This document shows, piece by piece, positions 1-64,000 of a DNA stretch of 64,000 nucleotides; within the stretch, counting starts at the first letter, position 1; the number at the start of each line of letters is the position of its first letter. The stretch lies in NCBI RefSeq assembly GCF_009696315.1, contig NZ_VUMG01000002.1, positions 372,001-436,000 of the forward strand, read 5' to 3'. Position numbers and translations under genes: made by a program. The stretch is from Cutibacterium porci (lineage in GTDB: Bacteria > Actinomycetota > Actinomycetes > Propionibacteriales > Propionibacteriaceae). Under the pieces are notes generated by a model. The model saw only the letters and a program-made list of their open reading frames with translations, did no database searches and had not been told where the DNA came from.

Positions 1-19
1 CTTGTCTCGGGGAGAGCAC

Positions 20-358
20 ATGACCCCACAGGCCCAGGTCGAACGAAACCAAATGGTCCACGAGCTCATTCGCGGCTCAGCTCTCCTGTCGGCAACCCGC
101 CCTGATGCTCCCCAGGCTTTACAGGACTGGTCAAAGGTAGACCGCACTGTCACCGAGACCGGCTACGACCTGCTTTCAGTGTGTTGGCACACCAATGATG
201 AGCCAGTCCCGTGGGCACGGCGAGTGCTGGCCGACATCGCCATTTTCATTACGGGTCTGCCGCCCATCTCAAGCCAGAACCTTGACGCCCACAGCGTCGC
301 CAACGACGTGGAAAAGATTCGGATGGATATGGTGACCTCTCTACCGGGGGTCAGATGA
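20..358 (+). CDS. Small hypothetical protein
   Basis: A 112-residue soluble protein of unknown function that I do not recognise. I chose the ATG at 20 because a purine-rich GGGGAGAG lies just upstream; a TTG at position 2 would add six residues, and the true start could even lie before the window. It has one Cys and two Trp and no membrane segment or signal peptide. Its stop codon overlaps the ATG of the next gene (ATGA), so the two are probably translated together, which ties it loosely to the YigZ-type protein downstream. Coding is supported by the overlap and by codon use like its neighbours; function is open. Confidence 0.6.
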   Translation: MTPQAQVERNQMVHELIRGSALLSATRPDAPQALQDWSKVDRTVTETGYDLLSVCWHTNDEPVPWARRVLADIAIFITGLPPISSQNLDAHSVANDVEKIRMDMVTSLPGVR

Positions 359-999
359 ACGAATACAGCGTCCTAGCAGGCCCAGTTGAAGCCACAATCG
401 AGATCAAGCGATCCGTGTTCCTCACCAGATTGGTACGGGTGACTAGCGAGGATGAGGCACGGGAAGTTATCGACCGAGCCCGTCACGACGGCCATGACGC
501 CCGTCACCACGTCTTCGCCTTCCTCCTAGGACCACATCGTCAAATGCAGCGATGCAGCGACGATGGAGAACCCGCTGGCACGGCGGGAATGCCAACCTTG
601 ACGGCCCTCGCAGCGGCAAGCCCGGCAGGACATCCAGATCTATCCGATGTTGTCGCCGTCACCAGCCGGTGGTTCGGCGGCATCAAGCTGGGAGCCGGAG
701 GTCTCACCCGAGCCTATGGAAACGCCGTCGGCCATGCCCTTGCAAGTGCCGAATTCCACCGACGCATCATGATGGACGCCTTTACGACCACGATGAGCCT
801 GCGCCAAGCCGGCCACGAGGAGGGCATTATCCGTGCCGCCGGGCACCATGTCACCAATGTGGAGTACACCGCTGAAGGATCCGTGATGACATTGACGTGC
901 CGTGCAGGCCTGGGAGATCAGATGGCCCTTGACCTATCCGAGCTGCTGGGCCGCGACGTCAACCTTACGCCCACGGGTCAGTGCTGGGCCGACGTGTAG
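355..999 (+). CDS. YigZ/IMPACT family protein (UPF0029)
   Basis: A 214-residue cytosolic protein of the YigZ/IMPACT family. The N-terminal IMPACT domain (about residues 15-125) shows the family signatures SDDGEPAGTAG and WFGGIKLGAGGLTRAYG, and the C-terminal part matches the small ferredoxin-like DUF1949 region. Family members in eukaryotes modulate Gcn2; bacterial ones are of uncertain role and may bind nucleic acid or ribosomes, so no specific function is claimed. Full length for the family. The start overlaps the preceding stop by four bases (ATGA), indicating coupling. The next gene begins 40 bases after the stop and has its own apparent promoter. Confidence 0.88.
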   Translation: MNEYSVLAGPVEATIEIKRSVFLTRLVRVTSEDEAREVIDRARHDGHDARHHVFAFLLGPHRQMQRCSDDGEPAGTAGMPTLTALAAASPAGHPDLSDVVAVTSRWFGGIKLGAGGLTRAYGNAVGHALASAEFHRRIMMDAFTTTMSLRQAGHEEGIIRAAGHHVTNVEYTAEGSVMTLTCRAGLGDQMALDLSELLGRDVNLTPTGQCWADV

Positions 1000-1027
1000 T
1001 GGCACAGACAGTTGCAGCGCGATGCCC

Positions 1028-1033
1028 TAGGCT
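1028..1033 (+). promoter_or_regulatory. Leaderless -10 element for lipid kinase
   Basis: TAGGCT lies exactly 6 nt before the GTG at 1040 and no Shine-Dalgarno sequence is present, as expected for a transcript that begins at the start codon. Confidence 0.5.
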
Positions 1034-1039
1034 AGCGCC

Positions 1040-1951
1040 GTGCAGACATCTCAGCCGCGCAAGGTGGCGGTCGTCCACAATTCCGTCAAGACGCGAAACA
1101 ACCCCGGCTGGCGCGACCTCATTACCAGTAAGTGCCAGGAACATTACGGCGTCACCCCTGTGTTCCTCGCTACCACGCCCAGTGATTACGGCGAGGGGCT
1201 AGCACGCAAGGCTGTCGATGAGGGAGCCGAGCTCGTCTTGGCACTTGGGGGCGACGGCACCATCCGTCATGTCGCTGCCGGCTTGGCCAACACCGGGGTT
1301 CCCATGGGCATCCTTGGGATGGGTACCGGGAACCTCTTAGCCCGTAACCTTAATCTGCCGCATACCGATCTCACGGCTTCCCTCGAAGCTACGTTATCTC
1401 GCCCGGTCAGGGCAATCGATCTGGGCTATGTTCGCTTTGACGAGTCCGAGGAAATCTGTTTCACCGTCATCATCGGAATGGGAATGGACGCCCAGACGAT
1501 GGCCGGTACCCGGGACCGCCTTAAGGAAAAAGTCGGCTGGCTAGCCTATGTTGCCGCAGGCACTTTGGCCTTGGTTCAGCCGGGGTTCCAGGCTCGGACA
1601 AGCGTCGATGGTCGTCGCTCTGCCGTCACTCGAGCGCGAACAGTGCTGGTCTGCAACTGCTCAGTATTGCCAGGTGGCGTCGACCTCGTACCCGATGGCC
1701 GCATTGATGACGGAACCCTCGACGTCCTGACGCTGTCTCCTCATGGCATTGTCGGTTGGGCTGCCGTCCTCAATCACTTTGTCACCCGCCACCGTCACGG
1801 CCACCACCTAGTGCGCCACGCGACATCGCGCACTGCCCTCGTCATCTCTGGTTCGGGACCTATCCTGGCAGAAGTTGATGGTGACCCGGTGGGAACGGTG
1901 ACGACAATGAGAACCCGCGTGGCGCCTGGAGCTCTCCTTGTGAAGGCCTAA
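1040..1951 (+). CDS. Diacylglycerol kinase catalytic-domain lipid kinase
   Basis: A 303-residue cytosolic or membrane-peripheral lipid kinase of the DAGK catalytic family (YegS/DgkB/BmrU-like) that transfers phosphate from ATP to a lipid alcohol. The nucleotide-binding signature GGDGT is at residues 70-74, followed by the conserved GMGTGNLLARNL stretch. Full length for the family. The GTG start lacks a Shine-Dalgarno sequence but has a -10 hexamer 6 nt upstream. In actinobacteria such enzymes recycle diacylglycerol or phosphorylate sphingoid-like lipids; the exact substrate cannot be told from sequence. It converges on the nucleosidase gene with only 9 bp between the stops. Confidence 0.85.
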   Translation: MQTSQPRKVAVVHNSVKTRNNPGWRDLITSKCQEHYGVTPVFLATTPSDYGEGLARKAVDEGAELVLALGGDGTIRHVAAGLANTGVPMGILGMGTGNLLARNLNLPHTDLTASLEATLSRPVRAIDLGYVRFDESEEICFTVIIGMGMDAQTMAGTRDRLKEKVGWLAYVAAGTLALVQPGFQARTSVDGRRSAVTRARTVLVCNCSVLPGGVDLVPDGRIDDGTLDVLTLSPHGIVGWAAVLNHFVTRHRHGHHLVRHATSRTALVISGSGPILAEVDGDPVGTVTTMRTRVAPGALLVKA

Positions 1952-1960
1952 CCGCGTCTG

Positions 1961-2656
1961 TCAGACTCGCAACACGCGAGCTAGCACGTGCGCGAGATCG
2001 CGGCCACGATGTGCGGCATCGTTGAGAAATGCTGGGAAATCCACTGCCGCGTCGCCGTCGCCAGAATCCGACAGAATCCGCACCACAGCGAAGGGCACAC
2101 CGAGATGGTGGGCTGCCTGCGCTAGTGCCGCACCTTCCATTTCAACAGCGCTAGCCTCAAACGTGGCGCGCAACCACGCAACCTTCTCGGCCTGAGCGAT
2201 GAACTGGTCTCCACTAACGATCGTCCCTGCCACCACTCGATGGCCGCGAGGCTCGTCAAGGGTACGCACCGCATCGAACACGGTGGCGAAAAGATCAGGA
2301 TCGGGCTCCCAGAACGGAGGTTCGCCAGGAACAACCCCAATCGGGTGACCAAACGCGGTGTCGTCAGCATCATGCTGGATAAATCGATTACCGACGACGA
2401 CGTCACCTATCTTTAACCCGGCAGCAACGGCCCCTGCGACTCCGGTGAAAACAATGCTCGTCGCGCCAGCCTGAACCATTGCCGAGGCAGCCAACGCGGT
2501 ATTCACTTTTCCTATTCCACATTGGGCAAGCACGACAGCAGTACCGTCTAGCCGTCCGCGCAGCAATTCGCACGAACCATCAAGCTCTTCGACCTCGTCA
2601 AGGTCAGCTCGAATGAGGCGTACCTCATCCTCCATAGCCCCCATCACACCAAGCAC
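1961..2656 (-). CDS. mtnN: 5'-Methylthioadenosine/S-adenosylhomocysteine nucleosidase
   Basis: A 231-residue enzyme that hydrolyses methylthioadenosine and S-adenosylhomocysteine to adenine and a thioribose, clearing by-products of methylation and polyamine synthesis. Family marks are GVMGAMEDEV at the N-terminus (catalytic Glu), the GVAGA phosphorylase-type loop, SAVEMEGAALA (substrate-binding Met-Glu) and SDSGD (catalytic Asp). I chose the GTG at 2656 because it places the GVMGAME strand at the very N-terminus as in homologues and has an AAAGG upstream; a TTG at 2677 would add seven residues. It stands alone between convergent lipid kinase and the YciO gene behind it, 42 bp away. Confidence 0.9.
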   Translation of the reverse strand: MLGVMGAMEDEVRLIRADLDEVEELDGSCELLRGRLDGTAVVLAQCGIGKVNTALAASAMVQAGATSIVFTGVAGAVAAGLKIGDVVVGNRFIQHDADDTAFGHPIGVVPGEPPFWEPDPDLFATVFDAVRTLDEPRGHRVVAGTIVSGDQFIAQAEKVAWLRATFEASAVEMEGAALAQAAHHLGVPFAVVRILSDSGDGDAAVDFPAFLNDAAHRGRDLAHVLARVLRV

Positions 2657-2698
2657 TCGTGTACACCTTTTCCTCAATCGGCCATATCCGCCATGGCG

Positions 2699-3319
2699 TC
2701 ATTCAAAAATCGAGGGGTCCCCTGCGCCTCGACGAGTGATAACCGCCTCTCCGGAAGTGAAGTCAACCACTGTGGTTGGCTCAGTGCCACAATCTCCCGA
2801 ATCGAGGACAGCATCAAGGCGGTCACCGATCTCGTCTTGAATCTGCCATCCATCGACCATTGGTGTGTCTTGACCAGGCAGCATGAGGGTCGAGGAGACA
2901 ATGGGTTCATTGAGAGTTTCAAGTAGGGCCAGAGCCGTCACATGCTCAGGAACACGCACCCCGACGGTTTTCTTTCGTGGGTGCAGCATAACTTTTGGTA
3001 CGTCACGAGTAGCCTTAAGAATGAAAGTATATCTCCCAGGAATAGCGGCCTTGACGGCACGGAACACCCAATTATCCATCTGGACGTACTGGCCCACCTG
3101 AGCAAACTGGCTCATGACGAGCGTGAAGTGATGCTTGTCGGATAACTGACGAATTTTGCGAATCCGGTCCAAGGCGCTCTTATTCCCCAGCCCCGCACCA
3201 AAAGCGTAACCCGTATCTGTCGGGTATGCGATCAGACCACCATCGCGCAGGATATTGACGACCTGGTTGAGAGAACGTTGCTGCGGATTTTCCGGGTGAA
3301 CTGGGAAATATCTGGACAC
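2699..3319 (-). CDS. YciO-type Sua5/YrdC/TsaC family protein
   Basis: A 206-residue protein with the YrdC fold. It aligns over its full length with E. coli YciO: HPENPQQRS near the start, AYPTDTGYAFG, HHFTLVMS, PGRYTFILKAT, KTVGVRVP and RRGAGD at the end. TsaC/Sua5 make threonylcarbamoyl-AMP for the t6A modification of ANN-decoding tRNAs; YciO is a paralogue whose activity is weak or uncertain, so this may not be the main t6A enzyme. The GTG at 3319 fits the YciO N-terminus and has a TACGAT hexamer 6 nt upstream; the GTG at 3367 would overlap the upstream gene. Confidence 0.85.
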   Translation of the reverse strand: MSRYFPVHPENPQQRSLNQVVNILRDGGLIAYPTDTGYAFGAGLGNKSALDRIRKIRQLSDKHHFTLVMSQFAQVGQYVQMDNWVFRAVKAAIPGRYTFILKATRDVPKVMLHPRKKTVGVRVPEHVTALALLETLNEPIVSSTLMLPGQDTPMVDGWQIQDEIGDRLDAVLDSGDCGTEPTTVVDFTSGEAVITRRGAGDPSIFE

Positions 3320-3325
3320 TTCGCT

Positions 3326-3331
3326 ATCGTA
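3326..3331 (-). promoter_or_regulatory. Leaderless -10 element for YciO-type gene
   Basis: TACGAT is 6 nt before the GTG at 3319 with no Shine-Dalgarno sequence. It sits just upstream (outside) of the stop side of the TadE-like gene's final codons. Confidence 0.45.
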
Positions 3332-3345
3332 ACGCCGCAACAGGC

Positions 3346-3813
3346 TTAGCGGGCCACCAGCGTGCACACTTCGCTCGCCTGACCATGTACTTCAGTTAGA
3401 CCGATAAGGGCCAGCAAACGGGTAGGCCGGGTCACCTCCGTCACGACGCTGACGGCATCCCCGTCGACAGTAATAACAAGCTGGCTTAATCTGTCAGCTT
3501 TCGCCGCTCGCGCGGAAAGCTCTGCCGCTGCACGGGCAGCTCCGGATCCATCTTGGCCGACAAGTTGTGCCGCAGATCCTTCCTCGCAGCCAGCTCGGGC
3601 CGCCTCAGCGGCCACAGTATGAGCAACACGAGTTGCCCGAGCCCGCTCTGCACCATCGACCGCGACACCGGCAGCGACGAGGAGGACTGGCAGCATCATA
3701 GTGACCAGAACGGACAAGCTGACACCGCGATCTTCGCTGCGCCGTGGGACAGGGACACCGCATCGCAGGTGTGACGGGTGCAGGCCCTGATTGCGCGAGG
3801 AATGTATCGTCAT
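3346..3813 (-). CDS. TadE/TadG-like pilus assembly protein
   Basis: A 155-residue single-pass membrane protein. After a polar, Arg-rich N-terminus comes DRGVSLSVLVTMMLPVLLVAAGVAVDGA (about residues 28-55, shown here in pieces: DRGVSLS then a hydrophobic run), the layout of TadE/TadG-type pseudopilin-related proteins, followed by an Ala-rich helix and a beta-rich extracytoplasmic tail with two Cys (about positions 95 and 149). Such proteins assist Flp/Tad pili. None of the other tad genes (ATPase, TadB/C, CpaB) is in this window, so the gene is an orphan here or its cluster lies elsewhere. Start is the ATG at 3813. Confidence 0.65.
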   Translation of the reverse strand: MTIHSSRNQGLHPSHLRCGVPVPRRSEDRGVSLSVLVTMMLPVLLVAAGVAVDGAERARATRVAHTVAAEAARAGCEEGSAAQLVGQDGSGAARAAAELSARAAKADRLSQLVITVDGDAVSVVTEVTRPTRLLALIGLTEVHGQASEVCTLVAR

Positions 3814-3852
3814 GCCAGCAGATCAGCACGCCGACAACTAATCTGGCAAGGG

Positions 3853-3880
3853 TTGACTTTTCGGGACCGCGGTGTGATGT
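3853..3880 (+). promoter_or_regulatory. Candidate promoter for PPi-PFK gene
   Basis: TTGACT (3853-3858) and TGATGT (3875-3880) are 16 bp apart, about 60 bp before the start codon. The -35 is good, the -10 only fair. Confidence 0.4.
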
Positions 3881-3939
3881 TTCAGCCCGTGCCGTAGGCT
3901 TATCAGGGTCACCCTAGACAACGAAAGAAAGGTTTCCCC

Positions 3940-5139
3940 ATGACCGTCAAGAAGGTCGCACTCCTCACTGCGGGTGGATTTGCGCCTTGCCTGTCCACTG
4001 CCATTAGTGGATTGATCCAGCGCTACACCGAAGTAGCACCCGATGTTGAGATCATCGCCTACAAGCACGGCTACGAGGGCCTACTCAAGGGAGACTTCCT
4101 CGAAGTCACCGACACTGTCCGTAAGAATGCCGAGATCCTCAAACATTTTGGTGGTTCCCCGATTGGTAATTCTCGCGTTAAACTAACGAACGCCGCTGAC
4201 CTCGTTAAGCGCGGTCTCGTTGCTGAGGGCGATGACCCGCTCAAGGTTGCTGCCGACCGTCTGGTTGCCGACGGGGTTGACGTTCTGCACACTATCGGTG
4301 GTGACGACACCAATACGACTGCCGCTGATCTGGCAGCTTACCTTGCTGAGAATAATTACGGCCTGACGGTTGTTGGCCTGCCGAAGACCATCGATAACGA
4401 TGTCGTTCCGATTCGTCAGTCACTAGGTGCGTCGACCGCTGCGGAGCAAGGCTCCCGCTTTGCTCAAAACATCGTTGGCGAACACAACTCTGGATCACGT
4501 ATGCTTATCGTCCACGAGGTCATGGGGCGAAATTGTGGTTGGCTGACCGCTGCCACCGCTGCCAAGTACCGCGAGTGGCTCGATACCCAACAGTGGCTGC
4601 CTGAGATCGGCTTGTCCAAGAAGGCGTGGGACGTCCACGCAGTGTATGTTCCTGAGGTCCACATTGACCTCGAGGCTGAGGCCGCACGCCTGAACAAGGT
4701 TATGGACGAGGTAGGCAACGTCACCATCTTTCTGTCCGAGGGTGCCGGTTTAGACGCCATCATTGCGGAGATGGAAAAGGACGGTCAGGAGGTCCCACGT
4801 GACCCCTTCGGCCACGTCAAGCTCGACAAGGTAAACCCGGGTGCTTGGTTCGGCAAGCAGTTCGCCGAAAAACTCGGCGCCGAGAAGGTCATGGTCCAGA
4901 AATCTGGCTATTTCTCTCGTTCAGCTGCATCTAATGAGGCTGATCTGGAACTCATCGGTCGCTGCACCGACCTCGCCGTTGATTGTGCCTTGGCTGGTAA
5001 GGCCGGCGTCATTGGTGAGGATGAGGAGAACGGCGACACGTTAACGAATATCGCCTTTGATCGCATCAAGGGTGGCAAGCCTTTCGACGTCACCCAGCCC
5101 TGGTTCACCACCATGCTCAGCGAGATTGGGCAGGCCTGA
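3940..5139 (+). CDS. pfp: Pyrophosphate-dependent 6-phosphofructokinase
   Basis: A 399-residue glycolytic enzyme that phosphorylates fructose 6-phosphate with pyrophosphate instead of ATP, reversibly. GGDDT at residues 120-124 carries the Asp that blocks ATP binding and marks PPi use; PKTIDND (148-154) holds the catalytic Asp residues; VHEVMGRNCGWL and KSGYFSR bind the sugar phosphate. Length and sequence match the enzyme long known from propionibacteria, where PPi from biosynthesis and from the transcarboxylase economy drives glycolysis. A clear AAAGAAAGG ribosome binding site precedes the ATG. It is monocistronic, ending in an inverted repeat shared with the convergent MFS gene. Confidence 0.95.
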   Translation: MTVKKVALLTAGGFAPCLSTAISGLIQRYTEVAPDVEIIAYKHGYEGLLKGDFLEVTDTVRKNAEILKHFGGSPIGNSRVKLTNAADLVKRGLVAEGDDPLKVAADRLVADGVDVLHTIGGDDTNTTAADLAAYLAENNYGLTVVGLPKTIDNDVVPIRQSLGASTAAEQGSRFAQNIVGEHNSGSRMLIVHEVMGRNCGWLTAATAAKYREWLDTQQWLPEIGLSKKAWDVHAVYVPEVHIDLEAEAARLNKVMDEVGNVTIFLSEGAGLDAIIAEMEKDGQEVPRDPFGHVKLDKVNPGAWFGKQFAEKLGAEKVMVQKSGYFSRSAASNEADLELIGRCTDLAVDCALAGKAGVIGEDEENGDTLTNIAFDRIKGGKPFDVTQPWFTTMLSEIGQA

Positions 5140-5156
5140 CAGGTTTAGCCGGGAAA

Positions 5157-5213
5157 TGACCCTTCCGAGGGCATCAGTCCTGATAGCTGAACTGAATGAA
5201 AACGGAAGGGTCA
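5157..5213. terminator. Inverted repeat between convergent genes
   Basis: Perfect 11-bp arms TGACCCTTCCG (5157-5167) and CGGAAGGGTCA (5203-5213) flank a 35-nt spacer that itself contains ATCA/TGAT arms. It lies just after pfp and touches the MFS stop codon, so it probably ends both transcripts, though there is no T-run and the long loop is unusual. Confidence 0.5.
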
Positions 5214-6446
5214 CTTTCCACTTAAGCTCAAGGTTGCTATTCGCCGCTGTGAGCGGCCAACCGCGAGCACAGAAATGAAAGCCCAGACCATCAACACTGC
5301 GAGATAGATAAATACCGGGCCATATCCCAGCCATTGAGCCAGATATGAGCTGAGCATCGGGCCAGCAAAGGCACCAAAAACGCCGTAGGCGGTGAAAGCC
5401 AGGCCGAAGATCGGACCAAAGTGCTTGATACCAAATAGCGGCGTAAGCAGCATCGGGGAAATAGTGAAAATAGTTCCCAATGTGGCTCCTGCCAAAAAGG
5501 CTACGCTGATAAGCACCCATACGCTGGTGACAAACCCCAATAGCGCGTACCCAAGCGCAAGGGTCAAGGAAGCTATGCCTCCAATCACCGTAGGGCCAAT
5601 GCGGTCGAGCACTATCGCGTCAAACACGCGTACTAGCCCATTGCCGGAAACAAAGGCAGTTATAGCTGCCACGGCACTTACCGGTACCCCAACATCGTTG
5701 AGATGTGCTGAGTAGGTGGCAACAAGTGTCATCATCGCAACAGCAGCTCCGCCACCGGCGAACCAAATCGCCCATACCTGCCAGAATGCGGGAGTCCGCA
5801 CAGCCTGTGTAGTCGTCACCGAAAGGGCTGCAATCTCTGTGCGAGAAGCTGTCAGGCCTGCCGCACGCTCTTTTTCAAGCCAGTGTGGGGTAGAAAGAAT
5901 AATCGCCACCACCTGTGTGACAGAGATTGTGACTATGAGCGCCACAATTGTGACTGTGAACCCCCAATGTCTCAGCATGGCCCCGACGGCAGGTGCTGCC
6001 GCGGCGGCAGGAAGCGCAAAACTGGCACTAACCAGTCCGGTGACCAATCCCAACCGTCGCGGGAACCATTCTTGGACCGCAGCCAATGACGGGGAATAAG
6101 CGAACGCCGAGGATGCTCCCGACAGCAGCGCCCAAACATAAGCAGTTGGTAGTGACCGTGGGTTAACCAGCACGACTGCCAGAGAAATGAGCATGAGGAC
6201 CGTCGCCGCGATATACATCCAGCGAGTCCCCAACTGCTGCCGGACGATCCCGGCGACATACGTCAACAGTCCCGAGGCTAGAACCGCGCACGTCGTCACC
6301 CAGCCTAATGATGCGTCTGAGGCTCCCGTCGCGGCCTCCCACCATGCGGTAAATAGGGGAGGCAGCGTGAACATAACGATTCCGGGTGACACTGTGCCTA
6401 GGAGACTGGCGGCTAAGGCGCAATTAGCTCTCCGTGACGACCACAC
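5211..6446 (-). CDS. MFS transporter, 12-TM
   Basis: A 411-residue major facilitator of the inner membrane with twelve predicted hydrophobic segments. Conserved features are the loop RQQLGTRWMY between TM2 and TM3 and WFPRRLGLVTGLVSASFALPAA, the latter typical of the monocarboxylate/oxalate-formate (OFA/MCT-like) branch, so a small organic anion is a plausible substrate; this is inference. I chose the GTG at 6446 because AAGGGAG lies 6 nt upstream; longer forms would add a polar stretch that reads as noncoding. It is followed by the inverted repeat shared with pfp. No regulator is adjacent. Confidence 0.8.
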   Translation of the reverse strand: MWSSRRANCALAASLLGTVSPGIVMFTLPPLFTAWWEAATGASDASLGWVTTCAVLASGLLTYVAGIVRQQLGTRWMYIAATVLMLISLAVVLVNPRSLPTAYVWALLSGASSAFAYSPSLAAVQEWFPRRLGLVTGLVSASFALPAAAAAPAVGAMLRHWGFTVTIVALIVTISVTQVVAIILSTPHWLEKERAAGLTASRTEIAALSVTTTQAVRTPAFWQVWAIWFAGGGAAVAMMTLVATYSAHLNDVGVPVSAVAAITAFVSGNGLVRVFDAIVLDRIGPTVIGGIASLTLALGYALLGFVTSVWVLISVAFLAGATLGTIFTISPMLLTPLFGIKHFGPIFGLAFTAYGVFGAFAGPMLSSYLAQWLGYGPVFIYLAVLMVWAFISVLAVGRSQRRIATLSLSGK

Positions 6447-6585
6447 GTCGCAACTCCCTTCCTGCGTTCTCAGAGCCTGGTTATGGGGGCCGATCGCACA
6501 TGGGACGAGCGTGTCACCTGGTCCGGGGGGGAGGTCGGCATCGGGTCGCCCCAAGCGGATAGCGCACCACGCAATCAATGATTCA

Positions 6586-7818
6586 CTAATCCCCACGGCG
6601 TCGACCGAGTATGGCGCCGACAACCATGCCCCCGATTGCACCGACGATACTCGCGCCGACGACCGGCAGGCGGCTCAGCTGAGATGGCGGAATTGATGTT
6701 GCGGGTGCGTTGAGTGTCGCGCCTTCAGGTACCTGATACGGCTCACCATCGGCTCTCCCACCGCTGGCCTCTGAATCACTGGCATCGGCCGGCAAGCCGA
6801 TCTGCCTGCCGTCCTCGCCGTGTTCCCCCTCCGCCTGCTGACGGGCACGGTCTGCTAAAGCCGCTTCCCAGTGCCCTTCAGCTGTAACGCAATCATCACG
6901 TCCGAGCAAAGGCTCATCGCAATCATTCCACTCATTGTCAATAGCGGGTTGGTTAGCAGTTGCGATCCACGACGCAATAAAGAGAATCAACCGGGCAACG
7001 AGGTCAAAAACCAGCATAACGATAATAATCGAGCCGAAGGCTTGAACAGCTTTGTTGGAGTGAAAGGCCTGCACCAAATATCCAGCACCCACCTGCACTA
7101 GTGCGAGAGCGAATCCGGCTGTCAGTGATCCTGTGAGGATTGGGCGCCAATTCGCCTTAACCCGAGGCATCACGGTGTACAAGAAGACGAAAAGGAGCCA
7201 GCCTGCAATCGTCGTCGCTAATAACCCTGCCAACGTCAGCAGCCAGCCATGCCCAGGAACCGAGTCGAGGCCTGTCCATCGGGCCAGCATCCCGGCCATG
7301 GACGACCCAACCTGGGAAGTGGCGATCGTCAAGAGTGTCACGAGCAGCAACCCAAGAAATGCGAGCGTGTCGGAAAGCTTCGCTCGCACGAAACCACGGT
7401 CATCGCCAACCATGTCAAAATCCGGGGCCCATTCTGCCTGAATACCTTTGCGGATATTTCCAACCCATCCGATTCCTGCCCACAACGCGGTAAGAATGGA
7501 CACGACGAACGCCCACAGCGATCCTCCGACTTGCATAGCGTTCTCGATGACAGCGCGAATCTGCTGCTTATCGTCTGGATCAGTGGCCAAGCTCACAACA
7601 GAGTCCACGACTTGGTCGAGCAAGTAGGGACTCAAGCGGCTCAAAATCAAACCCAACATCGCGAAAGCAAATGCAATAACCGGGATGATCGCCAGCACCG
7701 TAAAATAGGTAATGGACGCGGCAAAATGGTTGCCAAGGCGTCGGCTAAACCGAGTGTGGGCTCGCAGCAGGTGGGCGATACTGGGCCGCTTCATAATGGC
7801 GGCTATGGTGTCCTTCAC
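6586..7818 (-). CDS. YihY/UPF0761 family membrane protein
   Basis: A 410-residue integral membrane protein of the YihY (formerly called RNase BN-like) family. The family core with six membrane helices spans about residues 20-285, including AASITYFTVLAIIPVIAFAFA and the conserved GWLGN-type segment GIGWVGNIRKG. A long acidic, polar linker (about 290-380) leads to a last Gly-rich hydrophobic helix before an Arg-rich end, an addition not in the basic family. Start GTG 7818 follows AGGAGG closely. The function of the family is not established; the nuclease name is historic and wrong. Neighbour genes give no hint. Confidence 0.82.
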   Translation of the reverse strand: MKDTIAAIMKRPSIAHLLRAHTRFSRRLGNHFAASITYFTVLAIIPVIAFAFAMLGLILSRLSPYLLDQVVDSVVSLATDPDDKQQIRAVIENAMQVGGSLWAFVVSILTALWAGIGWVGNIRKGIQAEWAPDFDMVGDDRGFVRAKLSDTLAFLGLLLVTLLTIATSQVGSSMAGMLARWTGLDSVPGHGWLLTLAGLLATTIAGWLLFVFLYTVMPRVKANWRPILTGSLTAGFALALVQVGAGYLVQAFHSNKAVQAFGSIIIVMLVFDLVARLILFIASWIATANQPAIDNEWNDCDEPLLGRDDCVTAEGHWEAALADRARQQAEGEHGEDGRQIGLPADASDSEASGGRADGEPYQVPEGATLNAPATSIPPSQLSRLPVVGASIVGAIGGMVVGAILGRRRGD

Positions 7819-7925
7819 AGGGGCCTCCTCGTTGAAATCATTGCATGGAGAAGGCCCACGATGCACGGTCGCCGGTCTCGAGTACGGAGGCCGCAGAGAC
7901 CTTTTCCTGTTGATTCACCACACAA

Positions 7926-8513
7926 TCACGAGGCGTGCTTAGCAATTCTGCGTGCAGTGAACTCGTCGAGCTCGGCGTCCTCCACCGGGGCGAGGCGCTC
8001 GCTCGGCAGATCAGCGAGGCTGCCCTGGACGTCGCGCCATACCCCTCCCAGTGCAATAGCGAACATCCCTTGTCCACCGCGCAGCAAGTCGATGACCTCG
8101 TTGTCGTTGGTGCATTCGTACACCGAGACCCCGTCACTCATGAGAGTGACACGGGAGAGGTCTTCAACCCCGTTACTGCGCAGGTGGTCGATCGCTACCC
8201 GGATTTGTTGCAGGGACACCCCGGCGTCAAGGAGTCGCTTGACAACCTTAAGCATGAGAATGTCGCGGAACGAATACAACCGCTGACTTCCCGAACCACG
8301 AGCTGCTCGAATCTCTGGACGGACAAGCCCAGTTCGTGCCCAGTAATCCAGCTGACGATAGGTAATACCGGCAGCGCCAGATGCCACCGGGCCACGAAAA
8401 CCGATGTCCTCAGGCAACGGGGCAAAGTCGCCCTCGAATAGGGCGTCCTGTCCGCGACGCGCGTGGCCGTCGAGAGGAGTCTCAACACTCGGCTGCTCAC
8501 CGGTCGTTGCCAT
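7926..8513 (-). CDS. MerR-family transcriptional regulator
   Basis: A 195-residue DNA-binding protein. The winged helix of MerR type lies at about residues 40-120: ITYRQLDYWARTGLVRPEIR, QRLYSFRDILMLKVVKRLLDAGVSLQQIR. It corresponds by position and sequence to the second MerR gene of the conserved actinobacterial order garA-merR-bfn-merR (Rv1830 in M. tuberculosis). No metal-binding Cys pattern is seen. The ATG at 8513 is preceded by AAGGG; a GTG 15 nt earlier is possible. It is the last gene of the long minus-strand run; 178 bp separate it from the nuclease-family gene upstream, so it may have its own promoter. Confidence 0.88.
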   Translation of the reverse strand: MATTGEQPSVETPLDGHARRGQDALFEGDFAPLPEDIGFRGPVASGAAGITYRQLDYWARTGLVRPEIRAARGSGSQRLYSFRDILMLKVVKRLLDAGVSLQQIRVAIDHLRSNGVEDLSRVTLMSDGVSVYECTNDNEVIDLLRGGQGMFAIALGGVWRDVQGSLADLPSERLAPVEDAELDEFTARRIAKHAS

Positions 8514-8691
8514 GTCGTCACCCTTCACCAGTTCTACTCATGGTCGACGAAGCGTGACGCCTCGCCGAACGACTCTGACGCTACGGCGCGAACCTCACGT
8601 CAGGGTCGAAGCCACGCCGTCTGCCATGCATCACGCCTGTCCACCTCCGCTAAACATCCTTCTCACTAGGCATTTTGCCGTGGCCTCAAGG

Positions 8692-9171
8692 TCAACCAGA
8701 GGTAGAGGGTCCAGGTCCAAAATCGTCGGGACTAACGTTGTCAAGGAAATGTCGAAACTCCTCAACAGCATCTTCTGGGCCGGCATCGAGGAGAATCCCA
8801 GCCGTAGAAATCACCTCGTCGCTGCACCAGATCGGGACTGGCAAGCGCAATGCGAGAGCCACCAGGTCAGAGGGGCGAGCGTCGATATGCATATCCCCCA
8901 GCACCAATTCACCAAACCAAATGCCGTCTTCGACCTTAGTAATGATGCACTGCGGCTCTTCCTCACACAGCAGTGCGATGACACGCGCCAATAAGTCGTG
9001 GGTGAAGGGACGGACAGGCTCCCGTTCGTTGATGGCGTCCATAATCGCCGTTTTTTCAGGATCCGCGATCCACAAAGCAAGATGACGTCGACCATCAGCC
9101 TCGCGCAGCAGCAGCACCGCCGCCCCGGAAACAGGTTCGGTCCGAATCTCGGCAACCTCGAGCAAGACCAT
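8692..9171 (-). CDS. Bifunctional nuclease family protein (DUF151)
   Basis: A 159-residue protein of the BFN/DUF151 family. Family marks are LLREADGRRHLALWIADPEKTAI and DMHIDARPSDLVALALRLPVPIW, the second holding the conserved RPSDA-like motif. Plant members have RNase and DNase activity; in actinobacteria the role is unknown, but the gene is almost always between two MerR genes next to garA (Rv1829 position). No Shine-Dalgarno is seen; TAGGGT lies 6 nt before the ATG, so it is probably read from its own leaderless promoter as well as from upstream. Confidence 0.9.
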   Translation of the reverse strand: MVLLEVAEIRTEPVSGAAVLLLREADGRRHLALWIADPEKTAIMDAINEREPVRPFTHDLLARVIALLCEEEPQCIITKVEDGIWFGELVLGDMHIDARPSDLVALALRLPVPIWCSDEVISTAGILLDAGPEDAVEEFRHFLDNVSPDDFGPGPSTSG

Positions 9172-9177
9172 GGGATC

Positions 9178-9183
9178 ACCCTA
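9178..9183 (-). promoter_or_regulatory. Leaderless -10 element for DUF151 gene
   Basis: TAGGGT is 6 nt before the ATG at 9171, between ftsR and the DUF151 gene, with no Shine-Dalgarno sequence. Confidence 0.45.
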
Positions 9184-9201
9184 GCGCGCGCCCGACGTCG
9201 A

Positions 9202-9915
9202 TTAGTTACCTGACCAATGCTCCAACATGTCGTAAACCATCGCGGTATGGGCGTGCATCATCACTTTGGTCGTCTCAGCAGCGATTTTAGACGCTTGATC
9301 GGGATGCCTCGCGTGGGGAATGAGGGCTTGCTCGATGAGTCCAGCCTCATGTTCTGCGGCCTGTCTGATAGCGCGCATGTGACGGGTGTCCATACCGTAT
9401 GCCATCAACCGACGCGCGGCGACGCAAATGACAAGGGCTTCTTGACCATAGTACGAGGCTCCTCGCTTTGGACGCACCAATTGGTGACGCTCAAGCTCCA
9501 TAAGCATGGCTTCGGTAATACCGGAAGCACGAATAAGCTCGCGCCGGTTCATCCGAATAGGCCCACGAGTCCGGACAATTCCAGGACCAGTCGGCTCAGG
9601 CTGACGATCAGCAGCATCGTCGTTTTCGGTCGGAAGGGGAGGTGCCTCAGACACTGGAGGTTCCTCACCCCGGTCCATCATGTCCAAGTGGTCTCGGATA
9701 ACCCGCAGCGGCTGGAAATGGTCACGCTGGCACGTCAGGATGTACCGCAATCTTTCGACGTCAGAATCGGAGTACTTGCGGTATCCCGATGGTGCCCTCT
9801 CAGGGGAGAGCAGGCCCTCGGACTCTAGAAATCGGATCTTCGAAATGCTCAGGTCGGGAAAATCCGGTTTGAGAGTCTTCATGACCTGCCCGATTGTGCG
9901 GACAGATCTTGGCAT
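9202..9915 (-). CDS. ftsR: MerR-family cell-division regulator FtsR
   Basis: A 237-residue regulator orthologous to corynebacterial FtsR and M. tuberculosis Rv1828, which activates ftsZ and other division genes. The N-terminal MerR winged helix (residues 5-80) reads RTIGQVMKTLK, SISKIRFLESEGLLSPERAPSG, YRKYSDSDVERLRYIL. A charged linker (about 85-115) leads to the C-terminal effector-like domain with ELIRASGITEAMLMELERHQLV. Its ATG overlaps the garA stop by one base (TGATG), so translation is coupled to GarA, linking division control to the kinase-signalling protein. Confidence 0.9.
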   Translation of the reverse strand: MPRSVRTIGQVMKTLKPDFPDLSISKIRFLESEGLLSPERAPSGYRKYSDSDVERLRYILTCQRDHFQPLRVIRDHLDMMDRGEEPPVSEAPPLPTENDDAADRQPEPTGPGIVRTRGPIRMNRRELIRASGITEAMLMELERHQLVRPKRGASYYGQEALVICVAARRLMAYGMDTRHMRAIRQAAEHEAGLIEQALIPHARHPDQASKIAAETTKVMMHAHTAMVYDMLEHWSGN

Positions 9916-10454
9916 CAGGCGCGACCGGCCCCACTCGTCCCCGATGTCGTACCACCTGTGTGGTAGGTCATCCGGAATTTACCGATCTGAACTTCATCAC
10001 CGTCACGCAATACCGCTGAACCATCGACAAGAGTGCGGTTGACATACGTGCCGTTGAGGCTGCCTTGGTCCTCAATAATCATTCGGCCATCGTGGCGAAT
10101 GAACTTCACATGGTGTCGCGACACCGTGATGTCGTCGAGAAAGATATCGGAATGTGTGGAGCGCCCTGCCGTCGTCTCATCCTGATCTAGCAAGAACTGG
10201 GCACCAAGATTCGGGCCTCGCCGCACCACCAACATGGCATTCTCTGCGGGAAGATCAGCGATGTCCTGCAAGACTCCGGCGGGAAGATCCACATTCGGCG
10301 ACGTCTCCTCGGTCACCGTCGACTCGTTGATAGTCGGGATCACACCAGTATTGTCACCCGGTGTGTCGATGGGTACCCCGAGTCGGGTCCCGCATCGGGA
10401 GCAAAAGTTTGCGCCATCTTCGTTGACATGGCCGCACATGGGGCACTTGTTCAT
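9915..10454 (-). CDS. garA: FHA-domain metabolic regulator GarA/OdhI with zinc ribbon
   Basis: A 179-residue signalling protein. The forkhead-associated domain (about residues 72-165) has AGRSTHSDIFLDDITVSRHH and GSLNGTYVN, matching GarA/OdhI, which binds and inhibits 2-oxoglutarate dehydrogenase and glutamate dehydrogenase until phosphorylated by PknB/PknG. The kinase site appears as EETS with Thr51, a single Thr where GarA has two in ETTS. Unlike the mycobacterial protein, it begins with a zinc ribbon (C4, C7, C18, C21). GAGG precedes the ATG. It lies between the GcvH-like gene and ftsR. Confidence 0.92.
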   Translation of the reverse strand: MNKCPMCGHVNEDGANFCSRCGTRLGVPIDTPGDNTGVIPTINESTVTEETSPNVDLPAGVLQDIADLPAENAMLVVRRGPNLGAQFLLDQDETTAGRSTHSDIFLDDITVSRHHVKFIRHDGRMIIEDQGSLNGTYVNRTLVDGSAVLRDGDEVQIGKFRMTYHTGGTTSGTSGAGRA

Positions 10455-10488
10455 GTTCGCATCCTCGCTCTCGGGGTCTCCGAAATAG

Positions 10489-10881
10489 TCATTCTAGGGG
10501 TACCTCCCCCATGCTCGCGAGGTATTCATCTGGGTCGAGCAACTCGTCGAGCTGCTCTGGATCCGACATTCTTACGTCGAAGAGCCATCCGTCGCCCCAA
10601 GGGTCAGCCTCGACCTCTTCAGAGCCGATCGCTGGGTTCACCGCTACAACCTCGCCAGTTACCGGCGAAACAATCTCCCAGGTACGCGCTGAAAATTCTA
10701 CGTCTCCACAACAATCACCGCAGACAACCTGCTCGCCATCATCGGGAAGGGACAGCGACTCGACCGCTCCCCAGCGATCCAGAAGGACCGACGTGAATCC
10801 CAGTCGCACTCGATGACCGTTGCCGGGCCTCACCCATAGGTGGTCCGAGGTACACAACACATCATCGGGAATCTCGGTCAT
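10489..10881 (-). CDS. GcvH-like protein lacking the lipoyl lysine
   Basis: A 130-residue protein that aligns with glycine cleavage H protein throughout: EIPDDVLCTSDHLWV at the start, the hammerhead core, SPVTGEVVAVN and DPWGDGWLFDV. In true GcvH the ESxKxxSD motif carries lipoate; here the aligned stretch is VEFSARTWEIVSP, with Ala65 at the Lys position, and the whole protein contains no lysine. It therefore cannot be lipoylated. It has Cys10, 54, 57 and 58. It occupies the gcvH slot next to garA (as Rv1826) but must do something else, perhaps structural or regulatory. Start ATG 10881 has GGAGG 5 nt upstream; no gcvP or gcvT is near. Confidence 0.85.
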   Translation of the reverse strand: MTEIPDDVLCTSDHLWVRPGNGHRVRLGFTSVLLDRWGAVESLSLPDDGEQVVCGDCCGDVEFSARTWEIVSPVTGEVVAVNPAIGSEEVEADPWGDGWLFDVRMSDPEQLDELLDPDEYLASMGEVPLE

Positions 10882-10957
10882 CACCACCTCCATGACAGGC
10901 CGACGTAAAAAATGTTCGCACTCGCAGAGTACCGCGCCGCGCGCCTTGATGCCTGCC

Positions 10958-11710
10958 TCATCTCGCTGGTGTTGCATGAGTCATTGGTTGTGGATGAGCT
11001 ATCGCCGTAATAGTAAGATCCTGCGAGGTCGTCACCTCGACGCTGGCACCCACCTTGTCTGACTCCATTTGGGAGACCAAACCGCCACGGAATTTCGCTC
11101 CCTCTTTGAGATCGTGAGGCTCGCCAATAATCGTAAGGGTGTACGGGCGGGTGACGGTGGCGCCGCTAACTTGCAGACCATCTGGGCTCGGCGCAAACCA
11201 CGTGTCGGCAACGACGCGCACCGTGTTATTGAGCATGATGGCCTCAGCCCCAGCGTCACGCATTTCTTCAACGGCATCGAGCATCATGTCTGAGGTGACC
11301 TTGTTGTCAGGATCATCAATAGTGATCGTGACACCAGGCCCGTGAACGGGGACAGTACCAGCCAAGATCTTCATCCGAGTAAGCCGTTCCTCAGCTTGCT
11401 GCTGAGCAACCTTTCGAGAATCAGCGCCCGACTGGAGCTCCCTTGTCGTGGCGCGTAGATCAGCAATTTCCGAATCAAGCTGGCGCGACGAGTCCGATAA
11501 CGAATCCAGCATCGTCACTAGATCGGCTCGACTCATGGTGGAGTAGGCGTCCTGATCGTGACGAGATCGCACCTGAGTAACGACCATGAATGAGCACAGA
11601 CACAAGATGATGGCAACAAGAATCTGGCCAGTCGATACTGAGGCTAGGTCCTTGCCAATCGTGCGCCAGCGATGCCCCGCCCGGTCTCGTCGATCGCGAT
11701 GCTCAGGCAT
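10958..11710 (-). CDS. DUF881 membrane-anchored protein
   Basis: A 250-residue protein with one N-terminal membrane helix (about residues 28-46, LVAIILCLCSFMVVTQV), a coiled-coil-like stretch (60-115) and the extracytoplasmic DUF881 domain with GPGVTITIDDPD, DAGAEAIMLNN and TIIGEPHDL. It matches the Rv1825 position. The family is linked by gene order to sporulation-type and division/membrane genes in Gram-positives, but its activity is unknown. The ATG at 11710 overlaps the sbp stop by 8 bp, showing coupling; a start 30 nt earlier is possible. A second DUF881 protein lies two genes upstream. Confidence 0.85.
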   Translation of the reverse strand: MPEHRDRRDRAGHRWRTIGKDLASVSTGQILVAIILCLCSFMVVTQVRSRHDQDAYSTMSRADLVTMLDSLSDSSRQLDSEIADLRATTRELQSGADSRKVAQQQAEERLTRMKILAGTVPVHGPGVTITIDDPDNKVTSDMMLDAVEEMRDAGAEAIMLNNTVRVVADTWFAPSPDGLQVSGATVTRPYTLTIIGEPHDLKEGAKFRGGLVSQMESDKVGASVEVTTSQDLTITAIAHPQPMTHATPAR

Positions 11711-12035
11711 GAAGTACCTCGCGCCGAATGGCGGCAGCATTAGTAAAAATACGAATACCTAAGACGACGACGACCGCAGTCGACAGTTGCGAACCCACAC
11801 CAATCTGATCCCCCACCCAGACAATGAGAGCAGCAATAGCGACATTGGACAAGAAGGACACAACGAAGACACGGTCCGAGAACGTGTGAGCCAAATAGGC
11901 ACGCACTGCACCGAAGATCGCATCCAGCGCAGCAACGATCATGATTGGCAAATACGGCTGCAAACCAGGCGGCAGGGTCGGATTAACTGCGATACCGATA
12001 ATGATCCCGACCACCAAGCCGATGAGCGCAATCAT
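11703..12035 (-). CDS. sbp: Small basic family membrane protein (DUF1290)
   Basis: A 110-residue membrane protein with three or four hydrophobic segments, matching the small basic protein family: MIALIGLVVGIIIGI at the start, IMIVAALDAIFGAVRAYLAHTFSDRVFVVSF in the middle (in two pieces), and LGIRIFTNAAAIRR near the end. In firmicutes it lies next to ylmH/ftsA-type division genes; in actinobacteria it is sandwiched between two DUF881 genes, as here. GGAAGGA precedes the ATG. Function is unknown, but constant linkage suggests a complex with the DUF881 proteins. Confidence 0.9.
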   Translation of the reverse strand: MIALIGLVVGIIIGIAVNPTLPPGLQPYLPIMIVAALDAIFGAVRAYLAHTFSDRVFVVSFLSNVAIAALIVWVGDQIGVGSQLSTAVVVVLGIRIFTNAAAIRREVLHA

Positions 12036-12077
12036 GGGTGTCCTTCCTGTGTGTCAGTGCCGTTCATCGTCTCATTG

Positions 12078-12845
12078 TCAACGATGGGGGCTCGCGTGAC
12101 TCACCGATGCCTTCGATTCCGGCACAGAAACCCGGTCTTTCGTCGTCACCTGATAGGTGATCGACGAATTATCTCTGAGGTACGTCATCCAACGACCGCC
12201 AGGTGTATCTGCCAGTTCAGCAGGAAGCTTCTGCGGTGAGCCAATGGCTTCGACGACGTAGGGGCGAGACAGCGACACGTAATCGACCGTGATCGCCGAT
12301 CCGGCAGAGCGAATCGCGGTGCGAGGCCCAACACGGTGTCCGTTGATAGCTACTGCTTCCGCGCCGGCTTGCCACAACGCATTGACCAACCGTCGCATAT
12401 CCTTATCGCCAAGTTCGTCGGCGGGCGCAGCGTTGGCGTCATCCACGATAATGCGTATTCCCGGGCCCACCATTGCAGTTGTCGCCGAGTCCAGACCTAC
12501 CTCTTCGTCAATCGGGGAAGCCGTCACCCCCTTCATGGCATTGACTGATGCACGCAACCTATCCAATTCAGCGTGCTGGGCCGATTCGTGAGCCTGAGCC
12601 GATTGCACGTGGGCGACAAGGTTTTTGCGTTCTCGCGCATCCAGAGGCGCCCGGGCAACTGTCGACCGCCATGCAATACCGATGAGCACGCCTGTGACGA
12701 GGAGTAACACCACGGCTGCCACCCCGATCGGCCGACGAGAGATGGCACCCGGGTCCTGATCGTGGCGTGCTTGGTAGTTGGGATCGAGTGCCTGCTCACG
12801 AACCTCACGCAACAGGTCCATCGACGCGTCCGGACGCTGCTTCAC
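12078..12845 (-). CDS. DUF881 membrane-anchored protein
   Basis: A 255-residue paralogue of the DUF881 protein downstream, at the Rv1823 position. One membrane helix (about residues 43-61, VAAVVLLLVTGVLIGIAW) is followed by a helical stretch and the DUF881 domain with GPGIRIIVDD, QAGAEAVAINGHRVG and VEAIGSPQKL. The GTG start overlaps the stop of the CDP-alcohol transferase gene by four bases (GTGA), so the genes are co-translated. An internal ATG at 12821 is an alternative start. The function is unknown. Confidence 0.85.
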   Translation of the reverse strand: MKQRPDASMDLLREVREQALDPNYQARHDQDPGAISRRPIGVAAVVLLLVTGVLIGIAWRSTVARAPLDARERKNLVAHVQSAQAHESAQHAELDRLRASVNAMKGVTASPIDEEVGLDSATTAMVGPGIRIIVDDANAAPADELGDKDMRRLVNALWQAGAEAVAINGHRVGPRTAIRSAGSAITVDYVSLSRPYVVEAIGSPQKLPAELADTPGGRWMTYLRDNSSITYQVTTKDRVSVPESKASVSHASPHR

Positions 12846-13495
12846 GACTGCTCACCCCGCGAATCCATACGCGGTACGGTTCGGACAATGTGGATGGTTT
12901 GGGCCAGGTAGAGGAAAAATGCCCACCAGTAGAGGGCTGTCCCCCACACTGCGAAAGCCCATCCGAGCACCCGACACACCGTCCATCCACCGGAACCGAA
13001 ATGTCCCAGTAGCACCAGCGGAAAGGAATACAGCAGGCAGAAGGTCGCCGCTTTGCCGACGAAATGGACTGGCAGGGATGTGAATCCACGCGTCCGTAAT
13101 GCCGGGACGAGACAGGCCATACACACGTCACGGGCAACAAGAAGGATGACCAGCCACAACGGGATGACATTGCGCAGCGTCAAGGCAATGACAGTCGCAA
13201 AAATATAGAGACGGTCAGCAATCGGATCGAGCATCTGCCCGATGCGGGACACTTGGTGCCACCGGCGAGCGATCCGACCGTCTAGCCAATCCGTCAGGCC
13301 CGCCACAGCAAGTACCCCGACGGCCCATCCGTCTAAACGCGGCCCCAAAGCGAGCCATAAAAAGGCGGGTACACCGATGAGTCGGATGATTGACAAGACG
13401 TTAGGGACCGTCCAAAACCGATCAGTATCCCATGGATTAGCCTCAGGAATGTCACCATGCGGCGGGGTGCGCATCACGACATCTACCCTAGCCAT
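12842..13495 (-). CDS. CDP-alcohol phosphatidyltransferase (PgsA2-like)
   Basis: A 217-residue membrane enzyme with the full CDP-alcohol signature: DWLDGRIARRWHQVSRIGQM followed by LDPIADR (D-x2-DG-x2-AR-x8-G-x3-D-x3-D). It joins a CDP-diacylglycerol lipid to a small alcohol; by position (Rv1822 equivalent) it is the PgsA2-type enzyme, either phosphatidylglycerophosphate or cardiolipin synthase. About six membrane helices. Start choice is uncertain: ATG 13495 has AAGG 6 nt before it, while TAGGGT 7 nt before GTG 13477 would suit leaderless initiation. It lies 39 bp after the PIP synthase gene in the same run. Confidence 0.87.
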   Translation of the reverse strand: MARVDVVMRTPPHGDIPEANPWDTDRFWTVPNVLSIIRLIGVPAFLWLALGPRLDGWAVGVLAVAGLTDWLDGRIARRWHQVSRIGQMLDPIADRLYIFATVIALTLRNVIPLWLVILLVARDVCMACLVPALRTRGFTSLPVHFVGKAATFCLLYSFPLVLLGHFGSGGWTVCRVLGWAFAVWGTALYWWAFFLYLAQTIHIVRTVPRMDSRGEQS

Positions 13496-13534
13496 CCGCA
13501 TCCTTCAGTTAGGAAACCGGTCACCACGTCCCCC

Positions 13535-14158
13535 TCATGACTCGCACGCCCGGCGCACCGCCACCATTCGTTGGACGACAGTGATCGCTCCTGCCAGCGT
13601 CAGATAACACAACGCAACTGGCAACGCAGCCAGGCACCAATGAGGGAGGACCCCGACCCTGGCGAGCCCAGTGATTTCAATAGCCACCAAGCTCACAAGT
13701 AGACGGTCCGCACGAGTCGCGATGCCCACCTTGGCTTCTACACCGACCGACTCAGCCTTGGCGCGCACGTAGGAGGTCGCCATGCCGAAGACCAGGGCAG
13801 CGCACGACATCGCCGTCCACAGCATGCTGTTACCCGGCCCGGCGAAGTACAGGGCCACTCCGACAAAGATTGCAGCGTCGCCGAAGCGGTCCAGAGTCGA
13901 ATCTAGGAACGACCCCCATTGGGAGTGGCGTCCCAGCTTGCGAGCCATGTTGCCGTCGAGAGAGTCAGAGAAAATAAACAGGGTAACCAACCAAGGCCCC
14001 TGCCACAGCCAGCCACGCGGAAAGCACACGAGGGCCATAAGCACGGCACCAATTGTCCCGATCCACGTAACCACATCGGGAGTGACATGGGCCCTCAGTA
14101 GAGCATCAGCAATGGGATTCATCACCTTAGCCCATCCGGCTCTGAAGTGCTCAAGCAT
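13535..14158 (-). CDS. pgsA1: Phosphatidylinositol phosphate synthase
   Basis: A 207-residue membrane CDP-alcohol transferase that condenses CDP-diacylglycerol with inositol 1-phosphate, the first step towards phosphatidylinositol and PI-mannosides. The catalytic motif is DSLDGNMARKLGRHSQWGSF then LDSTLDR, with all conserved Asp/Gly/Arg. The thrS-HIT-pgsA order is the one seen in mycobacteria (Rv2614c-Rv2612c), which supports the assignment over a PGP synthase. The ATG overlaps the HIT stop by 8 bp. The usual following genes (acyltransferase PatA, PimA) are not next; the second transferase and the DUF881 block follow instead. Confidence 0.88.
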   Translation of the reverse strand: MLEHFRAGWAKVMNPIADALLRAHVTPDVVTWIGTIGAVLMALVCFPRGWLWQGPWLVTLFIFSDSLDGNMARKLGRHSQWGSFLDSTLDRFGDAAIFVGVALYFAGPGNSMLWTAMSCAALVFGMATSYVRAKAESVGVEAKVGIATRADRLLVSLVAIEITGLARVGVLPHWCLAALPVALCYLTLAGAITVVQRMVAVRRACES

Positions 14159-14711
14159 GAGTCATCCACGCATCAGCTAGCATACGACGGCCATCACCGA
14201 GTAACTGTGGGACAGCACGAACCCCGGCGACAATAGGCAAGAAGTTCGTATCTCCAGTCCATCGCGGGATGACATGTTGGTGCAGGTGTGCAGCAACCCC
14301 GGCGCCGCCAGATGCACCTTGGTTGATACCCATATTGAACCCTTGCGGATGGCAGACCTCTTGAAGAGTACGGATGGCATCCTGAGTAAGCTGAGCAATC
14401 TCGACAATTTCCTCCTGGGTCGCGTCGACATAGCCAGCAACGTGACGGTACGGACACACCAGCATATGTCCGGGACCGTAGGGGTAAAGGTTCATGATGA
14501 CGTAACAGTGCTCGCCTCGGTGAACGATGAGGGCGTCCTCGTCAGTACGCTGCGGGGCAATGCAGAAAGGACAGCCATCCTCGGGACGATCACCATGAGG
14601 TTTATTCTCACCAGAGATGTACGCCATCCGGTACGGAGTCCAGAACCTCCTGAAGGAGTCCGGGACCCCGGCCAGGTTCTCAGCGAATTCGAGGCGGTAA
14701 TCCTCAGTCAT
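14151..14711 (-). CDS. HIT-domain protein (Ap4A phosphorylase-like)
   Basis: A 186-residue histidine-triad hydrolase/phosphorylase. The triad is [10 protein letters not shown] near residue 145, preceded by [23 protein letters not shown] at about residue 48 is the N-terminal half of a zinc site. The family includes the mycobacterial Ap4A phosphorylase Rv2613c, which sits in the same order after thrS. It cleaves dinucleoside polyphosphates that can be made as side products of aminoacyl-tRNA synthetases. The ATG at 14711 overlaps the thrS stop by 8 bp (ATGACTGA). Upstream in-frame Met codons lie within thrS and arise from a short repeat, so I did not use them. Confidence 0.9.
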
Positions 14712-16776
14712 CGACAACTCCGCAATCATTGACAACTCCGCGCAATGTCTCGGCAGTCGGATCATCGTTTCGGTGTCCGTCATTCCACGCTGTAATCAGC
14801 TTTACAGCCTCGTTCACGGCGATGCCGTTGACTTGAGACCCATCACGCAGCCGGAATGACACGGCACCGGCCTCGGCGTCCTCACCGCCCGCGATAAGGA
14901 CGAAAGGCACCTTCTCTTTTGAGGCATTGCGGATCTTTTTGCCGAATCGATCCGAGGACAGATCCGTCTCGACCCGAATGCCGCGCGAGCTCAACGCATC
15001 GGCGACGTTGTTGACGTAGCCGTTGAATGCTTCCGCCACCGGCACCAAACGCACCTGGACCGGGGCGAGCCAGACCGGGAAAGCACCCGCATAGTGCTCA
15101 GTAAGCACGCCAATAAACCTCTCGACGCTACCCAGCTTGGCCGAGTGCAGCATGATCGGACGCTGATGGGTACCGTCGGCCGCCGCATACTCCAAGTCGA
15201 AGCGCTCAGGCTGGTTAAAGTCGTACTGAATCGTCGACATCTGCCAGGTACGCCCGATGGCGTCCTTAACCTGCACCGAAACTTTAGGGCCATAAAAGGC
15301 TGCGCCGCCTGGATCAGGGACAAGCTGCAGACCGGTGCTCCGGCATACCTGGTCGAGGGTATCGGTAGCGATCTGCCAGTCCTCATCAGAGCCGATGAAC
15401 TTTTCTCCGTTCACGGCATCGCCCTCACGGGTGGACAGTTCGAGGTAAAAATCATTCAAGCCGAAATCAGCCAAGATAGATAGGAAGAATTCAATCTGCT
15501 TCTTGATCTCGTCGGGGGCTTGGTCGCGGGTGCAGTAGGTATGGGAGTCGTCTTGGGTAAAACCTCGCATACGAGTCAGCCCGTGGACAACGCCCGACTT
15601 CTCGTACCGGTAGTCATGTCCCATCTCAAAGAACCGCAGTGGCAACTCGCGGTACGACCGACCTCGCGACCGGAAGATGAGGTTGTGCATGGGGCAGTTC
15701 ATGGCCTTGAGGTAATACTCCTGGCCAGCCCGGGTGACGTTGCCTTTCTCATCCCGCTCCTCGTCGACAAGCATCGGCGGAAACATCGTGTCAGCGTAAT
15801 AGGGCAAGTGACCCGAGGTGTGGAATAGCCCGCCCTTCGTGATCTCTGGAGTGTGGACGAAAACGAACCCCGCCGCCATATGACGAGTGATGACGTGTTC
15901 CTCGATGAGGTGACGCAACATCGCGCCCTTGGGATGAAAAACCACCAAACCCGGCCCAATTTCCTCCGGGAAGGAGAACAGATCAAGCTCGGCACCTAGC
16001 TTTCGGTGATCGCGACGCTCAGCCTCCTTGATGCGATGCTGGTATGCCAGCAAGTCTTCACGGCTCGCCCAGGCGGTGCCATAAATACGCTGCAACTGGT
16101 CGTTGGCTTGGTCACCCTTCCAGTACGCGGCTGAGAACTTCGTCAAAGCGAAAGCATTTGCCAGATATTTCGTCGAGGGCACATGGGGGCCACGGCAAAG
16201 GTCCTTCCATGCCACCTCGCCGTCGCGACGCACGTTGTCGTAGATCGTCAGCTCAGTGCCACCAACCTCGACCGAGGCACCCTCAGCACCCTTGCCCTTC
16301 GTACCAATGAGTTCCAACTTGTAAGGCTGGTCGGCCAATTCCTCGCGGGCCGACTCCTCGGTTGTCACTCGACGCACGAAGCGCTGATTCTCTTTGACGA
16401 TTCGCTTCATCCGCTTTTCAAGTTCTGAAAGGACCTCAGGGGTGACAGGTTCTATGTTGCCGAAGTCATAGTAGAACCCGTCAGTAATGAACGGACCAAT
16501 ACCCAAGTTCACCTCGGGGTACAGCTGCTGGACGGCTTGAGCCATGACGTGGGTGGCCGAGTGCCGAATGATGTTGAGCCCGTCGTCACTGGTAGCCTCA
16601 ACTGGCTCCACGTCGGCACCGTCATACAGTTCACGCTGAAGGTCGACAAGATTGCCGTCAACACGCATAGCGACGATGGTGCGATCGGAGCCAAACAGAT
16701 CTAACCCAGTAGTTGTGGTGTCCACCTGCTGGGTCCTGGAGGTACCGGAACGGTGCAGGATGATGCTGATGGACAC
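14704..16776 (-). CDS. thrS: Threonyl-tRNA synthetase
   Basis: A 690-residue class II synthetase that charges tRNA-Thr. Visible parts are the N-terminal TGS-like and editing region ([15 protein letters not shown], the HxxxH of the editing site), the class II core with [10 protein letters not shown] (zinc Cys), [29 protein letters not shown] (motif 2), and the C-terminal anticodon domain. Full length. I chose the GTG at 16776 because GAGGAAG lies 6 nt upstream; an ATG 15 nt earlier lacks this. It heads the long minus-strand run. No T-box leader is visible in the 73-bp gap upstream. Confidence 0.95.
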
Positions 16777-16864
16777 GATTGACTTCCTCACTCGATAGCA
16801 GTCCGACGGATGTCGGACACTGTCTAATCATGCCGTACCCAGTGGGGTTGATTCGACTCCTGGG

Positions 16865-17497
16865 TCAGCGAATGAGACCACTATCCCGAGCTTTGGCGAC
16901 AGCTGCGCCCCGAGACGTGACTCCGAGCTTGGTGTAAATGTGCGATAGGTGCGTCTTGACGGTGGCTTCAGACACCACGAGCAATTGCGCAATCTGTGCA
17001 TTCGATAGTCCCTCCGCAGAAGCTTCCAGGACGTCAAGTTCCCGGGCTGTCAGCGAAGTCTGCGGAGAGCGCATTCGAGCCATGAGGCGCGTCGCGACGG
17101 CTGGGGCTAAAGCTCCTTCGCCTCGCGCGGACTGATGGATGGCGGACAGTAGTTCCTCAGCAGGCGCATCTTTGAGCAGATACCCCGTAGCGCCGGCCTC
17201 GACCGCAGCCAAAATGTCCGCATCTGTGTCGTAATTGGTGAGGATGAGGACTTCAGGCGGATTGGGCTGAGATCGAATCGTTCGCGTCACATCGACCCCG
17301 GAAAGCGCGTCAGTGCCACTACTGAATTGCAAATCAAGTAAGACAAGATCAATGTCGACACTAGCTGCCGCAGCGAGGGCCTGAGACGGAGTCGAGGCAG
17401 TCGCAACAATCTCAATGTCAGGGTCGGTTCCGAGTAATGCCGCAACCCCTGCTCGGACCACCGGATGGTCATCTGCAATAAGGACACGCACAGTCAT
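16865..17497 (-). CDS. NarL/FixJ-family response regulator
   Basis: A 210-residue two-component regulator. The receiver domain (residues 1-118) has the acidic pair D9-D10, phospho-acceptor D55 in LVLLDLQ and the conserved Lys in YLLKDAP. The C-terminal LuxR helix-turn-helix (about 145-205) reads LTARELDVLEASAEGLSNAQ and SEATVKTHLSHIYTKLG. AGGAGAG precedes the ATG. It follows the histidine kinase gene by 16 bp in the same operon, and both are divergent from an ABC exporter operon, the usual target of such systems. Its stimulus is unknown; cell-envelope stress or peptides are common for this layout. Confidence 0.93.
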   Translation of the reverse strand: MTVRVLIADDHPVVRAGVAALLGTDPDIEIVATASTPSQALAAAASVDIDLVLLDLQFSSGTDALSGVDVTRTIRSQPNPPEVLILTNYDTDADILAAVEAGATGYLLKDAPAEELLSAIHQSARGEGALAPAVATRLMARMRSPQTSLTARELDVLEASAEGLSNAQIAQLLVVSEATVKTHLSHIYTKLGVTSRGAAVAKARDSGLIR

Positions 17498-17513
17498 GAT
17501 GACTCTCCTTGGC

Positions 17514-18776
17514 TTATGACGGCTCTCTTAAACAGTGGTGAACGCGCGACGCTGCGGGAAGGGGAAGATCGACATTAACAATGGTGCCCTCCCCCGGCTT
17601 AGACGTTATGGAGACGTCACCCGACACGTCTTCAACCCGCTGCCGGATAGCCTGTAACCCGAATGATCCGTCGCCGGCGGGCGCCTTCAGATCCATACCG
17701 ATCCCGTCGTCACTAACCCTCAACAGCACATGGTCCGAGCTGGGACGCACAATCGTGATCGACGCATGGTTTGCGTGGGCGTGACGCACGACATTCGACA
17801 TGGTTCCCTGACACAGCCTCAACAGCACTGTCTGGATCTCCATGGGAAGATCAGAGGTATCAGGGCAGTCGACGTCGACGTGCAGACCTCCGATTGACCA
17901 GGTCGTTACTGCGAGCCGCTCAAGCACGGTGGGAAGTCCTTGACGGGCAACCGTAGGAGGGGCCAATTCGGCAATGAGACCGCGGGTCTCCGAAAGAGCC
18001 TCTGAGGAGGCCCGATGCGCAAGGTGAATTTGCTCAATGGCGGGGTGATCGGGAGCGGTGCGCTCCACCGCAGATAGCAATAGACCGATACTTGAAAGAG
18101 ATTGAGAGACGGTGTCGTGAATCTCGCGCGCCAATCGTGCTCGTTCCTCCAGCACGCCAGCTTGACGCTGAGAGGCGGCTAACCTCTTTTGTACCGTCAA
18201 CAGGTCCCCATTAAGGCGTTCCAACTCGGTCGCCTGAACCTCCATGGCCTTCAAAGACAAACCGACAACGACGGCGACCGTGGCTCCCGCAACTGGACCG
18301 ACGACGCCTCCGACACTCCAGCCTCTCGCCAACCCGACTGCAAGCACGATGGCCACCGCCCCCACAACGACCGCGACGCACGCTTGCAAGGGCGCTAGAT
18401 GATCCACATACACAAATGACAGCGGAATCGTCAGATACGCGGCATAAGGAAAGTCGATTGCCAGTACGACCGAAACGATCACCAAAGCTGCCACCAATAA
18501 GGGACGCCACAATGCGCGGCGAGAACGATCCATGACGTGGGTACCCATCAAAGTGGTGTACACAACAATGAGTAATGCCGTCCACATGAGGATCCGCGCC
18601 AAATGTGGCGGAGATAACACGAAAGCCATGGCGATGGTGAAGATGACAAGGCCGGCGAAAAGCACCTGAATACCGATCTGCATCCCTACCTCGATGGCCA
18701 CGGCGCGCCCACGGTGACCAATGTCAATGTCTCGCCAGCGGTGCAGCCTATGACGGGCGTATGTGGTGGTATTCAT
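17514..18776 (-). CDS. NarL-type sensor histidine kinase
   Basis: A 420-residue membrane kinase. Five or six hydrophobic segments occupy about residues 25-185, then a coiled-coil linker and the HisKA_3 dimerisation motif ARLAREIHDTVSQSLSSIG with the phospho-His, and a HATPase_c domain with NVVRHAHA (N box), DDGIGMD (G1) and GEGT (G2). The extracytoplasmic loops are very short, so it probably senses within the membrane. The ATG at 18776 has no Shine-Dalgarno but TACACT lies 8 nt upstream. It pairs with the regulator downstream; the ABC exporter genes start 170 bp away on the other strand. Confidence 0.92.
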   Translation of the reverse strand: MNTTTYARHRLHRWRDIDIGHRGRAVAIEVGMQIGIQVLFAGLVIFTIAMAFVLSPPHLARILMWTALLIVVYTTLMGTHVMDRSRRALWRPLLVAALVIVSVVLAIDFPYAAYLTIPLSFVYVDHLAPLQACVAVVVGAVAIVLAVGLARGWSVGGVVGPVAGATVAVVVGLSLKAMEVQATELERLNGDLLTVQKRLAASQRQAGVLEERARLAREIHDTVSQSLSSIGLLLSAVERTAPDHPAIEQIHLAHRASSEALSETRGLIAELAPPTVARQGLPTVLERLAVTTWSIGGLHVDVDCPDTSDLPMEIQTVLLRLCQGTMSNVVRHAHANHASITIVRPSSDHVLLRVSDDGIGMDLKAPAGDGSFGLQAIRQRVEDVSGDVSITSKPGEGTIVNVDLPLPAASRVHHCLREPS

Positions 18777-18784
18777 CGGGCCCA

Positions 18785-18790
18785 AGTGTA
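18785..18790 (-). promoter_or_regulatory. Leaderless -10 element for histidine kinase
   Basis: TACACT is 8 nt before the ATG at 18776 and there is no Shine-Dalgarno. It lies in the 170-bp region shared with the divergent ABC operon, where the response regulator would be expected to bind. Confidence 0.45.
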
Positions 18791-18946
18791 GATCCTGGCG
18801 TAAATGCGGCACCGAGGCCCAGCGTCACATCATCCAAAAGATTGAGACGCACATCCAACCTGTGTCGAAACATGACCACACCGTGCGCCGATGCCGACAC
18901 GACGTTTTGCCACGACAGTGGAGCAGTCAACAATAAGGAGTTCCTC

Positions 18947-20002
18947 ATGTTCCTCGCACGGCGTGACCTGGCTTTCGCTCAAGGACGGTTCGCCCTCATG
19001 ACCGCTGTAGTTACCCTCATCTGTGTTTTAGTTGGTTTTCTCACAGGGCTTGCCGGAGGACTTGCTCAGCGCAGTGTGGCTGCAGTGGTACACCTGCCAG
19101 CCGATCGTATTGTGCTCGCGAAGAATGGATCGACTGCGACATGGACTGATTCGCGCATCAGTGACAATCAGCTCACGAAATGGCAATCTCTCAGCGGTGT
19201 CTCCACGGCCACACCGCTCGGAATCACCCAGACCCAAGCCAGGAAAGGCGATACCGAATCTGCAATCGCCATCTTCGGATCTGACGTCGCCGTAACATCA
19301 CTGGGAGTCCCATCACAGGGCAACGTCATTATTTCGCAAACGATTGCCGACAGCCTTGGTTTGAAGAGGGGAGACTCGGTGGAGATCGGCTCCCGAGAGT
19401 TCACTGTGCAGTCGGTCGGAGACAACACCTGGTACAACCATTCTGCTGTTGTTGCTATGGGGTATAGGCAGTGGCGCGAGACTGCGGCACGTATGGGTCA
19501 AACTAAACCAACCGCACTGCTCGTCCGTGGCACGCCAGATTGGCAAGCCGTAGATCGGGCTGTCGGAACTGAATCAGCAACGCCGTGGGTATCTGTGCGG
19601 ATGTTGCCAACTTTTGAATCTGAAATCGGTTCTTTGGCCCTTATCATCGTCTTACTTCTCGGTATTTCTTCCCTTGTTGTGGGAGCCTTCTTTACGGTTT
19701 GGACAATACAGCGCCGCCACGATATTGGCGTCCTTCGAGCCTTAGGAGCGACGACCAAAGCCTTGCGTCGCGACGCCCTCGGCCAAGCAGGGGTGATTCT
19801 AGGTATTGGCATCGGAACAGGGCTTGTCATAGTGACGATTGCCGGGTATGCCATTCGCCCCGCGATGCCCTTCGCCATGTCGTGGTGGACAACGTTGGCG
19901 CCAGGTGCCTTACTCGGCCTGCTCGGACTTGCCGGAGCAGCCATGGCAATCCGGTCTATGTCGAATACCGAACCCGAGCAAACCCTCGGCCCCACCCGCT
20001 AA
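18947..20002 (+). CDS. ABC transporter permease (FtsX/MacB type)
   Basis: A 351-residue permease with one N-terminal membrane helix (about residues 14-36), a large extracytoplasmic domain of the MacB kind (about 40-220) and three C-terminal helices (LALIIVLLLGISSLVVGAFF, LGIGIGTGLVIVTIAGYAI, and a last one near 315-335). The cytoplasmic motif ALGATTKALRRDAL couples to the ATPase. Start ATG 18947 has AAGGAG 6 nt upstream. With the ATPase gene 33 bp downstream it forms an exporter of the type used for bacteriocin or antimicrobial resistance or lipid handling; the divergent two-component genes probably regulate it. Confidence 0.9.
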   Translation: MFLARRDLAFAQGRFALMTAVVTLICVLVGFLTGLAGGLAQRSVAAVVHLPADRIVLAKNGSTATWTDSRISDNQLTKWQSLSGVSTATPLGITQTQARKGDTESAIAIFGSDVAVTSLGVPSQGNVIISQTIADSLGLKRGDSVEIGSREFTVQSVGDNTWYNHSAVVAMGYRQWRETAARMGQTKPTALLVRGTPDWQAVDRAVGTESATPWVSVRMLPTFESEIGSLALIIVLLLGISSLVVGAFFTVWTIQRRHDIGVLRALGATTKALRRDALGQAGVILGIGIGTGLVIVTIAGYAIRPAMPFAMSWWTTLAPGALLGLLGLAGAAMAIRSMSNTEPEQTLGPTR

Positions 20003-20035
20003 CTCACGTCATCACCACGTTCCAGGAGTTTCATC

Positions 20036-20719
20036 ATGATCGATCTTGACAGCGTCACCTTTACCCGCCCTGACGGTGCCCGCCGCGTAACAGCCTTAGA
20101 CAACGTCAGCATTCACGTCGACAATGGCCACGTCGCCGTCATCACCGGGCCATCAGGTTCGGGAAAGTCAAGTCTCCTTGCCGTGGCGTCGACCTTGGCT
20201 CGACCCGACAGCGGAACCATTTACATCGACGACACTGAGGTCACTGGGCTTGACGATGCCAGTGCCACCCAGTTACGCCGGGAGCGCATTGGCATCGTCT
20301 TCCAACAGTCCAACCTCATCGCGAGTCTCGACGCGCGTGACCAACTCGTCATGATGGGCGAGCTCGATGGCGCCCATCGCTCAACGCGGGCGCGACGCCG
20401 CACGCAGGCCGAGGAACTCCTTGACGCTGTAGGACTGGCCGATCACATGCACAAACGGCCAGCCCAGTTGTCTGGCGGACAGCGCCAGCGAGTCAATATC
20501 GCCCGTGCGCTCATGAATGAACCTACTGTGCTGGTCGTGGACGAGCCAACCAGTGCTCTGGACTCGCAAGCGGCAGCGCATATTACCGATATGGTCGTCA
20601 AGCTCACCCACGAACACAACGCCGCTACCATCCTCGTCACTCATGACGAAAATCTCATCGCCCGGGGATCACAGCATTTACACATGCTCGATGGACGCCT
20701 CACGCCCGCTCGTCGTTAA
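20036..20719 (+). CDS. ABC transporter ATP-binding protein (LolD/MacB type)
   Basis: A 227-residue ATPase with all motifs: Walker A GPSGSGKSS (about residues 38-46), Q-loop FQQSNLIASL, signature LSGGQRQRVNIARAL, Walker B VLVVDEPTSALD and the switch His in VTHDENL. It powers the permease encoded just upstream; the two would act as a 2+2 complex. CAGGAG precedes the ATG. The operon ends here; 51 bp separate it from the convergent alcohol dehydrogenase gene and no clear hairpin is visible there. Confidence 0.95.
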   Translation: MIDLDSVTFTRPDGARRVTALDNVSIHVDNGHVAVITGPSGSGKSSLLAVASTLARPDSGTIYIDDTEVTGLDDASATQLRRERIGIVFQQSNLIASLDARDQLVMMGELDGAHRSTRARRRTQAEELLDAVGLADHMHKRPAQLSGGQRQRVNIARALMNEPTVLVVDEPTSALDSQAAAHITDMVVKLTHEHNAATILVTHDENLIARGSQHLHMLDGRLTPARR

Positions 20720-20770
20720 CAGCTAGCCCGTCACCAGCACGCAGGAGTATCGGTTCACGTCTCAGCTAAT

Positions 20771-21826
20771 TCAGGCTGCTTCCTCGAATGTCGCGGTGTC
20801 GATGACAAAGCGGAATCTCACATCGCCTGCCACGACTCGGTCGTATGCTGCGTCGACCTCGTTCACCCCGATCTTTTCCACCCACGCCCCGATGTGGTGC
20901 TCGGCACAGAAGTCGAGCATCTCCTGGGTCTGAGGAATGCCACCGATATTCGACCCAGCAAGAACCTTGGAGCCGTTAATAAGTGAACCAATTGGTAGCC
21001 CAAGTTCCTCAGGTGGCAAACCGACGCAGGTCATAACCCCACGAGGCTTGAGTAGCTTAAAGTAAGCCGACAAATCGATCGGGGCGCTAATAGTATTAAG
21101 AATGAAATCGAACTCTCCCTGATGATCCCGGAAGAAGTTGTCGTCGCTGGTAGCAAGAGTCCGCGAGGCCCCGAGTTTTGTGGCCAACTCTGCCTTGCGC
21201 AGACTCCGCGAAAGCACCGTGACGTTGGCCCCCTTGGCGGCGGCAATCTGAACGCCCATATGGCCTAGTCCGCCCAGACCTAACACGGCAACGTTCTGGC
21301 CAGCACCGACGTTCCACTGGGCGATCGGCGAGTACGTCGTAATGCCGGCACATAGCAGTGGAGCTGCCTCCATGAAGTCCAGAGAATCGGGGATGCGGCA
21401 GACGAACTTCTCGTTAACAACGATTTTCTGAGAATAGCCGCCCTGGGTGATCGTTCCGTCAACGTCACGAGAGTTATACGTCCCGACGGGACCGTTGAGG
21501 CACGCCTGCTGCTCCCCCGCCTCGCACTGTTCGCAATGGCCACACGAGTTAACCAAACATCCGACACCTACCCGGTCGCCGGGCTGGTACTGCGTCACGT
21601 CGGAACCCACAGCCTCAACAACTCCGGCAATCTCATGACCGACGGCCAGTGGAAAGTGCGCCTGACCCCACTCGTTGCGAATGGTGTGGATGTCGGAATG
21701 GCAGATTCCAGCCGCTTTGATGTCGATGACGACGTCGTCGGGGCGAGGATCTCGCCGTTGGATCTCGACGACCTTAAAGGGCTTATCCGAGTCTTCCTTC
21801 TGAAGAGCTTTAACGGTGATGGGCAT
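20771..21826 (-). CDS. Zinc-dependent NAD(P) alcohol dehydrogenase
   Basis: A 351-residue medium-chain dehydrogenase of the AdhC/YahK (cinnamyl alcohol dehydrogenase-like) branch that reduces aldehydes or oxidises primary alcohols. The catalytic zinc ligands are in GICHSDIH and GHEIAG plus a later Cys in LLCAG; the structural zinc site is CGHCEQCEAGEQQAC. The Rossmann motif is GLGGLGHMGVQ. A Ser-Arg-Ser after the beta-2 strand (VLSRSLRK) suggests NADP preference. The ATG at 21826 has AGGAGG 7 nt upstream. It is monocistronic. Confidence 0.93.
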   Translation of the reverse strand: MPITVKALQKEDSDKPFKVVEIQRRDPRPDDVVIDIKAAGICHSDIHTIRNEWGQAHFPLAVGHEIAGVVEAVGSDVTQYQPGDRVGVGCLVNSCGHCEQCEAGEQQACLNGPVGTYNSRDVDGTITQGGYSQKIVVNEKFVCRIPDSLDFMEAAPLLCAGITTYSPIAQWNVGAGQNVAVLGLGGLGHMGVQIAAAKGANVTVLSRSLRKAELATKLGASRTLATSDDNFFRDHQGEFDFILNTISAPIDLSAYFKLLKPRGVMTCVGLPPEELGLPIGSLINGSKVLAGSNIGGIPQTQEMLDFCAEHHIGAWVEKIGVNEVDAAYDRVVAGDVRFRFVIDTATFEEAA

Positions 21827-21946
21827 GAGTGCGCCTCCTAGTTGATCCCCAGCGCCAATCTCGCGACACTGACGTGACCACAGTATTACGGCGTTGAACT
21901 GGGTCATCGTTGAACTGGGTCGTCACAGTCACTCTGATGACCGGGA

Positions 21947-21981
21947 AGTAAAGAGGGCTGCATGGATACCACGCAGCCCTC
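21947..21981 (-). terminator. Intrinsic terminator of tRNA-Val(CAC)
   Basis: GAGGGCTGC/GCAGCCCTC arms (9 bp, 11-nt loop) at 21953-21981 followed on the minus strand by TTTACTT, 9 nt after the tRNA 3' end. Confidence 0.75.
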
Positions 21982-21989
21982 CATAAGAC

Positions 21990-22064
21990 TGGTGGGCGAT
22001 GCGGGGTTCGAACCCGCGACCCCTTCGGTGTGAACGAAGTGCGCTACCGCTGCGCCAACCGCCC
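21990..22064 (-). tRNA. tRNA-Val (CAC)
   Basis: A complete cloverleaf: acceptor GGGCGGT pairs with ATCGCCC, the T arm has GGTTCGAACCC, and the anticodon loop TTCACAC gives CAC. The CCA end is encoded (21990-21992), unlike the three tRNAs nearby. Confidence 0.95.
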
Positions 22065-22075
22065 GTGCTGGAGAA

Positions 22076-22104
22076 ACTATGCCAGAACCGAGACCTCTTG
22101 TCCA
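22076..22104 (-). promoter_or_regulatory. Promoter of tRNA-Val(CAC)
   Basis: On the minus strand TGGACA (22099-22104) and CATAGT (22076-22081) are 17 bp apart, with the -10 ending 11 bp before the tRNA. Confidence 0.55.
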
Positions 22105-22442
22105 AGCCGACGAGAGCATCACATGTTGCTGGTCGGCTACAAGGACGATCATCTACGAAAACGATTATCGCCGCATATTGCGCTGAGCCACGCAGCGAGT
22201 CTCAGCCAATCGGGTGTTATGCCCAGCCTTCCTCGTCAGGACCTCGGTTATCCATTCGCCACCCCGAGACCTGCGACACGCTACCCGCCATAAAATTCGA
22301 TGTGACTAGGTGGGACACCTGGCTTCGTAGCGATCCAACCGGCTCGATTTGCATTGCCTCCAAGGCATCCTCTAGAGTTCTTTCTCGTCGCCCGGCAGGA
22401 ACGACAAGGCGCGAAAGCCCTCAGAGATCCGCTGGACAGCAT
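22105..22442. other. Non-coding stretch between tRNA genes
   Basis: About 340 bp between the divergent tRNA-Val promoter and tRNA-Gly. I see no convincing gene, RNA or repeat. A candidate promoter for the tRNA-Gly/Cys/Val cluster is TTGCAT and CTAGAG 17 bp apart near 22350-22378; it is weak. Confidence 0.4.
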
Positions 22443-22515
22443 GCGGACGTGGCTCAGTTGGTAGAGCATCACCTTGCCAAGGTGAGGGTCGCGGGTTCGA
22501 GTCCCGTCGTCCGCT
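22443..22515 (+). tRNA. tRNA-Gly (GCC)
   Basis: Acceptor GCGGACG pairs with CGTCCGC, discriminator T; the anticodon loop TTGCCAA gives GCC. CCA is not encoded. First of three tRNAs in one likely transcript. Confidence 0.95.
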
Positions 22516-22543
22516 CGGAGAGGTCTTTCGGACCTATCCACGT

Positions 22544-22614
22544 GGTGGAGTGGCCGAGAGGCGAGGCAACGGACTGCAAATCCGTGTACACGGGTTCAAA
22601 TCCCGTCTCCACCT
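22544..22614 (+). tRNA. tRNA-Cys (GCA)
   Basis: Acceptor GGTGGAG pairs with CTCCACC, discriminator T; the anticodon loop CTGCAAA gives GCA. CCA is not encoded. It begins 28 nt after tRNA-Gly and ends one nt before tRNA-Val. Confidence 0.95.
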
Positions 22615-22615
22615 C

Positions 22616-22687
22616 GGGCGGTTGGCGCAGTGGTAGCGCGCTTCCCTGACACGGAAGAGGTCGCCAGTTCAAACCTGGCATCGCCCA
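22616..22687 (+). tRNA. tRNA-Val (GAC)
   Basis: Acceptor GGGCGGT pairs with ATCGCCC, discriminator A; the anticodon loop CTGACAC gives GAC. CCA is not encoded. The body resembles the CAC tRNA-Val 560 bp away on the other strand, consistent with an old duplication. Confidence 0.95.
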
Positions 22688-22693
22688 CAACAA

Positions 22694-22726
22694 AGGTCGG
22701 CCGACGAAAGTCGGTCGGCTTTTTTA
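22694..22726 (+). terminator. Terminator of tRNA cluster
   Basis: GGCCGAC, GAAA loop, GTCGGTC stem followed by GGCTTTTTT, directly after tRNA-Val(GAC); a standard intrinsic terminator. Confidence 0.85.
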
Positions 22727-22903
22727 CATCTCGCGTTAGTGACTTTGCCGCACCCCGTACGCCCATCTGTCCTACGGCGTCACGCCTGGAATGCACACCA
22801 GTTCACAGGCGCATTTTCGCCAACCCGGATCACCTATTCCGCTAAGGTAAACGGAAACGTGTAGGACTCATTGTCCTCAAAGATGGGGGAAGGAAGTGGT
22901 CCC

Positions 22904-23659
22904 ATGGCTGCGCCGGTACTCGACCTCGTTCTCCCTGCGGTGTCCGAGGCTTCAGCAACCCTCATCGGTCAGCGGTTGCGTCAACGAATGTCGCATTTAC
23001 ATCCACATATTGAATCGACAGTGAGCTTCGTCCCAGATAAGGGCCGTTGCAAGGCGCCCCGCATCAAGCCGTCATGGAGTGAGTTGGTGCTGGTTCCCAT
23101 CAGTGCCACCCATTTGCATTACAGCCCGCCGCAGCTGGCCCGGCATGCGGAGGACATTCATCGCACTCACCACGATCTGGCTATCCGTGTTGCGCGCCCC
23201 ACCGGCCCGGCGCCAGCCCTTCTCAATCTCGTCGACGCGCGTCTTCGCCTGGCAGCACACCGAGTACATGCCCAGGAACTAGACTCCCTCGTTCTGTCGA
23301 CTCCTGATGGTGGAGATCCTCGTGGAGCTGCCATGCTCTCCAAGTTGACCCGGCTATGGTCCCAGCACCATCACCTTCCGGTCCGTATCGCCACCAACAG
23401 CGGCGGTGCTACTGCTGTGGAAGAAGTCGTCACCCAATTGCGTCGGGAGGGGCGTCGCCATATTGCAGTGGGAAGCCTGTGGATCTGTGACGACGAAACC
23501 TTCCGCGCACACACCCATCGTGCCCTTCATGCTGGAGCTGAAGTGGTCTCCGCGCCGTTAGGCGACGACCCTATACTTGCAGCCCTCGCCTTCGAGCGCT
23601 ATTGCTCGGCAGCAATGGGGTTAGTATCTGAGCCGATTGACGACGTCGCCCCGGAATAA
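22904..23659 (+). CDS. CbiX/SirB-like protein, divergent
   Basis: A 251-residue protein with two halves that each resemble the CbiX/SirB chelatase fold: LVLVPISATHLHYSPPQLARHAEDI in the first and AVGSLWICDDETFRAHTHRAL, AGAEVVSAPLGDDP and ALAFERY in the second. Chelatases of this kind insert Fe or Co into sirohydrochlorin for siroheme or cobalamin. The usual N-terminal metal-site motif (GHGS or AHGS) is absent; the first strand reads LVLPAVSEAS. Hence chelatase activity is doubtful. The ATG at 22904 has GGAAGGAAG upstream. It is not next to other tetrapyrrole genes, and its terminator is inside the 3' end of ppk2. Confidence 0.6.
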   Translation: MAAPVLDLVLPAVSEASATLIGQRLRQRMSHLHPHIESTVSFVPDKGRCKAPRIKPSWSELVLVPISATHLHYSPPQLARHAEDIHRTHHDLAIRVARPTGPAPALLNLVDARLRLAAHRVHAQELDSLVLSTPDGGDPRGAAMLSKLTRLWSQHHHLPVRIATNSGGATAVEEVVTQLRREGRRHIAVGSLWICDDETFRAHTHRALHAGAEVVSAPLGDDPILAALAFERYCSAAMGLVSEPIDDVAPE

Positions 23660-23686
23660 TAGGCGGGTTGAAACACCGGCGATGCT

Positions 23687-24538
23687 TCACGCCTGGCTGA
23701 GGCGTTGTTTTTCCTCCTCAACGTCAAAGTCGGCAGGAGGCCAGGTAAGCTTCATCGAACGCATGGTCTCGAGCAGGATCCGGCCTACCGCCCAATTGCG
23801 GTACCATTTGTGGTCTGCGGGAATGATGTACCACGGTGCGACGTCAGGATTGCACAGACTTAGCACGTCGTTGTAAGCATCCATGTAGTCAGACCACTTG
23901 GAGCGAGTATCAAGGTCGGACGGGTTGTACTTCCAATATTTTGCGGGATTATCCAGACGAGCTTCGAGCCTCTCCTTCTGGGTTTGCGGAGAAATATGCA
24001 GAAAACACTTAATGATGTTGTAGCCGTTAGCAACGAGTTCCAGTTCAAACTCGTTAATAATGTTGTAGCGTTCCTTCCACACCTTTTCCTCGACGAGGCT
24101 GTCCACTCTGGCTACCAAGACGTCCTCATAATGAGAGCGATCAAAGACACCTAGCATCCCGGGCTCAGGCAAGGCTTTGCGGACCCGCCACAGAAAATCA
24201 TGCTCGAGCTCCTCATCAGTAGGAGCTTTGAAGCTGTGATGGTGAATTCCCTGCGGATCAACCAGACCAAAGACATGACGAACGACGCCACCCTTACCTG
24301 CGGTGTCCAGGCCTTGAAGGACGACGAGCACCCGACGGGCCTCAGGGTTGCTACGACCACGAGCAAATAGCCGCTCTTGCAATTCAGACAGCTCTTCTGC
24401 CATCGGCTCGAATTGTTTCAGAGTCTTATCTTTATCTCCCGGAGCCTCCGGAGTAGCGCCAGTGTCGATCGCGTTGATGTCAACAGGGGCCTGCGGGCAA
24501 CGCAACACATCAGATAGTCGAAGCGAATCTTTAGCCAT
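23687..24538 (-). CDS. ppk2: Polyphosphate:nucleotide phosphotransferase (PPK2 family)
   Basis: A 283-residue cytosolic enzyme that moves phosphate between polyphosphate and nucleotides. The P-loop GLDTAGKGG (residues 76-84), lid module with FDRSHYEDVLVARV (132-145) and YNIINEFE fit the PPK2 family; the extended N-terminal part and overall length fit the TIGR03709-type subgroup (class III or related), which phosphorylates AMP or ADP. Polyphosphate is a large reserve in propionibacteria, alongside PPi-based glycolysis in the same genome. AAAGGA precedes the ATG. It is divergent from msrB with 106 bp between them. Confidence 0.93.
   Translation of the reverse strand: MAKDSLRLSDVLRCPQAPVDINAIDTGATPEAPGDKDKTLKQFEPMAEELSELQERLFARGRSNPEARRVLVVLQGLDTAGKGGVVRHVFGLVDPQGIHHHSFKAPTDEELEHDFLWRVRKALPEPGMLGVFDRSHYEDVLVARVDSLVEEKVWKERYNIINEFELELVANGYNIIKCFLHISPQTQKERLEARLDNPAKYWKYNPSDLDTRSKWSDYMDAYNDVLSLCNPDVAPWYIIPADHKWYRNWAVGRILLETMRSMKLTWPPADFDVEEEKQRLSQA
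23689..23712 (+). terminator. Terminator of CbiX-like gene inside ppk2
   Basis: ACGCCT-GGCTG-AGGCGT followed by TGTTTTT on the plus strand, 30 nt after the CbiX-like stop and within the last codons of convergent ppk2. Confidence 0.7.
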
Positions 24539-24644
24539 GATCGTCCTTTCTCCCTACGCTCCCCCATCCTGCCGTAATACAAATGACGACACCTGCTTTA
24601 TCGTTTCATCACATACGGAGAGATTCGCCGGAGCGGAGGAGATC

Positions 24645-25091
24645 ATGAACGACGAGCACACCACATCACCGGACCTGCAACCTCGCCTGGTGCTAACCCC
24701 TGATCAGTGGCGCGAACGTCTCAGCGACGAGGAGTACCACGTCTTACGCGAATCGGGGACTGAGGCTCCGTTCGTTGGCGAGTACACCGACACCACCGCC
24801 GAGGGCGTGTACCACTGCCGAGCATGTGGAGCCGAGTTGTTCCGTTCTACCCATAAGTTCCATTCCGGCTGCGGTTGGCCTTCGTTTTTCGCGCCGCTGG
24901 CTGAAGACCGCGTGCGGTACCTCAAGGATGAGTCCATTCCTGGCCGTCCACGAACCGAGGTCAGGTGTGCCCGCTGCGACTCCCACCTTGGCCATGTTTT
25001 TTCCGGCGAGGGCTTCGATACCCCGACTGATATGCGGTACTGCATTAACTCCATCTGCCTGGATCTGGAGCTGAGCGATCAACCCGAGTGA
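24645..25091 (+). CDS. msrB: Peptide-methionine (R)-S-oxide reductase
   Basis: A 148-residue repair enzyme that reduces methionine-R-sulfoxide in proteins. Zinc Cys pairs are C58/C61 and C108/C111, the resolving Cys is C76 in HSGCGWPSF and the catalytic Cys is C133 in RYCINSICL. It is a stand-alone MsrB without a fused MsrA domain. The ATG at 24645 follows CGGAGGAG by a proper distance; upstream in-frame codons are within the divergent promoter region. No signal peptide, so it acts in the cytosol. Confidence 0.95.
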   Translation: MNDEHTTSPDLQPRLVLTPDQWRERLSDEEYHVLRESGTEAPFVGEYTDTTAEGVYHCRACGAELFRSTHKFHSGCGWPSFFAPLAEDRVRYLKDESIPGRPRTEVRCARCDSHLGHVFSGEGFDTPTDMRYCINSICLDLELSDQPE

Positions 25092-25185
25092 CGACACCAT
25101 TACTGGGAATCGAAACCCTCAACCTCATCCCCATAGATCCACGGTGCGCGGCGCGTCGAGGAAGCACTGTCACTGCCAGCCCCCA

Positions 25186-25191
25186 TAACCT
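25186..25191 (+). promoter_or_regulatory. Leaderless -10 element for DUF3000 gene
   Basis: TAACCT lies 6 nt before the GTG at 25198. GAAGG between them is too close to act as a Shine-Dalgarno for that GTG. Confidence 0.4.
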
Positions 25192-25197
25192 GAAGGG

Positions 25198-25779
25198 GTG
25201 ATTCGGCAGATGTATCCCGTAGCTTTCGACGAGCTGCGTTCCCGGATCCTCGACTATTCGTGGTCTGACAAACTCGAAGTCCGTGAGATCCCCGCTCCTA
25301 CCCGCGTCTCACCGTTCTCGGTGGCAATCGAGGGCTCGGTTTCCATCAGGGGAGACGAGCTCGGTAGCGGACGTCTCATTTTGTTGCACAATCCCTCCGG
25401 TTCTGATGCGTGGGAGGGAACCAGCCGCTTCGTCGCCATGATCCGCGCTGACGTCGATCCGTCCATGGCTTCTGACCCGCTTGTCGGGCATGTCGCGTGG
25501 TCATGGCTTACCGATTCGTTGACATCCCATTGTGCCGTCTTCCACGCCGAAGCTGGCACCGTCACCTCAGTTGTGAGCCGGCCTTTCGGCCGACTTGCGG
25601 CGGACCCCGAGTCCAACCACATTGAGTTGCGCGCCTCATGGACACCGGTCTTGTCTGCCACTGAGGACGTCGACTCTCATTTGGCATCGTGGAGCGATCT
25701 ATGTCTGCTGTCGTGCGGGATTTCTCCGGCCCCCGACGAGATCGCCACTATCCCTCCCCGACGGGCTAAGCTCGCGTGA
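25198..25779 (+). CDS. DUF3000 family protein
   Basis: A 193-residue soluble protein of the actinobacterial DUF3000 family. Recognisable parts are EVREIPAPTRVSPFSVAIEG, GSGRLILLHNPSGSDAWEGT and DPLVGHVAWSWLTDSL. Its function is unknown, but it is nearly always found directly before the RNase D gene, as here, where the stop overlaps the next start by four bases (GTGA). Start: GTG 25198 with a -10 hexamer 6 nt upstream; an ATG at 25210 with AAGGGG 11 nt before it is the alternative. Confidence 0.85.
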   Translation: MIRQMYPVAFDELRSRILDYSWSDKLEVREIPAPTRVSPFSVAIEGSVSIRGDELGSGRLILLHNPSGSDAWEGTSRFVAMIRADVDPSMASDPLVGHVAWSWLTDSLTSHCAVFHAEAGTVTSVVSRPFGRLAADPESNHIELRASWTPVLSATEDVDSHLASWSDLCLLSCGISPAPDEIATIPPRRAKLA

Positions 25780-27008
25780 ACGATGTGCCGATCCTCGCCG
25801 AACCTCGCGAGGGAGTGCCGCCGGTCGTTAACTCTCGTGAAGGCCTAATACGCACCTGTCAGGCCCTCCGTCATGGCCACGGACCAGTCGCCATCGACAC
25901 TGAACGTGCTCACGGGTTTCGCTATAGTCCCCGAGCCTGCCTCATCCAGTTGCGCCGAGAGGGATCGGGAACTCACCTTGTCGATCCCCTCGCGCTCGGT
26001 GGAGCTATCGGCCTCAAACCACTCGCCGACGCACTGGCTGGAACTCAGTGGATTCTCCACGCGGCCCCCCAGGACATGCCCTGCCTTGCTATGGATGATT
26101 TACGCCCTAGTGACCTTTTTGACACTGAATTGGCAGGTCGCCTTCTCAACCTACCAAGGGTCGGATTAGGACCGATGGTCGAGCGTTATTGTGGTGTAAC
26201 TCTGCTGAAAGAGCACTCCGCCTCTGATTGGTCGCGTCGACCAATCCCCCATGATTGGTTGGTGTACGCAGCTCTTGACGTCGAACTCCTCAATGATCTC
26301 AAAGACAAGACCCTCGAGGATCTTCGCAACACCGGAAAACTAGAGTGGGCTCGTCAGGAATTCGCCCACCTTGTTGAGGTCGCCGCAGGCTTGCCCAGTG
26401 AGGAACCGGGCGTCAATCCGAAGCGTTGGCGCAGGATCAGCCATATCGGTGATATTCGCAGTCGGGCTGGACTGCAATTAGCGCATGATTTGTGGCTAGC
26501 GCGAGAGAATCTTGCCCACGACCTCGACATTGCACCCGGTCGTGTGCTCCGTGACGACGTCTTGATAGCTGCGGCCCGTCGCTGCGACCGCACCGTCAAC
26601 GTTGATGCCAACACAATCCTGGCCATGAAAGGATTTCGCCACAGGGAAGCAAAAAAGCACCGCTCAACGTGGGTCGATGCAATCAATCACGCACGGGGCG
26701 TATCGCCGCAGCAGTACCCGCCGTTGCGAGAGCCATCCTCGGCTATCCCCCATCCCCGCTCATGGCAGCACCATCACCCGAAGCAGGCGGCGCGGTGGTC
26801 GGCCGTCAGACCAGCCGTCAACGACGTGGCCGCTCAGTATGACGTTCCTCCCGAAAACCTCTGTACACCAGCATGGCTGAGGCAGTTTGCCTGGCAGCCT
26901 CCCGAGGACTGTTCAGTCCAAGGGGTCGACGCATTTCTGGCTGATCTCGGCGCACGGCCATGGCAACGAGAGATTCTCTCCGATGTGCTGTCCACAACGG
27001 CGCTATGA
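25776..27008 (+). CDS. rnd: Ribonuclease D family 3'-5' exonuclease
   Basis: A 410-residue RNA exonuclease. The DEDD domain occupies about residues 20-200: VAIDTERAHGFRYSPRACLI (Exo I, D and E), LHAAPQDMPCL (Exo II) and VYAALDVELL (Exo III, with Tyr). One HRDC domain follows at about 220-300. Such enzymes trim tRNA and other stable RNA 3' ends. The GTG start overlaps the DUF3000 stop (GTGA). The last 6 bp overlap the dxs stop region on the opposite strand, leaving no room for a terminator. Confidence 0.92.
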   Translation: MNDVPILAEPREGVPPVVNSREGLIRTCQALRHGHGPVAIDTERAHGFRYSPRACLIQLRREGSGTHLVDPLALGGAIGLKPLADALAGTQWILHAAPQDMPCLAMDDLRPSDLFDTELAGRLLNLPRVGLGPMVERYCGVTLLKEHSASDWSRRPIPHDWLVYAALDVELLNDLKDKTLEDLRNTGKLEWARQEFAHLVEVAAGLPSEEPGVNPKRWRRISHIGDIRSRAGLQLAHDLWLARENLAHDLDIAPGRVLRDDVLIAAARRCDRTVNVDANTILAMKGFRHREAKKHRSTWVDAINHARGVSPQQYPPLREPSSAIPHPRSWQHHHPKQAARWSAVRPAVNDVAAQYDVPPENLCTPAWLRQFAWQPPEDCSVQGVDAFLADLGARPWQREILSDVLSTTAL

Positions 27009-28904
27009 GTCTCGGCCTCCTGTGCGTCCCTCGTCACCCAGTTGGGCCATGAACTCTCTGACAGCTTCAGCAATCCCCTGAGCGTCTAGACCAAGCTCAG
27101 ACATGATCGCCGAGCGCGAATCGTGATCGAGGTAACGCTGCGGGATTCCGAGATTGCGTATCGGACGCCACACACCTCGCTGCGACAGCACATCAGCCAG
27201 GTGAGATCCAAGTCCGGAAATAACCAGCCCATCCTCGACGCTGACGATTGCGCGAGCCTTCGTGGCCTCCGCTATGAGCCCCGTGCACACGGGCAAGGAC
27301 CACCTCGGGCTGACGACGCGAATCGGGACGTCGAGTTGCTCTGCCGCAGTGAGGGCCTCGGCGCACAGCTGACCGTGTGCCACAAGAAGAATCCCGTTCT
27401 CGGGACCCTCACGCAGTACGTCGAGGCCATCATGGGACGCGACAACACGAATATCGTCGGGCATCGGGTCCTTGGAATACCGGATGACAGTTGGACGATC
27501 GTCAATGTCGACAGCCTCGTTGAGTACGGACACAAGGTGCTGACGGTCCCGCGGGGCCGACAGCATGAGGCCAGGGACAATGCCGCACATCGCCAGATCC
27601 CACATGCCGTTGTGAGATGCGCCGTCGGTTCCAGTGATACCAGCCCGGTCCAGCACTATCGTCACACCCGCGTGGTGTAAACCGGCATCCATGAGGAGTT
27701 GGTCAAAAGCGCGATTGAGGAAGGTGGAATAGAGGGCTACGACCGGGTGTAGGCCTGCAGCGGCCATGCCAGCAGCAGACGTGACCGCATGCTGTTCAGC
27801 GATGCCGACATCGAGAACTCGATCGGGGTGACGGGCTGCGAACGGCGCTAGGCCGACAGGATGAAGCATGGCCGCGGTCACGCCGACAATGTCAGGACGC
27901 CTCTCCCCCAGCTCAACCATGGTGCCAGCAAAAGCCTGAGTCCACGAAGCGCCACCGGATGCCTTGAGTGAGGCACCGGTAACTGGGTCGATCTTTCCGA
28001 CCGCGTGGAAATGATCCTCCTCATTCGCCTCGGCAGCAGCAAATCCCTTGCCCTTGGTCGTCATGACGTGGACGATGACGGGATGGCCGTAACGCTTGGC
28101 AAGTTCGAGGGCTCGTTCGACAGAGGAAACATCGTGACCATCAACCGGGCCGAGGTACTTGATACCAAGATCGGAAAAAATCCCATTGCCGATGAGCGCG
28201 TCTTTGACACCCGCTTTTGCAGCGTGCATCAGACCAAATACCTGTTTGCCGAGCGGCTTGTCAGTGACGTGCCGCTTCATCCGGTCGAGAGCCTCCTCAT
28301 AGTGAGGATCAGTGCGGATAATGGCAAGCTGGTTGGCCAGACCCCCCACCGTCGGAGTGTACGAACGACCGTTGTCATTGACGACGATCACCAGATGGAG
28401 GTCTTGTTGATCAGCGATAGAATCCAGCGCTTCCCACGCCATTCCCCCCGTCAATGCTCCATCGCCAATGACGGCGACAACGGTGCGGTCTTCTCCCCGA
28501 GAGAGAAATCCCTTAGCCATGCCCTCAGCCCATGACAACGAGGTCGAAGCATGGGAGTTTTCCACCCAATCGTGCGCAGATTCCGCGCGACTGGGATACC
28601 CAGAAAGCCCGCCACGTTGGCGCAGCTTCTCAAAACCGTTGGCGCGCCCAGTCAAAATCTTATGGACGTAGCTTTGGTGTCCAGTGTCAAAGATGATGGG
28701 GTCGTGGGGAGAGTCAAACACCCGGTGCAGGGCGATCGTCAACTCGACGACGCCCAGATTCGGCCCAAGGTGGCCACCCGTACGTGACACCTTGTCTATA
28801 AGAAAGGTACGGATTTCCTCGGCGAGGTCCTCGGCCTGCTCAATGGTGAGTTTCCTCACATCGTCGGGACAGCCGATGTCGTCGAGAAGAGCCATACGTG
28901 CCAT
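27003..28904 (-). CDS. dxs: 1-Deoxy-D-xylulose-5-phosphate synthase
   Basis: A 633-residue thiamine-diphosphate enzyme that condenses pyruvate with glyceraldehyde 3-phosphate, the entry step of the MEP isoprenoid pathway. The TPP motif starts at GDGALTGGMAWEAL (residue about 150), the catalytic Glu is in IAEQHAVTSAAGMA, and DRAGITGTDGASHNG lies in the second domain. Full length. The ATG at 28904 has GGGGGAGG upstream; earlier in-frame codons would add 20 unconserved residues. A 255-bp leader region separates it from acnA; I looked for a TPP riboswitch in it and did not find the consensus. Confidence 0.95.
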   Translation of the reverse strand: MARMALLDDIGCPDDVRKLTIEQAEDLAEEIRTFLIDKVSRTGGHLGPNLGVVELTIALHRVFDSPHDPIIFDTGHQSYVHKILTGRANGFEKLRQRGGLSGYPSRAESAHDWVENSHASTSLSWAEGMAKGFLSRGEDRTVVAVIGDGALTGGMAWEALDSIADQQDLHLVIVVNDNGRSYTPTVGGLANQLAIIRTDPHYEEALDRMKRHVTDKPLGKQVFGLMHAAKAGVKDALIGNGIFSDLGIKYLGPVDGHDVSSVERALELAKRYGHPVIVHVMTTKGKGFAAAEANEEDHFHAVGKIDPVTGASLKASGGASWTQAFAGTMVELGERRPDIVGVTAAMLHPVGLAPFAARHPDRVLDVGIAEQHAVTSAAGMAAAGLHPVVALYSTFLNRAFDQLLMDAGLHHAGVTIVLDRAGITGTDGASHNGMWDLAMCGIVPGLMLSAPRDRQHLVSVLNEAVDIDDRPTVIRYSKDPMPDDIRVVASHDGLDVLREGPENGILLVAHGQLCAEALTAAEQLDVPIRVVSPRWSLPVCTGLIAEATKARAIVSVEDGLVISGLGSHLADVLSQRGVWRPIRNLGIPQRYLDHDSRSAIMSELGLDAQGIAEAVREFMAQLGDEGRTGGRDS

Positions 28905-29122
28905 CTTAGGACCTCCCCCGGTGACACGGGGTCTGCTTAGCGCTCGGTTTCGCCTCACGCTCACTATCTAGAGCAGCTTGCGCCCGAGCGTGGGTAGGGC
29001 CGCATCCCTCACACCGCTTCAGGAAGACGGATCCCCAGACGGAGGTTCAGCCAGCCGTAATGGCTAGAAAGCCACGCGCGCAGCGCCCCAGGGGAAAGGC
29101 GAGACACGCTTCACAACACAAC

Positions 29123-29148
29123 GAGGGGCGGGAACCCTCCCGCCCCTC
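29123..29148 (-). terminator. Terminator of acnA
   Basis: Perfect 11-bp stem GAGGGGCGGGA/TCCCGCCCCTC with a 4-nt loop, 12 nt after the acnA stop. On the minus strand a GTTGTGTTGTG tract follows instead of a pure T-run. Confidence 0.75.
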
Positions 29149-29159
29149 TCGTTCGTCCG

Positions 29160-31826
29160 TCAGCTCTGCGCCATATTCCTCAACACATACTGCAAAATGC
29201 CCCCGTTGAGGTAGTACAGCCGTTCCCCTGGGGTGTCGATGCGCACGACCGCGTCGAATTCGACAGCCTTACCGCCGACGGCCTTGACGTGGGCCGTCTC
29301 CGGGATCGTCTCGTTGATCTTATCGACACCGGTAATCTCGAACGTCTCCTCGCCGGTCAGGCCAAGCGAAGCGGCTGACTGGCCTTCAGGGAACTGCAGC
29401 GGCAAGACACCCATTCCAATGAGGTTGGAGCGGTGGATGCGCTCGTAGCTTTCAGCAATGACCGCCTTGACGCCGAGCAACTGGGTGCCTTTGGCAGCCC
29501 AGTCTCGGGACGACCCAGACCCATATTCCTTGCCGCCCAAGACGATCAACGGGATACCCTGATCGCGGTAATTCACCGAGGCGTCGTAAACCGTGGTGAC
29601 GGGTCCATCAGCCCTGGTGAAATCGCGCGTGAAACCGCCTTCCGTGCCTGGGGCAAGTTGATTACGCAACCGAATGTTGGCGAAGGTTCCGCGCATCATG
29701 ACCTCGTGGTTGCCACGACGGGAGCCGTAGGAATTGAAGTCGCGACGCTCGACGCCGTGACCGGCCAGCCACTGGCCTGCCGGTGAATCGGCCTTGATAT
29801 TGCCCGCAGGCGAAATGTGGTCGGTTGTGACCGAATCGCCCAGCTTGAGCAGCACTCGGGCCCCGGTAATGTCGCCGACCGGCTCCGGCTCAGCCTTCAT
29901 ACCGTCAAAGATGGGCAGTTTGCGCACGTAGGTAGACGCCGGATCCCAAGCGAAGGTCTCGCCCTCTGGAGTGTCAAGTTCCTTCCAGCGCGGGCCACCA
30001 TCGAAGACGTCAGCGTAGCGCTCGGTATACATCTCAGCGGAGATAGACGATCCAACGATCTCCTCAATCTCCTTGGTGGAGGGCCACAAATCAGCCAAAC
30101 GAACCTCACGACCATCCGACGTGGTCGCGAGAACGTCGTTATTGAGGTCGATATCCATCGTGCCGGCAATCGAGTAGATGACGACCAGCGGTGGGCTCGC
30201 TAGGTAGTTCATCTTGACGTCGGGACTAATGCGACCCTCGAAGTTGCGGTTACCAGACAGCACAGCTGTGACGGCAAGATCATTGCCGTTAATGGCGGCC
30301 GAGACTTCAGGAATGAGCGGGCCGGTGTTGCCGATACACGTAGTACAGCCATAGCCGACAAGGTCGAATCCCATAGCGGCGAGGTGTTCAGAAAGCCCTG
30401 CGCGTTCAAAGTAGTCAGTAACAACCTGGGAGCCCGGGGCCAGCGACGTCTTGACCCACGGCTTCGGAGCCAGGCCCAACTCGTGAGCCTTCTTGGCGAC
30501 GAGACCGGCAGCAATCATGACGCTCGGGTTTGACGTGTTGGTGCATGAGGTGATCGCGGCCACCGTCACGGCGCCGTTGCGTAACTCGAAAGAGCGGCCG
30601 TCGGCCAAGGTCACGGGAACGGCTGCATCCGGGTTCGTGGTGTAGTCACCAACAGTTTTCTCGAAGGATTCCTTAGCCTCGGAGATGAGGATGCGGTCCT
30701 GTGGGCGCTTCGGGCCCGCGATAGAAGGCTTCACTGTCGAAAGATCGAGCTCCAGGTATTCGGAGTACTGGGGCTCACGCTGCGGGTCGTGCCACATCGT
30801 TTGCGCCTTGGCGTAGGCCTCGACGAGCTTGACCTGGGACTCGTCGCGACCAGTAAGGCGCAGGTAATCGAGGGTGACATCGTCGATCGGGAAAACAGCG
30901 ATGGTCGAGCCGTACTCAGGGCTCATATTGCCCAAGGTGGCGCGGTTCGCCAGCGGCACAGCAGCGACACCGGGGCCATAAAACTCGACGAATTTGCCAA
31001 CAACCTTATGCTCGCGCAGCATCTGGGTAATTGTCAGAACGAGGTCGGTAGCAGTAACGCCATCGGGCAGTTCCCCAGAAAGTTTGAAGCCGACCACACG
31101 CGGAACCAACATAGAGACGGGCTGACCAAGCATGGCAGCTTCGGCTTCAATACCACCGACGCCCCAGCCGACGACACCTAAACCGTTGACCATGGTGGTG
31201 TGTGAGTCGGTGCCCACACAGGTATCGGGGTACGCGACCTTGGTACCGTCCTCGTCGCGGACGAAGGTCACCCGAGCGAGGTGTTCAATATTGACCTGGT
31301 GAACGATACCGGTACCCGGCGGGACGACGCGGAAGTTCTCAAAAGCACTCTGCCCCCAACGCAGGAACTGGTAGCGCTCACGATTTCGCTGGTATTCGAT
31401 GTCCTTGTTCTGCTCAAAGGCTTCCGGAGTCCCGAAACGCTCAACGATGACAGAGTGGTCGATGACCATCTCCGCCGGGGATAACGGGTTGACCTTGCGG
31501 GGATCACCGCCGAGGTCTGCGACGGCTTCACGCATCGTCGCCAAATCGACAATGCAGGGCACACCGGTGAAGTCCTGCATGATGACGCGGGCCGGAGTGA
31601 ACTGGATCTCCTTGGACGGCTGAGCGTCGGCGTCCCAATGCCCCAACTCAGCGATCTGCTCAGCAGTGATATTGGCACCGTCCTCAGTGCGCAACAAGTT
31701 CTCAAGGAGAACTTTGAGGCTGTACGGGAGGTTGTCGGAACCGTCAATCTTGGTGATGTCGTAGATCTCGTAGGATTGGCCGTCGACGTCGAGGGTTCGC
31801 CTCGCGTTGAAGCTGTTGACACTCAT
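29160..31826 (-). CDS. acnA: Aconitate hydratase A
   Basis: An 888-residue iron-sulfur enzyme of the TCA cycle that interconverts citrate and isocitrate. The cluster ligands are in [12 protein letters not shown] and [12 protein letters not shown]; the swivel domain has [15 protein letters not shown] and [12 protein letters not shown]. Length and order match AcnA of actinobacteria. AGGAG precedes the ATG at 31826. A perfect 30-bp palindrome lies about 65 bp upstream, probably an operator; unlike in corynebacteria no acnR-type TetR gene follows acnA here. Confidence 0.96.
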
Positions 31827-31890
31827 GTGGACTCCTGACTGGTGGATGCAGACCTCATCATCTCGCGTCGAGTTCCGCTCATGTGGCAGA

Positions 31891-31920
31891 ACAAGGTATC
31901 TTGACGTCAAGATACCTTGT
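31891..31920. promoter_or_regulatory. Perfect 30-bp palindrome upstream of acnA
   Basis: ACAAGGTATCTTGAC is followed at once by its exact reverse complement GTCAAGATACCTTGT, giving two 15-bp arms with no spacer. The centre contains TTGACG in either direction. Between acnA and its likely promoter this looks like the site of a dimeric repressor or activator. Confidence 0.7.
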
Positions 31921-31935
31921 TACAAAGCCCATCCC

Positions 31936-31955
31936 AACTAAGGGAACACTTAGTT
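31936..31955. repeat. Short inverted repeat
   Basis: AACTAAG and CTTAGTT arms around a 6-nt loop, between the acnA promoter region and the small Cys-rich gene. It could be a weak terminator for that gene or a second regulatory site. Confidence 0.4.
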
Positions 31956-31966
31956 AGCGTTGACCA

Positions 31967-32218
31967 TTAGTCGACCCCCTCAAGTCGGGGATCCGTGCCC
32001 AACTCATCATCCTCAGCGATAGCCACAAGATTCGTTTCAGGCGGTGTGCTTACCTTCGCCCGCGCCGCACTCCTCGACTTCGCAAGCTCATCTCGTAAGG
32101 CATCGTCGCCCATGACGAGGTACACCAATCCGCAGTCTTGAGGGCCAGTCACGTACAGCTGACACAAACTGCACGGATCCCCAGGGCGCAACGGACATTT
32201 CGGAACTGGACCTGCCAT
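31967..32218 (-). CDS. Small Cys-rich protein (DUF6767-like)
   Basis: An 83-residue protein whose N-terminus reads CPLRPGDPCSLCQ and then GPQDCGLVYLVM, four Cys that could bind a metal; the C-terminal half is acidic and probably disordered. I recall the CPxRPGDPCxLC...GPQDC pattern from small actinobacterial proteins of no known function (DUF6767), so the family name is tentative. Its ATG begins one base after the stop of the RNA methyltransferase gene, so the two are co-transcribed and probably co-translated. Confidence 0.7.
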   Translation of the reverse strand: MAGPVPKCPLRPGDPCSLCQLYVTGPQDCGLVYLVMGDDALRDELAKSRSAARAKVSTPPETNLVAIAEDDELGTDPRLEGVD

Positions 32219-32219
32219 C

Positions 32220-33401
32220 TCAGACCTTCGGTTCTAAAACCGCAACGGCTTCAACGTGGTGAGTCATCGGAAAGACGTCAAATGCGCGAATTGAGCGCGG
32301 CGCATAGCCGTAACCGTCAAATAAGCGCACGTCGCGAGCCAGAGCGGCCGGATCACAGGCGACATGAGCGATCGCTCGGGGAGATGTCCGTGCTACAGCT
32401 TGGATGACAGCCTTACCCGCACCCTTTCGAGGCGGATCGAGCACCACTATATTGGCCTTAGTCGACATCCGGGGCAGCACCCGCTCCACACGCCCAGCGG
32501 TGAAACGGCCACCAGGTACGTTGCGTCGGGCCAGTGCCACCGCCTGACGCGACACCTCAATACCTCGAACTCGAACTCCGCGGTCTGCCAGTAGCCCCGC
32601 AAAGAGTCCAACACCGCAATACAGATCGAGCGCCTCGTCACCTTGATGGGGATTCAAGCCTTCGACGACCGCATCTGCCAACGCTTCAGCAGCCCCGGGA
32701 TGAACCTGCCAGAAACCTCCGGCCCCAACCTTCCACCGGCGCTGGCCAACATGGGCTGTCATCGTTTCGCCGCCAGAAACGAGTTGCCCATCTGCAATGA
32801 CGCTTACTTCTGGATCCTCCGTAAGGCAGCTGGTCACCATGACGATTGCTTGCTCAGCCGTCCGACACGCAGTTTCAGCAGCAGCACGCCCTGCCGGGTG
32901 CGCAATCGGGCAACCCCCCTGGGGAACCTGAACCAGGTCATGGCTGCGATGACGCCGCAGGGCTGGACGTTGGTTGAGGCTGCGATATTGCATACGCGTA
33001 CGCCAACCCAGACCGTCAGAGGATCCGTCAACAGCCTCCACCTTGCCCGACCACGTGATGCCAGCGAGACGGCTGAGTTGCTCGGCAACAACACGCCGCT
33101 TGAGTTCGCGTTGAAAACTGACGTCGACGTGCTGAAAGTCACACCCACCGCATTCTCCCGCCACTGGGCATGGCGCATCGACGCGATGCGAATCGGCCGA
33201 GATAATGTCGACGGCGTGCCCAAACCAGTGCGAGGCCTTCGACGTATCGGTCAGCCGGACTCGGACCTTCTCGCCCGGTAACGCACCGCGGACGAAGACA
33301 ACTCTGCCGTCGAGACGCGCCACGCAGTACCCACCGTGGGCGATATTGCCCATAACAAGATCGACCTCACCGGTCTGGGACGCATCAACGCAGTTCTGCA
33401 T
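32220..33401 (-). CDS. TrmA/RlmCD-family RNA (uracil-5) methyltransferase
   Basis: A 393-residue SAM-dependent RNA methyltransferase. An N-terminal TRAM-like domain (residues 10-65) is followed by iron-sulfur ligands in CPVAGECGGCDFQH plus a later Cys (GGCPIAHP), the SAM site LDLYCGVGLFAG and the catalytic motifs DPPRKGAG and HVACDPAALARD with the nucleophilic Cys. It methylates U in tRNA (position 54) or 23S rRNA; which one is not clear. The gene order matches Rv2689c next to a permease and two TrkA genes. No Shine-Dalgarno; TAGACT lies 7 nt before the ATG. Confidence 0.92.
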   Translation of the reverse strand: MQNCVDASQTGEVDLVMGNIAHGGYCVARLDGRVVFVRGALPGEKVRVRLTDTSKASHWFGHAVDIISADSHRVDAPCPVAGECGGCDFQHVDVSFQRELKRRVVAEQLSRLAGITWSGKVEAVDGSSDGLGWRTRMQYRSLNQRPALRRHRSHDLVQVPQGGCPIAHPAGRAAAETACRTAEQAIVMVTSCLTEDPEVSVIADGQLVSGGETMTAHVGQRRWKVGAGGFWQVHPGAAEALADAVVEGLNPHQGDEALDLYCGVGLFAGLLADRGVRVRGIEVSRQAVALARRNVPGGRFTAGRVERVLPRMSTKANIVVLDPPRKGAGKAVIQAVARTSPRAIAHVACDPAALARDVRLFDGYGYAPRSIRAFDVFPMTHHVEAVAVLEPKV

Positions 33402-33408
33402 TTGCCCA

Positions 33409-33414
33409 AGTCTA
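33409..33414 (-). promoter_or_regulatory. Leaderless -10 element for RNA methyltransferase
   Basis: TAGACT is 7 nt before the ATG at 33401 with no Shine-Dalgarno. It lies 18 bp after the stop of the upstream permease gene. Confidence 0.5.
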
Positions 33415-33431
33415 AGACCGTTGGTGCCATA

Positions 33432-35456
33432 TCAGTGCCGTGGAGCGATGGTTGCGCCGGGATCCCGCCATAACCGGGGATCGTTGCGCTTCCACCGCTT
33501 TTCACGAATCGCCGAGCTACGCAACTGATACGGCACCGAAGAGATCAGCACACCAGGCATAAAGTGCAGCCGAGCACGCACGACGAGGGCCGTCTGGTTG
33601 TGCAGAAAGTGCTCCCACCAGTGGCCGACGACGTACTCGGGAATGAACACTTCGACCATGTCGCGCGGATTCTCACTGCGGATACGGCGAATATGGTCGA
33701 TTAACGGGTTAGTAACCTCGCGGTATGGGGAAGCGATGATTTTCAGAGGGATGTCAATGTCCTCCTCATCCCAGCGCTCTAGCAAGCGCTCTGTGACGTC
33801 GGGATCGACGTCGACGATAACGGCCTCCAGGAAGGTAGGGACAGTAGCCTTCGCGAATTGGATAGCCCTCATCGTCGGCTTGTTGAGGTCCGAAATCATA
33901 ATCACGGCATGAACCCGCGAAGGTAAGGCACGGTCTGACGGGCTGTTGAGCTCCAGCTCTCGGGCCACCGAGGCGTAGTGCTTTTTGATAGACGTCATGA
34001 GTACGTACACCACAGCCATGGCGATGAGCGCTAGGTAAGCACCGTGGATGAACTTCGACGCCAAGATGATGAGCAGCACGACACCGGTGCCGACTAGCCC
34101 AATACCGTTAATAATCCTGGAGTGCTTCCACCGACGACGTTGCTTCACCCCGGCTGAGGTATCGGTACGCAGTAGGCGTGTCCAGTGGCGCATCATGCCG
34201 GTCTGACTCACCGTAAAAGAGATAAAGACGCCGACAACATAAAGCTGAATGAGGGCCGTCACAGACGCGTTGAATGCCAACACCAGGATGATGGCACCGA
34301 TAGCGAGGGTCACGATGCCATTGGAGTAAGCCAACCGGTCGCCGCGAGCATGGAGACGCCGTGGCAAGAATCCGTCACGGGCAAGGATCGAACCCAACAC
34401 CGGAAAACCATTGAAAGCGGTGTTGGCAGCCAGGAACAAAATAATCATCGTGCAGACGATCATGATGTAAAAGCCCGGCTTGAAGGAATCATAGAAAACG
34501 GTGCGCGCCAGCTGGCCAACCACTGTCACCTGATCTTTAACGACGTGTCCATGAGTGTCGACGAGGTGAGACTCCCCCGTCATATCGAACATCTTGACGC
34601 CAGTGACATTGGCCAGGACCAGAATCCCCATCAACATTGACACGGCGATGCCGCCAAGCATGGCCAAAGTCGTGGCGGCATTTTTTGACTTCGGTTGCCG
34701 GAACGACGGAACGCCATTCGAGATTGCCTCGACCCCCGTCAAAGCGGCACAGCCCGACGAGAAGGTGCGCGCCATAAGGACAACGAAGGCGACGCCGACT
34801 AAGCCGGTGTATTTAGGATCCCCGACAACAGTGAAGTTCGCAGTTGGCGCACGAAGATTATCTCCTAGGACGAAGATCCTCGTCATGCCCCATACCACCA
34901 TGCACATCACTGAGATCATGAAGGCATAGGTGGGGACAGCGAAAAACGTTCCTGATTCCCTCACGCCTCGCAGATTCATGGCGGTGAGGATGGCAATAAC
35001 GACCGCCGCCGTCAGCCCTTCATGCCCGGCGAGTCCGGGAATCATCGCTTCGGCGTTTTGGACACCTGACGATACCGAAACAGCCACCGTCAGCACGTAG
35101 TCAACGAGAAGCGCGCTGGCAACCACAAGACCGAATCGGGGACTCAGATTAGCTGTTGCGACCTCATAATCACCACCGCCGGAAGGGTAGGCATGTACCG
35201 TCTGTCGGTAACTCATGACCACAATAAGCATGACCAGAGCAACGGCAATACCGATCTTCCACGAAAACGCGAACCCAGAAGCACCTGCCAAGGACAACGT
35301 AATAAGAATCTCGTCCGGAGCGTATGCCACGCTGGAGAGCGCGTCGGAGGCGAATACCGGCAGGGCGATCCGCTTTGGTAGGAGGGTCTCGCCCAGCGCA
35401 CTGCTCTCGAGCTTGCGCCCGATGAGCACCCTTTTGACGGCTTGGAAAACCTTCAC
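33432..35456 (-). CDS. APC-family permease, KimA-like
   Basis: A 674-residue membrane protein: twelve helices of the APC superfamily (about residues 30-490) and a cytoplasmic C-terminal domain of about 170 residues with MISDLNKPTMRAIQFAKA, as in KimA, a high-affinity potassium importer. The first segment has ASDALSSVAYAPDEIL and the loop YPSGGGDYEVATANL, both typical of KimA. The next two divergent genes encode TrkA proteins, which strengthens a potassium role; the same order exists as Rv2690c-ceoB-ceoC. The GTG start has TAGAGT 8 nt upstream and no Shine-Dalgarno. Confidence 0.85.
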   Translation of the reverse strand: MKVFQAVKRVLIGRKLESSALGETLLPKRIALPVFASDALSSVAYAPDEILITLSLAGASGFAFSWKIGIAVALVMLIVVMSYRQTVHAYPSGGGDYEVATANLSPRFGLVVASALLVDYVLTVAVSVSSGVQNAEAMIPGLAGHEGLTAAVVIAILTAMNLRGVRESGTFFAVPTYAFMISVMCMVVWGMTRIFVLGDNLRAPTANFTVVGDPKYTGLVGVAFVVLMARTFSSGCAALTGVEAISNGVPSFRQPKSKNAATTLAMLGGIAVSMLMGILVLANVTGVKMFDMTGESHLVDTHGHVVKDQVTVVGQLARTVFYDSFKPGFYIMIVCTMIILFLAANTAFNGFPVLGSILARDGFLPRRLHARGDRLAYSNGIVTLAIGAIILVLAFNASVTALIQLYVVGVFISFTVSQTGMMRHWTRLLRTDTSAGVKQRRRWKHSRIINGIGLVGTGVVLLIILASKFIHGAYLALIAMAVVYVLMTSIKKHYASVARELELNSPSDRALPSRVHAVIMISDLNKPTMRAIQFAKATVPTFLEAVIVDVDPDVTERLLERWDEEDIDIPLKIIASPYREVTNPLIDHIRRIRSENPRDMVEVFIPEYVVGHWWEHFLHNQTALVVRARLHFMPGVLISSVPYQLRSSAIREKRWKRNDPRLWRDPGATIAPRH

Positions 35457-35464
35457 GACGGGCC

Positions 35465-35470
35465 ACTCTA
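35465..35470 (-). promoter_or_regulatory. Leaderless -10 element for KimA-like permease
   Basis: TAGAGT is 8 nt before the GTG at 35456. No c-di-AMP riboswitch is visible in the 178-bp divergent region. Confidence 0.45.
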
Positions 35471-35634
35471 CTTGCGAGAAGCATCATCGGCACGTCGCCA
35501 GCATTGTCTGATCCGGTAACCTCATAGACGTCGGTCCAGGGGACGCCTTCATATGGGACAGGCTCACCAGAACGCGACACGCACCGACAACCACGACACG
35601 GATGGGTGCCATCGCCACCCAGGAGAGGGGTCAC

Positions 35635-36297
35635 GTGCACATCGTCATTATGGGATGCGGCCGAGTTGGATCAAGCTTGGCCATCCTATTGGAGAAGCGC
35701 GGGCACGACGTGTCAGTTATTGACATCGACGAGAACTCGTTTCGCCGTCTAGGACCTGACTTCAAAGGACGGACAGTCAAGGGGGTCGGATTCGACCGAT
35801 CAGTACTCGAAAAAGCTGGGATCCGGGACGCTGACGGATTCGCTGCTGTGTCCAGCGGCGACAATTCGAACGTCCTGTCCGCCAGGGTGGTCCGCGAGGA
35901 ATTCGGCATCGACAACGTCGTCGCCCGTATCTATGACCAAGGCCGAGCCGAGGTCTATGAGCGGCTCGGGATTCCTACGGTCGCTACCGTCCGGTGGGCC
36001 GCAGATCAAGTGCTACGCAGCCTCATGCCGGAGGGATCTGAGCCGGCCTGGCGCGATCCATCCGGACAGGTGCGTTTGATTCGCGTCAACACCCACACCG
36101 ACTGGGTCGGAATGAAGATCTCCGCAATTGAGAACCGCATCCACACTCCTCTGCCATTTCTATTGAGATTTGGTCAAGGTATGGTCCCCGACGGGTCTAC
36201 CTTGCTTCAGGACGGCGACGTCGTCTACGCCGCCGTAGAGGTGGAGCGAATCACCGAAATCGAGGGCCTATTAGCCAAGCCACCGGTCAAGCGTTGA
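35635..36297 (+). CDS. ceoB: TrkA-family potassium uptake protein (CeoB)
   Basis: A 220-residue regulatory protein with an N-terminal RCK/TrkA-N Rossmann domain (residues 1-135), starting HIVIMGCGRVGSSLA with the GxGxxG nucleotide motif and the acidic end of beta-2 (VIDIDE), and a C-terminal TrkA-C domain (about 140-220). Such proteins gate potassium transporters in answer to NAD(H) or ATP/ADP and c-di-AMP. Start GTG 35635 has GGAGAGGGG just upstream. A second TrkA gene follows 40 bp on, and the KimA-like permease is divergent. Confidence 0.93.
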   Translation: MHIVIMGCGRVGSSLAILLEKRGHDVSVIDIDENSFRRLGPDFKGRTVKGVGFDRSVLEKAGIRDADGFAAVSSGDNSNVLSARVVREEFGIDNVVARIYDQGRAEVYERLGIPTVATVRWAADQVLRSLMPEGSEPAWRDPSGQVRLIRVNTHTDWVGMKISAIENRIHTPLPFLLRFGQGMVPDGSTLLQDGDVVYAAVEVERITEIEGLLAKPPVKR

Positions 36298-36337
36298 TCG
36301 TCACGGACGACGCTATTTACCCGAGGCAAGGAGAATC

Positions 36338-36997
36338 GTGAGAATCGTCATCGTTGGAGCCGGCAACGTCGGCCGATCCATTGCCCGTGAGCTGACCGCC
36401 CATGGGCACCAGATTTTACTCGTCGACAAAAACCCGAAAGCTATGAAGCCGGACACCGTCCCGGAAGCTGAGTGGCTGTGCGCGGATGCCTGCGAGCTGG
36501 CTACCTTAGAAGAAGCCCGCCTCGACAACTGCGACATTGCTATTTCGGCCACTGGCGATGACAAGGTTAATCTGGTGCACTCCTTACTTGCGAAGACTGA
36601 ATTTGGGGTGCCTCGGACAGTTGCTCGTGTCAATCACCCCGGTAACGAGTGGATGTTTGATCAGGTGTGGGGCGTCGACGTTGCTGTCTCGACCCCGCGA
36701 CTCATGGCCGCCCTTGTAGAGGAGGCCGTCACCGTCGGCGAGTTGGTACGTTTGTTTACGTTCCAGAAGGGACGCGCGAACCTTGTCGAACTCACCCTGC
36801 CCGACAATTCACCCCGAGTTGGCGACCGCATCCGAGATATCTCAATGCCAGGCGACGCCGTTTTAGTCGCCATCATCCGCGATGGCCAAGGCCGGGCACC
36901 CGAACGCGAGGCTGCTCTGGAGGCCGGTGACGAGTTGCTCTTCATGGTCTCACCCAATTACGAACCCGACCTTGTTGACCTGCTAGCGCCACGCTGA
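36338..36997 (+). CDS. ceoC: TrkA-family potassium uptake protein (CeoC)
   Basis: A 219-residue partner of CeoB: TrkA-N Rossmann domain beginning RIVIVGAGNVGRSIA with GxGxxG and LVDKNPKA, then a TrkA-C domain with VGDRIRDISMPGDAVLVAIIR. CeoB and CeoC would form hetero-octameric gating rings. AAGGAG precedes the GTG by 4 nt. No TrkG/TrkH channel gene is in the window, so the partner may be the divergent permease or a channel elsewhere. Confidence 0.93.
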   Translation: MRIVIVGAGNVGRSIARELTAHGHQILLVDKNPKAMKPDTVPEAEWLCADACELATLEEARLDNCDIAISATGDDKVNLVHSLLAKTEFGVPRTVARVNHPGNEWMFDQVWGVDVAVSTPRLMAALVEEAVTVGELVRLFTFQKGRANLVELTLPDNSPRVGDRIRDISMPGDAVLVAIIRDGQGRAPEREAALEAGDELLFMVSPNYEPDLVDLLAPR

Positions 36998-37056
36998 CGA
37001 CGTCTGACGCTTTCCGAGCCGTCGCTCTTTTCTCGGGCCTTGTCTCAGGCTCAGGG

Positions 37057-37080
37057 CGGCGGGCTGTCAACGGCCCGCCG
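37057..37080. terminator. Hairpin between ceoC and OB-fold gene
   Basis: CGGCGGGC/GCCCGCCG, 8-bp stem and 8-nt loop, in the 91-bp gap between convergent genes; no T-run on either side. Confidence 0.6.
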
Positions 37081-37088
37081 ACTGCCCC

Positions 37089-37475
37089 TCAGTCGGGAAG
37101 AACCGTGTACCGAGGGTTGTAGATAACCCGTCGTCCGCCAGCCTCAGTAATCATTCCCTCAACGCTCAGGCGTCGCCCAGCGCGCAAACCGGGAATACGC
37201 CGACGCCCCATCCAGATGAGAGTCACGGCACCGGTCCCGTCCCTGAGCTCCGCCTCAAGCCACCGATTGGTGCCCCGCGGGTTGAGGGTCAGCACCTCGA
37301 TGCGCCCCTGGAGGGAGGCGCGAGTACGCAACTTCGCCTCGGCAATCGTCGAGACTCCCGCATCAAGACTGGAACGCTGCAGATCGTCGTCAACGAGGTC
37401 CTCGTTGGACGCAACCATACGGTGCAGCACCCGGCGAAGCCTCGACTCGTGGTGAGGATCGTCGCCTTGAACCAT
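37089..37475 (-). CDS. OB-fold nucleic acid binding protein
   Basis: A 128-residue protein with an OB-fold (about residues 45-128): RTRASLQGRIEVLTLNP, WLEAELRDGTGAVTLIWMGR, IPGLRAGRRLSVEGMI, resembling the tRNA-anticodon-type OB domain of RecG and related proteins. It matches the position of Rv2694c between ceoC and the DUF3710 gene. It probably binds single-stranded nucleic acid; its partner is unknown. The ATG is one base after the DUF3710 stop, so both are co-translated. Confidence 0.85.
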   Translation of the reverse strand: MVQGDDPHHESRLRRVLHRMVASNEDLVDDDLQRSSLDAGVSTIAEAKLRTRASLQGRIEVLTLNPRGTNRWLEAELRDGTGAVTLIWMGRRRIPGLRAGRRLSVEGMITEAGGRRVIYNPRYTVLPD

Positions 37476-37476
37476 G

Positions 37477-38205
37477 TCAGGACTCCTCTGGACGCAAACC
37501 GTCAGGCACCTTCAGTGGAATGACGTCACCAGGGACGCGCGGGCTATCGTCACGACGCACCACGAGGTTGCAAAAGAACTCCAGCAGCAACTGTCCGGTG
37601 GAGTCGAGCTTGTCGCCCAGCGCCGACTCCCCCATAAGGACACCGCGCAGCAACCAGCGCGGCCCCTGGGCCAACCAGGTGCGCGAGACGTGGTAACCGT
37701 CTTCACCGTCGGGGCCCTTCATCGGAACGATACGGCGCAACTCGGCACCCATCGGGCCTGGACCGACATTGGCTTCGCCCCCCTGACTCGCGGTGCCGCG
37801 CACCATCTCTTCGTGGACTTCGTCGATCATGAGAGTCGAAGCGGGCGCGGCGAAAAGCGCAACCTCGATGGCTGAATTTCCCTGGACAACGAGCAGACTC
37901 TGGACGGCACCTGTGGTCTGGTCCAACTGGATCTGCATCTGCATGTTCTCAAATGGGGTGACGATGAGGGAGCCGAAGTCAATGCGCTCAACGTCGTCAG
38001 CGTCGAGATCCACCTCGTCAATATCGAAAGGCCCATCCTCACGGTCGAGGTTGATTCGATAAGCAGAGGTGTCTTTTTCCTCGCCATGCTCATCCTTCTC
38101 AGGGGGCTCCGTGGCGTCGAGGTCGTCAGGAGCCTCCTCAGTAGTCTCGAGCTGTTCGTCGATAACTTCCTCGACGTCGTCGTTGCGCTTCTTGCGACCG
38201 AACAT
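37477..38205 (-). CDS. DUF3710 family protein
   Basis: A 242-residue actinobacterial protein of unknown role. It starts MFGRKKRNDDVEEV, has a very acidic stretch (residues about 10-65), then the conserved core DREDGPFDIDEVD, RIDFGSLIVTP, MQIQLDQTTGAVQSLLVVQG and RWLLRGVLMG. AGGAAGGA precedes the ATG at 38205. It is always found beside dut and the OB-fold gene, as in Rv2696c, suggesting a link to nucleotide or nucleic-acid metabolism, but no activity is known. Confidence 0.88.
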   Translation of the reverse strand: MFGRKKRNDDVEEVIDEQLETTEEAPDDLDATEPPEKDEHGEEKDTSAYRINLDREDGPFDIDEVDLDADDVERIDFGSLIVTPFENMQMQIQLDQTTGAVQSLLVVQGNSAIEVALFAAPASTLMIDEVHEEMVRGTASQGGEANVGPGPMGAELRRIVPMKGPDGEDGYHVSRTWLAQGPRWLLRGVLMGESALGDKLDSTGQLLLEFFCNLVVRRDDSPRVPGDVIPLKVPDGLRPEES

Positions 38206-38260
38206 TGTGTCCTTCCTCGACCGACACTGTGGTGTCAACAAATGCAGTCTAAAATGAAGT

Positions 38261-38719
38261 CTATCCGTCAACCGGGGGCATACCGGAAACGCCGGTCGAA
38301 CCGTAGCCTCCCTGCCCACGCTCGGTCTCGTCGAGATCCTCGACTAACTCGAAAACAACGTGTGCTACTGGGACGACGACGAGCTGAGCGATCCTGGAAC
38401 CAGCATCTAGATGCACCGAATCTCGCGGATCGGTATTGACGAGCAGCACGTTGATCTGCCCGCGGTACCCGGAATCAATCGTTCCAGGTGAATTGACAAT
38501 CGACAGTCCATAACGCGCAGCTAGCCCCGACCGCGGGTTCACGAATCCCACATAACCGTCAGGAATTGCAACACGCACTCCCGTCGCGACCATCGCTCGC
38601 TCCCCTGGAGCCAAATCGACATCGTGACGGCAGGTGAGGTCAGCACCGGCATCACCGGGCATGGCGTATCGGGGCATCGCCTCGGGGTCTGCCACAGTCG
38701 GCACAACGACATCAGCCAT
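38261..38719 (-). CDS. dut: Deoxyuridine triphosphatase
   Basis: A 152-residue trimeric enzyme that hydrolyses dUTP to dUMP and PPi, keeping uracil out of DNA. All five motifs are visible: [21 protein letters not shown] with the catalytic Asp, GSRIAQLVV, and the C-terminal [10 protein letters not shown]. Its start lies inside the last codons of the DUF3093 gene (8-bp overlap), showing coupling. The PPi product could feed the PPi-dependent phosphofructokinase. Confidence 0.96.
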
Positions 38720-39233
38720 GATGATCCTCCATAGAGTTCGGAGAAGTCTCCTTGGACCTAGACGGGAACCCCACGACGTACTCGGACACGACAGCGGCGA
38801 GTTTCTCTGGATGCCGTGTACTGACGATCCATGCTTGGTGGGGATCAGCAGGATCAGCGAGCCTCAGCACAAGCCCAGATCGAATCCATGGCCGTGTCAC
38901 CAAAAACGACCCCACCTGGTGACTGGATCGCATGACTGAGTTCATCGTCGTGGCGTCCATACCTCGCACCCGATCGACCCAACACCACTCGATCCAGGAA
39001 CGGCCAACACCGAATCCGTCGTCAGTGACCACAATCCGCACACTTCCAGCTTTGAGGAAAGCTGCAACCACCGCGACGACGATAATGACGGCCACAATAA
39101 TCCCCGTGGTCAGGCTCGTCCACGCGCCCACCGCGACGATGAGTGACACCGCTACCGCCGCACCAATAAGCCACCATGACAACGGTGCCCAGAGTCTCTC
39201 AGAGTAGACCACTGATCCTGAAGGGAAATTCAC
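38712..39233 (-). CDS. DUF3093 membrane protein
   Basis: A 173-residue protein with two adjacent membrane helices (about residues 18-62) and a cytosolic, mixed alpha/beta tail with [13 protein letters not shown] and [11 protein letters not shown]. It belongs to the actinobacterial DUF3093 family, found beside dut as Rv2698 is in mycobacteria, though there on the other strand. The start is uncertain: GTG 39239, ATG 39236 and GTG 39233 follow one another; TAGTCT at 39240-39245 puts +1 at about 39233, so I chose that one. Confidence 0.82.
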
Positions 39234-39239
39234 CATCAC

Positions 39240-39245
39240 AGACTA
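39240..39245 (-). promoter_or_regulatory. Leaderless -10 element for DUF3093 gene
   Basis: TAGTCT is 6 nt before GTG 39233. It faces the plus-strand -10 at 39266, only 20 bp away, so the two promoters are almost superposed. Confidence 0.4.
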
Positions 39246-39265
39246 GTCGACGAGCCAGCACACCA

Positions 39266-39271
39266 TATGAT
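39266..39271 (+). promoter_or_regulatory. Leaderless -10 element for DUF4235 gene
   Basis: TATGAT is 6 nt before the ATG at 39278 with no Shine-Dalgarno. Confidence 0.5.
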
Positions 39272-39277
39272 GACAGC

Positions 39278-39577
39278 ATGATCCCAGAAAAGATCCTGTG
39301 GAAGGTTTACGCCGGAGCCCTCGGCGCGGTCACCACCATCGTCAGCCAGAAGGTCGTCGAGGGCGTGTGGAAATACGTCACTGGCGACGACGAAACCCCT
39401 CAGCCCGACGACCCAGAGGTGTCAACCACGAAGGCACTGTCGTGGGCTCTAGCTAGCGGCATCGGCATTGCCGGATCGCAGCTGCTCATGCATCGTTTCG
39501 TCAACAAGCGCTGGATGAACTTCAGCTCGGTTAACCCCATCACCGGTAAGAACATTGGCAATGACAGCGACGACTGA
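39278..39577 (+). CDS. DUF4235 family small membrane protein
   Basis: A 99-residue protein with an N-terminal amphipathic or membrane segment (ILWKVYAGALGAVTTIVSQKV), an acidic loop (about 38-52) and a second hydrophobic segment (ALSWALASGIGIAGSQLLM). It fits DUF4235, a family of small actinobacterial membrane proteins with no known function. Start ATG 39278 sits 6 nt after a -10 hexamer, so it is probably leaderless. A strong hairpin 20 nt after the stop ends transcription. Confidence 0.82.
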   Translation: MIPEKILWKVYAGALGAVTTIVSQKVVEGVWKYVTGDDETPQPDDPEVSTTKALSWALASGIGIAGSQLLMHRFVNKRWMNFSSVNPITGKNIGNDSDD

Positions 39578-39597
39578 TCGCCTTCCCTCATGACAGC

Positions 39598-39630
39598 AAT
39601 GGCCCCCGTCCATACTGGGCGGGGGCCATT
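39598..39630. terminator. Bidirectional terminator
   Basis: 15-bp stem AATGGCCCCCGTCCA/TGGGCGGGGGCCATT with one G-T wobble and a 3-nt loop, between convergent DUF4235 and DUF4193 genes. Confidence 0.8.
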
Positions 39631-39641
39631 CGCGTAAGAAC

Positions 39642-39938
39642 TCACACGCAATCGACGCAGTAGAACTGCCCGTCACGCTCCTCAGCTAGCTGGGACCGTC
39701 CTTTAACGAGAAAGCACGATGCGCAGGTAAATTCGCCAGATTGACGAGGCAGAACACGAACCGTCAATTCCTCGTGGGAAAGATCAGCACCAGGCAACTC
39801 GAAAGCTTCGGCAGCCTCGACTTCGTCCTCATCGACTTTGCCGGAGTTTTTATCGTTGCGCTGGTTCTTGAGCTCCTCAATGGAGTCCTCACTGACCTCC
39901 TCATCGGTCTTACGCGGAGCGTCATAATCGGTAGCCAT
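39642..39938 (-). CDS. DUF4193 family zinc-ribbon-like protein
   Basis: A 98-residue acidic protein of the actinobacterial DUF4193 family: MATDYDAPRKTDEE at the start, a charged middle, and a C-terminal zinc ribbon with CASC and CVDC about 25 residues apart. It matches Rv2699c in the dut-sigA neighbourhood. Its function is unknown; similarity in layout to transcription-associated zinc ribbons is only suggestive. GGAAGGTG precedes the ATG at 39938. It is divergent from sepH. Confidence 0.88.
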   Translation of the reverse strand: MATDYDAPRKTDEEVSEDSIEELKNQRNDKNSGKVDEDEVEAAEAFELPGADLSHEELTVRVLPRQSGEFTCASCFLVKGRSQLAEERDGQFYCVDCV

Positions 39939-40149
39939 GGTCACCTTCCAGTAAGGACTCGAGACGTCGTCAACCCGTCGTGAGACGAGATGCGACCGCA
40001 CAACATTCGCCCCCTTGTGTATCACACCTGTCAAATCAACAGACAGCGCGCATTGGCATCTGGGCGGTACCATCACGCCAGAAGGCAGTAAATTTGGTGA
40101 CTCACACAGCCAAACCCCGGCCGCCAAGGTCCGGGAGGGAAGGTGGACG

Positions 40150-41181
40150 ATGGACAGCGCTCTGAGCCCCCGCGAGATTCAATCGCGGATCCGTTCCGGG
40201 GCCACTGTCGAGGAAGTGGCCGCTGAGGCGGGCGTCGGCGTCGATCAGGTGGAACCATTCGCGGTGCCGGTCCTTGCCGAGTTGGACCACATCATCGAGG
40301 TTGCTATGACGTGCCCGGTGCGCCGTGCTGGGGCACCCGGATCCCATCGCACGCTGGGCACCGTGATCGCCCGAGTCGCCAAAGCCAACTCGATCCCTGA
40401 CGAGAAGATCGCCTGGCGGTCCTGGCGTCACGAGGACCGTACCTGGGCGCTGGAAGCGCATTGGCCGGCCTCCGAAGAGGGCGCTCCCGACGCCGCAACC
40501 TTCCGATTTGACCTCAAGGGACGGCATACCTCTCCCGAGGATGCCGGTGCGCGGTGGCTCGTCAATGATCGGTCCCCAGCCCCAGCCGAGCCCCTACCTG
40601 AGGGAGCTCCCGATCCCGACCAGGAGCCGACCCTCGACCTCAATGACGAGCTGGCGATCGTGCGGGCTGTCAGCAACCGCCAGCGCCACAGCTCTGATCC
40701 TGAGACTGTCGCTGGGATGACGAAGCACGACGGTGTCTATGACTTCGACTCCTCCTCGCCAGCCGACATGGACATGCTCTACGAAATGTTGGCCGGTTTC
40801 CAAGAAGACTCGGTGAACATTTATGAGGGCCTCGATACCCCGGTCCTTGATGCCCCGTCTTCTTCTGACGCTAGCCAGAGCCCTGAGCCAACAGAGGATG
40901 CGTCGCACGACGACGAGAAGCCGAAGAAAACCGGGGAGGACCAGTCACCTGTCCCCTCACGCCCAGCAACCGATTCACCGTCTTCCACACGCCAGGCCAC
41001 GACGTCGGCACCACGCACCAAGACCTCATTGGCTCACGCTGATACTGACACTCCACAACAGGATGCTCTCGTCGAGGAAGGCGAACGCCCCCGCAAGAAA
41101 CGCAAACCGCGTAAATCAAAGCGGGCGTCAATCCCGTCCTGGGATGAGATCATGTTTGGTGGCCCAACCCCACACGCCTGA
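40150..41181 (+). CDS. sepH: Septation protein SepH (DUF3071), short N-terminus
   Basis: A 343-residue cell-division protein. SepH binds and stabilises FtsZ in actinobacteria. The helix-turn-helix is at residues 5-40 (LSPREIQSRIRSGATVEEVA), followed by the conserved middle (IAWRSWRHEDRTWALEA), a long acidic, Pro/Ser-rich linker and the hallmark tail RASIPSWDEIMFGG after a Lys/Arg cluster. Most SepH proteins have about 55 more residues ahead of LxPREIQ; these are absent after the ATG at 40150, which has a strong GGGAGGGAAGGTGG upstream. An in-frame start at 40015 gives a 45-residue extension without the usual sequence. Confidence 0.88.
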   Translation: MDSALSPREIQSRIRSGATVEEVAAEAGVGVDQVEPFAVPVLAELDHIIEVAMTCPVRRAGAPGSHRTLGTVIARVAKANSIPDEKIAWRSWRHEDRTWALEAHWPASEEGAPDAATFRFDLKGRHTSPEDAGARWLVNDRSPAPAEPLPEGAPDPDQEPTLDLNDELAIVRAVSNRQRHSSDPETVAGMTKHDGVYDFDSSSPADMDMLYEMLAGFQEDSVNIYEGLDTPVLDAPSSSDASQSPEPTEDASHDDEKPKKTGEDQSPVPSRPATDSPSSTRQATTSAPRTKTSLAHADTDTPQQDALVEEGERPRKKRKPRKSKRASIPSWDEIMFGGPTPHA

Positions 41182-41229
41182 GACTCCCGACACCGGCAGG
41201 TCTGCACTGCGTGACCGCGATCCCAATAC

Positions 41230-41345
41230 CGCTACACAGTCTGAGCCGCTCCATAATCTCAGTCGCTACACAATTCAGCACTGAATACAATCAGGCGCGA
41301 TACAGAGTACAATCAGGTTCGATACTGAGTATGGTTAGGACTCTG
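41230..41345. repeat. Degenerate tandem repeat between sepH and tdk
   Basis: Three 17-bp units starting CGCTACACAG, CGCTCCATAA and CGCTACACAA (41230, 41247, 41264) run into three 22-bp units: ACTGAATACAATCAGG (41280), ACAGAGTACAATCAGG (41302) and ACTGAGTATGGTTAGG (41324). The last unit enters the end of tdk. The region lies between convergent genes and has no classic terminator. Confidence 0.65.
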
Positions 41346-41985
41346 ACCCATCAAAAGGTAAGGTCTGTTCCGAGAGGGTCGCCCTGGAAATCTCCCCGGT
41401 GATCCCCTGACGGTGATGACGTCGGCACAACACCTCGTAATGGATCTCTGATCCGCCACCGACGTCTCCGACGCCGACTTGGTCACCCTCACGCACCATC
41501 ACGCCATCGACGATTCGGGCATTATGGGTGGCGGGACGACCGCACCAGCACAACGGCGAAACCGGGGGTTCTACGACCCGGTCGGCCAGCTCAACGAGAC
41601 GCTTCGAGCCGGGAAAAAGCTCCGTCCGAAAATCAGCTAGGATTCCGAAACAGTAAACGTCGATTCCTAAATCATCGACGACCCGTGCCAGTTGGTCAAT
41701 TTGTTCGGGCCGATAGAACTGGGCTTCATCGCAGATGAGGTAGTCAATTCGTCCCCCTCGACTAAGGCGCGCGACGACGTCTTGGTAAAGGTTCAAGGCA
41801 CCAGTGACCTCAACAGCCTCGACACTCAATCCAATCCGCGAGGTGATCCGAGCACCACCGGAGCGGTCATGCATGGCGTATCGGACTCCTTGGCGATCGT
41901 GCGCCGACTGCGCATGATCCATTTGCAATGCCAGAGTGGACTTTCCGGAGTCCATCGGCCCGGTATGGAAAACGAGCTCAGCCAT
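41335..41985 (-). CDS. tdk: Thymidine kinase
   Basis: A 216-residue salvage enzyme that phosphorylates thymidine. P-loop GPMDSGKST at residues 9-17, the catalytic Glu in CDEAQFYRPEQI, a zinc site with CWCG and a later CRRHH, and the lasso region GLSVEAVEV are visible. Type II (TK1-like) tetrameric enzyme. Of the two nearby ATGs I chose 41985 because GAGG is 7 nt upstream; 41991 would leave the site too close. The 3' end overlaps the intergenic repeat. Confidence 0.95.
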   Translation of the reverse strand: MAELVFHTGPMDSGKSTLALQMDHAQSAHDRQGVRYAMHDRSGGARITSRIGLSVEAVEVTGALNLYQDVVARLSRGGRIDYLICDEAQFYRPEQIDQLARVVDDLGIDVYCFGILADFRTELFPGSKRLVELADRVVEPPVSPLCWCGRPATHNARIVDGVMVREGDQVGVGDVGGGSEIHYEVLCRRHHRQGITGEISRATLSEQTLPFDGSES

Positions 41986-42003
41986 CCTCATCCCTCACAG
42001 ACC

Positions 42004-43131
42004 TCATCCCTCACAAATCTGTGCCAGCAACGGAACTCGCATTTCACAGCGCGTAAGCGACCCGTGCATGCCAACCAGGGTGAGCTCTTTTGGCGTAGCC
42101 CGACTCATGATGGCCCAGTCGCTACGAGTGATAGCGAGGACATCGCCGAACCGGGACCGAGTGGATGCGTCTACGCGTCCAAAAAGGCCAGCCGCAACGG
42201 CGTGGTCGCCGATCACGATCTGAGCGCGATCTCCGAGCACTCGCTGCCATCGCTGTGCGACATCGTCGGGATGGCGGGTGTAAATGTGACGGAATCGGGG
42301 CTCACCGGCTAGTAAATCGACGTCAGCAAGCAATCCGCCCTCATCCTCAACCATGACGCGATGATCACCGGGCACGTCGATCATGCCGTGGTCAGCCGTG
42401 ACGACCAGCACCGTTCCAGGGTCAAGCTCGTCGAGGAGGGCACCCACAAGGTTGTCAACCCACATGAGGCGCGACCGCCATGCTGACGACTGCCATCCTT
42501 CGCCATGCCCAACGTGGTCCAAGGAGCGTTCATAGACGTACGTCAATGAAACGTCACCTGAGCGAGAGGCTCGCACAGTCTTGTCGACGCGTTCATCCAC
42601 GTCGTCCTCGTCGTGAATAGGAATGAATTGCGGCCCGCGTAAACTCGCGCGCGTTAATCCTGATCGCTGAAACCGTGCTGGGCCGACGCTGCTCACCGTC
42701 ACTCCCGCCGCGACAAGCGCCTCGAACGCCGTGGGATGGGGCTGGATGATTTCCGGGTCATCCCCATTTGCCCAGCTGAGGGCGTTCATGGCTCGACCAG
42801 AGGGCGCACGAAATGTGTATCCGGCGACGCCGTGACGTCCGGGCACCGTACCAGTGCCAATGCAGCTCAACGAGGTCGCCGTCGTTGAGGGCACCTGGCA
42901 CGTCAGATCGTGACACTTCTGCATGTCCGACAGAATTGGGGCAAGATGATAAAACTGCTCAAGGTTGTCTCGCCCCATTCCATCGACTAGCAGGAGGACG
43001 TACCGCGTCGCGTCAGGAAGCCCTAGGCCAGCCGGACCTTCGCCCAGGAGCGCCCGACCCATCGCGGGCACCAGATGAGAAAGCGTCTTAGGACCAGGTG
43101 ACGTGAGGTCGGAGGCGAGTGCGAAACTCAT
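42004..43131 (-). CDS. Alkaline-phosphatase-superfamily phosphodiesterase (NPP type)
   Basis: A 375-residue enzyme of the type I phosphodiesterase/nucleotide pyrophosphatase family. Metal ligands are in LLVDGMGRDNL, VPSTTATSL (nucleophile Thr), YVYERSLDHVGHG and VVTADHGMIDVPGDHR, with a last His in LVGMHGSL. There is no signal peptide, so it acts in the cytosol on a nucleotide or phosphate ester that cannot be named. Its ATG overlaps the DUF5998 stop by four bases (ATGA), a pairing common in actinobacteria; tdk follows 18 bp after its stop. Confidence 0.88.
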   Translation of the reverse strand: MSFALASDLTSPGPKTLSHLVPAMGRALLGEGPAGLGLPDATRYVLLLVDGMGRDNLEQFYHLAPILSDMQKCHDLTCQVPSTTATSLSCIGTGTVPGRHGVAGYTFRAPSGRAMNALSWANGDDPEIIQPHPTAFEALVAAGVTVSSVGPARFQRSGLTRASLRGPQFIPIHDEDDVDERVDKTVRASRSGDVSLTYVYERSLDHVGHGEGWQSSAWRSRLMWVDNLVGALLDELDPGTVLVVTADHGMIDVPGDHRVMVEDEGGLLADVDLLAGEPRFRHIYTRHPDDVAQRWQRVLGDRAQIVIGDHAVAAGLFGRVDASTRSRFGDVLAITRSDWAIMSRATPKELTLVGMHGSLTRCEMRVPLLAQICEG

Positions 43132-43772
43132 CGGGCTGTCCCCGTAACGGCCTGCATTCTTGTCGCGAATGCCATCAAACGGTCAACTTGGTCGGGACCA
43201 TCGGCCGCCGGGCTCATTCTGATGACGATATCGTCTCCGCTGAACGTTCCGGTGTAACCATGGTCTGCGGTACACAAGGGATCTGCGCAGGTGGCAGGTT
43301 CAAGTTCAATTCGCGAGACGGCACCCCATGTCATTTGGAGCCAGGTTTCGACTGTCTGTGACGAGGGGTCTGTACCGAATCGGTCAGGGTGCTGCACGAC
43401 GCGTGTAAGCACCACCGAATTCACGTGAGATAGCGGAATGGACTCGCTAGACGTCACCGCTTGCAACTGTCCTGCCTCAGCGCGCTCGTCAGTGTGGCCG
43501 ATCAACATTCGGGTCGCAGTGCGCAAGATCACGGTGAGGTGACGATGAACCTCGTCGTTGTCAAAAGTCGCCTCAAGGTGTAGCAGGTGGTCGAGAACGT
43601 CTTCCCCCGCCAAAGACGTCTCAGCAACATCAATAACCAGCTCAGGGAAAAATCCGCACGACTGGATCTCAGCTGCTAGGGCAGCCGGCAGAGGAGTTCG
43701 GGCTTGATCGACAGACTGACTCACCGCCCCATCGTCCCACGATGAAGCCTGATCCAGTAATCTCCAAGACAT
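43128..43772 (-). CDS. DUF5998 family protein
   Basis: A protein of up to 214 residues in the actinobacterial DUF5998 family: CGFFPELVIDVAETSLAGEDV, HLEATFDNDEVHRHLTVI, MLIGHTDER, AVSRIELEPATCADPLC and DHGYTGTFSGDDI. No function is known; the constant neighbour is the NPP phosphodiesterase. The start is uncertain. ATG 43772 overlaps the divergent gene's ATG in a shared CATG; GTG 43724, with GACGAT 6 nt upstream, gives 198 residues, closer to the family's usual N-terminus, and avoids the overlap. Confidence 0.82.
   Translation of the reverse strand: MSWRLLDQASSWDDGAVSQSVDQARTPLPAALAAEIQSCGFFPELVIDVAETSLAGEDVLDHLLHLEATFDNDEVHRHLTVILRTATRMLIGHTDERAEAGQLQAVTSSESIPLSHVNSVVLTRVVQHPDRFGTDPSSQTVETWLQMTWGAVSRIELEPATCADPLCTADHGYTGTFSGDDIVIRMSPAADGPDQVDRLMAFATRMQAVTGTAR
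43758..43763 (+). promoter_or_regulatory. Leaderless -10 element for App1-type gene
   Basis: TAATCT is 7 nt before the ATG at 43771; no Shine-Dalgarno. It would lie inside the DUF5998 coding region if that gene began at 43772. Confidence 0.4.
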
Positions 43773-44865
43773 GTCGAACCGCCCGTTCATCGGAGCCCGA
43801 GTTGAGGATGCCGTTCACAGGCGTCTCAACACGACACTGCGCAAACGGGGCTGGGTGCCGCGCGTCATCGGGTATCGCAGTTATGGATCGGCTACCCATG
43901 TGCGTGTTCTGGGGCGAGTCATTCTGACTAGTCCGCCTGGACGCAATCTCGAGCAGGAGCTTCAGCCAGACCGGTCTCCGTTGACTCGCCGAAATTTGTT
44001 GTCCATTGAATTACTGTCGCAGCGTGGTTGGCGCAACTTCCTCGGCTTACCCGCGCCTGGCACAGAAGTGGTTATCGACGTCAACGGTGAGAAAATCACG
44101 GTGCAAGCAGACCGCGCAGGATATGTCGATGTGCGCGTCAAGAACCACGGTTTGCAGCCAGGCTGGCATGAGGTCACCTTGTCGACGACCGGTGACACCG
44201 CGACTGCCAAGGTACTCGTCGTGTCCCGGAATACCCGCTTCGGCATTGTTTCAGATATTGATGACACCGTCATCGCTACGTCCCTGCCCCGATCCCTTAT
44301 CGCGGCGTGGAACTCTTTCGTGCTCACCGAGCAGGCCCGCAAATCCATTCCTGGGATGGCACGGATGTACCAGCAGCTTCTAAAACGGCACCCAGACGCC
44401 CCGGTGGTCTATGTATCGACCGGCGCGTGGAATACCTACCCATTCCTGGTGCGGTTTCTCGCCCGGCACGGATATCCGCAAGGACCTTTGCTGCTGACAG
44501 ACTGGGGGCCGACGAACACCGGATGGTTCCGTTCTGGGGTGGATCACAAGCGCACCGCTTTGCGCGAGTTAGCTCGCGACTTTCCTGACATCGAATGGGT
44601 CCTTGTCGGTGACGACGGCCAGCATGACATTCGAATTTACTCAGAGTTCGATGAACTCCAGCCTGGCCATACTAGGGCCATCGCCATCCGTGAGCTTTCG
44701 ACGACCCAGCAGGTCCTTGCCCATGGCACGACAACTGTGCTGGAGGACCGCCATCGAGTGCAGTGGACCCCCGAATCTGCGCCACTCGTCCATGCTCCCG
44801 ACGGCGATCAGCTCGCTCCGCTCCTTGACACGGTGCTTGGTCACGAAGGTCGCCCCAAGCTCTAA
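43771..44865 (+). CDS. App1/DUF2183-family phosphatase
   Basis: A 364-residue protein with the DUF2183 (App1) domain. The HAD-type motif SDIDDTV has Asp162 and Asp164 as nucleophile and acid; later motifs are YVSTGAWN and VLVGDDGQHDI. Yeast App1 is a Mg-dependent phosphatidate phosphatase, so a lipid phosphatase acting on phosphatidic acid is the best guess here. The N-terminal part (residues 1-155) has a beta-rich domain with PAPGTEVVIDVNGE. No signal peptide or membrane helix. The gene is probably leaderless and lies 63 bp before the topoisomerase gene. Confidence 0.85.
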   Translation: MSNRPFIGARVEDAVHRRLNTTLRKRGWVPRVIGYRSYGSATHVRVLGRVILTSPPGRNLEQELQPDRSPLTRRNLLSIELLSQRGWRNFLGLPAPGTEVVIDVNGEKITVQADRAGYVDVRVKNHGLQPGWHEVTLSTTGDTATAKVLVVSRNTRFGIVSDIDDTVIATSLPRSLIAAWNSFVLTEQARKSIPGMARMYQQLLKRHPDAPVVYVSTGAWNTYPFLVRFLARHGYPQGPLLLTDWGPTNTGWFRSGVDHKRTALRELARDFPDIEWVLVGDDGQHDIRIYSEFDELQPGHTRAIAIRELSTTQQVLAHGTTTVLEDRHRVQWTPESAPLVHAPDGDQLAPLLDTVLGHEGRPKL

Positions 44866-44928
44866 TATGCAGTTTTCGCGCCGATCGACCAAAATGGGTC
44901 CTTAGCGCGTGCTGCTATGGAGGTAACG

Positions 44929-47451
44929 ATGGCCAAAAAGACGGTGGACGACGACTTCACCGAGAACATCATCGACGTCGACGTCTCCCGCGAGATGGAG
45001 AATAGTTTCCTGGAGTACGCCTATTCCGTCATCTACTCCCGCGCCCTGCCTGACGCCCGTGACGGGCTCAAACCCGTTCAGCGTCGCATCCTTTACACCA
45101 TGGGTGACATGGGGGTACGCCCTGATCGTCCTCACGTGAAGTCCGCTCGCGTTGTCGGCCAGGTCATGGGCCAGTTACATCCTCACGGTGACGGCGCCAT
45201 TTACGACGCTCTGGTTCGCACCGCCCAGCCCTGGGCGATGCGCCTACCCCTCGTTGACGGCCACGGCAACTTCGGCTCCCTCGACGCCGGTCCTGCGGCC
45301 ATGCGTTACACCGAATGTCGGATGGCCCCGCCAGCTCTGGCCATGATTGAGGGACTCGACGAAGACACCGTGGATTTTGAGCCCAATTACGATGGCAAAG
45401 AACATGAGCCGTCGGTGCTTCCAGCCGCGTTTCCGAACCTTCTCGTCAACGGAGCATCTGGCATTGCCGTGGGAATGGCCACTAACATTCCCCCCCATAA
45501 CCTCGTCGAGGTCATCGCAGCCCTACGCCATATGCTCGACCACCGTGACGCTGGCCTTGACGATGTCATGAAATTCATTCCGGGGCCTGATTTGCCTACT
45601 GGAGGACGGATTATTGGCCTGAATGGCGTTGCTGACGCCTACCGCACCGGCCGAGGGTCCTTCAAAATTCGCGCTACCGCTCGTATTGAGAAGGTTTCTC
45701 CACGCAGACGCGGTATCGTCGTCACCGAGTTGCCGTATATGGTTGGCCCGGAGCGGATTATTGACCAAATTAAGACCTTAGTTCAGGCAAAGAAGATCAC
45801 CGGAATCTCCGATGTTAAGGACCTTACTGACCTTGCTAACGGCACCCGTTTGGTCATTGAGGTAAAGAATGGGATAAACCCCGAGGCCCTGCTAGAACGG
45901 CTTTACAAGCTCACTAAGCTAGAGGATTCTTTCTCGATTAATGCAGTCAGCCTGGTGGAGGGACAGCCTCGCACCTTGGGTCTGGTCGACATGTTGCAGG
46001 TCTACCTGGACCACCGCCTCAACGTCACGCTACGGCGCACACATTTCCAGCTCAATAAGGCCAAAGACCGGCTGCACCTGGTCGAAGGCCTCCTACTGGC
46101 CATTGTCGATATTGACGATGTTATCGCGATCATTCGCTCCTCTGACGACGCTGCAACCGCCCGCACGCGACTCATGGACTCCTTTGGTCTAGACGACATG
46201 CAGGCCAATTACATTCTGGATATGCAGCTACGGCGCCTGACCAAATTCTCCACCATTGAATTAGAATCCGAGCGTGATGACCTGCGTGAACGCATCGACG
46301 GGCTAACGCTCATCGTCAATGACGAGGCCGAATTGCGTCGAGTCGTGTCCAGGGAGTTGGCCGACGTATCGTCCAAGTACGGCACTCCGCGTCGCACGGT
46401 ACTGTTGGGAGCGGCACCGTCAGTTGCGGCGGCATCAGCTCCCCTTGAGGTGCCGGACGCCCCATGTTGGGTTCTACTGTCCGCGACTGGCTTGGTGGCT
46501 CGCATCGATACCGACGACTGCCTTCCCTCTGACGGGGATCGCGCCAACCACGACGTCATCATCTCAACCGCCCGCACCACCGCCCGCGGTGATTTCGGCA
46601 TCATCACAAGTGCCGGTCGCCTGGTGCGCGCCCACGCTATCGACCTCGCTAGCCTGCCGATGACCGCGACTGCACCGTCGGTAGCTGGTGGCACCCCGCT
46701 GACCGACCTGGTCGGCTTAGAGAAGGGCGAACGGGCTCTCGCCGTGACGAGCCTGTCAGAAGAAGGACCGTCCTTGGCTCTTGGCACCCGAAACGGCATT
46801 GTGAAGAGGGTCAACCCTGAATTACTCGGTAAGGACAGCTGGGATGTCATCAGTCTCAAAAATGGTGACGAGGTCGTCGGTGCCGTTGAGATAGGTGACG
46901 ACAACGTCGAATTGTGTTTCATCACCCAAGGCGCTGCCCTGCTGCATTTCCCTGCATCTGCTGTGCGCCCACAAGGGCGCTTGGGCGGCGGTGTCGCCGG
47001 TATTAAGGCTAAAGATCCAGTGATTTTCTTTGGCGCAACCCCCGGCCATGGATCGTCAGTAGTGACGGTAGCCGCGTCCTCTCCCTCGGCCGCAGGCAAG
47101 GAGCCAGGCTCGGTGAAAGTGACTCCTCTCGACCAGTACCCATCCAAGGGTCGAGCCACCGGCGGCATGAGGTGCCAGCGGTTCCTCAAGGCAGAAACGG
47201 CCCTCGTCCTGGCCTGGGCGGGACCCGATCCGGTGGTGGCCTGTGCCGCATCCGGGGTGCCTCTTTCCCTGCCAGCACCCACTCTGCGACGAGACGGGTC
47301 CGGCGACCTCGGACGACAACCGATTCTGGCTGTCGGAACTCGGCGTCATGGGGCTAATGAGAATGATCCACTACCCAACGAACCGAGCGATGTCGATAGC
47401 CCATCACCTAATGATGAATCACTCGGCACCCAGCCCGATCTGTTTAGTTAA
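44929..47451 (+). CDS. parC: DNA topoisomerase IV subunit A
   Basis: An 840-residue type IIA topoisomerase subunit that cuts and rejoins DNA through Tyr127 (AAMRYTECR). The quinolone-pocket helix reads HPHGDGAIYD (84-93), with Gly89 where E. coli GyrA has Ser83 and Asp93 at the Asp87 place. The C-terminal beta-pinwheel has several degenerate blades but no clear GyrA box, which fits topoisomerase IV rather than gyrase; the matching B subunit is 4 kb on. GGAGG lies 5 nt before the ATG. The acidic, Asn/Pro-rich tail is typical. Confidence 0.92.
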   Translation: MAKKTVDDDFTENIIDVDVSREMENSFLEYAYSVIYSRALPDARDGLKPVQRRILYTMGDMGVRPDRPHVKSARVVGQVMGQLHPHGDGAIYDALVRTAQPWAMRLPLVDGHGNFGSLDAGPAAMRYTECRMAPPALAMIEGLDEDTVDFEPNYDGKEHEPSVLPAAFPNLLVNGASGIAVGMATNIPPHNLVEVIAALRHMLDHRDAGLDDVMKFIPGPDLPTGGRIIGLNGVADAYRTGRGSFKIRATARIEKVSPRRRGIVVTELPYMVGPERIIDQIKTLVQAKKITGISDVKDLTDLANGTRLVIEVKNGINPEALLERLYKLTKLEDSFSINAVSLVEGQPRTLGLVDMLQVYLDHRLNVTLRRTHFQLNKAKDRLHLVEGLLLAIVDIDDVIAIIRSSDDAATARTRLMDSFGLDDMQANYILDMQLRRLTKFSTIELESERDDLRERIDGLTLIVNDEAELRRVVSRELADVSSKYGTPRRTVLLGAAPSVAAASAPLEVPDAPCWVLLSATGLVARIDTDDCLPSDGDRANHDVIISTARTTARGDFGIITSAGRLVRAHAIDLASLPMTATAPSVAGGTPLTDLVGLEKGERALAVTSLSEEGPSLALGTRNGIVKRVNPELLGKDSWDVISLKNGDEVVGAVEIGDDNVELCFITQGAALLHFPASAVRPQGRLGGGVAGIKAKDPVIFFGATPGHGSSVVTVAASSPSAAGKEPGSVKVTPLDQYPSKGRATGGMRCQRFLKAETALVLAWAGPDPVVACAASGVPLSLPAPTLRRDGSGDLGRQPILAVGTRRHGANENDPLPNEPSDVDSPSPNDESLGTQPDLFS

Positions 47452-47623
47452 TCGGCGTCGCTATAGCTTGCATACACCGACGACAGGAAAACCCAGGCCG
47501 ACACGCTGAGGCTATGGCACGTCGACGATGTCTAGCTCAGGTATTGACCGGTGCGCCAACGAGACAGATGCAAGGATTGCTGGCCGCGGTTTCCAGGACA
47601 GTGCCGCATATTTGATGGCCCGT

Positions 47624-47629
47624 TAGACT
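47624..47629 (+). promoter_or_regulatory. Leaderless -10 element for carbonic anhydrase
   Basis: TAGACT is 6 nt before the ATG at 47636; no Shine-Dalgarno. The 184 bp between parC and this gene hold no other clear feature. Confidence 0.5.
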
Positions 47630-47635
47630 GCCGCC

Positions 47636-48118
47636 ATGTTCGATGATCTGCTGGCGGGTAACGCTCGTTACGCCGAGTCCTTTGATCTGGCTGATATGCC
47701 TGGGCAGGCCGCCCAACGAGTCGGCATTGTCTGCTGCATGGATGCGCGGCTAGATCCTTTGGCCATCTTTGACCTCAAGGTCGGGGATGCCAAAATCTTG
47801 CGGACTCCTGGCGGACGTCTGACCCCCGATACCCGAATCGGGCTGATTATCGGATCCCATGTACTCGGCATCGACCGGATTGTCATGCTAGCCCACACCA
47901 AGTGTGCCATGGCTAGTGGTGATGACGCTTCAGTGGTCGAGAAGATACGCCGCGCTGATGGTACGGACCTTGCCGGTATGAGAATCGGCTCAACTCCCGA
48001 TCAGATAGCCGGATTACGCTACGACGTCAATAGTTTGCGCTCAGATCCTCTGGTCGCAGCTGACGTCTGCGGAATGGTCTACGACGTCACCACTGGGCGC
48101 GTTGAGCTCGACGATTAG
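47636..48118 (+). CDS. Beta-class carbonic anhydrase
   Basis: A 160-residue zinc enzyme that interconverts CO2 and bicarbonate. The zinc ligands are Cys34, His87 and Cys90 (CMDAR and HTKC) with the Asp36-Arg38 dyad. It is a short beta-CA of the actinobacterial type (as Rv1284). Bicarbonate is needed by carboxylases and CO2 capture is relevant to propionic metabolism. The gene is probably leaderless. Its last four bases overlap the end of the convergent UMF1 gene. Confidence 0.93.
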   Translation: MFDDLLAGNARYAESFDLADMPGQAAQRVGIVCCMDARLDPLAIFDLKVGDAKILRTPGGRLTPDTRIGLIIGSHVLGIDRIVMLAHTKCAMASGDDASVVEKIRRADGTDLAGMRIGSTPDQIAGLRYDVNSLRSDPLVAADVCGMVYDVTTGRVELDD

Positions 48119-49458
48119 TCCGCGTGGGCCTGGCTGTGGATCTCAGCGGTGTTGACCGGAATCATGGCAGCCAACCCCACCAGCAATACCACGACGATGC
48201 CCATGATTCCCCAATACTGGTTGTTATCACCTCCGGTAACGTTATGGCCTGCCGTCACGAAGAAGCCAAAGAGCGCCGGAGCCAGGAACGAGACGGCCTT
48301 GCCAGTGGTCGCGTAGAGACCGAAGACCTCTCCCTGGTATCCAGGCGGGCAAATCTGGGTAAGAAGACTTCGCGACGCGGACTGGGCTGGTCCGACAAAG
48401 CCGCACATGACAAGGCCGAGCACCCAAAACACCATGGCGGAGCCGTTATGGCCGATAAAAACGCCAATACCACACGCTGATAGCACGATCAGCGAGAAGA
48501 TAATGAGCCGTTTCGGACCGATGCGGTCATCGATGCGTCCCAGCAGCATTGTGGAGATGCCGGCCACGAGATTGGCCACAATGCCAAAGACGAGCACATC
48601 TGACGCGCTGAATCCAAAGGTTTGCCGAGCTATTGGCCCGCCAAACTGAAAGACGCCATTGAGGCCGTCTCGAAAGAATGCGGATGCGATGAGGAAAATA
48701 ATGGTGTTACGGCTGACATGCCAGATCCGTACCACACTGCGCCATAACTGTGCGTAGGCATGCCCCAATGCTCGAAACCCCCGGAGCTTAGTCTCTGACT
48801 CGTCGGCTCGTCGTGGCGTGTCGTGCAGGATGAGGAAGGTAGGCAGGGTCAACACCAAGATCCATACCGCGCAAAACAGCATGGACACACGAATGTTCAT
48901 GCCGTCATGGCTTGTTACCCCAAGCCAACCCACCGTTGGTTTGATCCAGGCGACATAAATGACGAGTAAGGCAATGATTCCGCCCAGATAGCCCATCCCC
49001 CACCCGAAGCCAGAAATCTGTCCAACTTTGCCAGACTGTGCAACGTCGTCAAGCATGCCGTTATACAAGGAACTTCCGACGTCAGAGACAATCGTCCCAA
49101 CGCCCAACAGCACCAGTCCGAAGACGAGATAGGACGGATGTGGCTTGACGAAAAACAGCAACCCTGACATCACTACCAAGCCCCAGGTAAGCCACTTCAG
49201 AGCCGTCACTTGCCGACCCCGCCGACCTGCCCACTGCCCGACAACAGGTGCCAGCAGAGCAATAGCTAGGCCCGCCAAACTCATGGTCCATGACAACGCG
49301 GTGACGGTACTGTCCTTAGGTCCAAAAGCGTCACCGACGATGTAGACGGCGAAGACGAAGGTGGTAATGACTGAGGCGAAGGGCTGAGTGCCCGGATCCC
49401 ACATGGCCCAAGCAAAGACTCGCTTGCGTTGATCTGCCGCAACATCGGTGTGGCTCAT
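48115..49458 (-). CDS. MFS transporter, UMF1 (Atg22-like) family
   Basis: A 447-residue carrier with twelve hydrophobic segments. The N-terminus RKRVFAWAMWDPGTQPFASVITTFVFAVYI (cited in part: AWAMWDPGTQPFASVI) is the UMF1/Atg22 signature, where a family-typical YDWANSAY-like motif occurs. Related vacuolar proteins export amino acids; bacterial substrates are unknown. The ATG at 49458 has TAGACT 8 nt upstream; the upstream in-frame region reads as noncoding. The Dcu carrier gene upstream ends 47 bp before this start. Confidence 0.85.
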   Translation of the reverse strand: MSHTDVAADQRKRVFAWAMWDPGTQPFASVITTFVFAVYIVGDAFGPKDSTVTALSWTMSLAGLAIALLAPVVGQWAGRRGRQVTALKWLTWGLVVMSGLLFFVKPHPSYLVFGLVLLGVGTIVSDVGSSLYNGMLDDVAQSGKVGQISGFGWGMGYLGGIIALLVIYVAWIKPTVGWLGVTSHDGMNIRVSMLFCAVWILVLTLPTFLILHDTPRRADESETKLRGFRALGHAYAQLWRSVVRIWHVSRNTIIFLIASAFFRDGLNGVFQFGGPIARQTFGFSASDVLVFGIVANLVAGISTMLLGRIDDRIGPKRLIIFSLIVLSACGIGVFIGHNGSAMVFWVLGLVMCGFVGPAQSASRSLLTQICPPGYQGEVFGLYATTGKAVSFLAPALFGFFVTAGHNVTGGDNNQYWGIMGIVVVLLVGLAAMIPVNTAEIHSQAHAD

Positions 49459-49466
49459 GGCTGCTG

Positions 49467-49472
49467 AGTCTA
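49467..49472 (-). promoter_or_regulatory. Leaderless -10 element for UMF1 carrier
   Basis: TAGACT is 8 nt before the ATG at 49458, in the short gap after the Dcu gene. Confidence 0.45.
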
Positions 49473-49505
49473 CCGAGGTCAGGCCACATGCATTCGACCC
49501 TCGAA

Positions 49506-50825
49506 TCATCCCAGTACGATCGGGGCCCAGACAGCCCCTAACAGGATGGTCACCGCAATAGATATCGTGCCAGGAAGGACGAAGGGGTGGTCAAAAACGA
49601 CGCGTCCGACTCGTGTTGATCCGGTGTCATCCATCTCCATAGCTGCAACCGTGGTGGGGTAGTTCGGCAACAAGTAGTAGTTGGCCACGGCTGGATAGCA
49701 GGCCAGCATTACCACTGGGGAAAGGCCAATCTTGGCCACCACTGGCATGAAGGCGACGGTCGTCGCAGCGTGGGAGAACATCAGTGGTGCAGCAAGGTAC
49801 AGGATCACCGAGAGGAACCACGGAGCCGAGTGAAGGATTGAAGCCCCAGCGTGAGTGAGAACATCCATATAGTTATTGACGAACATATTGCCCAGCCATG
49901 CCAGCCCTAAGATGCACATTGCTGCAGACATCCCGGCCCGAAAAGTCGCCTGGGTAGTGAGTTGTTTGACGTCCTCACGTGATATCACGCAGACGATCAT
50001 CGCCGTCGCCAACATAATGAGCATGATCGCCGCCGACGACGTCATAGGCGGCTGAGTGAGCACACCGATCTCTTCTGAGGAGCCGGCAGCGTAACTGACC
50101 ACCGCGATCAGGGCGACAAGGAAGGCAATGAGGCTAGGGATGGCCGCCTTCTTCGGTTTCCAGCTGGAATCGCTGATAGCAGCGTTGTGACTCACCAGAC
50201 CCTTGGCCTCGCGTTCCTGATAGATCGGATCATCGACGAGGTCCTTGCCTTGACGCGATGCCACGACTGCACCAACGGCACACCCGATGAAGGTCGTCGG
50301 AATCGTCACCGCGAGGATTTTGAGGTAGCCCACTCCTAACGGTTCTAGGACTCCAACCAAGGCCAAGGTCGCTGCCGAGATCGGCGAGGACGCGACCGCG
50401 ACTTGGGACGCCACGACAGCGATAGAAAGCGGTCTTGACGGCCGAATTTTATGCTCTTTAGCTACCTCCACAATGACAGGAAGCACTGAATAGGCGGTAT
50501 GTCCCGTGCCACACAGCAGGGAAAGGAGGAAAGTCGCCAGCGGCGCAAGGTAGTTGATCTGGTTGGGATGCCTACGCAACATGACCTCGGTCAGATGCAC
50601 GAGATAGTCCATGCCACCCGCAAGTTGGAGGGCAGCTATGGCACAGATCACGGTCATGATGATGCCGATAACTGTCCAGGGAATATCCTCAGCCATCTTC
50701 GTGTGCAAACCAGTAGCGGCGAGGACGAGACATCCCGCCCCGCCCGCGAGTCCGACGCCGACCCCGCCAAGGCGCGATCCGAGAATAATAAAGATGATCG
50801 CCACGGCCAAGTGGAACCAGATCAT
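49506..50825 (-). CDS. Anaerobic C4-dicarboxylate transporter (Dcu family)
   Basis: A 439-residue inner-membrane carrier with ten to twelve hydrophobic segments, matching DcuA/DcuB: LLSLLCGTGHTAYSVLPVIVEVA, VVASQVAVASSPISAATLAL (in pieces) and FLPNYPT-type LLPNYPTTVAAMEMDDTGSTRVGR. It exchanges fumarate, succinate, malate and aspartate under anaerobic conditions, which suits an organism that reduces fumarate on the way to propionate. GAGGAGG precedes the ATG. The 302-bp upstream region carries two palindromes, but no DcuS/DcuR genes are near. Confidence 0.9.
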   Translation of the reverse strand: MIWFHLAVAIIFIILGSRLGGVGVGLAGGAGCLVLAATGLHTKMAEDIPWTVIGIIMTVICAIAALQLAGGMDYLVHLTEVMLRRHPNQINYLAPLATFLLSLLCGTGHTAYSVLPVIVEVAKEHKIRPSRPLSIAVVASQVAVASSPISAATLALVGVLEPLGVGYLKILAVTIPTTFIGCAVGAVVASRQGKDLVDDPIYQEREAKGLVSHNAAISDSSWKPKKAAIPSLIAFLVALIAVVSYAAGSSEEIGVLTQPPMTSSAAIMLIMLATAMIVCVISREDVKQLTTQATFRAGMSAAMCILGLAWLGNMFVNNYMDVLTHAGASILHSAPWFLSVILYLAAPLMFSHAATTVAFMPVVAKIGLSPVVMLACYPAVANYYLLPNYPTTVAAMEMDDTGSTRVGRVVFDHPFVLPGTISIAVTILLGAVWAPIVLG

Positions 50826-51127
50826 CGTTGCGACCTCCTCGCGGAGGATCCCCCGGACGCGTTTTCCGTGTCGTTACGTTCGGATTGTCGTATCTGATAC
50901 GCCATGCCAGTTCCTATCCACTCAGGGCCATGACATCTCTGCCATGTCATCTCACAGAGAACCTCAGTGGAATGCATTCTGTCACTACACAGGTTCAGTG
51001 TAATTTTTCATACACACCTTGTAGGAGCGAACACTTGTGCACTTAACAATTCAGGTAAGGCCTAGACACTCAGTACGCCCATCTCACCCCGGTCCTGGGC
51101 AGCGCCGCGAATTATCGAAAGCTCATT
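50826..51127. other. Intergenic region upstream of Dcu gene
   Basis: 302 bp between the Dcu start and the parE stop. It holds CGTATCTGATACG (50889-50901, a palindrome with one central base) and ATGACAT/ATGTCAT arms around 7 nt (50930-50950), both candidate operator sites. The half next to parE shows no clear hairpin. Confidence 0.5.
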
Positions 51128-53293
51128 TCAGGCGTCGATCTGTTCAGCGTCAAGACGGTAAGCCCCCTCGACAATGAATTGCTTACGCGGCGCGACCTCA
51201 TTGCCCATGAGAATCTCGAAAGTGGTTTCAGCCTCCGCAGCATCATCAACGGTGATACGACGTAAAGTGCGGTGGCGCGGGTCCATGGTGGTCTCTTTGA
51301 GCTGAGACGCATCCATCTCGCCAAGGCCCTTGTACCGCTGTGGCTCTTTAAACCGCACTCCTTTCTTTGTGAGCTGGGCGGCCGTGCGCTGGTACTCGGC
51401 ATCGGTGTAGGTGTAAAGGTACTTCTCCATGCCCCGTTTAGGATTGATGAGTTCAAATCGATGCAACGGCGGGACCGCCGAGAACACCCGTCCGGCCTCC
51501 ACCATCGGGCGCATATACCGGAAGAAAAGGGTGGCTAACAGACAGCGAATGTGGGCACCGTCGGAATCAGCATCGGCCATAAAAATGACTTTTCCATAAC
51601 GGGCCTGATCAACGTCAAAGGTCTTACCTGACCCAGCGCCAACAACCTGGATAATCGAAGCGCACTCGACATTTTTAAGCATGGCACCTAAATCGGCCTT
51701 CTGCACATTGAGAATTTTGCCGCGGATCGGCAGGAGAGCCTGGTGCTCGGAATTACGGGCCACATTCGCCGTTCCAAGGGCAGAATCGCCCTCGACGATG
51801 AACAGCTCGGTGACGTCCGGATCGGAGGACCGACAATCCTTGAGTTTGGGCGGTAAGTGAGAGGACTCCAGAGCGTTCTTACGACGCTGGTTTTCCTTGT
51901 GTGCCCGGGCAGCCACACGGGTCCGAGAGGCATTGACGACTTTCTCCATGAGAGTGCGAGCCACCAATTTGTCAGCCGCTTTAGCCGAGGTGAGGAGCGC
52001 AGTCATCTTCTCTTCGACGATACGCGCCACGAGGCGCCGAACCGGCGGGGTACCCAAGACTTCCTTGGTCTGCCCCTCAAATTGTGGCTCTGCCAGACTC
52101 ACCGTCACCACGGCTGTCAGCCCCTCAAGAACGTCATCCTTGACGATTTCCTCAGAGGATTTGAGGATGCGCGTCCCCTCCAATCCAGCGTTGAACGCCC
52201 GCAGTAGGCCTTGCTCGAATCCTTGGACGTGAGTGCCGCCTTTAGGAGTAGCGATGATGTTGACGAAGGACCGCACAGTAGTGTCGTAACCGGTGCCCCA
52301 GCGCAAGGCAATGTCAACCCGGAGGTCCCGGTCGACGTCGGTCGGCGTCATGCCACCGTTCTCGTCAAGCATCGGAACAGTCTCCGTAAATGACGCCTCC
52401 CCCTGCAATCTCATGACGTCGTTGACGGGCTCGTCAGTGGCAAGATATTCCGCGAATTCGGAGATGCCACCGTCGAAACGCATCGTCTCCGAGACTGTCT
52501 CCAGCACATCTGCGGTCTCCGGATCGGTTTGAACGCCCCTCTCGTCAGTAATAACAATCTCCAAACCTGGGACGAGGAAAGCCGTCTGACGGGCACGGTC
52601 GGCAAGCTTGGACCACGACAGCGTGGCATCAGGAAGAAAGATCTGACGATCGGGCCAGTACCGAACACGTGTGCCGGTAGCGCCGCGCTTAGCCTTACCT
52701 ATCTTGCGTACCCCCGATTCGGCAGTGAAGGGGGCGTCAGGGCCCTCCCCATCGAAGATCCCAGGAACGCCACGCCGAAAGCTCATCCCCCACACCGTGG
52801 ACTTACGATCTACCTCGACGTCTAGGCGTGCCGAGACAGCGTTGACAACCGAGGCACCGACACCGTGCAGACCGCCCGAGACGTTGTACGCTCCACCGCC
52901 GAACTTTCCGCCAGCGTGCAGCTTGGTGTACACCACCTCGACACCGCTAAGCCCGGTACGCGGCTCAATATCGACAGGAATACCACGGCCCTCATCAGTA
53001 ACGAGAATCGACCCGGCCTTTTCTAAAGTAACGGTGATGCGGTGTCCATAACCAGCAAGCGCCTCATCGACACCGTTATCGAAGATCTCCCAGAGGCAGT
53101 GCATAAGACCACGGGTATCGGTCGACCCAATGTACATAGCAGGACGCTTACGTACCGCCTCGAGCCCCTCCAACACCAGCAAATTCTTGGCGCCGTATTC
53201 CCGGCTCGTCGACGCTGTACGCAGCGTAGCGCCCTTGCCGCTCACCGTGTCCGAGGAACCAGCTGATGGCGTCGAGATATTGTCCATGGTCAC
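51128..53293 (-). CDS. parE: DNA topoisomerase IV subunit B
   Basis: A 721-residue ATPase subunit. GHKL ATP-site motifs are DNGVDEALAG, TDEGRGIPVD and GGLHGVGASVVNA; the toprim motifs are VEGDSALG and MADADSDGAHI. EGDSALG, in place of EGDSAGG of gyrase B, is the version found in actinobacterial ParE. It works with ParC encoded 4 kb away to unlink chromosomes. The GTG at 53293 has TAGGCT 6 nt upstream and no Shine-Dalgarno; an ATG two codons later is possible. Confidence 0.94.
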   Translation of the reverse strand: MTMDNISTPSAGSSDTVSGKGATLRTASTSREYGAKNLLVLEGLEAVRKRPAMYIGSTDTRGLMHCLWEIFDNGVDEALAGYGHRITVTLEKAGSILVTDEGRGIPVDIEPRTGLSGVEVVYTKLHAGGKFGGGAYNVSGGLHGVGASVVNAVSARLDVEVDRKSTVWGMSFRRGVPGIFDGEGPDAPFTAESGVRKIGKAKRGATGTRVRYWPDRQIFLPDATLSWSKLADRARQTAFLVPGLEIVITDERGVQTDPETADVLETVSETMRFDGGISEFAEYLATDEPVNDVMRLQGEASFTETVPMLDENGGMTPTDVDRDLRVDIALRWGTGYDTTVRSFVNIIATPKGGTHVQGFEQGLLRAFNAGLEGTRILKSSEEIVKDDVLEGLTAVVTVSLAEPQFEGQTKEVLGTPPVRRLVARIVEEKMTALLTSAKAADKLVARTLMEKVVNASRTRVAARAHKENQRRKNALESSHLPPKLKDCRSSDPDVTELFIVEGDSALGTANVARNSEHQALLPIRGKILNVQKADLGAMLKNVECASIIQVVGAGSGKTFDVDQARYGKVIFMADADSDGAHIRCLLATLFFRYMRPMVEAGRVFSAVPPLHRFELINPKRGMEKYLYTYTDAEYQRTAAQLTKKGVRFKEPQRYKGLGEMDASQLKETTMDPRHRTLRRITVDDAAEAETTFEILMGNEVAPRKQFIVEGAYRLDAEQIDA

Positions 53294-53299
53294 GGCGAC

Positions 53300-53305
53300 A
53301 GCCTA
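53300..53305 (-). promoter_or_regulatory. Leaderless -10 element for parE
   Basis: TAGGCT is 6 nt before the GTG at 53293; no Shine-Dalgarno. Confidence 0.5.
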
Positions 53306-53441
53306 TCGACAGCCGACGACAAAGAATCGTGTCACCATGCTCGCCCCCAGCCATCCATCTTTTGATACAGGTGGGAACAATCCGACGATAACGTAGGTTG
53401 TCTCATACGGTGACCCGATGATTCAGATGGAGGAGGTTGTC

Positions 53442-53648
53442 ATGAGCACCACTACGATCGAACACCAAACCCTCACTACTGCGGACCGTTGTGATCGTTG
53501 CGGCGCACAAGCCTATGTGCGTATCACGCTGCGAAACGGTGGCGAGCTCCTCTTCTGCGCGCACCATGCCCGGGCCCACGAGGATAAACTCAAGCAGGTT
53601 GCCCTGCATATTCAGGATGACACCACCAAGCTGTCATCCCGGTTGTGA
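53442..53648 (+). CDS. DUF7455-like small zinc-finger protein
   Basis: A 68-residue protein: LTTADRCDRCGAQAYVRITL, then GGELLFCAHHARAHEDKL, a CxxC...CxHH arrangement that should bind one zinc. This small protein is conserved in actinobacteria, usually between the sigA and parE genes, as here. The family name is given from memory. Its role is unknown; the treble-clef-like fold hints at nucleic-acid or protein contact. The ATG at 53442 follows GGAGGAGG well; an earlier ATG at 53418 lacks it. Confidence 0.82.
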   Translation: MSTTTIEHQTLTTADRCDRCGAQAYVRITLRNGGELLFCAHHARAHEDKLKQVALHIQDDTTKLSSRL

Positions 53649-53650
53649 GG

Positions 53651-53701
53651 GCGGTCGTCGGTGAGGCCAGCGCGAAAACATGCTGGCACACCGACGGCCG
53701 C
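53651..53701. terminator. Long hairpin between convergent genes
   Basis: Arms GCGGTCGTCGGTG-GCCAGC and GCTGGC-CACCGACGGCCGC pair over about 19 bp with one small bulge and a 10-nt loop, between the DUF7455-like gene and the GNAT gene. No T-run. Confidence 0.65.
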
Positions 53702-53741
53702 AAAGGCCGCTGATCAGCCGCTAGCCGCAACCCGAGCCGCA

Positions 53742-54323
53742 TCATTGTGACTCGATCGCGTCCTCACGAATTAACCGTTGCAGCTCCACCCCTCCGAGGG
53801 AATCATCGACGGCACCATCGGTGTCGTCGATGCGGAACCCATGGCGCTGGTAAAAAGAGATGGCACGAGCGTTATCGGCAAAAACCCATACATAAGCTGG
53901 TCGACGCCCGATGCATGCATCAAGGAGATCGTCGGACGCTCCACAGGTACGCGCCTCTGGCAGCACGTGAAGGGTTGCGATCTCCCACGGCGTAGGAGCA
54001 TCTGGACTCGTGGAAACTCGGGCCATGGCGACTCCCACAGTCCTCATATCTAGGCGATCAACAAGTATCTTGAAGATTGCGCCTCCGTCCATGAAGGTGT
54101 TCCACTGCTCGATAGTGGTGTGGACGATTCCGGGCCCAGTAACCTCAGTAAGGATGTCATGAGGGATCACCCCCTGACCGATCTCTCGGAAGCACACTGC
54201 CTGGACGGCCGCAGCCTCAGGAAGGTCTTCGTGACGGGCATCTTTAACGACGAAACGACCAGGAGCGGTAGCCGGGTCGTGCATCGGCCGTGACGACGTG
54301 TCGACGCTGACTGACGTATCCAT
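53742..54323 (-). CDS. GNAT-family N-acetyltransferase
   Basis: A 193-residue acetyltransferase. The acetyl-CoA fold is visible from about residue 25: VKDARHEDLPEAAAVQ, WEIATLHVLPEARTCGASDDLLDACI (cited in part) and WVFADNARAISFYQRHGFRIDD, the last being the usual C-terminal GNAT strand-helix. The CoA-binding R/Q-x-x-G-x-G/A loop is degenerate (RTCGAS), so binding may be altered. Substrate unknown. No Shine-Dalgarno of strength; TAGGAT lies 6 nt before the ATG. It is divergent from the hydrolase gene by 99 bp. Confidence 0.8.
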   Translation of the reverse strand: MDTSVSVDTSSRPMHDPATAPGRFVVKDARHEDLPEAAAVQAVCFREIGQGVIPHDILTEVTGPGIVHTTIEQWNTFMDGGAIFKILVDRLDMRTVGVAMARVSTSPDAPTPWEIATLHVLPEARTCGASDDLLDACIGRRPAYVWVFADNARAISFYQRHGFRIDDTDGAVDDSLGGVELQRLIREDAIESQ

Positions 54324-54329
54324 GACATG

Positions 54330-54335
54330 ATCCTA
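54330..54335 (-). promoter_or_regulatory. Leaderless -10 element for GNAT gene
   Basis: TAGGAT is 6 nt before the ATG at 54323; the AGGA inside it could instead serve as a weak Shine-Dalgarno. Confidence 0.35.
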
Positions 54336-54410
54336 CCGGTCACCGGCCTACCATAGGCTCGCTTCGATCCAGTCCGACAAAGCATGTGCTACCGGGCGCC
54401 TCGGCGTGAG

Positions 54411-54416
54411 TACCGT
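54411..54416 (+). promoter_or_regulatory. Leaderless -10 element for alpha/beta hydrolase
   Basis: TACCGT is 6 nt before the ATG at 54423; no Shine-Dalgarno. Confidence 0.4.
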
Positions 54417-54422
54417 GGATGC

Positions 54423-55553
54423 ATGGCAGACACGACGTCACCTCGGCTACGAATCGCTGCTGGCATCGTCGGCTCGGTGCTGGCCCTACCTGTACTGGCA
54501 TGGTCAATAGCCGCAATCCTCCCTTCGCACACAGCATTCACGTTCGTATCCTCTGTGCTTCTAGGCTCGCTCGCCGTACCAGCCCTCGTCATTATTGCTA
54601 TTGCCCTTCTCCTTGGCTTTTTCAGTCTGGGAGCGCTGCGAACCGTAACTGTCGTCATGTCGGTGATGGCTCTCATCGTCCCGATGGCCGCCACTGCGAC
54701 AACATCATGGGTCACCGATCGAGCTGGCGGAAGCATTAATGCTTTTTCTGCCATCGCTGTCACGTCAATGTCCGACAGCCCCGACGAGATAATCCGATAC
54801 GGATCTGGTACTGACGAAACTGCACAGATTTATCGACCCAAGAGCGCTCATGCGCATGTTTTGGTGGACATCCACGGTGGAGGGTGGAATACCGACGCCA
54901 CTATGCCAGCCACTTTACGGTGGTTCGCCGACCACGGCTGGTTAGTTATTCGCCCCTCATATACCTTGGCCTCACAAGGGCACCCCACCTGGAATGTCGC
55001 CCCACAACAGATTGCGTGCGCTTGGGCCTGGAGCGTCACCCACGTGAAAGAACTCGGTGGCGACCCGTCTCACATGGCCATGATGGGAGACTCCGCAGGC
55101 GGTGGAATGGCCATTAACCTTGCCTACGGTGCCGCCAGCGGCAAGTTAACGAGTGCTTGCGGACCAATGCGGACGCCGCAAGCAGTCCTTGCCCTCTACC
55201 CGACGGTGGACGTCAGTGCCGTCGAGTCGGTCACAACGCTGGGAGCAGGCAATGCCGCAAAGATGTATATCGGCGGTACACCTCAGCAATTTCCAGATCG
55301 TTATCGCAGCGTTAACAGTTCAACGTGGATCACTCCTCAGGCGCCACCGACAATGGTGATTCAGGGACAGAACGACACCTTCGTCCCACCACACAGTGTG
55401 CGGACATTCGTCGATGCCGCCCGCCGGGATGGAGTCGAGGTCGATCACGTGCAGTTACCGATGCTCAATCACGCCTTCGATTCCCAGGCACGCAACTCAC
55501 TGGGATTCCAAGTCGTCACTAGCCTTGGGCAACGTTTCCTTACTCACAACTGA
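54423..55553 (+). CDS. Membrane-anchored alpha/beta hydrolase (HSL-type esterase)
   Basis: A 376-residue esterase or lipase. Three N-terminal membrane helices (about residues 10-105) precede the catalytic domain with oxyanion motif DIHGGGWN, nucleophile GDSAGGG, acid QNDTFVPP and catalytic His in LNHAF. The domain would face outward, as in similar propionibacterial acyl-ester hydrolases. It could act on acetylated sugars or lipids; a glycosidase gene lies 650 bp on. The 3' end overlaps the end of the convergent TetR gene by 57 bp. Confidence 0.85.
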   Translation: MADTTSPRLRIAAGIVGSVLALPVLAWSIAAILPSHTAFTFVSSVLLGSLAVPALVIIAIALLLGFFSLGALRTVTVVMSVMALIVPMAATATTSWVTDRAGGSINAFSAIAVTSMSDSPDEIIRYGSGTDETAQIYRPKSAHAHVLVDIHGGGWNTDATMPATLRWFADHGWLVIRPSYTLASQGHPTWNVAPQQIACAWAWSVTHVKELGGDPSHMAMMGDSAGGGMAINLAYGAASGKLTSACGPMRTPQAVLALYPTVDVSAVESVTTLGAGNAAKMYIGGTPQQFPDRYRSVNSSTWITPQAPPTMVIQGQNDTFVPPHSVRTFVDAARRDGVEVDHVQLPMLNHAFDSQARNSLGFQVVTSLGQRFLTHN

Positions 55554-56105
55554 ACGGGTAGTCAATACCCGAGCCAACGCCTCAAGGTCACCGACAATAT
55601 CGGTGTCCGGGTTCTGGATCCACCGCATCTGTAACCCCTCAGCCGCGGCAACCGCCAACCTGATCGCCTGCTCATCATCGATTTGAAGTGCCGTCTTGAC
55701 GACTTCATGGACCCTCTGACGATGCCGCTCCATAAAGGCATGGGCCGGGTGATGGGGATCGGAAGCAGCCACGCTCATGTCGACAAAGAGCTTGGTTAGG
55801 CCCGGAGTACGAGTCGTTTCTGTCAGATATGCCCACACATGGTCGGGGTCGCTCAGCACACCATCATCGACTGCATGGACATCGCGCGCTTCAAGAATCG
55901 CTACGAACAATTCGTTCATCGACCCAAAGTAGTGAAGAACGCCAGCCTCTGTGAGACCAACGTCGGCAGCGATAGCCGCGAGCGTGGGCCTCTCCCCCGA
56001 GCTTTCGCCATAAAGTCGCAACGCGGCGTCGAGAATCTCAGCCCGTCGAGCAACCCCCTTAGCGTACGGTCCGCGTCGGGAGAGGCTCTTCGTCGTCACT
56101 GCCAT
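55497..56105 (-). CDS. TetR-family transcriptional regulator
   Basis: A 202-residue repressor. The helix-turn-helix is at about residues 15-65 (RRAEILDAALRLYGESSGER, LAAIAADVGLTEAGVLHYFGS), with an all-helical ligand domain after it. No Shine-Dalgarno, but TAGAGT is 7 nt before the ATG at 56105. It is divergent from the beta-mannosidase gene with 100 bp between starts, and this region has a CTAAAC/GTTTTAG inverted repeat (56160-56180), so it probably controls that gene, its own, or both. Sugar-sensing TetR regulators next to glycosidases are known. Confidence 0.88.
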   Translation of the reverse strand: MAVTTKSLSRRGPYAKGVARRAEILDAALRLYGESSGERPTLAAIAADVGLTEAGVLHYFGSMNELFVAILEARDVHAVDDGVLSDPDHVWAYLTETTRTPGLTKLFVDMSVAASDPHHPAHAFMERHRQRVHEVVKTALQIDDEQAIRLAVAAAEGLQMRWIQNPDTDIVGDLEALARVLTTRSVVSKETLPKASDDLESQ

Positions 56106-56112
56106 GACCACA

Positions 56113-56118
56113 ACTCTA
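56113..56118 (-). promoter_or_regulatory. Leaderless -10 element for tetR gene
   Basis: TAGAGT is 7 nt before the ATG at 56105; no Shine-Dalgarno. Confidence 0.45.
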
Positions 56119-56158
56119 GAGGAAGACCCCAGAGCACTCATCCTTCCCATTCACAAAT

Positions 56159-56180
56159 ACTAAACTGTGCTAGGTTTTAG
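56159..56180. promoter_or_regulatory. Candidate TetR operator
   Basis: Imperfect inverted repeat CTAAAC (56160-56165) and GTTTTAG (56174-56180), one extra T in the right arm, overlapping the likely promoter of the beta-mannosidase gene. Confidence 0.35.
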
Positions 56181-56205
56181 ATGTGCCTTAGCCCCAGGAG
56201 ACCTC

Positions 56206-58770
56206 ATGAGTGCCCTATTCCACCTCACCTCCAGCGATCCACGTGTCACCGATCCTGTCGAATTGGACAGGGGTGCGCCCGAATGGATTGACGCAGTGGT
56301 GCCAGGCGGGGTGCATGAGAGTCTGATAGCAGCTGGGATCATCGACCATCCATACTCAGCAGATCATGAGAAGGACTGTCGATGGGTCGAAGATCGTGCC
56401 TGGTGGTATCGCGGGACGCTGCCCATCCCCGCAGGTGATGATCCACTCATCTTGACTTTGACCGGCGTCGACACCGTCGCAGACATATGGGTCAACGGTC
56501 ACCATGTCGGTCGTCACGCCAGTCAGTACCGACCTTTCCAGGCCACGCTCGCACCTCTGGACGCCGATGAAGCCGAGGTACTCATTCGCTTCGCGCCGCC
56601 ACTCGATGGCCTATCCGAGCCGCCAGCCACCAGAGCAATGGTGAATGCGGTCAGCGAGGTCCTCAATGCGGCCGCCCCCAAAGATATGGACGCCGAATCC
56701 AGCGCTGGAATTCTTAGTCTCAATCTGGCCGCGACCAGGCGCCGCAAAGGCATGTTTTCATGGGGCTGGGATTTTGCTCCCCGCGTACCATCTATCGGCC
56801 TGACTGGTTCGGCGGAATTAACCCGCCGTTCGCCCGTCGAGGTGAGCTATCGCGTCGACACCATGTCCATCAATGACGACTGTGCCAACGTCAATGTCGT
56901 GGTATCAACCGTCCATCACAGCGGACCCGCGCCCATTGACGTTACTGCCACTTTGACGTCGCCAGATGGTGATCAGGTCAGTGGCCGTGCTCGGCTGAGA
57001 AGTGGTTCGGCCATCGTCGAACTTCAGGTGGATGATCCGCACCTGTGGTGGACCCATGACCTCGGTGAGCCTTCGCTGTATCGGGTCGACGTCACGGTGC
57101 GTGACGAGGATGCCAACATCATTGCTTCTGATTCCGGGATGGCAGGTATCCGCACAATTACAGTGGACCATTCGCCCGACGATCCTGAGGACGGCCAGCC
57201 TGCCCGTCATTTTCGGTTCATCCTCAATGGACTGCCCATCTTCGCGCGCGGCGCCAACCTGGTTCCACAGTCGATGCTCGTGGGATCAGTGACTGCCCAG
57301 CAGGATCGCGACCTCGTGCGAGCCTGCCGCGATGCCAATATGACGATGGTGCGCGTCTGGGGCGGAGGGATCTATGCCTCCGATGCTTTCATGACAGCTT
57401 GCGACGAGTACGGCATCCTCGTGTGGCACGACTTCATGTATGCCTGCATCGACTATCCCGGCGACGATGAGGCATTCATGACCGAGGTCCGTATCGAGGC
57501 TGACTATGAAACCCGCCGTCTCGCACATCACCCGAGCCTGGCGCTGTGGGCGGGAGGCAATGAGGTACACGCGATGCATCAAGCAGTATGGAACAGCCTC
57601 GCCCCCGGCTCATGGGGGACTGAGATCTTCGACAGCATCTTGCCGCAGGCGGTTCGCCGCAACAGCCCTACTGTCGACTATTGGCCCAATAGTCCGGCCA
57701 CCGACGCCGATACCGACCCTCGCGTCAACGGCACCAGAGCCGGTGATCGTCATGCCTGGGAGGTGTGGCATGGTGCCGACGTCGGAGCCGGGACGCACGA
57801 GAATTACTCCAGTCCCGCCGAAGCCATGCACTTTCACCGCTACCGACACGACACCGGTCGATTCATTAGCGAGTTCGGCATACACGCCAGCGCTGACCTG
57901 CCCACACTCCGGCGATGGCTCGGAGCAGATCACCTCAGCCTTGACGATCCCGTCCTCGTTGCCCGCAATAAGGACACCCCAAGGGCGAAAGGTATGGCCC
58001 TCATTGAATACGAGATAGGCAAACCGACGTCGCTTCAGTCGTATGTCACCTATAGCCAAGTGCTCCAGGCAGAGGGACTCAAATTCGGTATTGAGCATTA
58101 TCGACGCCGCTGGCCCCACTGCGCCGGCACCCTAATATGGCAGCTTAATGAACCCTGGCCAGGGATGACATGGTCCCTGCTTGACCACGACCTTGGTGCC
58201 AAGCCGGGCTACTACGCCGCCGCCCGCGCCTTTACGCCGGCATTGGCCGCTCTGCGCCTGACCGATGATTCACTGGAGTTATGGGTCTCCAATGCGCGGC
58301 CCACTCGCGTTACCGATACCGTGACGGTCACGATTGAGGGATTCGACGGCACCGTTGACCAGACGTATCACGTTGAGGTAACCGTGCCTGGATCAACGTC
58401 CCAACTGGTGTGGTCAGTACCGCGCACTGACGTCCCCGTCGATGCCAGCCACTACGTCTGGGTCGAAGGATCAGATCTGCCCGCTAACCGGCTCTTTCTG
58501 ACGCGCATCGGCGACCTCACCTTGCCCGAGACGAGTCTCGACGTCACGGTAGACGCGATAGGACCAACGACGGCCACAGTGACGGTCGCGGCGACAACCT
58601 TCGCCTACTTTGTCCGAGTTCTGACGCCGTGGCCTGGTGTACGACCCGACGTCTCGGCATTCGATCTGCGACCTGGGACAAAGGCCGTCGTTAGTGTCAA
58701 TGGCCTTCCTCAAGGGTTCAATCCCGCCGAGATCACGGTTCACCATTTCCTCGATGACGTGGACAGGTAG
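56206..58770 (+). CDS. Beta-mannosidase (glycoside hydrolase family 2)
   Basis: An 854-residue retaining glycosidase that frees mannose from beta-mannosides. The N-terminal sugar-binding domain has WWYRGTLPIP and GVDTVADIWVNGHHVG; the barrel holds the acid/base Glu453 (GGNEVH) and the nucleophile Glu556 (ISEFG), with WQLNEPWPGMTWS after it, a beta-mannosidase rather than beta-galactosidase pattern. No signal peptide, so it acts on imported oligosaccharides or host N-glycan fragments. GGAGA precedes the ATG. A strong hairpin ends the transcript. No sugar transporter is adjacent. Confidence 0.92.
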   Translation: MSALFHLTSSDPRVTDPVELDRGAPEWIDAVVPGGVHESLIAAGIIDHPYSADHEKDCRWVEDRAWWYRGTLPIPAGDDPLILTLTGVDTVADIWVNGHHVGRHASQYRPFQATLAPLDADEAEVLIRFAPPLDGLSEPPATRAMVNAVSEVLNAAAPKDMDAESSAGILSLNLAATRRRKGMFSWGWDFAPRVPSIGLTGSAELTRRSPVEVSYRVDTMSINDDCANVNVVVSTVHHSGPAPIDVTATLTSPDGDQVSGRARLRSGSAIVELQVDDPHLWWTHDLGEPSLYRVDVTVRDEDANIIASDSGMAGIRTITVDHSPDDPEDGQPARHFRFILNGLPIFARGANLVPQSMLVGSVTAQQDRDLVRACRDANMTMVRVWGGGIYASDAFMTACDEYGILVWHDFMYACIDYPGDDEAFMTEVRIEADYETRRLAHHPSLALWAGGNEVHAMHQAVWNSLAPGSWGTEIFDSILPQAVRRNSPTVDYWPNSPATDADTDPRVNGTRAGDRHAWEVWHGADVGAGTHENYSSPAEAMHFHRYRHDTGRFISEFGIHASADLPTLRRWLGADHLSLDDPVLVARNKDTPRAKGMALIEYEIGKPTSLQSYVTYSQVLQAEGLKFGIEHYRRRWPHCAGTLIWQLNEPWPGMTWSLLDHDLGAKPGYYAAARAFTPALAALRLTDDSLELWVSNARPTRVTDTVTVTIEGFDGTVDQTYHVEVTVPGSTSQLVWSVPRTDVPVDASHYVWVEGSDLPANRLFLTRIGDLTLPETSLDVTVDAIGPTTATVTVAATTFAYFVRVLTPWPGVRPDVSAFDLRPGTKAVVSVNGLPQGFNPAEITVHHFLDDVDR

Positions 58771-58788
58771 CCTCTCAACAACGTAGGA

Positions 58789-58820
58789 ATGAGGGGGCGC
58801 CCAGGTGGGCACCCCCTCAT
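58789..58820. terminator. Bidirectional terminator
   Basis: 15-bp stem ATGAGGGGGCGCCCA/TGGGCACCCCCTCAT with one wobble and a 2-nt tip, between the convergent beta-mannosidase and sigA genes. Confidence 0.8.
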
Positions 58821-58838
58821 CACTGAACTTGTGGATCC

Positions 58839-60338
58839 TCAATCAAGGTAGTCGCGCAGCACCTGAGAGCGGCTTGGGTGACGCAATTTCGACATCGTCT
58901 TGGATTCGATCTGACGGATGCGTTCCCTCGTGACACCGTAAACCTTGCCGATCTCGTCGAGGGTCTTCGGCTGCCCGTCAGTCAGGCCGAATCGCATTGA
59001 AACGACGCCAGCCTCGCGCTCAGACAAGGTATCAAGAACATCGTGCAGTTGTTCCTGAAGCAGGGTGAAGTTAACGGCATCCGCCGGGACGATCGCCTCG
59101 GAGTCCTCAATAAGATCGCCAAACTCAGAGTCGCCGTCCTCACCCAACGGAGTATGCAAGGAAATCGGCTCACGGCCATATTTCTGCACCTCAATGACCT
59201 TCTCGGCGGTCATATCGAGCTCGTTTGCCAGCTCCTCCGGGGTGGGCTCGCGACCCAGATCCTGGAGCATCTGCCGTTGCACACGAGCCAGCTTGTTAAT
59301 GACCTCGACCATGTGCACGGGAATACGAATAGTGCGAGCCTGATCGGCCATAGCACGGGTAATAGCCTGCTTGATCCACCACGTCGCGTACGTGGAGAAT
59401 TTGTAGCCTTTGGTGTAGTCGAACTTCTCGACGGCACGGATGAGGCCAAGGTTGCCCTCCTGGATCAGGTCAAGGAAGAGCATGCCGCGACCGGTGTAAC
59501 GCTTAGCCAAGGAGACGACCAGCCGGAGGTTAGCCTCCAGGAGATGATTCTTTGCTACCTTGCCGTCCTCGGCAATCCACTCGTAATCCTCGCGGTCTTC
59601 CTCCGCGATTTTGGCGTCCGGATCGGCCAATTGCTCACCCGCGAATAGGCCGGCCTCAATACGTTTAGCGAGGTCAACCTCCTCGACGGCATTCAACAGA
59701 GCGACTTTGCCGATCTGCTTGAGGTAATCCTTGACAGGATCAGCAGTAGCACCGGCAACCATAACGGTTTGCTCGGGCTCGTCGGCATCGTCGTTATCAG
59801 ACAAGGAAAACGCCTCGGTCTCCTTGTTGATCTGCTGCTCGTCCTTAGCGGCCTCGGCCGGGTCATAGTCACGCTCGTCGACGTCATCAAGGGAGCGCTT
59901 CTTGCCACCAATAGTGAGCACAACGTCGTCGCCATCGCGCTCCACCGTCACATCGACCTCACCGGATGCCGCTTGGGCGATAGTCGTTTCCTTCTTCGCC
60001 TTGGAGGTCCGTTTCTTCGTCGTCGACTTTGTGACGCGACCAGACGATGCCGTCCCGGTAGACGTCGCACCCGACGATTTCACCGCTGTCTTAGTGGACT
60101 CTGCCTTCGTGCCAGAGGCCTTCGTCGTAGCCTTGGCTCGAGAAGATTTAACCGTGGACGTCTTAGCCGCACCAGTGGACTTCTTAGTCGACGATTTGCT
60201 CGTTTTTGTGGTGGTCTTCTTGGCCCGACCTGTTGTACCGGCCTTGGCAGAGGTGGAACGTGTGCTCTTCCTCGTGGTGGCTGTCTTCGCCTCCTCGTCG
60301 GCAGCGATGTTTTCAGTGCTGGACGTGGTGGTCGACAC
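58839..60338 (-). CDS. sigA: Primary RNA polymerase sigma factor (SigA/HrdB)
   Basis: A 499-residue housekeeping sigma factor. Region 1.2 is [16 protein letters not shown], region 2 has [20 protein letters not shown] and [13 protein letters not shown], region 3 [20 protein letters not shown] and region 4 [18 protein letters not shown]. The first 120 residues are a Lys/Thr/Ser/Ala-rich low-complexity tract, as in other actinobacterial HrdB proteins. GTG 60338 follows GAGAGGA. A hairpin sits just before this ribosome site. Gene order with parE, the DUF7455-like gene and sigB is that of actinobacteria. Confidence 0.95.
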
Positions 60339-60351
60339 GGGTATCCTCTCC

Positions 60352-60369
60352 AAGGACTGACCAGTCCTT
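60352..60369 (-). promoter_or_regulatory. Hairpin before sigA ribosome binding site
   Basis: AAGGACTG, 2 nt, CAGTCCTT: an 8-bp perfect inverted repeat ending one base before the GGAGAGGA site of sigA. It could affect translation or be a protein-binding site. Confidence 0.45.
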
Positions 60370-60671
60370 CAGTGCTGTCCCCTCCAAAATGGGTCCGAAC
60401 CGGTCAGCGCATCACTAACCACGGAACCCAAGGGCATAAAACGCCCGGGAGGCGTCAAGGCCCTGCATTTATTGTGGCATCATCCGTCCGTTGACACAAA
60501 CACCCCCGTCTTGCCACAGGTCGGGGACGTCGAGCGCACAGGTACGACCGCGGTCTGATCCTCTGATGTCAGCCACGACCGCAGACACTCATCGGCCGGT
60601 CAAGGATGACATTCGACCCTCTGTGACGTTGATATAGGTATCAGCCAGTCCGACGGAGAAAGGCGAAGCAC
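60370..60671. other. Divergent sigA/sigB promoter region
   Basis: About 300 bp without a gene. For sigA a candidate promoter on the minus strand is TTGTGT (60494-60499) and CACAAT (60471-60476), 17 bp apart. On the plus strand TTCGAC and TAGGTA about 17 bp apart near 60612-60640 may serve sigB, with AAAGG before its ATG. Confidence 0.45.
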
Positions 60672-61610
60672 ATGGACACCAAGTCCCGGGTTCGTACCAC
60701 CGATGGCATTGATGGAAAGGACGCGGTCGGCCTCTACTTAGATGGAATCGCCCGCACACCTCTGCTCAATGCCGCAGAGGAGGTTGCGTTAGCTCGACGG
60801 ATCGAAGCGGGTGTATTTGCACGCGCCATTCTCGAAGGCCACGCCGAGACCACCTCGGACGCCACGGTTGAGGAACTGCACCAGATCGCAGTCGACGGAG
60901 ACGAGGCCATGGCTCACTTCGTGCGCGCCAACCTGCGTCTGGTCGTATCGGTGGCCCGCAAGTACGGTCGTTCTCAGATGCCGCTGCTCGACCTTGTTCA
61001 GGAGGGCAATACCGGCCTCATCCGCGCCGTCGAAAAATTCGACTACGCCAAAGGATTCAAGTTCTCAACATACGCCACCTGGTGGGTGCGTCAGGCTATT
61101 AGCCGAGGCATCGCTCAGCAGGGCCGCATCGTTCGCCTCCCCGTACATGTCGCCGAACAGGTGAACCAGGTCTCAGCTGCCCGCCGCAACCTCGAACGTC
61201 AGCTGGGCCGCGAGCCCGAGACCGCCGAGATCGCCGACGAGCTAGAGATCACGGAGGACCGTGTTATCGAGCTCATGCGTTTCGGACGAGACCACGTCTC
61301 TCTCGACGCTCCTGTGGAGGATGACGGCGATACCAGCCTGGGCGACCTCATTGCCCGCGAAACTGCTCCGGGGCCGGACGATATCGTTCTCGACGCCGAG
61401 GACCGCAGCCGGCTTGAAGGACTCCTTGACGACCTCGACGAGCGCTCAGCCGACGTTGTGCGTCGTCGCTATGGACTCGTCGATGGACGCCAAGCCAAGC
61501 TCGCTGACATCGGCAAGGTGTGGGGAATTACCGCCGAGCGGGTGCGCCAAATTGAGCGTGCCGCCTTGGCCGCCATGCGTCAGCGCAATATCGCCATGAT
61601 GGCGGCCTGA
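60672..61610 (+). CDS. sigB: Sigma-70 factor, group 2 (SigB-like)
   Basis: A 312-residue sigma factor without the long N-terminal tract of SigA. Regions: 1.2 DAVGLYLDGIARTPLL, 2 [20 protein letters not shown] and YATWWVRQAISRG, 3 HVSLDAPVEDDGDTSLGDLI, 4 ADIGKVWGITAERVRQIE. Regions 2.4 and 4.2 are close to SigA, so it should read similar promoters, typically in stationary phase or stress. The divergent position to sigA resembles mycobacteria, where sigB is also near sigA. A perfect 16-bp hairpin follows the stop. Confidence 0.93.
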   Translation: MDTKSRVRTTDGIDGKDAVGLYLDGIARTPLLNAAEEVALARRIEAGVFARAILEGHAETTSDATVEELHQIAVDGDEAMAHFVRANLRLVVSVARKYGRSQMPLLDLVQEGNTGLIRAVEKFDYAKGFKFSTYATWWVRQAISRGIAQQGRIVRLPVHVAEQVNQVSAARRNLERQLGREPETAEIADELEITEDRVIELMRFGRDHVSLDAPVEDDGDTSLGDLIARETAPGPDDIVLDAEDRSRLEGLLDDLDERSADVVRRRYGLVDGRQAKLADIGKVWGITAERVRQIERAALAAMRQRNIAMMAA

Positions 61611-61612
61611 TC

Positions 61613-61654
61613 ATCTGGCGATGGCTCCAGATTCGTCCGGAGCCATCGCCAGAT
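61613..61654. terminator. Bidirectional terminator
   Basis: Perfect 16-bp stem ATCTGGCGATGGCTCC/GGAGCCATCGCCAGAT with a 10-nt loop, starting 3 bp after the sigB stop and touching the tesB stop. Confidence 0.8.
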
Positions 61655-62550
61655 CACTCGCTGCGGCCAAGTGGAAACGTCACCGAGGCGTCGAGATCCT
61701 TCGCGTCAACGAGCCTCATGACCCCTTCTTGACAGCAAGACGCGATGAGCTTGCCATCCTGCATCAAACGCCCCATAGAGAAACCGAGCAGACCCGACGC
61801 GCTCGGAGACACCTGGTCGTAGAGCATCCAGCGGTCCGCTTCAGCTGTGCGGTGGAACCACATGGCGTGATCCAACGATGCGGGGTTGACGACCATACCC
61901 GGTGGCACCGACCCCAAATGGGGCATGACGGCACCGGCCATAAGACTGATATCGGAAATGTACGCGAGAATTGCGCGCTGTACGACGCGGTCATCGGGAA
62001 GGCTCGCGGTGGTGCGGACCCACAGGCTCAAGTGTGTGGCATGGTTGGGGTCAGGTCGTTGCGGGCCGCTACTAGCTAGCCGCACATCGAGCGCATCCCA
62101 TTCTTTGACAGTCGGCGTCGGTCGCCCGAGCATCTGCTCAAGGGCCTGGGCTAGAGTTGGGCAGTTCTCCGGCCCCGGAAGATAATCGGGCATCGGATCA
62201 GAATGCTCCGGACCGTCCTCGCGGTTTTTGAATGACACCTCTGCGGTGAAGATCGTTCGACCGTATTGTCGAGCGTTGACCCGGCGGGTACTAAAGGTTC
62301 GACCGTCACGAATTCGCTCGACGTCGAAGATCATGGGCAGGTCAGTGCGTCCAGCGTGAAGAAACAGCGCATGCATGGAATGGGCCGTGCGCTCAGGAGT
62401 TGTGCGAGCACTGGCAACTAAAGCCTGAGCTAGTACCTGCCCACCGAAAGTCCGCTGCCACGTCGTATGAGGTTGTCGGCCTCGGAATAGGTCGAGATCG
62501 AGGTCCTCAAGATCAAGCAGGTCAAGCAGTTCAGCAGTCGTCGATGGCAC
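61654..62550 (-). CDS. tesB: Acyl-CoA thioesterase II (TesB family)
   Basis: A 298-residue double-hotdog thioesterase that hydrolyses acyl-CoA. First hotdog: RTFGGQVLAQALVASARTTP with HSMHALFLHAGRTDLPM and the RTFSTRRVNARQ strand; second hotdog: LAYISDISLM with the catalytic Asp, NPASLDHAMWFHR and the closing GLLGFSMGRLMQDGKLIASCCQEG (in parts). Full length for TesB. The start GTG at 62550 lacks a Shine-Dalgarno; TAGTAT is only 2 nt away, so the start is less sure. Downstream it shares the hairpin with sigB. Confidence 0.92.
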   Translation of the reverse strand: MPSTTAELLDLLDLEDLDLDLFRGRQPHTTWQRTFGGQVLAQALVASARTTPERTAHSMHALFLHAGRTDLPMIFDVERIRDGRTFSTRRVNARQYGRTIFTAEVSFKNREDGPEHSDPMPDYLPGPENCPTLAQALEQMLGRPTPTVKEWDALDVRLASSGPQRPDPNHATHLSLWVRTTASLPDDRVVQRAILAYISDISLMAGAVMPHLGSVPPGMVVNPASLDHAMWFHRTAEADRWMLYDQVSPSASGLLGFSMGRLMQDGKLIASCCQEGVMRLVDAKDLDASVTFPLGRSE

Positions 62551-62660
62551 TTATACTACTGTGCCATTGACGACCCGCCATAGCGAATTTCAGCGAGGCG
62601 ACAGAGGTACTCTGCAGCTCGGATGAACGCACGACGAGTGAACTCCGCTCCTCAGCGACG

Positions 62661-64000
62661 TCAGGAAAGCTTAGCTATTGCCGAACGTATCCGCTTGGGC
62701 GATACGCTGACGCGAGTACCGAGTTTCTGCGCAAAATACTGGATACGCAGCTCCTCCAGCATGAATCCGATTTCCTCGACCTCTGCGGGGAGTTTCCCGG
62801 CCGGTTGTTTCTCACATAGCACGTCATAGTCAGCCAAGAGAGGCTCAAGCTCAGCCATCTGACGGGGATCACGAGAAGGATTAGTCGTTAAAGACTCGAT
62901 ACGCACACTCACCCCATGGATCCAACGCGGCATGTCGTCATACCAGGGGTCCGGTGTGGCCGAAATGAAGTTTTCAAAAATGAGGTCGTCGATCTGGGCA
63001 CTAATGTCGTCTCGGATCGTCGGATCTGAGACGGTTGCCAAAGCTTGACGAGCCTCAACGAGGCGCGTAAGCACATTGCCAGCAGTACGCACGACGCGAG
63101 CCATCCGATCAGCCTGGTCCTGGCGGACGGCCAGGGAAAGATCGTCGAAGGCGTCCTACTGCGAATCCCCGAGAGGTCCCCGGCCTTCTCGTGCGCCACC
63201 GAAGCCACTGCCTTGTGTCGGGCATCTGCCAGTAGGTCCGGGACGCTGGGATACGGAGACGCGGCCAGGGCAAGTTTGGTGGCGTTGTCCATATGTGCGA
63301 CGACCCACTTCGTCGGATCAGGAAGGTTGAGGACGAGCAATCTGACGACGCCCGCAGCGTGACTGGTCTGCTGAGCACGAGCGGTATCGAGGACAGTCGT
63401 ACCGACGGAATCTCCCTCATCAACCAGGCAGGGATAGCCGACGGCGTTAGCGCCTTTGCGTGACAGGTCAATCCGCTCCGCAATCGAATCGAAGATCCAC
63501 TCCTTCGCACCGTGAATCTGAGGTCGGCCTGCAGCCTTTGTTAAGGACGCAGAGACCTTCGAGGCTAGATCGGTTTGCAAAGCATCCAGGTCTTCGGAAC
63601 GAGCGATATGTGTCGGGCGAGATGTCTGCGCCCCCTTGCCATTCTTTCTGGACTTTTTACTGGCGGGAGCTCCTTCGCCATCAACAATGTCGAAACCGAC
63701 GCGAAGATGTGCCGGAATGGCAGCGGTATTCCAATCCTTAGAATCGACGATGATGCCGGTGAGAGCTCTGAGTGCACGCCCAAGTTCTTCAGTAAAAGGC
63801 GCTTGACGGTCGGCGTCGTGGTCCTCCAGCCACGTCAGCGCCTCTCTGGCACGATCGGGGGCGGGAACTAACTGGGTGCGAATGCGTTTAGGGAGAGCGC
63901 GAATAAGTTCCGTCGCTAATTCGGTACGCAGCCCCGGCACCTGCCAACTAAATGGCGCTGTAGGAACCTGGTTGAGTAGCGCCAGTGGAATCGTGACGGT
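62661..64000 (-). pseudogene. hrpA: ATP-dependent RNA helicase HrpA, C-terminal part, frameshifted
   Basis: The 3' end of an hrpA-type helicase gene whose start lies beyond the window. The DUF3418 domain is clear: FSWQVPGLRTELATELIRAL, RPTHIARSEDLDAL, GYPCLVDEGDSVGTTVLDTA, KWVVAHMDNATKLALAASPY. Near 63155 the frame breaks: the conserved continuation DAFDDLSLAVRQDQADRMAR and the C-terminus to 62661 are in another frame. Adding one G to the GG at 63155-63156 (AGGAC to AGGGAC) restores a single frame; the shifted frame has a TAG directly before, so the break is narrow. It may be a true mutation or a sequencing error. Confidence 0.85.

Follow-up and report, generated by a model that had tools for sequence, protein, structure and literature searches.

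The window, a stretch of 64,000 nucleotides from Cutibacterium porci, contains a GcvH-like ORF on the minus strand whose ATG start codon is at 10881 and whose stop codon is at 10489. This ORF lies between a gene for a DUF881 protein and a garA homologue. The features of the region are listed below.

10489 to 10881, minus strand: GcvH-like ORF, 130 aa, no lysine
10887 to 10891, minus strand: putative Shine-Dalgarno sequence GGAGG, fixing the start at 10881
10687 to 10689, minus strand: codon of Ala65, the former lipoyl-lysine site (translation and alignment)
10708 to 10722, minus strand: codons of Cys54, Cys57 and Cys58 (CGDCC)
9915 to 10454, minus strand: garA/odhI homologue with zinc ribbon and FHA domain (FHA 3.5e-18), 34 bp downstream of the gcvH-like stop
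9202 to 9915, minus strand: ftsR homologue, MerR type (profile match), a conserved garA neighbour (PMC6683498)
8692 to 9171, minus strand: bifunctional nuclease domain protein, bfn (profile match)
7926 to 8528, minus strand: second MerR-type regulator (profile match); gcvP comes next in relatives
10958 to 11740, minus strand: DUF881 protein, upstream of the gcvH-like gene (profile match)
11703 to 12035, minus strand: small basic protein, DUF1290, sbp (profile match)
12078 to 12845, minus strand: second DUF881 protein (profile match)

As GGAGG is positioned 5 bases 5' of the ATG, a 162-aa version of the ORF is unnecessary. The zinc ribbon of GarA is N-terminal. The GarA phospho-motif, GDNTGVIP, lacks the first Thr of the usual ETT, a replacement shared by the window's genus and its sister genus, while every aligned lineage retains the second Thr.

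A sequence-only reading of this DNA had described the product as an H protein from end to end in which alanine replaces the lipoyl lysine. The Pfam model GCV_H covers residues 11 to 124 (1.4e-19), and the score of 70.6 bits against a gathering cut-off of 22.2 places the protein in this family. The NCBI GcvH equivalog TIGR00527 also matched from end to end, but at 69.2 bits, below its cut-off of 115.85. AlphaFold2 gave an H fold (pLDDT 90.5, pTM 0.83). The confident Foldseek matches, including all of the top PDB matches, were exclusively H proteins (best TM 0.83–0.91), among them M. tuberculosis GcvH (PF01597; PDB 3HGB; TM 0.91), which has the same length. Lys-bearing actinobacterial GcvH proteins also occupy the same slot beside garA. 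The described likeness is thus borne out along the chain. Translation likewise confirmed Ala65, the three cysteines and the lack of lysine, and Ala65 aligns with the lipoyl lysine of solved H proteins. As the chain contains no lysine at all, lipoylation is impossible, as had been stated, and glycine cleavage by this protein is excluded chemically. The protein therefore shares the fold of functional GcvH but differs in lacking the lipoyl lysine of the ExxK motif, in scoring below the equivalog cut-off and in being encoded away from gcvP and gcvT; gcvP is ~309 kb distant and has its own gcvH there.

A sequencing error at site 65 was ruled out, as seven other genomes of the genus read A, V, G, S or D at this position; a lysine in sister strains would have indicated a local error, and all eight genus copies lack it. 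We also rejected selenocysteine or a recoded TGA, because the in-match TGA seen in three relatives serves as a stop and falls three codons short of where the alignment ends. Nor does a functional replacement such as a fixed Asp fit, since the site varies freely: five different residues occur in eight species, and variability that high is found at only 4 of the 130 sites. Every copy in the genus has E62, F63, W68, E69, P73 and G76, and 33 residues are invariant over this genus and its sister genus together. The site-65 loop is markedly different in the two genera, reading EFSxRTWE in one and ETDxESVD in the other. The lysine position has been released, and the fold has not.

Two other features had been considered unusual. 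The lack of lysine from the entire chain is real but less odd than had been suggested, as Lys-bearing garA-adjacent GcvH proteins are themselves lysine-poor, with a single lysine at 36 and two at 50 of 117 loci (a set in which a few genomes are counted more than once). As the lipoyl lysine is one of these, a chain that loses it would have one lysine left or none. Zero lysine therefore adds little beyond loss of the lipoyl lysine. The CGDCC cluster, proposed to bind metal, is nearly private to the window's genome. Within the genus only Cys58, which is common to most Lys-bearing relatives and most GcvH of this lineage, is conserved; site 54 is R, C, S or A and site 57 is S, C, T, I or M. This variation among close relatives rules out a conserved metal site.

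The window's genus was sampled with nine genomes (2.2–2.8 Mb) and the sister genus, g4, with five. Eight of the nine carry the gene, open and at full length in each case; in G004 the slot between DUF881 and garA is empty, a clean deletion. All five sister-genus copies are also open and full length, with D, E or A at site 65, such that the gene persists in 13 of 14 genomes. It has been dropped as well in G033, in sampled g28 genomes and in other lineages, indicating that it is dispensable. Lys-less copies with D, S or T at site 65 occur in three further genera (G031; G060; G057 and G085). Whether the loss is fixed in Propionibacteriaceae, as had been considered, depends on the level: it is fixed in the genus (8/8) and the sister genus (5/5), but most family members keep ESTK. 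Outside the family, every garA-adjacent GcvH that we read retains the lysine, including the garA-adjacent copies among 20 low-scoring loci fetched from the order and the class. A tree built from GarA, FtsR, the second MerR protein and sbp implies four losses of the lysine. The GcvH tree, which is less resolved, differs from the garA-based tree in grouping the G031 copy with the window's clade, a placement that may reflect a long branch. These trees suggest about four losses, with a minimum of three.

The position of the gene is best understood from Lys-bearing relatives. Among 56 sampled Propionibacteriaceae genomes whose garA-side gcvH encodes the lysine, 50 have gcvP at a distance of 2.5–10.4 kb (median 3.5 kb; three further drafts were excluded because of contig breaks), in the order gcvH-garA-ftsR-(bfn)-merR-gcvP. 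None of the 17 Lys-less genomes has gcvP near garA. Fourteen of them carry gcvP at another place, with a second, higher-scoring gcvH close by that has ESTK wherever it was aligned (genus g1, G068); no gcvP match was found in the other three, G057, G060 and G085. The association between lysine status and local gcvP is strong by Fisher's test (p = 6e-12), although the genomes are not independent and amount to only three to four phylogenetic contrasts, of which nearly all agree with expectation and none contradicts it. The six Lys-bearing exceptions comprise four g22 genomes and two drafts in which gcvP had no match. In g22 (L060, L062, L064, L066), an exception to the loss pattern, both GcvH copies have the lysine and the garA-side motif is ESVK; g22 would serve well for comparison with regard to a second role that depends on lipoate. 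Our main result is that the garA-side slot belongs to glycine cleavage. The ancestral locus explains why the gene is found there, and position alone is thus no evidence for GarA signalling.

A search for a second gcvH was rewarded in the window's genome, where an intact gcvT-gcvH-gcvP operon is located at the distance given above for gcvP. Profile matches identified gcvT (GCV_T, 2e-88) and gcvP (GDC-P, 5.9e-161), and the GcvH encoded between them carries the lysine in ESTKSV. In the GcvH tree the operon protein falls in a branch of operon-type copies only, apart from garA-linked copies, with a support of 80, which is not strong. The window's GcvP is 59% identical to the GcvP of a class-level operon (L232) and 46–48% identical to garA-linked GcvP of the family. 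These data are best explained if an operon from another lineage replaced the local genes, perhaps through gene transfer, the transfer itself being inferred; the operon GcvH might instead derive from an old duplication.

From these results the GcvH-like protein is probably a displaced glycine-cleavage H protein that now serves as a carrier-less, protein-binding H domain. Originally, gcvH beside garA would have served the GcvP from the same locus, whose gene follows a few genes further on, as is the norm in Propionibacteriaceae. Comparison of the loci indicates that in the ancestor of the window's genus and the sister genus glycine cleavage passed to a complete gcvT-gcvH-gcvP operon, with GcvH of another lineage, and that gcvP disappeared from the garA locus, the direction of this change being our reconstruction. 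The garA-side copy, freed of lipoate carriage, then lost its lipoyl lysine, which, given known H-protein chemistry, precludes glycine cleavage. Purifying selection has kept the remainder of the H fold, and the protein probably binds a partner through its old H-protein surface. Candidate partners are products of the garA operon and the usual H-protein binders GcvP, GcvT and LipB/LipA. A broader and rather less likely version is that garA-linked H proteins have a lipoate-independent binding function, perhaps present already alongside glycine cleavage in their Lys-bearing ancestors, that became the sole function once an incoming gcvTHP operon had assumed the catalytic role.

The proposed displacement could also have left a functionless relic that lingers inside a conserved operon. 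We consider this reading unlikely for the window's clade. Pairwise NG86 dN/dS of the gene within the genus had a median of 0.13 (range 0.088–0.261), compared with 0.047 for garA, ~0.08 for the DUF881 genes and 0.09 for the operon gcvH. Maximum likelihood codon estimates of omega, obtained from ~126 codons at a dS near 1, were 0.15 for the window's genus, 0.066 for the sister genus and 0.036–0.073 for five Lys-bearing genera. Fixing omega at 1 (kappa at 2) worsened the fit by 117 and 134 log-likelihood units. Decay of the frame had been named as the observation that would count against a function; instead, purifying selection was found and neutral omega was strongly rejected. Neither a broken frame nor neutral evolution, the marks of a pseudogene, is seen in the genus, and 33 invariant residues in two genera are not expected of a relic. 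However, omega in the window's genus is 2–4 times that of the Lys-bearing genera, which indicates that part of the constraint has been lost. The repeated losses of lysine and the deletions described above would suit a relic as well. The same is true of the G057/G085 pair, from genomes without gcvP, in which dN is 0.245 versus a dS of 0.51 and the G085 C-terminus is divergent; with constraint this weak, decay is likely there. After displacement, then, the gene was deleted or weakly constrained in some lineages, yet it is under purifying selection in the window's genus and the sister genus. Purifying selection, fixed loss of the lysine and a second, lysine-bearing gcvH together make a non-lipoyl role plausible.

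As to what that role might be, the protein could compete with the operon H protein for GcvP, GcvT, LipB or LipA and in this way tune glycine cleavage. The genome encodes lipoyl synthase and a full glycine cleavage system (GCS), and the H fold and most of the site-65 loop are retained. On the other hand, G057 and G060, two of the three Lys-less genomes in which gcvP is missing, also gave no lipA match, leaving neither target there, and the strong difference in the site-65 loop between the two genera speaks against it too. This kind of regulation is improbable. The sequence-only reading had tied a second role to GarA or to the DUF881/sbp block; the non-lipoyl part of that proposal remains plausible as stated above, but the tie to either neighbour comes from position alone. 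The DUF881/sbp part is not supported, being adjacency only, and neither gene was seen in the flanks of two Lys-less cases (L057, L067). Docking of the H fold on GarA, or coupling to its phosphorylation switch, is very improbable: the gene is directly upstream of garA in a retained slot and the second Thr of the GarA motif is kept throughout, but the ancestral GCS locus accounts for the adjacency, GarA is retained in genomes with an empty gcvH slot, and no covariation between the first Thr of the phospho-motif and the GcvH lysine was seen in the aligned lineages. The odhI/garA-ftsR-nuclease-merR block is strongly conserved and the sequence upstream of odhI is variable (PMC6683498), a pattern that fits these findings. 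The conserved place beside garA is more the trace of an old glycine-cleavage locus than a sign of GarA signalling.

Annotating the gene as 'glycine cleavage system H protein' misstates its function. The H protein is usually treated as a pure lipoate carrier. Streptococcal GcvH-L is a lipoylated GcvH-like paralogue found outside the GCS operon. The fold of our protein matches it (PDB 5A35; TM 0.73). LbpA of sulfur oxidisers is a GcvH relative that was recruited elsewhere and acts via its bound lipoate (PMC6067878, PMC10332631). The GcvH-like chain differs from both in having no lysine to which lipoate could be attached. Simiate/ABITRAM resembles it in its proposed descent from an H protein (~20% identity reported to the GCS H protein) and in a role outside glycine cleavage, but is eukaryotic only (PMC3859600). 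Within the literature collection consulted, full-text searching found no description of a lysine-less GcvH beside garA. The approximately four independent lysine losses, each where glycine cleavage was moved or lost, constitute a natural test for a further job of H proteins, to which strong conservation in at least one Lys-less clade adds.

Divergent GcvH-like genes were also encountered elsewhere. Tandem copies with the motifs ESGKWVGP and ESAKWVGP are present in two genomes from other families of the class (L220 1921–2703; L222 1957–2789), with no garA, gcvP or gcvT match in the 5 kb that were read. In genus g28 the operon GcvH is divergent and its motif is DSTKATFG (L068 6208–6561; L069 5705–6043); the g28 members checked, both those with a GCS (G042, G059, G133) and those without (G097, G123, G138, G142), have no gcvH beside garA.

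Follow-up and report, generated by a model that had tools for sequence, protein, structure and literature searches.

The aconitase gene acn of this Cutibacterium genome is preceded by a perfect 32-bp palindrome which, as judged from comparisons of sequence across the family Propionibacteriaceae and its class, is very probably the operator of a TamR-type repressor of the MarR family encoded elsewhere in the genome. The circuit is already known in kind, and a TamR-type operator at acn is both well supported and ordinary; the finding gives a central-metabolism gene of a human skin genus a regulator and a site that can be tested, and it is useful for annotation.

The palindrome and its surroundings

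The window, meaning the whole 64-kb stretch of DNA that was analysed, holds the following features around acn:

27003-28964: dxs, neighbour of acn, named by reading its translation
29160-31826, minus strand: acn, aconitate hydratase AcnA, 888 aa, passing the NCBIfam and Pfam aconitase cut-offs
31823-31861, minus strand: 12-codon upstream frame, its TGA stop overlapping the ATG of acn (ATGA)
31890-31921, no strand: perfect 32-bp palindrome AACAAGGTATCTTGACGTCAAGATACCTTGTT, putative TamR operator with genus-specific outer arms
31897-31914, no strand: 18-bp core TATCTTGACGTCAAGATA, the segment kept across family and class
31909-31914, minus strand: putative -10 element TATCTT, the first six core bases in the orientation of acn
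31932-31937, minus strand: putative -35 element TTGGGA, 17 bp before TATCTT
31970-32218, minus strand: gene for a small DUF6767 protein (Pfam E 8e-27), between the TrmA-like gene and acn
32220-33401: TrmA/RlmD-like gene, neighbour of acn, named by reading its translation

The two arms, AACAAGGTATCTTGAC and GTCAAGATACCTTGTT, meet in the window sequence with no spacer and no mismatch. The initial annotation had described a perfect palindrome of 30 bp about 65 bp before acn; its perfection and lack of a spacer stand, the true length is one base greater at each end, and 63 bases separate the palindrome from the start codon of acn (ATG at 31826). The TTGACG/CGTCAA core that had been pointed out is present as the CTTGACGTCAAG centre, and the judgement that chance origin is very unlikely agrees with an expectation, from base composition, of 2.2e-5 perfect palindromes with arms of at least 16 in the window, where the runners-up are two perfect palindromes of just 14 bp each. 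At up to three mismatches the 18-mer core has one match in the window (chance mean 0.01). The Cutibacterium palindrome consists of four CAAG/CTTG blocks in 8-bp steps, and its outer arms recur in five of seven same-genus genomes and partially in a sixth.

Inspection of the translations of the neighbouring frames found no regulator gene adjoining acn, in line with what had been claimed: the neighbours are dxs, the DUF6767 frame and the TrmA/RlmD-like gene. The DUF6767 gene is kept in several same-genus genomes. The TTG at 31910, listed as the acn start, falls within the palindrome and is not the homologous start. The 12-codon frame recurs with small changes in six of the seven same-genus genomes, the seventh having a different frame of 22 codons, and is possibly a coupled leader peptide, separate from the operator. 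Just upstream of the palindrome a second inverted repeat, AACTAAGGGAACACTTAGTT (31936-31955), overlaps the putative -35 element; it has one copy in the genome at up to two mismatches, is matched by similar repeats in several same-genus genomes, fits the consensus of the iron (DtxR) box poorly, and may possibly be a second operator.

Conservation of the site before acn

Lack of conservation in relatives had been named beforehand as an outcome that would speak against an operator; the site proved to be kept at 77 of the 87 acn copies in the family. These copies come from the 86 of 97 family genomes in which acn was located, the 11 genomes with no acn match at E<=1e-30 falling outside the count. 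The DNA upstream of each copy was scored, and the 77 copies carry the core with at most three mismatches at distances of 15 to 114 bp from acn; across the DNA scored, the reversed pattern always shows at least five mismatches. At up to two mismatches the core TATCTTGANNTCAAGATA occurs in 80/97 family genomes, and the backwards control pattern in 7/97. An alignment of the 77 sites has CG, TG, CA or TA at the centre in 76, and C in place of T at the sixth core base in 12. The site is missing at the divergent acn genes of two genomes that do have a TamR-like gene (G043, G060) and at the second acn copy of a further genome (G038).

Beyond the family, the site is found at up to one mismatch in 128 of 246 genomes of the class sample. 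Adjacency to acn was checked for 30 loci per search, and acn adjoins the motif in 22 of the 30 class loci inspected. At one class locus (L068) tam lies beside the motif, and at four others (L071, L083, L085 and L092) the motif stands between divergent tam and MarR genes, named by reading, with the methyltransferase of L092 passing the NCBIfam cut-off for trans-aconitate 2-methyltransferase. This placement points to TamR, the regulator of the trans-aconitate methyltransferase gene. One genus of the sample (g50), which we take to be Streptomyces-like, is uniform in this respect: TamR is present in 21/21 genomes with a divergent tam adjoining it at all 21 loci, the motif is found with at most three mismatches at 19 of these 21 tam/TamR loci, and TATCTCGACATCGAGATA lies upstream of 21 of the 22 acn copies.

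Some sites lie before other genes. At L067 the motif TATCTTGATATCAAGATA (1501-1518) precedes a PrpD/MmgE-like gene, named by reading, of a family to which 2-methylcitrate dehydratase and cis-aconitate decarboxylase belong; at L066 it precedes an MFS-like gene (also by reading), and the context of L091 is unclear. In genome G005 a TamR-like site (L048, 1501-1518) is flanked by an MFS-like and a Sir2-like gene, where it is possibly a further target or the site of another MarR protein. The sites at L048, L066 and L067 leave room for recognition of similar sequences by other MarR proteins.

The regulator and its co-occurrence with the site

The TamR relative of the window's genome is encoded on another contig and matches at E 8.8e-48, with 58% identity across 155 aa:

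G000:C1:836451-837005: tamR-like gene; it follows an ispE-like gene, and a TetR gene faces it

A similar TetR gene, identified by reading, also lies near tamR at L071. The protein scores above the cut-off for Pfam MarR_2 and MarR, and its nearest TamR relatives are records of named Cutibacterium and Propionimicrobium. A tree of 73 proteins groups it with named Cutibacterium species (100/99) and places it in the TamR clade, apart from the Streptomyces paralogues, with support that is moderate (93/89), under star level and drawn open. The SGTMT stretch of the helix-turn-helix region is invariant in an alignment of 60 TamR rows from which the Streptomyces paralogues and four other rows are excluded.

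Site and regulator occur together. In the family, 75 of 78 acn copies from genomes with TamR (E<1e-30) have the site, versus two of nine from genomes without it (Fisher p 7e-7). In the class, where a site anywhere in the genome was counted, acn-linked or not, it is present in 125/155 genomes with TamR (E<=1e-40) versus 3/91 others (p 3e-36), both p-values treating genomes as independent and ignoring shared ancestry; under a looser TamR limit of 1e-20 the counts are 125/176 and 3/70. Thirty of the 155 class genomes with TamR are without a one-mismatch site, and 12 of those 30 are Streptomyces-like genomes with a two-mismatch TCTCGA form. Two family genomes have a perfect site and a poor TamR match, G010 (71% complete, E 3.7e-6) and G012 (E 2.6e-5). 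The latter (L193) is 99% complete at 2.0 Mb, with its perfect site before acn and no clear TamR.

It is improbable that the palindrome serves another dimeric regulator, either a different MarR-family paralogue (PecS-like) or a TetR protein of the AcnR kind found in corynebacteria. G012 would fit such a reading, as would the 20 PF12802 matches in the window's own genome and the similar sites that precede other genes; yet the co-occurrence tracks TamR in family and class alike, the motif sits in tam/tamR intergenic DNA, and the best match to TamR among the other MarR hits of this genome has E 5.3e-11. A TetR/AcnR regulator at acn was rejected on reading the translations: no frame beside acn resembles TetR, and it is tamR that has a TetR gene as its neighbour. 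Among the candidates that the initial annotation had named, the MarR family is the one favoured, in its TamR type and by co-occurrence, and TetR/AcnR is not supported, no such gene being present at acn.

A TamR operator in this genome appears to have little company. In a scan of the 2.6-Mb genome the acn site was alone in matching the 16-mer with at most one mismatch, and the expectation that further targets would lie before TCA-cycle or fatty-acid genes was not borne out at that limit. There are eight two-mismatch sites (L002-L009), seven of them inside open frames of at least 150 aa; the eighth (L003) is in no such frame and is asymmetric. A wider regulon in this genome was rejected on these counts. 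A search for tam found none in the window's genome (best E 0.075), none in the seven same-genus genomes and, across the family, a match in just 12 of 97. The system is therefore classed as the acn arm of the TamR circuit, tam-less, and from the gene content tam seems not to be needed for this arm.

Promoter overlap and proposed mechanism

In the orientation of acn the core opens with the -10-like TATCTT, so that a bound repressor should block the promoter. TG stands at positions -3 and -2 before TATCTT in 52 of the 77 family sites and TA in 14, and the mirror-image CA behind the palindrome is seen in none of the 77; the one-sided TG fits an extended -10 element (TGnTATCTT) and puts the probable transcription start within the palindrome. 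In the window's own genome TG is absent from this position, and a promoter consensus scan of the acn upstream region under strict limits returned nothing over threshold. The earlier proposal, in which a dimeric factor acting in trans binds an operator that overlaps the promoter, is supported.

A hairpin in the transcribed acn leader, serving attenuation or transcript stability, is another conceivable role for the palindrome in place of a protein site, a reading we consider very unlikely. If transcribed, the region would fold into a stem of 13 bp (z -2.95; 4 of 200 shuffles do equally well), a fold that is unavoidable for any perfect palindrome, and only one arm would be transcribed if TATCTT is the -10 element. 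Searches of the leader for a known RNA family (Rfam, E up to 1) and for a terminator found neither. The motif also lies between the divergent tam and tamR genes, its distance from acn varies widely in the family, and the outer arms that lengthen the stem are seen in the genus only. Chance or a mobile-element remnant, with about 2e-5 such palindromes expected in the window and the site in the same place before acn across the family and much of the class, is a reading with nothing found in its favour, already refuted by the conservation and of negligible probability.

For the TamR operator, binding and repression are predicted from the position of the site, and the ligand is proposed by analogy with S. 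coelicolor, where TamR represses aconitase and citrate and trans-aconitate relieve the repression, according to a review (PMC5487221) and to PMC6391409. A TamR dimer on the 18-bp core would cover the -10 element and the probable acn start and keep RNA polymerase off. When aconitase is in short supply or has lost its iron-sulphur cluster, citrate and aconitate would build up, bind TamR and loosen it from the DNA, and acn would then be transcribed for as long as the block lasts.

A switch for aconitase known from a single Streptomyces species thus extends over much of the class, in Propionibacteriaceae usually without the methyltransferase from which TamR takes its name, and this spread makes citrate-based sensing of aconitase damage a candidate for a general actinobacterial mechanism. 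We put forward, as a tentative generalisation that we regard as somewhat less probable than its opposite, that control of aconitase and not of tam may be the core of TamR function, that TamR in Propionibacteriaceae, mostly tam-less, may persist as a dedicated sensor that reports aconitase failure to almost a single target, and that the operator of Cutibacterium may have grown to its 32 bp and accommodate more than one dimer, with a tiny frame coupled to acn behind it.

Comparison with known systems

Control of acn in Corynebacterium is exerted by AcnR, RipA and DtxR, AcnR being a TetR protein whose gene adjoins acn. These are likewise dimeric regulators that repress an acn promoter, and the present locus differs in having no AcnR-type gene beside acn. 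A literature search whose scope lay outside the primary TamR papers returned no paper linking TamR to Cutibacterium and, within the same scope, no match to the letters of the motif in four spellings; among the titles listed on Propionibacterium aconitase with MarR or with an operator or transcription regulator, none concerned acn control of this kind.

The urate-responsive MarR regulators HucR and PecS share a family with the TamR of this genome, which matches HucR at E 4e-9 (structure 2fbk, given as HucR in a figure legend of PMC12838073). PecS is encoded opposite pecM, and TamR answers to citrate and related compounds, not urate (PMC6391409).

The closest parallel is TamR of S. coelicolor, a PecS-like member of the MarR family that regulates tam and aconitase. 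The likeness lies in the clade of the gene and in the position of the motif in Streptomyces-like genomes, the regulator found here belonging to the same clade and its palindrome lying before acn. The two differ in that the present genome has no tam, its tamR follows ispE instead of standing opposite tam, and its single site is a 32-bp palindrome.
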